A stretch of DNA of 38,143 nucleotides from Candidatus Altarchaeota archaeon. GTDB taxonomy: Archaea > Altiarchaeota > Altiarchaeia > IMC4 > SCGC-AAA252-I15. Of this stretch, positions 1-38,143 are shown in pieces (the first letter of the stretch is position 1; every line of letters starts with the position of its first letter). Below the pieces are notes generated by a model. It did not search any database. It worked only from the letters and a program-made list of their open reading frames with translations, and was not told the origin of the DNA. Position numbers and translations under genes: made by a program. The DNA lies in the NCBI GenBank assembly GCA_028712125.1, contig JAQTQS010000005.1:1-38143 (forward strand), given 5' to 3'.

Positions 1-1312
1 CGATGTCGTGGCCGCCGCCTTCGCCGCCGAGCTTCTTGCTCTCCTCGCGCATCGCAGCCCCAAGGTGGATGCCCCTGCGGATGAGGTCCCAGTTCGCCCG
101 CGCCGAGACTTTAATCATCTCCGGATTGTCCGAGTCGGCCGCGAACGCGAGCACCGGCCTGTCCGGCGGTATTATGCGCGCGCCGTAGGCCATGCCGGCT
201 ATCACACCGACGACGCTCTCGTGGATTCGATCGCCGGCGTCGAAGTAGTAGAATTTGTCCATGGATTCCACGCCCTTGGCCGCTAGGAAGTCGATTCCCT
301 CCCGCAATGTGCGCCTGTATGTCTCAAGGAGGTTCCTTGCGCGGTGGAGCGCGCCCTTGCGGTCGCCGAGGCAGACTTCGACGCCTATTTGCGGCTGGCT
401 CTGCCGGCCGCACGCGTTCAGCATGGTGGCGAATTCCTTGGCGTCCCTAAGTTCCGTCCGCTTCTCCTCGTTCAGGAGGGTGTATACCTCCCCGACCATC
501 CGCTGTATGATGAATTCAGGCGTGTTCAAATCCAGCAGTTTTATGTAGAGTGCGCTGGTCAGTTTCTGGCGCTCCTCCCATGTCAAGTCCACGTAATGCT
601 TGAGGTCGCCCTCGCTGCTGAGGTCGATGCCGAGGGAGTGCATCAAGGCGCTGCATGCGTCGATGTTGCCTGTCAGCGAAGGTATCAGAGGATCAGAGGA
701 GTATGCGAGCATCTGGGCGAGCGGCCTTGATTGGCGGCCGAAAAGCCGGAGGTCGTGCTTGACCTTTAGAAGGCCCCCTGACACGGCATCGTCGAGTATG
801 GTGCGGTTGAGCGAGTGCAGCCGGCCGCCGGAGTCCTGCATGTCTCCGACCGCGCCGACGATTGCGATGTGCGCCATGTCCTTGAAGTTTAGAGACTTTG
901 CGACGAAGTACGCCATGCCCGATCCGCTGACGTCAAGACCCCCGTCGAAGCCGTGCAGGTGCGGATTCACCTGCAGGCCGTACGCCCCCTCGGGCTGGTG
1001 GTGGTCTATTATGTAGTATTTCCTGATTTTGCTCTGGGAGAGAAGGCTTATCTGGCCGCTGCCCATGTCCGTGAACACGTAGGTGCCGGCGTTTGCCTCG
1101 GTTATCTGGCCGAGCGTCTGGCTGTCGAACTGCTTGATTACCTTGTAGTCCACTTTCTTGCCGAGGGCGCGCAGCATGCTTACGGTTATCGCGCACGCCG
1201 TTACGCCGTCCGCATCATGGTGGCTGACTACGAGGAAGTCGTCCTCATCTGATAGCTGCCTTGAAAAACGGCTTACGTCCTGGAACAGTGCGGTTTCGGA
1301 TTGAGAAGCCAT
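1..1312 (-). CDS. DHH-family phosphoesterase, archaeal RecJ-like/GAN-type nuclease (C-terminus runs off window)
   Basis: My minus-strand translation from the ATG at 1312: MASQSETALFQDVSRFSRQLSDEDDFLVVSHHDADGVTACAIT...YYIIDHHQPEGAYGLQVNPHLHG...GSGMAYFVAKSL...VGAVGDMQD, with a glycine-rich GGEGGGHDI (DHHA1-like) at the window edge. Not in the supplied ORF list because it is open at the boundary. Confidence 0.88.
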   Translation of the reverse strand, partial: MASQSETALFQDVSRFSRQLSDEDDFLVVSHHDADGVTACAITVSMLRALGKKVDYKVIKQFDSQTLGQITEANAGTYVFTDMGSGQISLLSQSKIRKYYIIDHHQPEGAYGLQVNPHLHGFDGGLDVSGSGMAYFVAKSLNFKDMAHIAIVGAVGDMQDSGGRLHSLNRTILDDAVSGGLLKVKHDLRLFGRQSRPLAQMLAYSSDPLIPSLTGNIDACSALMHSLGIDLSSEGDLKHYVDLTWEERQKLTSALYIKLLDLNTPEFIIQRMVGEVYTLLNEEKRTELRDAKEFATMLNACGRQSQPQIGVEVCLGDRKGALHRARNLLETYRRTLREGIDFLAAKGVESMDKFYYFDAGDRIHESVVGVIAGMAYGARIIPPDRPVLAFAADSDNPEMIKVSARANWDLIRRGIHLGAAMREESKKLGGEGGGHDI

Positions 1313-1353
1313 GTTGAAAAGGAAGTATGATATATTCGTTTCGATGTTTATAA

Positions 1354-1902
1354 CTATCCTACCAGCATACTGCCTATGTGCCGGGCCCATGTCTCGGTGT
1401 CGTTCCCGACGTATAGCAGTATTTCCGCCATGCGGTTGTTGATGTCGGTGTATCTCATCTGTATGTATTTCAGGAGCATGCGCCTTATAGTCTTCATCTC
1501 GTGGATGTCGTTGAATGGTATGTATAGCACCGGCTCGCCAGCGCCCGGCTGCTCGGCGACGATTCCTATGTTCGTCAGGTATAAATTGACTTCCATCGGA
1601 GTATCTTCCTGCACGCCGATTTTTCCGATGACTTGGGGTATTATGAGCGATTTTTCAGGGTATTTCCGCCGGAGGATGACCTGTTCTTCAGGCGCGAACC
1701 CCATCTCCTTTTCACGCTGGAAGTATGACTTGTACATCAGATAGGAGGCGACGATGCCGATGGAGGTTCCGCAAAGGATGTAGACGACAGTCGCCAAGGA
1801 CAGGTAACCGGATGCCCGGTAATTGTATCCTATGAAACCGACGGCGATTATTAAGGCGATTACTATCCCGAAGGAGAAATAACGCTTTGTCCGCTTGTCC
1901 AT
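1354..1902 (-). CDS. membrane protein, two N-terminal TM helices plus soluble domain (possibly PH-like), unknown function
   Basis: 182 aa ORF; hydrophobic segments FGIVIALIIAVGFIGY and LATVVYILCGTSIGIVASYLMY followed by a soluble domain. Confidence 0.65.
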   Translation of the reverse strand: MDKRTKRYFSFGIVIALIIAVGFIGYNYRASGYLSLATVVYILCGTSIGIVASYLMYKSYFQREKEMGFAPEEQVILRRKYPEKSLIIPQVIGKIGVQEDTPMEVNLYLTNIGIVAEQPGAGEPVLYIPFNDIHEMKTIRRMLLKYIQMRYTDINNRMAEILLYVGNDTETWARHIGSMLVG

Positions 1903-1944
1903 TGTCCACTAATTTATTAGGAGGGCATATTAAAGTAATGAGCG

Positions 1945-2472
1945 ATGAACATACTGTGGATGGTGACCGGCGGAGGATACCTGCTCGAGGAGTCATGCCG
2001 GGCGCTGGAATCGCTCTCAAAGAGGCATACAGTCACTGTCGCATTCTCGCGGGCCGGGAGGGAGGTTGCGTTGATGTACAATCTTTTCGGCAGGTTCAAG
2101 CGCGCTGCAAAGAAGGTGGTTTGCGAAAATGATGAGGGTTACAGCAGCCCGCTGGTCGGAAGGCTGGGATTGTATGACCTAGTAGTCCTGTCGCCGTGCA
2201 CGGCGAACACCGTCGCAAAGATAGTCCTCGGCGTCGCCGACTCGCTCGCAAGCAACGTCTGTTCGCAGGCGTTAAAGTCCGGGAGGATGGTCGCCATCGT
2301 GCCTACGGACAGTATGCGCGAGGTTGATGCCGTAATACCCTCGGGTAGGAAGATAAGGATAAGCTGCAGGGATGTCGACATAAGAAACGCGCGAAAGCTC
2401 AAGGCCGAGAGGGATATAAAGGTGCTGAAGAGCCCCTCGGACATTTCGAGACTGCTGAAGGATGTGGACTGA
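1945..2472 (+). CDS. flavoprotein family (archaeoflavoprotein / dihydromethanopterin reductase-like, PPC-decarboxylase fold)
   Basis: GGGYLLEES...SPCTANTVAKIVLGVADSLASNVCSQALKSGRMVAIVPTD is the flavoprotein-family signature; overlaps rfcL by 11 bp. Confidence 0.75.
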   Translation: MNILWMVTGGGYLLEESCRALESLSKRHTVTVAFSRAGREVALMYNLFGRFKRAAKKVVCENDEGYSSPLVGRLGLYDLVVLSPCTANTVAKIVLGVADSLASNVCSQALKSGRMVAIVPTDSMREVDAVIPSGRKIRISCRDVDIRNARKLKAERDIKVLKSPSDISRLLKDVD

Positions 2473-3622
2473 GAAATACAAGCCGAAAAAGCTGGAGGAG
2501 CTTGTCGGAAACAGGGGCGAAATAGAGAAGCTGGAGGGATTCAACTGGAAGAAGCCGCTGCTCGTCCACGGCGCCACGGGAATCGGGAAGACCGCGCTCG
2601 TAGGCGCCATCGCAAACGATATGGACTTTGACATCGCCGAGATAAACAGCGAGAACATCGGGCAGGCGGCGTCAATATCGTCCACAGGCAGCCTATTCGG
2701 GAGAAAGAGGCTTGTCGTAATAGAAAACGCGGAAAGCATAAGGGACATGAAAGCGCTTAGCGCGTTCCTCGAGTCCGTCCGCACCCCCACCCTGCTGACG
2801 ACATCGGAATACGACTCCAAACGGCTTAAGACGGTGAAAAAACTATGCATCGGAATGCAGCTCAAGCGGCCGATGGCCGCGACGATTGCGAACTATCTCG
2901 CCGTTATATGCAAGAAGGAGGAGGTAACCGCTGAAAAAAGCGTTCTTACGGCCGTTGCGGAGAACAGCAACGGCGACATAAGGGTCGCGCTGACCGACCT
3001 TGAGATGCTTGCCAAGGGGAAAAGGGAGATTACGGAAAAGGATGCGGAACTGCTTTACAGCAGGGACGTCAAGGAAGACATCTACAAGGCCCTGAACGCA
3101 GTGTTCAGCGAAAGTTCGGCCCAAAAGGCCGTTGAGTCGACGAGGGATTTGAGCGAGAATCCGGAAATCGTCGTCCTTTGGATTGCCGAGAACGCGTCCG
3201 GCGCGCTTCAGGGCGCAAGGCCGCTTTCTGACGCGTTTTATTACCTGTCGAGGGCTAGCGTGTTCTTGGGGAGGGTGCACATGCGCCAGTACTGGGGCTT
3301 CTGGCGCTATGCGGGAATGCTAATGACCGCAGGGATTACCGTCAGCAAGGAAAGCGTTAAACACGGGTTCTACCGGTTCCCTGGCGGGGGGTATTTCGCC
3401 ACTGCCGAAAGCAGCCTCGGAAGGACCAAGCTGGAGCGCGAGGCTGTCAAGGAGTTCTGCGGCAAGCTCAAGGCGAGGATACACGCGTCAAACCGCGTCC
3501 TGATACGCGAGGACGTTCCACTGCTCAGGACTCTCTTAAAGCATAATAAGACCGACGCCGACGAAATCAAAAAAGAGTATATGATGACAGACGAGGAATT
3601 AGCATACATTACAGAATCCTAA
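2462..3622 (+). CDS. rfcL: replication factor C large subunit
   Basis: MWTEKYKPKKLEELVGN...GATGIGKTALVGAIANDM (Walker A)...RLVVIENAESI...NGDIRVALTDLE; archaeal RFC-L layout. Confidence 0.92.
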   Translation: MWTEKYKPKKLEELVGNRGEIEKLEGFNWKKPLLVHGATGIGKTALVGAIANDMDFDIAEINSENIGQAASISSTGSLFGRKRLVVIENAESIRDMKALSAFLESVRTPTLLTTSEYDSKRLKTVKKLCIGMQLKRPMAATIANYLAVICKKEEVTAEKSVLTAVAENSNGDIRVALTDLEMLAKGKREITEKDAELLYSRDVKEDIYKALNAVFSESSAQKAVESTRDLSENPEIVVLWIAENASGALQGARPLSDAFYYLSRASVFLGRVHMRQYWGFWRYAGMLMTAGITVSKESVKHGFYRFPGGGYFATAESSLGRTKLEREAVKEFCGKLKARIHASNRVLIREDVPLLRTLLKHNKTDADEIKKEYMMTDEELAYITES

Positions 3623-4515
3623 GGCTGGGACAACACGTCCTCTGAGGATATGATGGTCTTGAAGTCGTCAAAGCTTATGCGCTTGCCGGTCTTGAACTTT
3701 TCCTTCGCCTCGGAAATGCGCTCCGCCCTCTTCTTGCTCGCCGAAACCTCCCGCGCCTTGGCCATGTTGGTGTAGGCGGTGTCCATCTTGTCTTCGGTGA
3801 GCTTTATCTCGTCCTTGAGCGCGGTTATGTTGTCCCGTATCGGCCTGAGCTCCTCGTACTTGTCCAGCAGCTTCTTATGAAGCTCGTCGGACTGCTTCCG
3901 GATTTCGTCAAGCTCCGCATAGACCTTTATGGACTCTATGTGCTTTTCCTCGGCCTCCTTGGCGATTGAGCGTATGGTGTCAGAGAGCGCGTTTATCTCG
4001 CCCTCGCGGGCCGCGATTTCGGTGTAGTTGGAGAGGATTGAGCTGTGCAGTTCGTCCACCTTTGCCGCGATGTCCAGCTTTTGGGACAACGAGATTGCGT
4101 CTTCAAAGAGCTTCTGCTCCCTGTCGAGGGTTATGTCCTCGCCGAGAAGCTGGTTGAGTATTTTGTTCAGCTTGAACATTATCTTGCCCGAAGCGCTGCC
4201 GGCATCCTTGGTAAGCGATTTCTTCTCGACTGAAGTGTCCTTTATCTGGGAGCGCAGCAGCTTGATGTTCTCGATGATTTCAGAGCGCTTCTGCTTCAAC
4301 GACGCTACTTTCTCGTTCAGCTTGTCGCGTTCGGACCGAAGCCTCTTGCCGTTGTTTGAAAGGTCGCTTACAGCAAGGTTCAGCTTGTTTCGCTCCGCCT
4401 TAAGGTACTTTATCTCGGCCCAGAACTTTTCCTCCTCTGCGAAGAGGCCTTTGAGCGTGTTTACTTTTCCTTCAAAGTCCCCCGCAATCTGGTCGAGCCT
4501 CTCCGGTTCCGCCAT
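3619..4515 (-). CDS. coiled-coil protein (COG1340-like)
   Basis: Long Lys/Glu/Leu coiled coil from MAEPERLDQIAGDFEGKVNTLKGLF; start set at 4515 because the longer ORF overlaps the upstream gene. Confidence 0.7.
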   Translation of the reverse strand: MAEPERLDQIAGDFEGKVNTLKGLFAEEEKFWAEIKYLKAERNKLNLAVSDLSNNGKRLRSERDKLNEKVASLKQKRSEIIENIKLLRSQIKDTSVEKKSLTKDAGSASGKIMFKLNKILNQLLGEDITLDREQKLFEDAISLSQKLDIAAKVDELHSSILSNYTEIAAREGEINALSDTIRSIAKEAEEKHIESIKVYAELDEIRKQSDELHKKLLDKYEELRPIRDNITALKDEIKLTEDKMDTAYTNMAKAREVSASKKRAERISEAKEKFKTGKRISFDDFKTIISSEDVLSQP

Positions 4516-4516
4516 T

Positions 4517-4843
4517 TTAAGACCCGCCCCTCCCGCGCCAGTAGCCGAGCGCCGCCTCATGCTCCTTTATTTTCAGCTTTATGGCCTCTATGCGCTTGGC
4601 GTTTATCTTCTTGGAGGTGTTCCTGCTCAGGCTGTTGAGCTCCGCAACCGCCCTAGATTTCCTTTCGCTGTAGTTGAGCTTGCCCGCGCTTATCCAGTGG
4701 TTGAACTGGTCGATTTCCTCCTGGAGGACGAATATGCGCTCTAGGCTTGCGACCTCCTGCAGGTACTGCGAGAGAAAGCGCTCGTGCTTTTCGGCAATGA
4801 ACCGGCAGAGCTGCTTTTCGTTGTCGGCGTTTGTAGCTTCCAC
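4517..4843 (-). CDS. small coiled-coil protein, unknown function
   Basis: 108 aa ORF immediately upstream of the COG1340-like gene; charged helical composition. Confidence 0.6.
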   Translation of the reverse strand: MEATNADNEKQLCRFIAEKHERFLSQYLQEVASLERIFVLQEEIDQFNHWISAGKLNYSERKSRAVAELNSLSRNTSKKINAKRIEAIKLKIKEHEAALGYWRGRGGS

Positions 4844-4880
4844 GTTGGGTATTGATTAATGATTTAATATTAAAATATGC

Positions 4881-5498
4881 CTATCGCTGCTTTTGGATGA
4901 CGAAAAACAGCCTTTGGAGCGAAGTAACATGAGACAGGACAGCCGCCAAGGCAATTGCGTAAACAAGGTAGGCAGTATTGGCAATACCGGCAAGCATCCC
5001 TACATAGAGCATGTCAAGGCGCTCGGAACGCTCAAGGAGGCCGCCCATCCGCTCCAAGTCCTTCGGGCTGGTAACTGCCCGCTTGTGGTCGGCGTAGGCG
5101 CGGATGAATGAGGGCATCAAAGCCCCGAACATGAGTAGCATTATCCATACGGTATTTTGCAGGATGAAGCCTTGCGCGTCCCTGACATAGAACCAGAGGC
5201 CCAAGTAGAGCAGGAATTCGACATAGCGGTCCACGACGCCGTCCAGGAACGCGCCGAACGCTGATGTCTTCTTGGTGAAACGCGCGACCGCGCCGTCGAC
5301 CATGTCGATACAGCCGGCGATGAAGAAGAAAAGCAGGCCGGCCGAAAGTTGCCGGTAATACAGCGCGATAAATCCGGGCACTGCTACGGCGAGTGTGAGC
5401 ATCGTCCAAGCGTTCGGAGAAAGCCCGAATTTTGAGAATACACGGCCGACGGCGGTTGTGATTCCAGAAAGCCGTTTTCCGAACCTGGATTTCAGCAT
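4881..5498 (-). CDS. CDP-alcohol phosphatidyltransferase family (archaetidylinositol phosphate synthase-like)
   Basis: DMVDGAVARFTKKTSAFGAFLDGVVDRYVE matches D-x2-DG-x2-AR-x8-G-x3-D-x3-D; multiple TM helices. Confidence 0.87.
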   Translation of the reverse strand: MLKSRFGKRLSGITTAVGRVFSKFGLSPNAWTMLTLAVAVPGFIALYYRQLSAGLLFFFIAGCIDMVDGAVARFTKKTSAFGAFLDGVVDRYVEFLLYLGLWFYVRDAQGFILQNTVWIMLLMFGALMPSFIRAYADHKRAVTSPKDLERMGGLLERSERLDMLYVGMLAGIANTAYLVYAIALAAVLSHVTSLQRLFFVIQKQR

Positions 5499-5511
5499 TT
5501 TTACGCAGGTC

Positions 5512-5709
5512 TTATAGGGTAAGAAGTGTGGTGGTGGTTTCTATCGTGTTCATGACCACCGCCGGCTGCTCGACAAACACGTACCTGTAGCCGAAGAACC
5601 ACCATAGGATGAAGACTGCGATGATAAGCACCAGCGCGACTGCGATTATGGCCAGCTCCCACACGGGAGGGCCCGGTTTGACTGCCATCTTCAACTTAGA
5701 TATACGCAC
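5512..5709 (-). CDS. small single-TM protein, unknown function
   Basis: 65 aa; WELAIIAVALVLIIAVFILWWFF TM helix and Thr-rich C-terminus (ETTTTLLTL); likely start MAVKPGPP inside the ORF. Confidence 0.5.
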   Translation of the reverse strand: MRISKLKMAVKPGPPVWELAIIAVALVLIIAVFILWWFFGYRYVFVEQPAVVMNTIETTTTLLTL

Positions 5710-5740
5710 TAATGCTTAAAAAAGAGGGCGGTGGGAGGCC

Positions 5741-6160
5741 CTATGCGACCTCCCTCATGCGCTTTACCATCTTGACTGCGGTCTCGACCGCGTGTTTCGC
5801 GTATTCCACCCTCGTCTGTGCTTCCAGCCTTGACATCCCCGGGCCTGTTATGCCGAGCGATACGGGCTTGTTGTGCTCGAGCGACAGGTCTATTATCTTT
5901 CTCGCCGCGTGCTGTGCGACAACCTCGTCGTGCTCGGTCTGCCCTTCGATGACCGCGCCGAGTGTCACGATGCAGTCCACGTCTTTTCGGGATATCAGCT
6001 TTTTTACCGCGAGCGGTATGTCGAAGACTCCCGGCACTTTCACCACGTTAACCACATGCGCCTCAAGGAACTTCGCATGCTCCTTGGCGAGCTCGACCAT
6101 GGCAAACGTTATGTCATAGTTGAACTCCGAGGCGACTATGCCTATGTTTATTTTCTCCAT
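5741..6160 (-). CDS. ribH: 6,7-dimethyl-8-ribityllumazine synthase
   Basis: IGIVASEFNYDITFAMVELAKEHAKF...VKVPGVFDIPLAVKKL...DCIVTLGAVIEGQTEHDEVVAQHAARKIIDLSLEHNKPVSLGITGPGM. Confidence 0.95.
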   Translation of the reverse strand: MEKINIGIVASEFNYDITFAMVELAKEHAKFLEAHVVNVVKVPGVFDIPLAVKKLISRKDVDCIVTLGAVIEGQTEHDEVVAQHAARKIIDLSLEHNKPVSLGITGPGMSRLEAQTRVEYAKHAVETAVKMVKRMREVA

Positions 6161-6180
6161 CTTTCATTTCACCTCATATT

Positions 6181-7290
<1,110 letters not shown>

Positions 7291-7307
<17 letters not shown>

Positions 7308-7926
7308 GCTCGCTGATTATTCCGGATGTTATGCGCTCGAAATACGCCTTCCCCTTTTCGGCCGTCGCAAGCGTCGGGTCGCCCAGCACGCCGGACTTCG
7401 AATGCTCGATAGTCCTCCAAGGCCCCTTGCCCGGGAAGCGGAATTCGTGCTTTCTGATTGCATGCTTCCTGACTTTCTCGGGATGAATGTATAGCATGAG
7501 CGAAGTCTCTATCTCGCCGGCGTGGTCGTAGCCGGGAATCTGGCGTATGATGTCCAGGTACTTTACTCCCGGAATCTTCAGGCGTAAAAGAGCATTGCGG
7601 TTGCCACCGTGGCCGTTCACGACGAGTATGTCCTCGACGCCGTGCTTCCTGAGGCTCGAGCACACTTCCGAAATTTCATCGAGAAGCGTCTCCTCTTTGA
7701 GCGTTAGCGTTCCATGGAAGTCAAGGTGCTCGAATGACACGCCGGGCGCGATAACCGGAGTGATTACCGCCTTCAGTTTCTGCGAAAGAAATTCAGATAC
7801 CGATTCAACTATCAGCGAGTCCGTGCTCAAAGGCAGGTGGGGCCCGTGCTGCTCGATGCTCCCGACAGGCACTATGGCCGTCCTGATGCCCTTTGCTTCC
7901 TCCCATGTCATGTCTGCTAGCTTCAT
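7291..7926 (-). CDS. arfB: creatininase family, ArfB-like FAPy deformylase (riboflavin pathway)
   Basis: VPVGSIEQHGPHLPLSTDSLIVE...NGHGGNRNALL...PGYDHAGEIETSLMLYI creatininase-family metal site; position inside the rib operon. Confidence 0.82.
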
Positions 7927-8543
7927 TTTGTCTTGTAGTGCAGCACCATCTGGTCGCCCAACCGCCGGCTGCCGGCGTAGGCCAGATTTATCTTACGCGA
8001 TAGCGTGCCGTTAATCCAACGGATGCCGTCGCCCAAGAGTATGGGCGTTATTGTAAGGTAGACTTCATCGACGAGGCCCAGTTCAAGCATGCTCCTGTTG
8101 AGCGTTCCGCCGCCCTCGAGGAGGACGCACTTTAGCCCCATTTCTGAAAGCGATGCCATGAGGGATTTTAGGTCTACTTTTTTTTCGCCGGTTGCAATCA
8201 CGCACGCGGCCTCCTGCAGCCGCTTCCTGCGCACGATTGGGGCGCGCCTCGAGACCGCGATTATCGTCGGCGCGCTGCTGTCCAAGACTTTCGCGTTCAG
8301 CGGCGTTCTGGCATTGCTGTCAACGACGATTCGGACGGGATTTTTTCCCTTCGCATGCCTTACGGTGAGGTGGGGATTGTCGGTGAGAACGGTCGATATT
8401 CCGACCATGATGCCGTCGGATTTTGCCCGGATGGCATGAACCCTGCGCTTGTCCTCTTCGTTTGAAAAGCGCACCCTGAGCCCTTGTTTTCCTATGAAGC
8501 CGTCAAGGCTCATCGCGCAATTCAACGTCACGTATGGTTTCAT
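7923..8543 (-). CDS. arfC: 2,5-diamino-6-ribosylamino-4(3H)-pyrimidinone 5'-phosphate reductase (RibD C-terminal domain family)
   Basis: MKPYVTLNCAMSLDGFIG...IRAKSDGIMVGISTVLTDNPHLTVR...NPVRIVVDS...LLEGGGTLNRSMLELGLVDEVYLTITPILLG; start at 8543 gives ATGA overlap with the upstream gene. Confidence 0.9.
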   Translation of the reverse strand: MKPYVTLNCAMSLDGFIGKQGLRVRFSNEEDKRRVHAIRAKSDGIMVGISTVLTDNPHLTVRHAKGKNPVRIVVDSNARTPLNAKVLDSSAPTIIAVSRRAPIVRRKRLQEAACVIATGEKKVDLKSLMASLSEMGLKCVLLEGGGTLNRSMLELGLVDEVYLTITPILLGDGIRWINGTLSRKINLAYAGSRRLGDQMVLHYKTK

Positions 8544-9604
8544 CTTCTGTCCTTGTCGACGACCAAGCGTCCCCCTGAAATCACCTTTCTCACGTTCTCG
8601 CCGCTGCAGCGATGTACGACCGATGCGAGGATGTTCCGGCTGTATTTCAATGCCGGCGCCTGCCTGTCGAGGAGCGTGATGTCGGCATGCATCCTCTTTT
8701 TGATAACGCCCGCATGGATGCCGAACGCCGAAGCGCCGCCGGACGTGGCCATCCACAGTATCTCGGACGGCGAGAGCGGCTTTTTCTCAAGACACGACGC
8801 TGTGTAGAGATACGCCATCTCCTGGAACATGTCGGGCTGAGTGAAAAGGACGTTGTCAGTGCCCAGTGATACTGGAACATTCGCGTCGATGAGCTCGCGC
8901 ACCGGCGGGAAGCCGACGCCGAGAAGCGCGTTGGTCCGGGGACAGGCGACGACCGAAATATGCCTTCGCGCGGCCTCTCTGATGTCTTCAGCAGCCGCTA
9001 GCGTGAAATGCACTATTATGTCAGGATTGCACGATAAAGCCTGACTGACTTCGCCATCCAGCTCGCCGGCATGCAATGCGAGAATCTTCTTCCTTTTGTC
9101 TGAAATCTGGCCAGCCTGGTACAGGTTAAGACCTAGGCCGTCGCACAAGAGTTCGTCCACGTCGCGGCCGAGGATTACCGGGCGGATGTGTTTTCCCTCA
9201 AGCGCCTCCCTTATCTCGTCTATGCCCTTTATCCCGAACTCCCGAAAGTCGGAGAACATCGTCGTCCCGGAGCCAAGCATTGAGTCTATGGTCGCGCGCA
9301 TGGCGTTGAGCCGCTCCTTACGGCTTGACTTTTTGTACAGCCGCCACTTAAGGCCGGTTTTTCCTACAGCCTGCTTTACCGAAAGCCCCGTGGCGGCATC
9401 CCTTGCGAACGAGTCCCCGATGTGGGTGTGGGCGTTGCAGAATGAGGGTATTGCCAGATAGCGCTTGTAGTCCAAACCGCCCGCCTCGTAACCGTCTCCG
9501 ACCTCGGTGATAAGGCCGTCCTCTATGGATATGTGAGATTCTTCAATGTGTGAAAAACCATCCCCTGAAAGCACTGACGTATTAATCCTCATTGTATTCA
9601 ACAA
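8540..9604 (-). CDS. amidohydrolase superfamily (COG0402-like deaminase), candidate riboflavin-pathway deaminase
   Basis: CNAHTHIGD (HxH), LALHAGE, DIIVHFT, VSLGTDN metal/catalytic motifs; lies between gch3 and arfC with overlaps at both ends. Start may be the internal ATG at 9592. Confidence 0.85.
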   Translation of the reverse strand: MLNTMRINTSVLSGDGFSHIEESHISIEDGLITEVGDGYEAGGLDYKRYLAIPSFCNAHTHIGDSFARDAATGLSVKQAVGKTGLKWRLYKKSSRKERLNAMRATIDSMLGSGTTMFSDFREFGIKGIDEIREALEGKHIRPVILGRDVDELLCDGLGLNLYQAGQISDKRKKILALHAGELDGEVSQALSCNPDIIVHFTLAAAEDIREAARRHISVVACPRTNALLGVGFPPVRELIDANVPVSLGTDNVLFTQPDMFQEMAYLYTASCLEKKPLSPSEILWMATSGGASAFGIHAGVIKKRMHADITLLDRQAPALKYSRNILASVVHRCSGENVRKVISGGRLVVDKDRR

Positions 9605-10322
9605 CCTTCTCCATGGCGCCGAGCCTTATCTTCTTGAGGCCCATGCTTGCCCGGCCTACGGCCGCTTCTGCATTCCGCCCGCTGCCGATGCCTGCCTTGA
9701 GGCCGACGCCGGACTCCTGTTCTATCGCCTTGAATATTTCCAAGAATTCTTTTTTTCCCGCGTTTCCGCAGGGTATGATGAAGTTGTCGCCGCCCATGTA
9801 GAACACCAGCGCGCCGTAAGGGGCAAGTAGGTTGGTTAGCGACTGCCCGGTTGAGACGACGCGCACGTAGGAGTCGTATACGTTGCTGTCAGTGTGCGCC
9901 GTTATGCTGTCGATGTCGGCGTGCGCTATTGAAAGCGGGTCGTCTGAGAGGCCGTCTATTGCAAGCACCGATTTCCTGTGCGCGTGCTTGGCCCCGCCCT
10001 CACGGGAGAGCCTTCTGGTTGCGTTCGCCTGCGCCTCATAGGGCGTTTTTCCGGTTGCGACCGACATACTTAATGAAACAGGGAATTTGTACTTTAGCTG
10101 GTCTAGTATAGTCCTGTGGGCCTTCTCGTCCATGCCGTTTGTTATTGCGAGCAGATTGTCATAGCGCATCGGAAACACCAGCGCCTTTTTCATAGAGAAC
10201 TTTTTCTGCAGAGTGCGGTAGATGCCAGCCTGCAAGCCCTGGAGGTAGGCCTCTTTTTTCGGCAGCGGCGTGGTCGTCCACGGCCCGTAGTTGTCTATCT
10301 GGATTAGCGTGACCTGGAGCAT
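9582..10322 (-). CDS. gch3: GTP cyclohydrolase III (archaeal, first step of riboflavin biosynthesis)
   Basis: MLQVTLIQIDNYGPWTTTPLPKKEAYLQGLQAGIYRTLQ...FPMRYDNLLAITNGM...FPVSLSMSVATGKTPYEAQ...YMGGDNFIIPCG; start 10322 fits a TATA box ~25 bp upstream. Confidence 0.9.
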   Translation of the reverse strand: MLQVTLIQIDNYGPWTTTPLPKKEAYLQGLQAGIYRTLQKKFSMKKALVFPMRYDNLLAITNGMDEKAHRTILDQLKYKFPVSLSMSVATGKTPYEAQANATRRLSREGGAKHAHRKSVLAIDGLSDDPLSIAHADIDSITAHTDSNVYDSYVRVVSTGQSLTNLLAPYGALVFYMGGDNFIIPCGNAGKKEFLEIFKAIEQESGVGLKAGIGSGRNAEAAVGRASMGLKKIRLGAMEKVVEYNED

Positions 10323-10346
10323 GTCCGTACTATATGGGGGTGGCGG

Positions 10347-10389
10347 TTTATAAATACTCAAAAATGATTTAATACTCAAAAATGAGTTA
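10347..10389 (-). promoter_or_regulatory. TATA box (10347-10356) plus tandem ~18-bp-period operator-like repeat (10352-10371 and 10370-10389)
   Basis: TTTATAAATA about 25 bp before the gch3 start; aaatactcaaaaatgattta / taatactcaaaaatgagtta match 18/20, with a dyad ACTCA-AAAA-TGAGT in the second copy. Confidence 0.7.
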
Positions 10390-10458
10390 GAGGTAGGAAT
10401 GGTCTAGCCGACGAAGCAACACAGGACAATATTACTACAAAAACCAAGGTAATTACGC

Positions 10459-11502
10459 ATGGACGAGACAACAGACCTGCAAACGCTTGCGCGCTACCCG
10501 TTCCTCTCCGGGGCGAAAAAATACGTGGAAAAATTAGGCATGACGCTGGACAAGATAGGCGAGCACCCCGTATACTCGGCAGCAATAATGCTTGCAAGAC
10601 AACGGATACTCGACATGCCGGCCGGGAATTTCAAGCCGCCTGAAGACGAAAAGACCGACCAGGAGCTGTTGATACTCAGCTACCCGCTCGCAAGGATACT
10701 CGCAAGCGCCATAGGAGACAAGACAATAGCCGGAAGATACGCCGCTGCCGAAGCGGAAACGGCATACGAACGCCTGAGGGCCGAAGACCAAACGACGATA
10801 GAGGCAATAAAAGAAGACCTCGGCCTCTCCGCGGATACTGCAATAAGCCTGCCGGAATACCTAAAGCTGGCAACCAGGCCGGCTAAAAAAGACGCGGCCT
10901 ACAAGCTGGTAAACCGGACCGTCAACAAGGGAATGGTCTCGCTCTCACCCGGAGACGACCTGCTTCTGCTGAAAGAAGCGATAAGGCAGAAAGTCCTCGA
11001 ACCGGCGAACGTCAAGAACATACCATCAAGCATGAAAAAAACAGTAAACGAACTAAAGACCATGCTAATCGGAGCGGCATCTGAAAAACCGGAAATAGAA
11101 TTCCTCGACGAAAACGCGGTGCCGCCATGCATCAAACACGTCATCGGCCTCCTGCAAAGCAACCAGGCAAACCACAACGCAAGATTCATACTAGCGACAT
11201 TCCTGACAGGAGTCGGCCTGAAAGAAGACCAGATACTCAAGATATTCTCAACAAGCCCGAAATACGAGGAAGAGAAGACGAGATACCAGCTCGGCTTCCT
11301 CACAGGCGAAAAAGGAAACACCAAATACACCTGCCCGGCCTGCGCGACGATAAAGACATACGGCCTGTGCAAGGCCGACTGCAGGGTAAAGCACCCGCAG
11401 CAGTACTACAGGAACAACGCAGGAGCGCTAAGTGGAAAAAGCGCTGCTCGAGAGATAAACCCAAAGAAGACGAGTGACATGCCAAAGGGAGGGCTATTAT
11501 AA
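10459..11502 (+). CDS. priL: DNA primase large subunit (Fe-S)
   Basis: LARYPFLSGAKKYVEKLGMTLDKIGEHPVYSAAIMLARQRI; C-terminal PPCIKHVIGLL...NHNARFILATFLTGVGLKEDQILKIFSTSPKYEEEKTRYQLGFLTG...YTCPACATIKTYGLC...CRVKHPQQYYR. Confidence 0.92.
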   Translation: MDETTDLQTLARYPFLSGAKKYVEKLGMTLDKIGEHPVYSAAIMLARQRILDMPAGNFKPPEDEKTDQELLILSYPLARILASAIGDKTIAGRYAAAEAETAYERLRAEDQTTIEAIKEDLGLSADTAISLPEYLKLATRPAKKDAAYKLVNRTVNKGMVSLSPGDDLLLLKEAIRQKVLEPANVKNIPSSMKKTVNELKTMLIGAASEKPEIEFLDENAVPPCIKHVIGLLQSNQANHNARFILATFLTGVGLKEDQILKIFSTSPKYEEEKTRYQLGFLTGEKGNTKYTCPACATIKTYGLCKADCRVKHPQQYYRNNAGALSGKSAAREINPKKTSDMPKGGLL

Positions 11503-11529
11503 GGGGCAGTGCTAAATTTTATTTAGAAG

Positions 11530-12336
11530 ATGGCCACGAGAGTATACTGGTCTCACAAGGAGGGAGGAGGCGGGCAACTCCCGAGAAGTGTCGCAGCCGA
11601 CGAACTCACGCAAGCATTTTCCTTCGTAAGAGCTGAAAAAGACTCGCTTGTCTTCAAGGTCCAAGACAGCCAAACTAGAAAGCCCGTGGAAGTGAAGATT
11701 GCGAAAAGCAAGAAAGGCCTATGGGGGGAGCATCACTTCCAAGGCTTGCACGCGAGGGATGGTGAATTGCACATACTGCGGAGCGTTGAGATAAAAGGGG
11801 CCGACGTCAGCAGGCCCGGATGCCCCAAGATAGAACTATCCGTATACCAAGCCACGGTCAAAGGAAACACGATTGACGAAAAGGAATTGACAAAGAAGGC
11901 TCCTGAACCCCTTGGTGATAACCTAGAAGACAGGCCAACGCAAATAAGCCTGGAATACGACCCTCAAGTCCGAACCGGATTGCTAAGGGGAGATGTTGTC
12001 GGGAAACATCTGGAGAACGGCATGGCAGGAGTCATGCTCGGGCGCCTGGAAGAACACGCCAGAAGCCTTGGCGCGGAAACCGTCAAACTCAATAATTGGA
12101 GCGGCCTACTGTCGGATACCGATAGTAACATGTGGGCGCTAGTCCGGCGTAAGGGAAGCGGTTACATAGGTGACGCCGACCGGTTGGTGGGCGGCGGCGA
12201 ATATTGGGATTTAGGCGGAAGCACAACACTCACAAAAAGGCTTAAAGGGCAGCCAGAGCCGACGAGCAACATGCTGACGCATATGAGCTTTCCCACATCG
12301 CCGAACGGGAAGACGATGCACACCGAAAAAATTTAA
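11530..12336 (+). CDS. hypothetical protein, possible degenerate GNAT-like domain in C-terminal half
   Basis: 268 aa ORF directly after priL; LRGDVVGKHLENGMAGVMLGRLEEHARSLGAETVKLNN resembles GNAT motif A. Confidence 0.55.
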   Translation: MATRVYWSHKEGGGGQLPRSVAADELTQAFSFVRAEKDSLVFKVQDSQTRKPVEVKIAKSKKGLWGEHHFQGLHARDGELHILRSVEIKGADVSRPGCPKIELSVYQATVKGNTIDEKELTKKAPEPLGDNLEDRPTQISLEYDPQVRTGLLRGDVVGKHLENGMAGVMLGRLEEHARSLGAETVKLNNWSGLLSDTDSNMWALVRRKGSGYIGDADRLVGGGEYWDLGGSTTLTKRLKGQPEPTSNMLTHMSFPTSPNGKTMHTEKI

Positions 12337-12388
12337 ATCCGCGCGCTAGGAGATTTTTTCAGATGCAGGAAAGGCCATACCAAGTCGC

Positions 12389-13627
12389 TCATGCGCTAAA
12401 CTTCTCAAGCGCGCGCCTTAATTCCGCATGGCTCTTGGCATACTCCTCAATGCTTTTGCCTTCCATCACCGCATCAACAGCCTGCCTCATCGAAGCAGCC
12501 CCGGCCTTCGGACTGTCGGGATGGCCGTACACGCCGCCTCCGGCTTGTATTATTATGTCGTTGCCCATGAGCTTCATCAGGTCAGGGATTAATCCCTGGT
12601 GCAGGCCGCCGGAGCACACCGGGAAGACGGTCTTCAGGCCGCGCCATTTGCCGCTTGTGTCGAGCATCTCGTCCTTTATCTGGGCCACTTCTTCGGCCGG
12701 GCCTTCCATCTTGCCTACCGCCGTTCCTATGTGAAGCTGGTCGACGCCCGCAAGCCGGCAGAGCTTTGCTAGGACTATCATTGAAATGCCATGCTTCTTG
12801 TTGCGCGTTATTGCAGCATGCATGGCACGATGAGCATGTATCGCAAGGCCGGTGTTCAGGTTGCGCATGTATTGCAATCCGGCAAAGCCGACCGTGACGA
12901 CATCAATCATCATATACCGGCCGCCGTTGCGCTTTATGTACTCGGCGCGCTTGACCATCGTCTCCACGCTCCCGCTGATGTTGCAGCCGTAGCCGAACCT
13001 CCGGGCCGTAGAGCCTTCAAGACTATGAATCATCCCAAGCGCGAGCTTTGCGCGCTCGTCAAAAGGGCAGAAATCCTGGCTCGTCAGATTCTCATCATCC
13101 TTCACGAAATCACAGCCGCCGGCCAAAGCCTCGCGGGCCGCATCACGCCAGGCCGTAGGGCTCAAACCCACCTTAGGCTTCACGATAGTTCCGACAATTG
13201 GCCGGAGAGGGATTTCAAGCATCCTCCTGATTCCCCCGACGCCGAACAGCGGGCCGGGAAACGACTTGACGTACTTCTCAGGAAGCGTAATGTCTTCAAG
13301 CCGGAGATTCTCAACATGCTTCATGCCGAAAATATTGCCCGCAACGCTCGACAAAAGCTGGGGAATGTTGCCGGGCTCGAACAACTCTAGAGGATAAGCG
13401 ATTTTCACCAAACCGGAAGAGGAATCAACGGAAAACGCACGCGGCCGCAATCGGTCGCGAATCTCCTCGCTCATCGTCGAAATGTCAGTCCAAGTCCCGA
13501 TAGAAGACTCGCCCGCAATCGCGTCAACCGCCTTCTCAAGGCTGACGTTCACTGCAGGCTCGACGCGGAACAAACAGACGACATCGCTCTTGCCCGGCTG
13601 ATAGGAAAGGTCGATATAAGATTGCAT
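12389..13627 (-). CDS. rbcL: ribulose-1,5-bisphosphate carboxylase, form III-like
   Basis: SIGTWTDIS, GNIFGMKHVENLRLEDITLP, GTIVKPKVGLSP, GGCDFVKDDEN (carbamylated Lys motif), HAHRAMHAAITR, HIGTAVGKMEG (loop 6), CSGGLHQG, QAGGGVYGHPDSPKAGA; start 13627 fits TATA at ~13652. Confidence 0.93.
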   Translation of the reverse strand: MQSYIDLSYQPGKSDVVCLFRVEPAVNVSLEKAVDAIAGESSIGTWTDISTMSEEIRDRLRPRAFSVDSSSGLVKIAYPLELFEPGNIPQLLSSVAGNIFGMKHVENLRLEDITLPEKYVKSFPGPLFGVGGIRRMLEIPLRPIVGTIVKPKVGLSPTAWRDAAREALAGGCDFVKDDENLTSQDFCPFDERAKLALGMIHSLEGSTARRFGYGCNISGSVETMVKRAEYIKRNGGRYMMIDVVTVGFAGLQYMRNLNTGLAIHAHRAMHAAITRNKKHGISMIVLAKLCRLAGVDQLHIGTAVGKMEGPAEEVAQIKDEMLDTSGKWRGLKTVFPVCSGGLHQGLIPDLMKLMGNDIIIQAGGGVYGHPDSPKAGAASMRQAVDAVMEGKSIEEYAKSHAELRRALEKFSA

Positions 13628-13709
13628 GATTAACAATCAGCGGCTGGATATAAATCCGGCCAAGGCGACCGTATTTATAATGCGGGGGTTACATTATTTC
13701 TTTAGGCGG

Positions 13710-14672
13710 ATGCTGAAAAGTGTGGAAAAACCGACTATTAAGAATGGAATGATGAAAAAGTATGGCATTTACGCCGATGCGTTCATAAGCTTTGCACTCC
13801 TCTCTTTTTTGGTTTTTTTAAACAATTCTTTGGTATCCTCTGAAAACTTGCCAGACTACAAGCTAGGATTAGCCAGCGCAGCATTTGTATTTATTTTATG
13901 CTATTATTGCTTATACAGGAATGTGAGGTCAAAAAAGGAGGCAGTAGTACTTTGGTTCATCAAAACAACGAAACGAAATTATGCAATAAGCCTTTCGATT
14001 TCAGTCTTGATGGCGTTAGCCTACTTCGCGCTTGCCGAATACCTTCATGCATTTGTCCCTTCCCTGGATAGAAGTATGATTGCCATGCTTGTTATTTCGT
14101 TCGCTTTGACTTACAGGATTATCGAATACCATCTGACAAAGAAACTTGTTTCTCCACCCTTGCTGTTGGAGAACGGCCAGACTGCCAATATGTTTTTCAA
14201 GGTTTATGTAGTAGCGTTGGCTGGCATATTTCTGTTAACGGGCGCTCTGGTGATTATTTCCCCCGAAGCGCATCCTGAAGCCCCGATGTTGAAGGAATGT
14301 GATTTAATCGAGAGTCAGCAAAGCAAGGACACGTGCTATGAGTATGCAGGTGCTAAGGTATTGAAGACGCAGGTATGCGATGAGATAGCCAACGTAACTA
14401 TAAGGGATTACTGCTATGTTGGTATTGGAGAAAAAACGAAAAGTGAGTATGTTTGTAATAACGTTACGACTTCGAAGTACAGAGATTTTTGTGTAATGCT
14501 AGTCAGCGCACAGAATAAGGACCTGAGTGCCTGTACTCAAATTAAGAATAACGTTGCATTATACACATGCTACGCAATTATTGAAAAAAACATTTCAATC
14601 TGCGAGGGGATAGAAAACCAGTCATATCAGGGGTGGTGTACTAATTTTACAGTATATTATCTGAATAAGTAG
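13710..14672 (+). CDS. polytopic membrane protein with C-terminal tandem Cys-x11-Cys repeats
   Basis: ORF 13626..14672, start likely 13710 (TATA-like TATTTATAAT near 13672). About five hydrophobic segments, then five CX11C units spaced X13/X10: CDLIESQQSKDTC, CDEIANVTIRDYC, CNNVTTSKYRDFC, CTQIKNNVALYTC, CEGIENQSYQGWC. Confidence 0.75.
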   Translation: MLKSVEKPTIKNGMMKKYGIYADAFISFALLSFLVFLNNSLVSSENLPDYKLGLASAAFVFILCYYCLYRNVRSKKEAVVLWFIKTTKRNYAISLSISVLMALAYFALAEYLHAFVPSLDRSMIAMLVISFALTYRIIEYHLTKKLVSPPLLLENGQTANMFFKVYVVALAGIFLLTGALVIISPEAHPEAPMLKECDLIESQQSKDTCYEYAGAKVLKTQVCDEIANVTIRDYCYVGIGEKTKSEYVCNNVTTSKYRDFCVMLVSAQNKDLSACTQIKNNVALYTCYAIIEKNISICEGIENQSYQGWCTNFTVYYLNK

Positions 14673-14675
14673 TGA

Positions 14676-15032
14676 TTATTTCTTCAGCATGTCCGCGAGC
14701 TTTCCCACAGAGCCCGCTATGCCGCCGATTGTTTTTTTGGCCTGCCGGTATTTCATGTAGGCCCTTATAATGTATGCCAGCCTTGGGATGAGGTAGATTA
14801 TGAGTAGGGCGATTATGTAGAATAACGCAAGACCGAGGATTGTTGACTGGCAGGCGAGGGCGAATATTATTGTCAGCACACCGGAGAGTAGGAAGTCTTT
14901 ACAGCTGGGCAGGAGCCGCTTCCTTAACTCGCCCCAGATAAGGCCGATGAGGGAGGAGGTCACTCTTGTAAGGGGTGTGGCAAATGATTTAATCAGTTTA
15001 TTCACTTTAGTTTTTTCTGTTGTACATAACAA
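14676..15032 (-). CDS. small membrane protein, unknown function
   Basis: 118 aa; DFLLSGVLTIIFALACQSTILGLALFYIIALLIIYLIPRL hydrophobic; overlaps the upstream gene. Confidence 0.5.
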   Translation of the reverse strand: MLCTTEKTKVNKLIKSFATPLTRVTSSLIGLIWGELRKRLLPSCKDFLLSGVLTIIFALACQSTILGLALFYIIALLIIYLIPRLAYIIRAYMKYRQAKKTIGGIAGSVGKLADMLKK

Positions 15033-15363
15033 AGAATATGCTCCCCAACAGAGGAAAAAATATTATAACTAGAACCCATGCTATTTTATCATTGGGATTT
15101 TTCCAGTCTTCTTTTGTTAAGCAGGAGTATAATGCATAAACAACAAGCACAATCTCGAGTAAGATGAGTAGGAGGATAATGCCGTAAAAAGTGAATATTG
15201 CAGCGAATATGCCTGTCATTACCGCAAATGGCGCCCCTAAAATAGAACAGCAGCAGAGTTCTGATGCCGCATCCGGACTTTGACTTTGCGCTGCTGATAC
15301 ATAGCTTGTTAAAAAAGTGAGGATAAAACACATCGTAATTAGGTAGGGATTAGATTTCTTCAT
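15007..15363 (-). CDS. membrane protein with signal peptide, CCC motif and PLDc_N-like TM domain
   Basis: MKKSNPYLITMCFILTFLTSYVSAAQS (signal peptide), ELCCCSILG, C-terminal WKNPNDKIAWVLVIIFFPLLGSIFFVMYNRKN similar to phospholipase D nuclease N-terminal TM domain. Confidence 0.6.
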   Translation of the reverse strand: MKKSNPYLITMCFILTFLTSYVSAAQSQSPDAASELCCCSILGAPFAVMTGIFAAIFTFYGIILLLILLEIVLVVYALYSCLTKEDWKNPNDKIAWVLVIIFFPLLGSIFFVMYNRKN

Positions 15364-15406
15364 TGTAGGGTAATTACTATATCCCTTGTGATATTGTTGC
15401 ATAATC

Positions 15407-15994
15407 TTACAGTACTCCTTTTGTTGACGGGATGTTTTTTCCTGTTATTTTGACCGCTTCTTTCAGCGCCCGTGCTAGGGCTTTGAACGTTGCTTCTACT
15501 TTGTGGTGGTCGTTCCTGCCTTCGGTTTTCACGTTGAGGTTGAGGCCGCCGTTTAGCGCGAGGCTTTCGAGGAAGTGGACTATGTTCTCCTTTGAGACGT
15601 CGCCGACCCGGCGGTCGTTGAATTCGGAGAAGGGAAGGTCGATTACCGCATAAGGCCTGCCTGAGAGGTCGACCGATACTACGGCGCGGGAGTCGTCCAT
15701 CGGGACGATTGCGTAGGCCATGCGGTTGATGCCTTTCTTGCTGCCGAGGGCTTTTTGGATTGCGGTTCCTAGGACGATTCCTATATCCTCAACGAGGTGG
15801 TGGTCGTCGACGTCGACGTCGCCTGACGCGGTTATTTTAAGGTCGAAGCCGCTGTGTTTTGTAAAGGAGGCTAGCATGTGGTTCAGGAATTTGAGCGGCG
15901 TCTTGATGCTGCTTTTTCCATTGCCGTCAAGGTTTAGGGAGATTGCGATTTTAGTCTCCTTTGTTTCCCGCGAAATAGATGCCTTGCGTGCCAT
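15407..15994 (-). CDS. hisB: imidazoleglycerol-phosphate dehydratase
   Basis: FLNHMLASFTKHSGFDLKITASGDVDVDDHHLVEDIGIVLGTA...MDDSRAVVSVDLSGRPY...EGRNDHHKVEATFKALARAL. Confidence 0.95.
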   Translation of the reverse strand: MARKASISRETKETKIAISLNLDGNGKSSIKTPLKFLNHMLASFTKHSGFDLKITASGDVDVDDHHLVEDIGIVLGTAIQKALGSKKGINRMAYAIVPMDDSRAVVSVDLSGRPYAVIDLPFSEFNDRRVGDVSKENIVHFLESLALNGGLNLNVKTEGRNDHHKVEATFKALARALKEAVKITGKNIPSTKGVL

Positions 15995-16021
15995 CGTCGT
16001 TTAATTATGGTGCCGCCCTTT

Positions 16022-16672
16022 TTAAGACGTGGTTTGCGGCGCGACTTCGGCCGAGAGCCGTTTCCGGAATCGTTCGAGCACCCTGAGGAGCGGGCGACCC
16101 AGCGCGAGCATGAAGAGGACGTTGCCGGTTGCGCGGGCGGTGTCCATCGGCAGGCCTGCGGATACGACGGCGATGTAGGTCGTTATTGAAGGCTCGGCTG
16201 AGAATGCGCTCCACCAGAAGAGGTCTGTGATTAGGCCGTATGCGTATGCCGAGAGGACGGTGTATATTATTAGTAGTATTATTGTCAACCTTTTCCTGTT
16301 GGATGGTATGAAGCCTGCGAAGAATCCTGTAAGGCCGAGGCCGAGCATCTGGTATGGCGTCCAGGGGCCGTGGCCGAGCATGAAGTTCGAGAGGAGGATT
16401 GTGGATGCGCCGAGCATGAAGCCTGTCGAGCTTCCGTAGACGCTGCCGGCCAATGTTACGAGCATGAAGACAGGGGAGAATTCGCCGAGCGAGTGGAGGA
16501 GCTGCCTTGATACGACCGTGAGGGCGGTTAGCATTCCTATCAATGCGATGGTCTTCGGGTTTGCGGTCCGCTCGAACCTTAGCGCGAGTGCGATGCATGC
16601 CGTTATAGTTATCGCAAGCGTGAGCGCCGCCCAGTTGAAAGTTATGTATTCAAGCATTGCTTCTGCCCCCAT
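16022..16672 (-). CDS. ECF transporter S (substrate-specificity) component
   Basis: Polytopic; GEFSPVFMLVTLAGSVYGSSTGFMLGASTILLSNFMLGHGPWTPYQMLGLGLTGFFAGF; overlaps the ECF ATPase. Alternative start 16657. Confidence 0.82.
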   Translation of the reverse strand: MGAEAMLEYITFNWAALTLAITITACIALALRFERTANPKTIALIGMLTALTVVSRQLLHSLGEFSPVFMLVTLAGSVYGSSTGFMLGASTILLSNFMLGHGPWTPYQMLGLGLTGFFAGFIPSNRKRLTIILLIIYTVLSAYAYGLITDLFWWSAFSAEPSITTYIAVVSAGLPMDTARATGNVLFMLALGRPLLRVLERFRKRLSAEVAPQTTS

Positions 16673-18023
16673 GTTTTTCCTGGCCCGCGATGCGGCCTTC
16701 TGAAAGCCTTATCGTTCGGTCGGCGCGCTCTGCGAGGTCCGCATCATGCGTGGCGATTATTATCGTCGAGCCTTGCTGCTTGAGGCGGTCGAGGACTGTA
16801 AGCAGCCTTGAGCGGGATTCAGGGTCTATCCCCCTTGTCGGCTCGTCAAGGGCTATGATTTTCGGGCTTGCGACCATGATGGATGCAAGCGCGACCCTTT
16901 GCCGTTCTCCGCCGGAAAGGTCGCGGGGATAGCGGCCCTTGTATTCCGAAAGCGAGAAGTCGCGGAGCGTTCCGTCTATGCCGCCTTTTTTACCGAGGTT
17001 TGCTAGCGTGAACGAAAGCTCGCCTTCAACGCTCTCGCAGAAGAGGCAGTCGTCCGGGTTCTGGGATAGCAGGCCGACCGTTGCCGCAAGACGCTCGACG
17101 TCCGTTTCCCTGGTGTTCATGCCGTATACCGTGACGTCGCCGGCGCCGGGCTTCAGCAGGCCGTTGAGGTGCTTTAACAGCGTTGTTTTTCCAGAGCCGT
17201 TCGGGCCGGTGATGCTTATGTGCTCGCCTTCATGGACGGACAGATTTATGCCGTCGAGTATTTTTTTCCCTGATATGCTGTATGACAAGTTGGAGATTCG
17301 CACAACGGCCCTGCCTGTTTTTCCTGCCCGATTTTTAGGAGGTATTTTCGCATTCTGTGCTGGCGCACCCCCCATGTTTATGGCCATTCCGGCATTTTCA
17401 GGCATTTTGTAGTTGTGTTCGACAAGGACTATCGTCGTCCGGTCTTTTTTGTTTAGTTTGAGCAATAGTTCGTTGAGGCGCCGCACGGACTCTTGGTCGA
17501 GCTGGGAGCACGGCTCGTCGAGCAGAAGGATTTTAGGCTTCATCGCGATGACTGCGGCGGTTACAATCTTCTGCTTTTCGCCGGCTGAAAGCATGCTGGT
17601 CTTGCGGCCGAGCAGATTGCTTATGGAAAGCTCGTTTGCTATCCACTTGATTCTTTCCTCGATTTCTTTTTGGGAGAGCCGCATGTTCTCAAGGCCGAAC
17701 GCTATCTCGCTTTCCACGCCGGTGCAGACAATCTGGTTTTCAGGGTCTTGGAAGACTGTGCCAACGTCCGATGATATGTCCTCGACATTGCTTTTCAGCG
17801 TGTCGCGGCCGTTGACAGTCACATTGCCGCCGTATACGCCGCCTCCGTAGTGCGGGATGAGGCCGTTTATGCATTTCAGGAACGTGGTCTTCCCAGAGCC
17901 TGACGGGCCTTGGACTAGGACGAATGAGCCTTCCGGTATCGAGGAGTTCATGCGGTAGAGCGCGTTTTCGCGCGCGTCCGGGTGGCGGTATGACACGCCC
18001 TTGAATTCAATTATCGGCTTCAT
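16650..18023 (-). CDS. ecfA: ECF transporter ATPase, two ABC domains fused (EcfA1-EcfA2)
   Basis: Two Walker A motifs (GPSGSGKTTFLKC; GPNGSGKTTLLKH), two ABC signatures (LSAGEKQKI; LSGGERQRVALAS), two Walker B (ILLLDEP; IIALDEP). Confidence 0.93.
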   Translation of the reverse strand: MKPIIEFKGVSYRHPDARENALYRMNSSIPEGSFVLVQGPSGSGKTTFLKCINGLIPHYGGGVYGGNVTVNGRDTLKSNVEDISSDVGTVFQDPENQIVCTGVESEIAFGLENMRLSQKEIEERIKWIANELSISNLLGRKTSMLSAGEKQKIVTAAVIAMKPKILLLDEPCSQLDQESVRRLNELLLKLNKKDRTTIVLVEHNYKMPENAGMAINMGGAPAQNAKIPPKNRAGKTGRAVVRISNLSYSISGKKILDGINLSVHEGEHISITGPNGSGKTTLLKHLNGLLKPGAGDVTVYGMNTRETDVERLAATVGLLSQNPDDCLFCESVEGELSFTLANLGKKGGIDGTLRDFSLSEYKGRYPRDLSGGERQRVALASIMVASPKIIALDEPTRGIDPESRSRLLTVLDRLKQQGSTIIIATHDADLAERADRTIRLSEGRIAGQEKHGGRSNA

Positions 18024-18870
18024 TGCTTACCATGGGTATTGCGAATAGTGCGATTGCAATGACGGGTATGATGTTGACTTGGGGGACGAGCGAGCGGTAG
18101 GGCCAGTAGTCCAGAATGCCGCTTGCTGCCGACAATGCCAGCATTACGATGGACGCGGCGAGGGCCAGCAGCGGGAGGTAGTCTGACTTTTGCAGCGATT
18201 CGGTCTTGTATGTGGTGCGGTTCTTGTTGTAGGACCTGCATGCCATGGACTCTGCGAGGTTGAATGAGCGTTCGAGCGACGAGACGACTGCCGGGATGAT
18301 TAATGCTGAGTGTTTTGAAAGTCTTGAGATGAGGCTCCCGGACGAGAGGGCAAGGCCCCGCGAGCGCTGGGCGTCTCGTATGGACTGCATGTCGTCCGAG
18401 ACTACGGGGGTGAAGCGAAGCGCTATGGACATTAGGAGGGACGAGCTTGACAGGAGCGGCGGTGTTATTCTCAGTATGGACTCTGGCGGAACCAGGGCCG
18501 AGAATATTGCGAATGCGAGGAGCATGTCCATTATGAGCACGGCCATGATGAGGCCGAATGCTGTGGATTCCAATGTTATCGGGCCTCCGATGAGGAAGAG
18601 CGGGATTTGGATTTCCGAAAGTTGTATTTTATTCGGGATTTCCAGCAGCACGGTGCTTCCCTTGTGCACGAACAGCACGTTTACGAATAGCGGGAGGAGG
18701 CCGAATGCGAGTCCTGCGCGAATCGTCTGCCTGTAGTTTATCTTTTGGCTTGCCGCCGTCCATGCTAGCGTCATCAGGAGCGCGAGCAGGTATACCGGGT
18801 TGTATGTCAGCACGCCTGCCGCAACTGTTGCGGTAAGCCAGAGCGCCAGTATTTTTGCGTTGTAAGCCAT
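18007..18870 (-). CDS. ecfT: ECF transporter transmembrane T component
   Basis: Polytopic protein with SLLMSIALRFTPVVSDDMQSIRDAQRSRGL and SSLERSFNLAESMACRSY, typical EcfT cytoplasmic motifs; start MAYNAKILALWL at 18870. Confidence 0.9.
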   Translation of the reverse strand: MAYNAKILALWLTATVAAGVLTYNPVYLLALLMTLAWTAASQKINYRQTIRAGLAFGLLPLFVNVLFVHKGSTVLLEIPNKIQLSEIQIPLFLIGGPITLESTAFGLIMAVLIMDMLLAFAIFSALVPPESILRITPPLLSSSSLLMSIALRFTPVVSDDMQSIRDAQRSRGLALSSGSLISRLSKHSALIIPAVVSSLERSFNLAESMACRSYNKNRTTYKTESLQKSDYLPLLALAASIVMLALSAASGILDYWPYRSLVPQVNIIPVIAIALFAIPMVSNEADN

Positions 18871-18887
18871 TTTTAAATCAGGAATCA

Positions 18888-18908
18888 ATATGGATATATT
18901 ATCCATAT
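18888..18908. promoter_or_regulatory. perfect 21-bp palindrome in shared divergent promoter (ATATGGATA-TAT-TATCCATAT)
   Basis: 9-bp perfect inverted arms, 3-bp AT spacer, between ecfT start (18870) and DUF4430-like gene start (18917). Confidence 0.75.
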
Positions 18909-18916
18909 CTATTGAA

Positions 18917-19987
18917 ATGGACAGTAAAAAAGCGATAATTACGGCCCTTATGCTCGCGCTCACCATGACGACGGCCCACGCCGCACGCGTAGGAGTCGTA
19001 ATAAGCTTCCCGGACGGCACAACTAGCACCGCATGCGCGGAAGTATCTGAGAACGCGAACGCATACGACGTGATACGGCAATCCGACCTGCCGATAGAAT
19101 GGAGCTACGACGCGCTCTGGGGCCACGGCCTCTGCGGCATCAACGGCATAGGCTGCGCTTCGGACAACTGCTACTGCAGCAGCGACTACTGGGGCTTCTA
19201 CATATACTCGATAGGATGGAAATACAGCCCTGTGGGATTCGACGGAGGGGACACATGCTGGAACGGCGAATTGGACTCCTATGAAGGCCACTACTGCGCC
19301 CGCGACGGGGATTTGCTGGGACTTGCATACGGCCCATACGGCACAAAGCCGAAAAGGATTTCCTTCGGCGACATATGCACGAAAGATGAGCAGCCGGGAT
19401 ACGGCGGTGAAGGATTATTCAACATGACTGTAAACATGACAGACCCCATACACAGGAACAGCCTCGTAGAGCTAACGGTTTACGACATCAAGAGGAACAG
19501 GACTGTGAAAAAGGCGACCGTGATAGTATATGACAACAACGCAGGAACCGGCAGGCTCTACGAAGGCGTGACCGACGCGAACGGAACTTCCGAGTTCACA
19601 ATAACTAGGACAGGCATGTATACGCTTGAGATACGCGCACTCGACTACCATACGATAAGCCGGATGATAAACGTCGCCGACCCGACAACCACGACCATGG
19701 AAACAACCACCAGCACGCAGACGACGACAACAACAACCGAGCCCTCAACCACAGAAGAGACAAGACTTCCACACTTCCTGTACCTCCCAAAGACGACCAG
19801 CAGCATACAAACGACAACGACGCTGCAGGAGCCGACAACCACGATACAGACGGCGACAACGACAATCGAGGAGCCGAAGGTGATAGGAATGGCGGCAAGC
19901 CAGACGCCAGACAACTTTGGGCAGGGCATCCTGCTCGCCGCGATAGCGATTGGCCTGACGTTCGCATACCTGATGCTGCGGCGGTAA
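18917..19987 (+). CDS. secreted/anchored DUF4430 (transcobalamin-like) protein with Thr-rich stalk and C-terminal TM anchor
   Basis: Signal peptide MDSKKAIITALMLALTMTTAHAA; AYDVIRQSDLPIEWSYDALWGHGLCGINGIG...YWGFYIYSIGWKYSPVGFD...ARDGDLLGLAYGPYG; stalk TTTTMETTTSTQTTTTTTEPSTTEE; C-terminal GILLAAIAIGLTFAYLMLRR. Confidence 0.78.
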   Translation: MDSKKAIITALMLALTMTTAHAARVGVVISFPDGTTSTACAEVSENANAYDVIRQSDLPIEWSYDALWGHGLCGINGIGCASDNCYCSSDYWGFYIYSIGWKYSPVGFDGGDTCWNGELDSYEGHYCARDGDLLGLAYGPYGTKPKRISFGDICTKDEQPGYGGEGLFNMTVNMTDPIHRNSLVELTVYDIKRNRTVKKATVIVYDNNAGTGRLYEGVTDANGTSEFTITRTGMYTLEIRALDYHTISRMINVADPTTTTMETTTSTQTTTTTTEPSTTEETRLPHFLYLPKTTSSIQTTTTLQEPTTTIQTATTTIEEPKVIGMAASQTPDNFGQGILLAAIAIGLTFAYLMLRR

Positions 19988-20016
19988 TTTTTTACTAACG
20001 CATCCCATATTCTTCC

Positions 20017-21345
20017 ATGAACATCCTCCTCGTCGGAAACGGCGCCCGCGAGCACGCAATAATCAAGGGGCTCGCCAGAAGCGGGAAGGAAAAAAGGCTT
20101 TACGCGTTCATGGGAGCGAAAAATCCGGGGATAGCGCGAATCGCGGACGGCTACGCCCTCGGCGACATATGCAACCCAAAGGAAGTCGCAGACTACGCCA
20201 AAAAAAACAAGATAGGACTGGCGCTCATCGGCCCGGAAGCCCCGCTGAACGCAGGCATCGTTGACGCGCTAGAAGAGGACGGAGTATTGTGCGCAGCTCC
20301 CGCCAAAACTGCGGCAAGGCTGGAGACCGACAAGACGTTCTGCAGGCAATTGCTGGAAAAACACGGGATACCCGGCAACCCAAGGCATGATATATTCTCA
20401 GACTATAAAAAAGCAAGCGATTACATTGACAATCTGGACTACGACTTTGTGGTAAAACCTGCGGGCCTCACCGGCGGCAAGGGCGTGAAGATAATGGGCG
20501 AGCAGATGGCGACCAAGGACGAGGCCAAAGCCTACGTCAGGGAGATACTCGAAGCCAAAGTCGGCCACCTCCCGCAGGCCGTCATCGAGGAGCGGCTGGT
20601 CGGGGAGGAGTTCACACTGCAGGCCTTCGTCGACGGGAAAAAAGTCGTCGGCATGCCCATGGTGCAGGACCACAAGAGAGCCTACGAAGGCGACAAGGGC
20701 CCGAACACCGGCGGGATGGGCTCTTACTCGGACAACGGATTCATACTGCCGTTCCTCACCCAAAATGATTATGATGAAGGGCTTTCGATAATGGAAAAGA
20801 CGGTCAATGCTGTGAAAAAGGAAACCGGCGCGCCCTACAAGGGCTTCCTCTACGGCCAGTTCATGGCTACAAAAAACGGCGTCGGGCTGATTGAATACAA
20901 CGCGCGGCTGGGCGACCCGGAGGCGATGAACGTGCTCTCGGTGCTCGATTCGGACCTTGTTGGCATATGCGCAGGCATGGCCGAAGGCAGGCTTGACGGG
21001 AGGATAGAATTCTCCAGGAAGGCCACTGTATGCAAATACATGGTGCCCGAAGGCTACCCAGAAAAGCCTAAGAAGAACGTTGAGCTGAGTGTGGACGAAA
21101 AAACGGTAGAAAAGCTCGGCGGGGAAGTTTACTACGCGTCAGTAAGGGAGGAGGACGGCAGGATAATATCCTCGGCGTCAAGGTCGGTTGCGGTATTGGG
21201 CAAGGCCGGCTCGATTGCGGAAGCCGAGAAGGTCGCGGAAAAGTCCATGGCGTTCATAAAGGGGGACTTGTTCCACAGAAAGGACATCGGAACAAAGGCC
21301 TTGATAGAAAAAAGGATAATGCATATGAAGGAGCTTAGAGGCTAG
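20017..21345 (+). CDS. purD: phosphoribosylamine--glycine ligase
   Basis: MNILLVGNGAREHAI...IGPEAPLNAGIVDALEEDG...AARLETDKTFCRQLL...VVKPAGLTGGKGVKI...GPNTGGMGSYSD...RLGDPEAMNVL. Confidence 0.95.
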   Translation: MNILLVGNGAREHAIIKGLARSGKEKRLYAFMGAKNPGIARIADGYALGDICNPKEVADYAKKNKIGLALIGPEAPLNAGIVDALEEDGVLCAAPAKTAARLETDKTFCRQLLEKHGIPGNPRHDIFSDYKKASDYIDNLDYDFVVKPAGLTGGKGVKIMGEQMATKDEAKAYVREILEAKVGHLPQAVIEERLVGEEFTLQAFVDGKKVVGMPMVQDHKRAYEGDKGPNTGGMGSYSDNGFILPFLTQNDYDEGLSIMEKTVNAVKKETGAPYKGFLYGQFMATKNGVGLIEYNARLGDPEAMNVLSVLDSDLVGICAGMAEGRLDGRIEFSRKATVCKYMVPEGYPEKPKKNVELSVDEKTVEKLGGEVYYASVREEDGRIISSASRSVAVLGKAGSIAEAEKVAEKSMAFIKGDLFHRKDIGTKALIEKRIMHMKELRG

Positions 21346-21941
21346 ATAAGGCCGAGCTTCCTCAGGCTGGCTGAAAGCTGCTTGGAATTTTTGAAGTGTA
21401 TTGCCTTGAAGCCCATCTCCATCGCAGGCCTGAGCAGTTTCTTCTTGTCGTCGATGAAGACTGCGTCAATAGGTTTGACGCCGGCTTTCCTTAAGACGGC
21501 GCGGTACATCTTGGGGTCGGGCTTGCTCGTCCCAAGCTCGAAGGAGAAGACGCCCCCGTCGAAGTCGTCCAGAAAACGGTATTTGGAGTTGAAGTAATCA
21601 ACACGCTCCGGAGTTATGTCAGACAAGTAGAAAACCCTTATGCCGTGCGACCTCAGACGACGGATGATGCCGACAGTCCCTTCAATCGGCGTATAGCCTT
21701 CAAGGTCCAGCCTGTCAAGTTTCTCGGGAGCATCCTTGAGTCCGAGACGCCCGGAGAAAATCCGCCATACATCATAAACCTCGGACTCGCTGACGGGATA
21801 ATCCCGGCCTAATCCAAGGTCAAATGCCCTGCGCACCTTCTCTTCTGGGATGGCGTGCTTTTTTGAGATTATTCCAATCAGGCGCTCTGTCCCGTTGGTG
21901 AAGTAGACCCCGCCTAAATCAAAAACCGCCGCCTTTAGCAT
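21342..21941 (-). CDS. HAD-superfamily hydrolase
   Basis: KAAVFDLGGVYF (motif I), FYLSDITPERV (motif II), TSKPDPKMYRAVL (motif III), AVFIDDKKKLLRPA (motif IV). Confidence 0.88.
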   Translation of the reverse strand: MLKAAVFDLGGVYFTNGTERLIGIISKKHAIPEEKVRRAFDLGLGRDYPVSESEVYDVWRIFSGRLGLKDAPEKLDRLDLEGYTPIEGTVGIIRRLRSHGIRVFYLSDITPERVDYFNSKYRFLDDFDGGVFSFELGTSKPDPKMYRAVLRKAGVKPIDAVFIDDKKKLLRPAMEMGFKAIHFKNSKQLSASLRKLGLI

Positions 21942-22129
21942 TACTTCTTCCTGCTGCTCCGCTGGCCGCCGACACCCCAGTGGTCCTTGCTGACCTCGCT
22001 AAGTATGACGACGACGTCCTGGTGGCTTACCTTCAGCGCTTTTACAACGGCTTCCGTCACTTCCCGGATAAGGTCGTCCTTCTGCTCAAGCGTCCGGCCT
22101 TCCCACATGTCTATTCTCACTACTGGCAT
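21941..22129 (-). CDS. 4-oxalocrotonate tautomerase family protein
   Basis: MPVVRIDMWEGRTLEQKDDLIREVTEAVVKALKVSHQDVVVILSEVSKDHWGVGG; N-terminal Pro after Met. Confidence 0.88.
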   Translation of the reverse strand: MPVVRIDMWEGRTLEQKDDLIREVTEAVVKALKVSHQDVVVILSEVSKDHWGVGGQRSSRKK

Positions 22130-22170
22130 TTTGATTAGTTATATACGGCATGGTTGAAAAATATACTCCC

Positions 22171-23436
22171 ATGAGAATTGTCATCGAGACCTACGGCTGC
22201 GCGATGAACCAGGCCGACTCCGAGTATATCGCAGGATTGCTCGAGGAGGCCGGGCACGTGATAGTGCCTGCGGACGGCGACGTCATTGTGGTAAACACTT
22301 GCACTGTCAAGACGCCGACCGAAGTCAAGATAAGGCGCATGCTGAAAGAGCTTGAAGGCGCCGGGAAAAAGGCCGTCGTGTCAGGCTGCCTGCCGGCGGC
22401 AAATCCCGCAATAGCCAATGACTTTCCATCTTTCTCGTTTGTAGGCGTCAATGTCCAAGACGTGCCTGCGGCTGTCGATGCGGTAATGGCAGGCAAGCGT
22501 CTTGTTGCCATAAGCCAGTCTGCCGGACGCTCATGCCTGCCGAAGAAGAGGGCCAATTCCTTCATCGAGATAATACCGATAGCGGAAGGCTGCCTAGGCC
22601 AGTGCGCCTACTGCATAACGCGCTCCGCCAGGGGTAAGTTACGCTCCTACCCGATGGACGAGATTGTCAGGCAGGCTCGCGAGGCCGCTGACAAAGGCGT
22701 AAAGGAGATATGGCTCACGGCGCAGGACACCGGCGCATACGGGCTTGATGTCGGGACTAATCTCCCGAAGCTCATCACTGCGGTTGCTGCGGTTCCGGGA
22801 GATTTCATGATAAGGGTCGGCATGACGAACCCGAACCACGTGCTTACGTTCATGGACGAATTGATTGAATCCTACAAAAACCCGAAAGTCTACAGGTTCC
22901 TGCACCTTCCGGTGCAGTCCGGCAGCGACAAGGTGTTGAAACAGATGGGGCGAAGATACAACGCAGACGACTTCAGGCGCATAGCGGACGGATTCAGAAA
23001 AAACCTTGAAGGCATTACCATATCTACGGACATAATAGCGGGCTACCCGGCCGAAAGCGAAGACGACCTGAAGGCGACGATAAAACTGATAAAAGAGACA
23101 AAGCCTGACATAATAAACATCTCAAGATACTGGGCGAGGCCCGGCACGCCGGCGGCAAAAATCAAGCAGCATCCGGGCAGCGTGATAAAGCAGAGGTCAG
23201 GCAGGATTAACGACGAGTTCAAGAAGATAGCGCTGGAATGCAACAGGAGATGGCTCGGCTGGGAAGGCGAGTGCACCATAACGGAAAGAAACGCGGACGG
23301 CAGCTACACCGGCAGGAATTACTGCTACAAGCCGATAATCCTGAAATCCGGAAAAGACCTGATGGGAAAGACAGTAAGCGTGAAAATCAAGCAGGCGTCG
23401 TGCTACGACCTGAGAGGCATGCTGGCGAACGGCTAA
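22171..23436 (+). CDS. tRNA (N6-L-threonylcarbamoyladenosine(37)-C2)-methylthiotransferase, e-MtaB type radical SAM
   Basis: MRIVIETYGCAMNQADSE...VNTCTVKTPTE...IAEGCLGQCAYCITRSARGKLRSYP (CX3CX2C)...LHLPVQSGSDKVLKQMGRRY; TRAM-like C-terminus. Confidence 0.92.
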   Translation: MRIVIETYGCAMNQADSEYIAGLLEEAGHVIVPADGDVIVVNTCTVKTPTEVKIRRMLKELEGAGKKAVVSGCLPAANPAIANDFPSFSFVGVNVQDVPAAVDAVMAGKRLVAISQSAGRSCLPKKRANSFIEIIPIAEGCLGQCAYCITRSARGKLRSYPMDEIVRQAREAADKGVKEIWLTAQDTGAYGLDVGTNLPKLITAVAAVPGDFMIRVGMTNPNHVLTFMDELIESYKNPKVYRFLHLPVQSGSDKVLKQMGRRYNADDFRRIADGFRKNLEGITISTDIIAGYPAESEDDLKATIKLIKETKPDIINISRYWARPGTPAAKIKQHPGSVIKQRSGRINDEFKKIALECNRRWLGWEGECTITERNADGSYTGRNYCYKPIILKSGKDLMGKTVSVKIKQASCYDLRGMLANG

Positions 23437-23735
23437 TAGGCATACGTGCCCTTCAAAGAGACCGTCCTGCCCTTCTTGACCGACCTAATCTTCGGCTTCA
23501 TGCGCCTGCGCTTGAGGTTGAACTCCTTGCGCTCCTTCTTGCTCATCCCCGAAAGCTCGTTCTTGAACAGCTCGCTGTTGGTCATGCGCCGCTCATGCTG
23601 GACTGCCTCTTTAATCTCGAAATGGATGCCAAGGCCGTCGATTGAAAGGTTGTAGCGCACGCCGTCGCGCAGGAAATTCTTTAGATGGCCGAGAATCTGC
23701 TCATGGTCCTGGTTGCCGAAGAACTTGCCGCTCAT
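23433..23735 (-). CDS. hypothetical basic protein
   Basis: 100 aa ORF; HLKNFLRDGVRYNLSIDGLGIHFEIKEAVQHERRMTNSELFKNELSGMSKKERKEF...; Lys/Arg-rich C-terminus. Confidence 0.5.
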   Translation of the reverse strand: MSGKFFGNQDHEQILGHLKNFLRDGVRYNLSIDGLGIHFEIKEAVQHERRMTNSELFKNELSGMSKKERKEFNLKRRRMKPKIRSVKKGRTVSLKGTYAY

Positions 23736-23737
23736 CC

Positions 23738-24757
23738 CTATTTATTTTTCCCCAGGATTTTTAAATCAACGCAAACCCTGCCAAGCTGCGGCGAATAGCT
23801 GCCGCACGCTACCGCATCCAAGACCTTTATTCTATAGCCGAGCTTCTTGCAAAGGCTTGCGACCTTTCTTGCAGACTCGTCCGGACTTCCCGCAAAGTCA
23901 TAGAAATGGACTATGCCATTCCTGCTCAATGCAGGCAGCGCGACGTCAAGGAAATCACAGGCATCCTTCGGAAGAGGCATCACAATACGGTCGAACTTAC
24001 CCAACAAAGGAGTAGCATCGCGAACGTCCCCCTGTATGGAAAGAATGCGGGCTTTATTCAGGCTCGCATTCTCGGCCATGAACCTTGCTGCATCCGGATT
24101 AAGCTCGATTGCAACGACTTCCTTGGGACTGCGCTGTTTCGCGATTAAAACAGCATAAGGCCCGACCCCTGCGAACATCACCAGCACGCGCTCGCCGGCC
24201 TTCACCTGGCTTGCGACGCGCATGCGCTCCGTCCCAAGCCGCGGGCTGAAATAATCCTTAGAGACGTCAAGCCTATAGCGGCAGCCGTACTCCGTGTGTA
24301 TTGTGAAAGTCCGCTTCTCGCCGGCCACCACCTCAACACCCCTAACGCGGTACTCGGTAGAGACAGGCGCCGTCTTCAATGCCGCAACCTTAAGATTACT
24401 GAAAGTCTTCAACAATGTATTGCCTATGACCTTCTTCTTTTTCAAAAGCCCGGCGGGAAGCTCAAGTATGGCAATATCGCCCACGACGTCAAAACCCGAA
24501 GGCAATAACGCAAGCTCGCCCTCCGAAAGAACGCCCGAAAGAGCCTCTGCCAAAGAACGCGGCCTGGACGCGAGCGCCGGAGCCTTGCGCTTTACAATGA
24601 CCCCGCCCCTGACTGGCGTTCTCTTGGTTATCGGGAACAGTATGTTATCCCCTTCAGCAATGACTCTCCGGCCATTGTCGAACGCGCCCTTCTTCAGCAG
24701 GCCAATGCGCGCCTCCTCCGCAACCTTCCTTTTTACCTTGACGTACAGCGAATCCAA
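23738..24757 (-). CDS. trm5: tRNA (guanine(37)-N1)-methyltransferase, Trm5 family
   Basis: TEYGCRYRLDVSKDYFSPRLGTERMRVASQVKAGERVLVMFAGVGPYAVLIAKQRSPKEVVAIELNPDAARFMAEN...DRIVMPLPKDACDFLDVAL. Confidence 0.9.
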   Translation of the reverse strand: MDSLYVKVKRKVAEEARIGLLKKGAFDNGRRVIAEGDNILFPITKRTPVRGGVIVKRKAPALASRPRSLAEALSGVLSEGELALLPSGFDVVGDIAILELPAGLLKKKKVIGNTLLKTFSNLKVAALKTAPVSTEYRVRGVEVVAGEKRTFTIHTEYGCRYRLDVSKDYFSPRLGTERMRVASQVKAGERVLVMFAGVGPYAVLIAKQRSPKEVVAIELNPDAARFMAENASLNKARILSIQGDVRDATPLLGKFDRIVMPLPKDACDFLDVALPALSRNGIVHFYDFAGSPDESARKVASLCKKLGYRIKVLDAVACGSYSPQLGRVCVDLKILGKNK

Positions 24758-24812
24758 AGCAGACCTTCAGCGCCAAGCGCTATTAAATTCATGAAGCAAA
24801 GGTATATAACCC

Positions 24813-25619
24813 ATGATACGCATCGGAACCGCTGGCGTGCCGCTGGGAACTATCGTACGCGACACGCAGGCAGGCATAAAATACGTCAGGGAAATAGGCC
24901 TTGACGCGATGGAAGTCGAGTTCGTGAGAGGCGTTTATCTCACTGAGAATGCGGCCGGGGACGTCGGCAGGCTTGCAAGAGAGCTGGACGTCTCGCTCTC
25001 GGTCCACGCGCCATACTACATCAACCTAAACTCGGTTGAGAGCGAGAAGATAGAGGCCTCCAAGAAGAGGATAATAGACAGCGCAAGGATTGCAGGCATA
25101 CTCGGCGCGCGAATAGTGGTCTTCCACCCCGGCTTCTATGGAAAAGTCACACCGGAGGAGACGCTCCAAAAGATTCAAGAAAATATCATTGAGGTTAGGG
25201 AGACGCTCGACAAGGAAGGCAATAACGTACTACTAGGCCCTGAGACGACAGGCAAGAAAAGCCAGTTCGGCACGCTGGAAGAACTAATGGCAATCTCGCA
25301 GACAGCCAAACGAATAATGCCGGCAATAGACTTCGGCCACCTGCACGCCCGGTCGAATGGCGGCCTGAAGACGAAGCAGGACTTTGAAGCTGTCTTTGAC
25401 CTATTCGGCAGGCAATTCAAAGAACCAATGCACATCCACATGGCAGGCGTGAAATACTCCGAAAAGGGAGAACTGGAGCATCTTGAAATAGGCGCCTGCC
25501 AGCCTGACTACAAACACCTGGCCGGAATACTGAAAGAAAGAAAGATAGAAGCGACAGTAATATCAGAAAGCCCGAACATCGAAAAAGACGCACTAACGCT
25601 AAAAAAAATGCTGGAATGA
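24813..25619 (+). CDS. nfo: endonuclease IV-like AP endonuclease (TIM barrel)
   Basis: SVHAPYYINLNS...VVFHPGFYG...LLGPETTGKKSQFGTLEEL...AIDFGHLHAR...MHIHMAGVKYSEKGELEHL. Confidence 0.85.
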   Translation: MIRIGTAGVPLGTIVRDTQAGIKYVREIGLDAMEVEFVRGVYLTENAAGDVGRLARELDVSLSVHAPYYINLNSVESEKIEASKKRIIDSARIAGILGARIVVFHPGFYGKVTPEETLQKIQENIIEVRETLDKEGNNVLLGPETTGKKSQFGTLEELMAISQTAKRIMPAIDFGHLHARSNGGLKTKQDFEAVFDLFGRQFKEPMHIHMAGVKYSEKGELEHLEIGACQPDYKHLAGILKERKIEATVISESPNIEKDALTLKKMLE

Positions 25620-25733
25620 AGCCTTAAATCTGCCAAAAGTAACAACCAACTCGGATTAAATCCCCCAGTTAGTTAATGGTTATTTCTTTATATCTAATGC
25701 TAAAATGGATAACAACTTCAAAAATATTTAAAA

Positions 25734-26798
25734 ATGAGTGATAAGGTAGTCAATTCAATGATTTTGGACGTAGTAAAGGATGTAAAAGATACGATTTTCT
25801 CAGTCTATTTTGTGATTTGCTTTCTTGCGATTATAACCCTTTTTGTTTACGACACACTCACTTTTACCCAAGAAAGCGGGATTAGACCAATTGCGTATAT
25901 GCTAGGAATAAGCATAATTCTTCCAGTGCTATGCTTCTGTTTGTTTTCCATTACATTAATGGCTAGGTTCTTAACAAAGCACCAACTAGTAGTCGGGATA
26001 AGTACACTTTTTTGGAGGATATTTCTGTTTATACTAAACTTGTCAATATTGTATTTGATTATCTACATCGCATATCTCATACTGACTGTCTCTTATCTTT
26101 TTGTGTTTGATAAAGAATTTTATTGTATGGTAGAGGGAGTAGATACCGGTGAAATTGTCATTGAACACGCTTTGGAGACTGGCGATGCATCAGGATGTAA
26201 TATATTGCTCTGTAGATATGGTAGGGGGGGTTGTTACTCAGCTGTAGCACAAATTACGGGCAACTTAACACTTTGCAATCAAATAGAAGAACCAGTTCAG
26301 AGGGATAGTTGTTTCTCATTAATTGCTACCAACAAGAGTGATTATTTGGTATGTGATAAAGTACAGAATCAAAGTAGTAGAGAGGAATGTTATGCTATAA
26401 TTAAGATAAACGTGTCAATTTGCGATGAAATCCAAGACATTGATACAAGAGTATGGTGCTATGAAAAGATTGCTGAGAATACGAGAGATGCATCAATTTG
26501 TGATAAAATAGAAAGCCAAGGCCAGAGGGGGCTCTGTTTAGACAACATTGCAAGTGAAGTCCTGAATGCTTCTATTTGCGATGAAATTCAAGGTGAGTAT
26601 CCACGTAACCATTGCTATCACGTTTGTGCTTGGAAATTAGGGGACACATCATTATGTAATAAAATACGAGGTGAAGATGAGTTACACGACATACCTTTCT
26701 GCTACGAAATCGTTGCAAAAGCTACGAAGAACACTTCAATATGCGATTCGTTCCAAGAGGGCTTAGATAAACGAGATTGTTATCGGAGTATAAGCTAG
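25734..26798 (+). CDS. polytopic membrane protein with C-terminal tandem 26-aa Cys repeats (8 units), paralogue-like to 13710..14672
   Basis: N-terminal hydrophobic helices, then units such as CNQIEEPVQRDSC, CDKVQNQSSREEC, CDEIQDIDTRVWC, CDKIESQGQRGLC, CDEIQGEYPRNHC, CDSFQEGLDKRDC; AT-rich DNA. Confidence 0.8.
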   Translation: MSDKVVNSMILDVVKDVKDTIFSVYFVICFLAIITLFVYDTLTFTQESGIRPIAYMLGISIILPVLCFCLFSITLMARFLTKHQLVVGISTLFWRIFLFILNLSILYLIIYIAYLILTVSYLFVFDKEFYCMVEGVDTGEIVIEHALETGDASGCNILLCRYGRGGCYSAVAQITGNLTLCNQIEEPVQRDSCFSLIATNKSDYLVCDKVQNQSSREECYAIIKINVSICDEIQDIDTRVWCYEKIAENTRDASICDKIESQGQRGLCLDNIASEVLNASICDEIQGEYPRNHCYHVCAWKLGDTSLCNKIRGEDELHDIPFCYEIVAKATKNTSICDSFQEGLDKRDCYRSIS

Positions 26799-26864
26799 AG
26801 ATAACTTAATAAGATATAATCGAACTACTGCGTACTATTTTATTAATCCATTACACCGATTGTA

Positions 26865-27284
26865 TCATTCCTTTTTTCTTATGTGTTCTATTATCTTCTT
26901 GCTGCTTGACAGTTCGCCCGCGTGCACTGCGTTAAGCCTGACTATCCTTGTGTTTAGGCCTCTTTTTTTGAATTCTTCTGTGAGTTCTTTTTCGTCGAAG
27001 TCCTGGTCGAAGCCGAGTGCGAGGATGTCGGGCTTGAGGGCCGTTATGGGTTTGAACATGTCGTTTTCGTCGCCGAGTATGGCTTCGTCTACCATTCTTA
27101 GGGATTTGACCATTTCCAGCCTTTGTCTTTCTGGAACATGGGAGCGGCGTTTGCGCTTGTATGCCGTCGAATCCCTGGCCACGATTACGGCCAGTTTGCT
27201 GCCTAGTTTGCGGGCTTCGGCTAGGAACAGGATATGCCCCGGGTGGATTAATTCAAAGACGCCGGTGGCGACTACGAGGGTCAT
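26865..27284 (-). CDS. ribL: archaeal FAD synthase (cytidylyltransferase fold)
   Basis: MTLVVATGVFELIHPGHILFLAEARKLGSKLAVIVARDSTAYKRKRR...PERQRLEMVKSLRMVDEAILGDEND...LALGFDQDF. Confidence 0.9.
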   Translation of the reverse strand: MTLVVATGVFELIHPGHILFLAEARKLGSKLAVIVARDSTAYKRKRRSHVPERQRLEMVKSLRMVDEAILGDENDMFKPITALKPDILALGFDQDFDEKELTEEFKKRGLNTRIVRLNAVHAGELSSSKKIIEHIRKKE

Positions 27285-27359
27285 TTTTAAGCGGCAGAGA
27301 CATATATCTTAGTCCACTAACTTATATCTTTGGTGGAATATATTTAACCCAAAAGAACG

Positions 27360-27782
27360 ATGGCCGAAAAACAGACTCCGAAAAAGAAGAAGACTGAGGC
27401 GGTGAAGGAGAAGCCTAAGGTCAAGGAGCCAACGCCCGCAGAGGAGAAGAAGCAGGAGAAGCCTGTTGAGAAGAAGCCCGAGACGAAGAAGCCGGAAGCC
27501 CCGGCGGCCAAGGACAAGAAGCAGAAGGAGCCGGCCGAGCCCGCGAGGATTTATGTCATACCGTTGGTCAAAGTGTTCAGCGGCGTTCGGACGATGCGGG
27601 CAAAGCACGCGATGAAGCTCGTGCGCGAATTCCTGAAGCATCATATGAAGGCTAAGGACGTTAAAATCGACGGCAGCATCAGCGAAAGAATCCACTCGCG
27701 GGGCAAGACCAGCATACCCCGCAAGATAACAGTGTCTGTAAAGCGGGAAGGCGGCGTTGTCAGGGCCGTCCTGGCCGAGTGA
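27360..27782 (+). CDS. rpl31e: 50S ribosomal protein eL31 with ~62-aa Lys/Glu/Pro-rich N-terminal extension
   Basis: RIYVIPLVKVFSGVRTMRAKHAMKLVREFLKHHMKAKDVKIDGSISERIHSRGKTSIPRKITVSVKREGG; low-complexity MAEKQTPKKKKTEAVKEK... ahead. Confidence 0.88.
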   Translation: MAEKQTPKKKKTEAVKEKPKVKEPTPAEEKKQEKPVEKKPETKKPEAPAAKDKKQKEPAEPARIYVIPLVKVFSGVRTMRAKHAMKLVREFLKHHMKAKDVKIDGSISERIHSRGKTSIPRKITVSVKREGGVVRAVLAE

Positions 27783-27794
27783 GCTATCTATAAA

Positions 27795-28445
27795 ATGCGC
27801 TATCTACAGTTGAGCGTCCACGGGGATACTTTCGTGGGGCTTCTTGGTTTTGCAACCGACAGGTATGCGGTCCTTTCGGACAACTTCCCGAAGAACGACG
27901 TCTTCCAGGTCCCTTCATTGTGCACGAAGGTCTACGGCACGAACCTCGTCGGCCTGCTCTGCCAGGGGAATTCAAACGGGATATTGCTGCCTTACTTTGT
28001 GTCAGAGGATGATATTTTAAAGGTTAAGAAGTTCGCTGAAGGGCTCGGAGTAAACGTGGGCAAGGTCCATGACAGGCACACCGCGCTAGGAAACATGCTC
28101 GCCTGCAACGACCATGGGGCAATCGCAAGCCCGCTTCTGGAGGACGTTAAGGTTATCAGGGACGTGCTGGACGTCGAAGTCGCGCAGATGAAGGTCGCGT
28201 CATCGACGGAATCCGGCGCCTGCCTGCTCGCGACGAACAAGGGCTTCATAGCGCACCACGACGCCGAAGGCCAGCTTCAGGAAATCGAAAACGTCCTAAA
28301 GGTCAAGGGCATGTGCGGCACCGTGAATTACGGCGTGCCTTATGTGAAATCGGGAGTAATCGCAAACTCGAACGGCTACATCGCCGGCACCACATCGTCC
28401 GGGATAGAGCTCGGCAGGATTGAAGACGCGCTGGGCTTCATGTAG
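27795..28445 (+). CDS. eif6: translation initiation factor 6
   Basis: FVGLLGFATDRYAVLSDNFP...NLVGLLCQGNSNGILLPYF...DRHTALGNMLACNDHGAIASPLLED...MCGTVNYGVPYVKSGVIANSNGYIAGTTSSGIELGRIEDALGF. Confidence 0.96.
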   Translation: MRYLQLSVHGDTFVGLLGFATDRYAVLSDNFPKNDVFQVPSLCTKVYGTNLVGLLCQGNSNGILLPYFVSEDDILKVKKFAEGLGVNVGKVHDRHTALGNMLACNDHGAIASPLLEDVKVIRDVLDVEVAQMKVASSTESGACLLATNKGFIAHHDAEGQLQEIENVLKVKGMCGTVNYGVPYVKSGVIANSNGYIAGTTSSGIELGRIEDALGFM

Positions 28446-28511
28446 GAATTAATTAAAATCGCTGGAAAGCTTCGCTTGTTTTTACACGAGAACGCCCTTA
28501 TTCTAAATGCC

Positions 28512-29909
28512 ATGCATAAAAAACGCCAGCCAGAAGACCATCTAAGGAAACCTGAAAAACCAATGGCCCACGACCTCCTGAGGCAGCTTGGCCCGATAAA
28601 GGAGGCTGGTATTAAACAGCCGGATGGCGGGGGTGTTTCGCCTGCACAGCCGTCTATTAGCCTGGGCGAGTTTGGTGTCATGCCCGTTCTGAAGGCCGGT
28701 GGAAAGGCGAGTGGAAAGGATTTGAAATCAACTTCTTTCGGCTCGTTAATGACCCGATTAAACAAGGCCGTATCAGGCGGAATGGACGCACCGATTGATG
28801 TAATAGACGGGATTGGACAGCTTGTCGCTGGAGAGAAGGAAGGCTGGGAAAAGGCAGTAGATACGATGATTGACCTCCTCGGCGCTGACAATTTCGGGCC
28901 GAAGGGCCAGGCGGGATTCCAGTTTTTCTATCATTTGATTACACACTTAAACCCGGCGCCGGGCGTGACGGATTATATCCGGGGCAGTCTTACCGGCCTT
29001 GAGGACACAGAAACGCATCCGTTCAGGGGCACAGATGCGAAAAAGATACTCGGCATGATGAACCCGGGCGTCGGCCTTGAGATTGCGGAGCTTGACGCGT
29101 CGATGGCCGGCATGGACGTGTGGAGGAGGCATAACGCGATAGAGGGTGTGACTAAGAAGACCCTTGATATGATCGCCGGAGGGGACAGGACGCAGGCTGC
29201 TGGCGTTATAACGCATGCCACACCGCTGCTGCTTAAGATAATCTCAGAGGACTTCGGCAGCATGGTAACATTCTACAATGACAGGTTCGACAAGGCGGCT
29301 GCCATGACGTTCTTTTCAGAGGTAGGCCGGCGCATGCCTGAGGAAGTCGTAGGCGAAGTCCTGAACCAGGCCACTGAGGAAAAGGGAGGCGCCGGTGATT
29401 TGCACCCTGAATTGGGGCAGGCGGGAGTGTTCGTACTGGCCCGGGTTTTAGGCAAGAATCCGCGCACGCTCAGGGCGCTCTCGGGAAAGACTGTATTCCA
29501 GGGGCTTCCGAACTATGTCGCTTTGGAGGGCCTGCTGAACGTCGGGGAGGAGGCGATAAAGCCGATTCTCGACCAGTCCATGAAGACTGAGAGCACTATG
29601 GAGCTTGGAATGCTGGGCATAACGCTTGTGAACATCGGGGTGAAGGCCATAGAGCCGACGATAGACTACTTCGACCGAGACGACGACAAGATGACCATGC
29701 GGTGCCTCGCATTGCTCTCGCCTTTCGCCTACCTTACGGCAGGCAAGGAAAAGGCCGGGGGGCCTGCAGGTGAGTCGGCGGCGATAATAGATGCATTCAG
29801 GAAAAGCACTAAACTTTCGAGAATCCTTCTTAACGCAACATCTTCGGGCGACCCAGCGCTCGCCATGCAAGCAGTAATGTTCGAATCGCTGATGAGAGGG
29901 CAGGACTGA
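28512..29909 (+). CDS. hypothetical helical (HEAT/ARM-like) protein, unknown function
   Basis: Start likely MHKKRQPEDH at 28512; repeated helix-rich segments in the C-terminal half (NVGEEAIKPILDQSM, NIGVKAIEPTIDYFD). Confidence 0.6.
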   Translation: MHKKRQPEDHLRKPEKPMAHDLLRQLGPIKEAGIKQPDGGGVSPAQPSISLGEFGVMPVLKAGGKASGKDLKSTSFGSLMTRLNKAVSGGMDAPIDVIDGIGQLVAGEKEGWEKAVDTMIDLLGADNFGPKGQAGFQFFYHLITHLNPAPGVTDYIRGSLTGLEDTETHPFRGTDAKKILGMMNPGVGLEIAELDASMAGMDVWRRHNAIEGVTKKTLDMIAGGDRTQAAGVITHATPLLLKIISEDFGSMVTFYNDRFDKAAAMTFFSEVGRRMPEEVVGEVLNQATEEKGGAGDLHPELGQAGVFVLARVLGKNPRTLRALSGKTVFQGLPNYVALEGLLNVGEEAIKPILDQSMKTESTMELGMLGITLVNIGVKAIEPTIDYFDRDDDKMTMRCLALLSPFAYLTAGKEKAGGPAGESAAIIDAFRKSTKLSRILLNATSSGDPALAMQAVMFESLMRGQD

Positions 29910-29917
29910 ACTTTAGG

Positions 29918-30418
29918 CTATGCCAGAACTAGCTTTGTTATCCTTCCTACGCCGCCGGCCTTCTTTATGACGCTTGCCGTCTCCTTCGGGACGAGAGCCT
30001 CCCATTTGTCTTTTGAGGACATCTTGCGCCTTATGTCTGTTGCGTTGCATAGCGTCCGGTCGTAGAGTGGGACGCTGAGGACAGGGACGTTCGCGTTACG
30101 GAATATCTTCTTCTCCCTGGGAGCGTTGGTGAAGACCGTGTCAAACGCAGGCAGGTTCGCCCTGATGTATGCGACCCACTTCGCCTCGTCCCCGAAGTCG
30201 GGGATTGGATGCACTGAAAACTTGGCTGCCGGGACCTTGAGCGACTTTTCTATCATTTCCTTGCGCTCCTCGTAGGAAAAAGGGTTTTCAAGCGTGTTGG
30301 ACTCCTGCGAACTGCCAACGCCGATAACGATGGAATCGGCGATACGGGATACGTAATCGATAGCCTTCAAGTGCCCATTGTGAAACGGCTGGAACCGGCC
30401 GACGAAAAGCGCCTTCAT
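29918..30418 (-). CDS. nadM: nicotinamide-nucleotide adenylyltransferase, archaeal NadM
   Basis: MKALFVGRFQPFHNGHLKAIDYVSRIADSIVIGVGSSQESNTLENPFSYEERKEMI...DRTLCNATDIRRKM. Confidence 0.95.
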   Translation of the reverse strand: MKALFVGRFQPFHNGHLKAIDYVSRIADSIVIGVGSSQESNTLENPFSYEERKEMIEKSLKVPAAKFSVHPIPDFGDEAKWVAYIRANLPAFDTVFTNAPREKKIFRNANVPVLSVPLYDRTLCNATDIRRKMSSKDKWEALVPKETASVIKKAGGVGRITKLVLA

Positions 30419-30450
30419 GGTAATTTATTCATTCGGGGTAATTAATTAGC

Positions 30451-32004
30451 ATGAGTATCGGCCAGGTCATAGGTTCGACGACTCTGAAGGCCTTTCGCTT
30501 CGTAATCAAGGAGGGCGCTGAGGAGCATGTCAAGCGCGACGAGTTCGTCTCGGTCGCGGAGTCGGTCACCGGCAACAGCATTATCGGGGTGATAAAGGAG
30601 ATTGTCATTTCCAACGAGCTTTTGCCTGACGAGTTCGGGCGGGACATGCGGGTGGGCGACATAATCCTGAGCGAGGGCGAGTACCCGGTGCCGATGGTAA
30701 AGGTCTTGGGCTATGAGACGCCCCACGGGCTTGAGCCGCCTCGCCACGGCATAAAGCCGGGCAGTATGGTAGAGCTTGCGTCAGACGAGCAGCTGAACAG
30801 GATACTCGCCCAGGACGCGTCGAAAGCGGCGTATATAGGGACGCTGGCAACGAGGGAGAGCGTTCCCGTCTACCTTGACGTCAACGAGCTTGTCTCGAGG
30901 CATTGCGCGGTGCTGGCCATGACCGGGGCCGGCAAGAGCTATACGGTCGGCGTGCTTATCGAGGAATTGATGAAGAAGAAGGGCGCGATCGTCGTCTTCG
31001 ATTTACACGGGGAGTTCAAGGGCATGCAGTTTGAAAAAAGCCAAGTCCGGGTCTACGGAGTTGAGAGCGACAGCAGGATACAGGTCGAGGTCAGCGCTCT
31101 CTCGGTATCGGACTACGCGAACCTCATGACAGACCTTACGGCAAGCCAGCGCGACCTGCTCGACGAACTGCTCGGGATGGCCTACAGGTTCTATGAGAAG
31201 TACGACCTTGAAGTGCTCAGAAACATCATCGACATACTTTACGACCTGAAGAAGGAGGAGGGCCAGAAGAAGGCGAAGGAGGACGCGAAGAAGGCGGACA
31301 CCGGAATCTTCCCTGAAGGCGTCCTGAGGAGCATGGCTAAGAAAGCGTCGCTTTCGACGATAGGCGCCCTTGCGCGTCGTATCAAGCGGCTTGAGCGCAT
31401 AGGAGTCTTCAAAACGCACGGGACACCCTTGAAGGAAGTGGTGCGCGCAAACCAGCTGACTGTCATAAACCTCTCTGAAGCGGAAGAGGGGGTTTCTGAG
31501 ATAATCGTCGCGGCATTATGCCGCAACATATTCGACTCCAGGAAAAGGCACTCGAAAGGCGATGAAGGAGAGCTTGAAACGCCTACATTCATAGTCGTTG
31601 AAGAGGCCCATACGTTCGCCCCGCGGGCGTACACCGAACTCATCAGCCCGTCAAGAAACATACTAAGAAAGATAGCCCGCGAAGGCCGCAAGTTCGGGGT
31701 CGGCCTGTGCATAATAAGCCAGAGGCCCAATAAGCTTGATGCGGACGTGTTGTCGCAGTGCAACACTCAAGTCATAATGAAGATTGTTAATCCCTCGGAC
31801 CAGGAGTACATACGCCAGAGCGTTGAGACCGTGACCGAGGACATCATCAGGGACCTTCCGGGGCTGGGCAGGGGCGAGGCGGTGGTCGCCGGCAGCGCGG
31901 TAAAGATGCCCGTGTCGGTTAAGATACGCCAGCGCGAGACCGTTGTCGGAGGAAGCGATCTGGACGTTGTGGAGCTATGGAAAGCGCAGGTGAAAGAAGG
32001 CTGA
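30451..32004 (+). CDS. herA: HerA-type DNA translocase/helicase
   Basis: AVLAMTGAGKSYTVGVLIEELMKKKGAIVVFDLHGEF (Walker A/B region), TFIVVEEAHTFAP, IAREGRKFGVGLCIISQRPNKLDADVLSQCNTQVIMKI. Confidence 0.92.
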   Translation: MSIGQVIGSTTLKAFRFVIKEGAEEHVKRDEFVSVAESVTGNSIIGVIKEIVISNELLPDEFGRDMRVGDIILSEGEYPVPMVKVLGYETPHGLEPPRHGIKPGSMVELASDEQLNRILAQDASKAAYIGTLATRESVPVYLDVNELVSRHCAVLAMTGAGKSYTVGVLIEELMKKKGAIVVFDLHGEFKGMQFEKSQVRVYGVESDSRIQVEVSALSVSDYANLMTDLTASQRDLLDELLGMAYRFYEKYDLEVLRNIIDILYDLKKEEGQKKAKEDAKKADTGIFPEGVLRSMAKKASLSTIGALARRIKRLERIGVFKTHGTPLKEVVRANQLTVINLSEAEEGVSEIIVAALCRNIFDSRKRHSKGDEGELETPTFIVVEEAHTFAPRAYTELISPSRNILRKIAREGRKFGVGLCIISQRPNKLDADVLSQCNTQVIMKIVNPSDQEYIRQSVETVTEDIIRDLPGLGRGEAVVAGSAVKMPVSVKIRQRETVVGGSDLDVVELWKAQVKEG

Positions 32005-32243
32005 AACTCCTCAGGAGGAGGATAGACGCGATAGACCGGCTTATCGTCAGGCTTCTCGAGCAGCGCGCGGCCGCTGCAAGGGAGATAGGCGCGCTGAAGA
32101 TGAGGCAGGGACTGCCAGTACAGGACAGGCAGAGGGAGCGGCAGGTCCTTGAAAGGGCGGCGGGCGCAACGAAGCTTGACAAGAAGTTCGTAAAGGGCGT
32201 TTTCACAAAGGTCATATACTACTGCAGGAAACAGGAGAAGTGA
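31977..32243 (+). CDS. chorismate mutase (AroQ class)
   Basis: LRRRIDAIDRLIVRLLEQRAAAAREIGALKMRQGLPVQDRQRERQVLERA; overlaps herA and pheA. Confidence 0.88.
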   Translation: MESAGERRLKLLRRRIDAIDRLIVRLLEQRAAAAREIGALKMRQGLPVQDRQRERQVLERAAGATKLDKKFVKGVFTKVIYYCRKQEK

Positions 32244-33034
32244 AAGACAGGATAGCGGTACTGGGGCCGGCGGGCACGTTCACCGAGGCTGCGGCGCGAA
32301 GGCTTTTCAAAGGCGCAACGCTTGAATACGAGTCCGACGTTGAAGACGTTTTCAGGCGAGTTGCATCGGGAAAAATATGCGGGGTTGTCGCTATAGAGAA
32401 CTCCCTTGAGGGCAGCGTGAGCAAGAACCTTGAATACCTCATGGCCTATGACGTGAAAATCTGCGGCGAGGTGACGCTTGACATCAATCTATGCCTAATG
32501 AAAAAGCCGATGACAAAAAGCATTGACGCCATACTTTCGCACCCCCACGCGCTCGCGCAGTGCCGCCGCTACCTGAAGAAGCATTACCCGAAAGCAAGAT
32601 TGCAGCCTGCAGACAGCACGACGGCCGCAATGCAGGAACTCTCAAAGCTTGAGAACGCGGCGGCAATCGGGCCCAAGCAGGGTGCGCGCACATACGGCCT
32701 TAGTATAGTGGACGAGAGCATACAGGACGATGCGAGCCAGACGAGGTTTATCGCCTTGTCTAAAAAGGAGTGCAAGAAGGCGCGTCCCGCTAAGACGTCA
32801 ATCATCTATGCGGTAAAGGACGAGCCCGGCGCGCTCTACTCGACGTTGAAGGTTTTTTCAGACGCTAAAGTCAACCTGACGAAAATCGAGTCGCGGCCGT
32901 CGAGAAGAAAGCTGGGGGAGTACGTGTTCTATGTGGATTTCGAGAACGGCAGTCTGGACGGTAAGGGCGTCGGAAGCCTGGTTGGGAGGATAAGGGATAA
33001 ATCGAGCTTCTTGAAGAATCTGGGCAGCTACTGA
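32240..33034 (+). CDS. pheA: prephenate dehydratase
   Basis: IAVLGPAGTFTEAAARRLF...VVAIENSLEGSV...SHPHALAQCRRYL...DDASQTRFIALS, then ACT domain DEPGALYSTLKVFSDAKVNLTKIESRPSRRKLGEYVFYVDFEN; GTG start. Confidence 0.95.
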   Translation: MKDRIAVLGPAGTFTEAAARRLFKGATLEYESDVEDVFRRVASGKICGVVAIENSLEGSVSKNLEYLMAYDVKICGEVTLDINLCLMKKPMTKSIDAILSHPHALAQCRRYLKKHYPKARLQPADSTTAAMQELSKLENAAAIGPKQGARTYGLSIVDESIQDDASQTRFIALSKKECKKARPAKTSIIYAVKDEPGALYSTLKVFSDAKVNLTKIESRPSRRKLGEYVFYVDFENGSLDGKGVGSLVGRIRDKSSFLKNLGSY

Positions 33035-33119
33035 GACAGTGTCTTATAGATAAAGCCCGGGACAGCATTGTTTAGCTTGATTGCGCATATCTGTTAATAC
33101 AAGACTTTGTAAGGCAGAC

Positions 33120-35336
33120 ATGACGCACATAAAACACCCTCTGATAAAGCCGGAAACTGTAAAGCTAAGGCGCTATCAGGAGACGATAATGGCGGCGGCA
33201 ATCGAGAAAAACACGCTCGTCGTTCTTCCCACGGGACTTGGCAAGACGCTGATAGCGATAGTCGTAATAGCGCACCGGCTGCTGACTTATCCGGATTCAA
33301 AAGCGCTTTTCCTCGCGCCGACAAAGCCGCTGGTCGTGCAGCACAAAAGGACATTCGACGACATCGCAGCCGGTAAGAAGACAGCGCTCCTGACCGGAGA
33401 TGAGCCTGTCGGCGAGCGCGCGAAACTCTGGAAGGAAAGCGACGTGATATTCGCCACCCCCCAGACCATTGAAAACGACATCATACGCGGCCTCAGCCTG
33501 CATGACGTGTCGCTCATAGTTTTCGACGAAGCCCACCGGGCGGTCGGGGACTATAGCTACGTGTATATCGCTAAAAGGTATTTCACAGAAGGCGCGCGCC
33601 AGCTGACGCTCGGCCTCACAGCCTCGCCCGGAAGCGAGAAAGAGAAGATTAAGGAAGTCTGCGAGAACCTCGGCATAAGGCAGGTCGAGGCGAAGACCGA
33701 ATCCGACAGGGACGTCTCGCCCTACGTCCAGAAGGTGGAGGTCAAATGGGTTAAGGTGAAGCTGCCTGAACAGTTCCTTAGGATAAAGAAAACGCTCGAC
33801 GACGTCCTTAGGGACGACTATAAGGCCCTTAAGGCCGGAGGCTATCTCGAAACGTCGGACATAGGCAAGGTCATGAAACGGGACCTTCTGGAGCTGCAGG
33901 CCAGGATACGAAAGGAGCTGGCGGGCGGTGAGACGCCTTACAACTATGCGTCCATAGCGGCATCGGCAATGAAGATAAGCCATGCAACGGAGCTCTTGGA
34001 GACGCAGGGCATCGACTCGCTCGACCGCTATTTCAGGCGGATGGCAACGCAGAACACGAAGGCCGTGAAAAAACTCCTCAGGGACGAACGGCTGAAGGAT
34101 GCGATGACGAGAGTCCGCCATCTAAAGGAGGAAGGCGTGGACCATCCGAAACTTGACGCGCTGGTGGACATCGTGGCTAAAAGAAAGAAGGAAAGCATGC
34201 TCATATTCACACAATACCGCGACACTGCGGCAAAGATAGTGGAACGGCTGAACGAATCAGACATACTCGCCCACGAATTCATAGGCCAGACAAAGAAGGA
34301 GGGCGCGGGAATGAGCCAGAAGGAGCAGATACGGGTGCTTGAAAACTTTAGGGCCGGCAAGTATACTGCATTGATAGCCACATCAGTCGCCGAGGAAGGG
34401 CTGGACATACCGAAAGTCGACCTTGTGATATTCTACGAGCCGATACCGTCCGAGATAAGGGCGATACAGCGCCGCGGCCGGACCGGCAGAAGCCATGCAG
34501 GCGAGGTGATAATCCTGATGGCCGAGGGCACGCGGGACGAGGCCTACTACTGGGTTTCATTCCACAAGGAGCGCTCGATGCGCAGGAACATAAAGAGCCT
34601 CGGGAAAATGCATATTAAGGCAGAAGAAGAAGTTTCTAATCCAATCGGGCAGCAGAGCCTGCTCGCATACTCCCCTAAGGAGGAGAAAAAGAGCATGAAG
34701 GTCTACGTCGACAACAGGGAAAGCCCATACATAAAAAAGCTCCTAAAGGAAAAGGCTGAAATCGAACTAGCAAATCTGGAAGTCGGCGACTACATACTAA
34801 GCGACCGCACATGCGCCGAAAGAAAGACGGTGGCCGACTTCCTGCAGTCAATGCTCGACGGCCGGCTCCTCGCCCAGGCCGCGGAGCTGTCTCGCAACTT
34901 CGAACGGCCGGTGCTCATACTCGAGGGCTTCCGCGACCTGTACACGCAGCGCAACATACACCCGAACGCGGTCAGGGGCGCTCTGGCAGCTATTGCGACA
35001 AGCTTCGGCATACCGGTGATACCAAGCCAGGACGAGGAAGACACCGCCGGCCTGCTGCTTGCGATAGCAAAGCGAGAGCAGGAGTATGAAAAAAAGGAGG
35101 TATCGCTGAGGGGCGAGAAAAAGCCGATGACGAACTCCGAGCGGCAGCAGTACGTAATAGAATCGCTGCCGAACGTGTCCGCCGTACTTGCAAAAAGGCT
35201 GCTGGAAAGGTTCGACAGCGTGCAGAACGTCATGAACGCGCCAGAGGACGAGCTCATGAAGGTCGACGGCATAGGCGACAAGAAGGCAGGCGACATAAAA
35301 AAAGTGGTAAAAAGCAGCTATAGGAGTAGTATATAA
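33120..35336 (+). CDS. hef: Hef helicase/nuclease (FANCM/XPF-like)
   Basis: LPTGLGKT, VFDEAHRAVGDYSY, QRRGRTGR helicase motifs; ERCC4 nuclease YVDNRESPYIKKLL...AERKTVADFLQSMLDGRL; C-terminal HhH LLERFDSVQNVMNAPEDELMKVDGIGDKKAGDI. Confidence 0.95.
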   Translation: MTHIKHPLIKPETVKLRRYQETIMAAAIEKNTLVVLPTGLGKTLIAIVVIAHRLLTYPDSKALFLAPTKPLVVQHKRTFDDIAAGKKTALLTGDEPVGERAKLWKESDVIFATPQTIENDIIRGLSLHDVSLIVFDEAHRAVGDYSYVYIAKRYFTEGARQLTLGLTASPGSEKEKIKEVCENLGIRQVEAKTESDRDVSPYVQKVEVKWVKVKLPEQFLRIKKTLDDVLRDDYKALKAGGYLETSDIGKVMKRDLLELQARIRKELAGGETPYNYASIAASAMKISHATELLETQGIDSLDRYFRRMATQNTKAVKKLLRDERLKDAMTRVRHLKEEGVDHPKLDALVDIVAKRKKESMLIFTQYRDTAAKIVERLNESDILAHEFIGQTKKEGAGMSQKEQIRVLENFRAGKYTALIATSVAEEGLDIPKVDLVIFYEPIPSEIRAIQRRGRTGRSHAGEVIILMAEGTRDEAYYWVSFHKERSMRRNIKSLGKMHIKAEEEVSNPIGQQSLLAYSPKEEKKSMKVYVDNRESPYIKKLLKEKAEIELANLEVGDYILSDRTCAERKTVADFLQSMLDGRLLAQAAELSRNFERPVLILEGFRDLYTQRNIHPNAVRGALAAIATSFGIPVIPSQDEEDTAGLLLAIAKREQEYEKKEVSLRGEKKPMTNSERQQYVIESLPNVSAVLAKRLLERFDSVQNVMNAPEDELMKVDGIGDKKAGDIKKVVKSSYRSSI

Positions 35337-35361
35337 CGATAATTTAATAATTTAAGGAATA

Positions 35362-36513
35362 ATGGCCGATGAGAACCTTGAGGAGAGGGAGCAGTGGCGC
35401 AAGATAATGGAGGAGGAGCGAACGCGCAAGAAAAGCCTTGAAGAGCTGCGCAACATCGTCGAATCACAGGACTCGAGGAATCCGAAGGACCTTCTCAAGC
35501 TTATTCTAAAGCTCGGCGAAGTGCAGCCGGAAGAAGCCGCCAAAATGCTGTCGGTCGAACGCAACACATTGAACCGGTGGTCCGAATCGCTCGAGGAGAA
35601 AAAGTTCATAGAGCGGGAAAACGCCGGGACGCCGAACGAGGTATTAAGGCCGACGAAACTCCTGCTCGAACGACTCAGGTCAGGCAAGAAGAAGACCAAG
35701 CAGGAAACGCTCGAGGACGAGCTGGAAAACGAGCGCAGGGAGCTCGTTGAAAAGCAGCAGGAGCTCGCCAAGGAGCGGCAGACGAGGCTCAACCTTGAGG
35801 AAAGGCTCGAGCAGATAAAGGACGAACTGAAGAAGAAACAGGCCGATGCGGACTCTAGCAGAACGAGGCTGTCGGAAGTCCAGAACAGGCTGCTGGAACT
35901 GGAGCGGCAGGTCAAGCAGGGCGAGTCGTCATCCGCCGAGGTTGATGCGCTGAGGTTCGAACTTGAGCGCGAGCGCGAAGAGAGATCGAAGATAGAAAGC
36001 GAGCTGAAAGCCGAAAAAGAGCTGCTTGAAAAAGAGCATGATGATGCGAAGAAACAGCACGCTTCCCTCTCAAGCGAGGAGGAGCTAAAATTGCGGGAGA
36101 AGGTTCTGGCTGAAAAAGAGGAGGAGCTTTCAACATTGCTCGGAGAAGATTTTACCATCGCTAAGGCCAAGGATTCAGGCAAAGGGACTGCCGACGAGAG
36201 GGAAAAAGCCATATCACAGAAGGAGGAGGAGCTGTCCAAAAAAGAGAGCGCACTAAAGAAAACGGAGGAAGTGCTAGACAGGATTAAGGAAAGGCTGCTC
36301 GGTGAAAAGAGCAGGATAATAACAATAAACAAGCAATTGGAAGAGCGAACCGCCGTCATCGAGAAGGAGGAGGCGGAACTTGAAAAAACGCTCTCATTGG
36401 ACATACAACGGCTCAGGGACAGGCGCAAGACGCTCGAACAGCAGCTCAAGGAAGAAGCGGGTAAGTTGGAAGGGCAAGATGCGCCAATAGACCCCAAAGA
36501 GCCGGAAACATAA
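35362..36513 (+). CDS. N-terminal winged-HTH-like domain plus long coiled coil, unknown function
   Basis: NPKDLLKLILKLGEVQPEEAAKMLSVERNTLNRWSESLEEKKFIERE (wHTH-like) followed by ~280 aa heptad-rich coiled coil. Confidence 0.7.
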   Translation: MADENLEEREQWRKIMEEERTRKKSLEELRNIVESQDSRNPKDLLKLILKLGEVQPEEAAKMLSVERNTLNRWSESLEEKKFIERENAGTPNEVLRPTKLLLERLRSGKKKTKQETLEDELENERRELVEKQQELAKERQTRLNLEERLEQIKDELKKKQADADSSRTRLSEVQNRLLELERQVKQGESSSAEVDALRFELEREREERSKIESELKAEKELLEKEHDDAKKQHASLSSEEELKLREKVLAEKEEELSTLLGEDFTIAKAKDSGKGTADEREKAISQKEEELSKKESALKKTEEVLDRIKERLLGEKSRIITINKQLEERTAVIEKEEAELEKTLSLDIQRLRDRRKTLEQQLKEEAGKLEGQDAPIDPKEPET

Positions 36514-36514
36514 A

Positions 36515-37822
36515 ATGCCAGAGGCGACTTTAATCCTGAAATCAGGAGGCTGCAGCTGGCATGCATGCACATTCTGCGGCTACGGAAGGCTCAGAGGCCA
36601 AACGCCGACGGAGGAAAACCTTGCAAGAGAATTTCTAGCATTCTTCAGCCGGCTTTCCGCCGGCACGGACACCATAAAGGTGTTCGGCTCGGGAAGCTTC
36701 CTGGACGAAAAACAGGTTCCGAAACGCTCCAGGGAACTGTTCGCAAGACAGTGCCTGGAACACGGCATACGAAGATTAACCATAGAATCACGGCCGGAGT
36801 ACATAACGCAAAGCGCGCTATCAGACTTCAAAGGCGTCGAACTTACCGTCGCAGTCGGCCTTGAGGTTGCCGACGACGCAATGCTGAACGCCATCCGCAA
36901 GGGCTTTCATCTTGCAGACTTTGAGAAGGCGGCAGACACGCTGAAGGCGGCCGGCGCGAAGGTCAGGGCATACCTGCTGGTCAACATACCGGGAGAATCC
37001 GACGGCGTGCTGGACAAATCCGTGGAATACGCCATCAGCCGCTCAGACTCGGTAGTGTTAATCAACCTACTGCCCCACGGCAACACGCCGTTGTTCGGCA
37101 AATGGCTCGACGGCGAGTGGAGCTACCTCAGCCGGGAGGAATTCGCGAAAAAAACCGGAAAATGGGCTGGAAACCCGAAGGTCGAGTTGGACGCCGAGAC
37201 CTTCAAGTTCACGCCAAAATTCCCGCAGGAACTTAAAAAACCATTGACCGGCGTCGGAGAAGAGTATCTCACAAACCCGGCCTTCGAGGTGTGGCAGGAC
37301 TACCTAGCGCGCTGGTACCACCCGCCGAAAGACAGGATGCTCCTCATCCTACCATGCAGCCGCACAAAGCCCTATTCCATGTCTGAAACACACCAGAAGA
37401 TTACCAGGGTGTTGGAGAATACCGGGACGAGACGGCTTTTCCATGAGGTGATGGTCAGCAACGCCGGCCTTGTGCCCAGGGAGTTCGAGGACTCATACCC
37501 GTTCAACAGCTATGACTGGGACGAGCGGCTGGAAACCCCAGAAATCAAGCAAAGGTATATAGAGATTACGGAATTGCGGATAGAGGCTTATTTAAGAGCA
37601 CACCGGGAATACATTAACGGCGTCTACTGCTATCTCAAGCACGACGCCGAATCGTTCCTGGCGCTCGAGCGCGCCTGCCGGAAGCTTGGAAAAGGATGCA
37701 AGAACTTCCTCACGAAGGAGGCGTACGAAAAGACAAAAGGCTTATCCAAGCCGTTACAGCAGCCGGAATCGCTCGCATCGCTTGAGGAATCATTGAAATG
37801 CCTGCGGCAAAATTCCACATAA
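36515..37822 (+). CDS. radical SAM (RaSEA-like) fused to ArcS-like domain; probable archaeosine synthase
   Basis: N-terminal LKSGGCSWHACTFCGYGRLRGQ (CX4CX2C) radical SAM; C-terminal LLILPCSRTKPYSMSETHQKI...LFHEVMVSNAGLVPREFEDSYPFNSYDWDE resembling the ArcS/TgtA2 domain. Confidence 0.8.
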   Translation: MPEATLILKSGGCSWHACTFCGYGRLRGQTPTEENLAREFLAFFSRLSAGTDTIKVFGSGSFLDEKQVPKRSRELFARQCLEHGIRRLTIESRPEYITQSALSDFKGVELTVAVGLEVADDAMLNAIRKGFHLADFEKAADTLKAAGAKVRAYLLVNIPGESDGVLDKSVEYAISRSDSVVLINLLPHGNTPLFGKWLDGEWSYLSREEFAKKTGKWAGNPKVELDAETFKFTPKFPQELKKPLTGVGEEYLTNPAFEVWQDYLARWYHPPKDRMLLILPCSRTKPYSMSETHQKITRVLENTGTRRLFHEVMVSNAGLVPREFEDSYPFNSYDWDERLETPEIKQRYIEITELRIEAYLRAHREYINGVYCYLKHDAESFLALERACRKLGKGCKNFLTKEAYEKTKGLSKPLQQPESLASLEESLKCLRQNST

Positions 37823-38143
37823 TAGGGGACGCAAGCCCGTGGCTTCGCACGAGGGTACAGGAGGAGATAAACCATCTCGGGCTTTCCGGGACGACGATTG
37901 CCGCCGGAAGCAAGACGACAGCAGTGCTTGCGGACGGCGACCGGGAGAAAATCGTGGAGTTAAGGGAGAACCTCAGGAGACAATGCCCTGAACACCTCCT
38001 CTACACGAGGATAGAATACGGCGAGGAACAGCAATCCGAAGAGCTGAAGCCGGATGACGACATTACGACTATTCTAAGAATCATACAAAGACGCCATGAT
38101 GAGATAAACATCAAGCTCGACGCAATCGTTGAAAACCGCCCGA
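37798..38143 (+). CDS. acylphosphatase-like protein (runs off window)
   Basis: My translation: MPAAKFHIIGDASPWLRTRVQEEINHLGLSGTTIAAGSKTTAVLADGDREKIVELRENLRRQCPEHLLYTRIEYGEE...; overlaps the upstream gene by 25 bp. Confidence 0.5.
   Translation, partial: MPAAKFHIIGDASPWLRTRVQEEINHLGLSGTTIAAGSKTTAVLADGDREKIVELRENLRRQCPEHLLYTRIEYGEEQQSEELKPDDDITTILRIIQRRHDEINIKLDAIVENRP

Follow-up and report, generated by a model that had tools for sequence, protein, structure and literature searches.

The window, the whole 38,143-nucleotide stretch of DNA analysed here (contig JAQTQS010000005.1 of a Candidatus Altarchaeota archaeon), carries at positions 25734..26798 of the + strand a gene for a 354-aa protein in which a membrane anchor precedes eight 26-aa α-hairpin units, as judged from the open reading frame list and an AlphaFold2 (AF2) model of the whole protein (mean pLDDT 81.8). 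The N-terminal anchor (25734..26132, + strand) comprises three transmembrane (TM) helices, on which hydropathy and AF2 concur; the model helices span residues 3–48, 52–81 and 87–133, and a positive-inside count also underlies the assignment. The repeat domain follows at 26184-26795 (+ strand; residues 151–354).

All eight units lie on the + strand. Unit 1 (26184..26261; DASGCNILLCRYGRGGCYSAVAQITG), whose two helices occupy residues 3–8 and 12–26 of the repeat model, is followed by unit 2 (26262..26339; NLTLCNQIEEPVQRDSCFSLIATNKS) and by unit 3 (26340..26408; DYLVCDKVQNQSSREECYAIIKI), which has a shortened helix B in the model and a short x10 junction to unit 4 (26409..26486; NVSICDEIQDIDTRVWCYEKIAENTR). 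Unit 5 (26487..26564; DASICDKIESQGQRGLCLDNIASEVL) precedes unit 6 (26565..26642; NASICDEIQGEYPRNHCYHVCAWKLG), which holds one extra Cys, unit 7 (26643..26729; DTSLCNKIRGEDELHDIPFCYEIVAKATK), which has a three-residue insertion between helices A and B, and the C-terminal unit 8 (26730..26795; NTSICDSFQEGLDKRDCYRSIS). The first and second Cys residues of the units (C1 and C2) form the pairs 155/167, 181/193, 207/219, 230/242, 256/268, 282/294, 308/323 and 337/349, with x11 spacing in seven of the eight and x14 in the other. Six of the seven junctions between C2 and the next C1 are x13, and one (219 to 230) is x10. Cys pairs at a distance of 26 residues number 10, against a mean of 1.3 and a maximum of 6 in 20,000 shuffles of the domain. 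The C-x11-C repeat is real and far beyond chance, and the description of eight tandem 26-aa Cys units behind TM helices, given in an initial annotation made from the sequence alone, is confirmed. The short C2-x10-C1 junction recurs (CYAIIKINVSIC / CYAIIEKNISIC; window positions 26382-26420 and 14563-14600; L019 and others), with 26 cases in the collected set; it makes helix B shorter and may introduce a kink into the superhelix.

The same annotation took near-identical DNA in some units as a sign of recent unit duplication, a proposal that we reject. The near-identity is confined to the 22-nt motif core, where two mismatches in 21 nt encode the same peptide (SICDEIQ), and the probability of two or fewer mismatches under the gene's own codon use is 0.14. 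Whole 78-nt units share 33–56% of their bases, and TRF reported no tandem array.

A second family gene lies at 13626..14672 (+ strand) and encodes 348 aa with the same layout, namely about five TM helices and then five Cys units (14286-14669). Its product matches that of the first gene by BLASTP (32% over 79 aa, E=2e-13). This gene (40.3% G+C) opens a low-G+C patch, window 13626-15402, that continues through 14676-15032 (47.3%) and 15007-15402 (37.1%), the last encoding a PLDc_N-like short membrane protein; the patch is flanked by a RuBisCO large-chain gene and an imidazole-glycerol-phosphate-dehydratase-like gene. Elsewhere in the window, 16022-19987 holds ECF-type vitamin transporter-like genes (two ATPase domains in one protein, and membrane proteins). 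The adjoining frame 18890-19987 encodes a surface protein with a Thr-rich stalk and a weak carboxypeptidase-regulatory-like domain, possibly an uptake receptor.

The G+C content of the gene at 25734-26798 is 36.8%, against 50–57% for most of its neighbours. Homologues of its repeat domain are present in many genomes, whereas its TM part has no homologue among the fetched loci. Because of this low G+C and the lack of a relative of the membrane part among those loci, the gene appears to be either a young or a foreign copy in its genome. Ordinary G+C is seen in most of the other family copies there.

Alignment of 350 distinct units yields the consensus K-[QK]-[D/N]-x-S-[I/L]-C-[D/E]-K-I-x-D-x3-[K/R]-D-x-C-Y-x2-[V/I]-A, in which Cys is the most conserved residue. 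Of 615 in-phase units, 595 have both Cys residues at the exact spacing, and almost every exception keeps C2 after an insertion in the loop between helices A and B. In 84 of 99 proteins, the Cys residues of the repeat domain add up to an even number. A pairing test based on the joint loss of Cys residues, run at a strict cut-off, found real losses too rare to decide. In the AF2 model of the repeat domain (mean pLDDT 91.8, pTM 0.73), every unit is an α-hairpin in which a 6-residue helix A with C1 is followed by a 15-residue helix B with C2.

Placement of the repeats of the window gene outside the cell is supported by the odd number of TM helices, the positive-inside rule and the lipoprotein paralogues. 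Lys and Arg count 2 outside and 6 inside for 25734-26798, and 2 and 18 for 13626-14672. Among ten multi-TM members, with TM counts taken from hydropathy only, eight agree with repeats on the outside, one is a tie and one disagrees. The repeat domain is very probably both exported and helical, and topology and structure prediction bear out the C-terminus outside and the stacking of the units as a chain of α-hairpins. In the picture of an extracellular, disulfide-bonded solenoid that the initial annotation had drawn, the membrane anchor, the outward placement, the stacked hairpins and the pairing of the Cys residues hold, with the bonds themselves probable. We consider it likely that C1 and C2 form disulfides, because the Cys residues come in pairs and in even number and are placed extracellularly. 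The organism's own genome encodes a membrane-anchored tandem DsbA-fold protein with three CxxC-like sites (one CTTC and two CPYG), and no match to VKOR was found in that genome.

Helical proteins lined with Cys can also store metal, as copper storage proteins do, and the prominence of Cys as the most conserved residue would suit a solenoid whose 16 paired Cys bind Cu, Zn or Fe-S. Such a metal or cofactor role is nevertheless very improbable: the unit logo shows no conserved His, CxxC or CxxxC partner, each helix contributes a single Cys, the proteins are exported, and no metal-binding Pfam or NCBIfam family matched.

The repeat domain was also described as studded with N-glycosylation sequons. 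As a count this is right, since the domain contains six N-x-S/T sequons against 1.5 expected from shuffles (P=0.002). As the sign of a glycosylated surface it is not supported. The Asn of the main sequons (N177, N226, N278 and N333) lies at position −4 from C1, which in the AF2 model is the residue directly before helix A and hence its N-cap, and D252 occupies the same place in its own unit. Across all lineages, position −4 is Asp in 60% of units and Asn in 23%. Of 74 archaeal units with Asn at −4, 53 have Ser or Thr at −2; of 145 with Asp, 95 do (p=0.45; p=0.89 over all units). CPR bacteria carry the same [D/N]xS motif. Because Asn and Asp at −4 equally precede Ser or Thr, the surplus of sequons is best read as a by-product of helix N-capping. 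The genome does encode an AglB with a WWDYG motif, which makes N-glycosylation as such possible, and Thr is slightly favoured over Ser after Asn compared with Asp (14:39 versus 10:85, p=0.019), which leaves room for some of it. A glycan-shielded surface protein with sequons selected for N-glycosylation would fit the surplus, the AglB and the Thr excess, and is improbable in view of the equal treatment of Asn and Asp, the capping position and the motif in CPR bacteria.

The window gene belongs to a family with at least 13 members in its own genome (1.41 Mb in 97 contigs, 89% complete). Most of these are predicted lipoproteins with a clear lipobox, and several have Thr-rich linkers. Across the family, nearly all complete proteins (69 proteins) have an export or anchor element, whether signal, lipobox or TM helix, ahead of the repeats; most members are stand-alone lipoproteins without an enzyme domain, and arrays reach 802 aa. 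Surroundings differ among nine own-genome members, with no conserved neighbour genes, and an operon or partner gene for the family is rejected on this ground. Two of the neighbourhoods hold further exported candidates. At L138:754-3039, next to a family lipoprotein of the same genome, lies an exported protein of 761 aa, rich in Cys, that has a HEFSH metallopeptidase-like motif and ends in a TM helix. A Ser/Thr-rich, exported-looking protein at L135:41-1380, overlapped by a long repetitive open frame, adjoins a family lipoprotein and glycosyltransferase-like and sugar-biosynthesis-like genes.

One group within the family carries a CxDGxxNxxExGxDCGGPCxxC-like motif ahead of the repeats (loci L019, L020, L022, L024, L025, L026, L028 and L031). 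Most genomes of the window's taxonomic family have a representative of this group, with a stable array of about 8–10 units, whereas other members are copy-specific, and the window gene has no orthologue among the G024 members examined. A structural role, in which the anchored arrays form a stiff envelope layer or stalk without specific binding, would fit the conserved group, the very regular disulfide-type units, the Thr-rich linkers, the many copies per genome and the length of the arrays. We regard this coat or spacer function as fairly unlikely. Positions outside the unit core diverge strongly across the family and copies vary between genomes, which is more like binding surfaces than a lattice.

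A scan of one genome per species (85,462 species), in which two degenerate peptide patterns were followed by tblastn confirmation, returned 33 loci, all from Altiarchaeota, DPANN archaea or CPR/Patescibacteria save one mis-binned contig. The DPANN groups are Diapherotrites, Micrarchaeota, Woesearchaeota, Nanoarchaeota and Nanohalarchaeota, and one record is named only ‘archaeon’. One of the 33, from Altiarchaeales B80_G16 (L049), is 100% identical to the query row from L036, a locus in a genome of the window's own order, a match that would place the window in Altiarchaeota. The exception (L063; JAAYPA010000072.1) is filed as Mollicutes and over all of its 3,261 bp shares 99.8% identity with a contig of Paceibacterota STE_68, so that spread to Mollicutes is rejected. 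Because only near-consensus members are detectable in this way, the scan gives the range of the typical form rather than of every relative.

A profile search, which the initial annotation had proposed for archaeal genomes, was run with profile A1 at E<=0.001. Positives numbered 26 among the 29 genomes of Altiarchaeota, the window's phylum, 57 among 270 genomes of other archaea and 33 among 290 of the CPR phylum, where 89% of sampled genomes had no match. In the control phylum, that of the mis-binned genome, the single positive among 299 was the contaminant itself. Several genomes reach 10–31 profile matches each. In a single-gene RpoB tree (76 sequences with named anchors, midpoint root), 34 of the 35 sampled positive archaea outside the phylum group with named DPANN or beside Altiarchaeota. 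G511 (3.8 Mb, 6% contamination, 27 matches) is placed only weakly, on the DPANN side. The remaining clade was formed by 18 of the 26 sampled negatives, and the one positive there was G583. Its member (L218, G583:C63) is genuine: a large polytopic membrane protein, resembling a GT-C glycosyltransferase, ends in a TM helix followed by three units. The archaeon that encodes it falls outside the DPANN clades in the tree. Given the genuine G583 positive, the family is not strictly confined to Altiarchaeota, DPANN and CPR, although its concentration there is strong. No relatives were found in 2.9 million viral contigs or in 50,697 phage and 72,556 plasmid records, and a viral origin is rejected.

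A working model can be built on these data. The window gene would produce a surface protein held in the membrane by its anchor, with eight α-hairpins of 26 residues each forming a rigid superhelix in the C-terminal half. In each hairpin, Asp or Asn at −4 together with Ser at −2 would cap the short helix A with C1; a disulfide would most likely staple C1 to C2 in the long helix B, allowing survival outside the cell. The gene would be one paralogue of a large, fast-turning-over family with lipoprotein, signal-anchor or multi-TM anchors, and the family's arrays may offer protein-binding surfaces through which other cells or envelope partners are contacted.

To the reading that best fits the data, an exported α-solenoid, probably disulfide-stapled and, as we infer, exposed at the surface in vivo for protein binding or cell contact, we give about an even chance. 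The role in contact or binding is our best guess, one that could equally prove wrong. In its favour are the concentration of the family in groups whose cultured DPANN and CPR members are largely host-attached and, for the disulfides, the DsbA-fold protein with its CTTC site. The many paralogues, with copies that differ by lineage and share no conserved neighbours, are in keeping with diversifying surface proteins. Counting against the reading are the lack of a shared neighbour gene that points to a pathway, the many sampled CPR genomes without a match, the missing VKOR match and the two CPYG sites of the DsbA-fold protein. An unlikely alternative is a scaffold or regulatory module, in which a TPR-like superhelix would have membrane-enzyme subunits rather than other cells as its partners; the units fused behind multi-TM domains in the window and at the end of the GT-C-like protein of G583 point this way, as do, weakly, the nearest folds, and yet most members are stand-alone lipoproteins with neither enzyme domain nor conserved neighbour.

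Most DPANN archaea and CPR bacteria have not been cultured, and little is known of the ways in which they recognize and hold other cells. Cultured members of both groups are described as largely host-attached (PMC11329633, PMC12206443). Free-living Altiarchaeota have also been described (PMC4975002), so attachment to a host is not the general lifestyle of that phylum. A broader proposal, that the Cys-stapled α-hairpin repeat, undescribed so far and nearly absent outside CPR, DPANN and Altiarchaeota, is a common toolkit by which these minimal-genome cells contact their partners, spread partly by inter-domain transfer, is one we hold only tentatively and with more doubt than confidence. The interest of the family lies in its distribution and number of paralogues more than in the single window gene, and the distribution makes the family a testable candidate for how tiny-genome cells, many of them attached to other microbes, touch their partners. 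Missed by current family libraries, it supplies concrete proteins to express, localize and use as bait, and its profile is a tool for finding such surface genes in metagenomes. If the binding role fails, the family would still offer protein design a small new solenoid, probably stapled by disulfides.

The surface repeats form an uncatalogued family that none of the protein-family libraries searched contains. Pfam, NCBIfam and PDB sequences gave nothing above chance, no fold in the PDB or among viral proteins matched at E<=0.001, and the core motif was not found printed in any paper of the open-access literature searched. The best Foldseek matches are TPR, SNAP and retromer α-solenoids (E-values of 0.03 and above, TM-score at most 0.34), which share the stacked antiparallel α-hairpin superhelix and lack the Cys pairs. 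Membership of the TPR class is contradicted by a period of 26 aa instead of a 34-aa unit, and neither a TPR Pfam match nor a close TPR fold was found.

Sel1-like proteins such as the Hcp family have units of about 36 aa. They resemble the present family as secreted α/α-hairpin solenoids with disulfide-bonded repeats, established in theirs and inferred here, and the AF2 secondary structure shows the α/α hairpin that defines Sel1-like repeats. The 26-aa period falls outside the Sel1 range of about 36–44 aa, the Pfam model of Sel1 (PF08238) matched neither the window protein nor any of 17 relatives at E<=1, and no Hcp structure was among the 50 best fold matches. HcpB and HcpC have been named as rare repeat proteins with intramolecular disulfides (PMC2581425). 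The same report describes the repeat region of CagY of Helicobacter pylori, in which tandem α-helical repeats with regular Cys lie beside TM segments at the cell surface, with an A motif of 38–39 aa and arrays that vary by slippage at the DNA level (PMC2581425). The repeats studied here are likewise predicted to be helical and outside; they differ in having 26-aa units without DNA-level repeats and in occurring in archaea and CPR. Compared by description only, the large Cys-rich extracellular proteins of CPR Peregrinibacteria are reported as weakly like Myxococcus Cys-rich repeats rather than a 26-aa C-x11-C-x13 hairpin, and the likeness to our family is that they are CPR proteins, exported and very Cys-rich, with a proposed role in attachment (PMC4736985).
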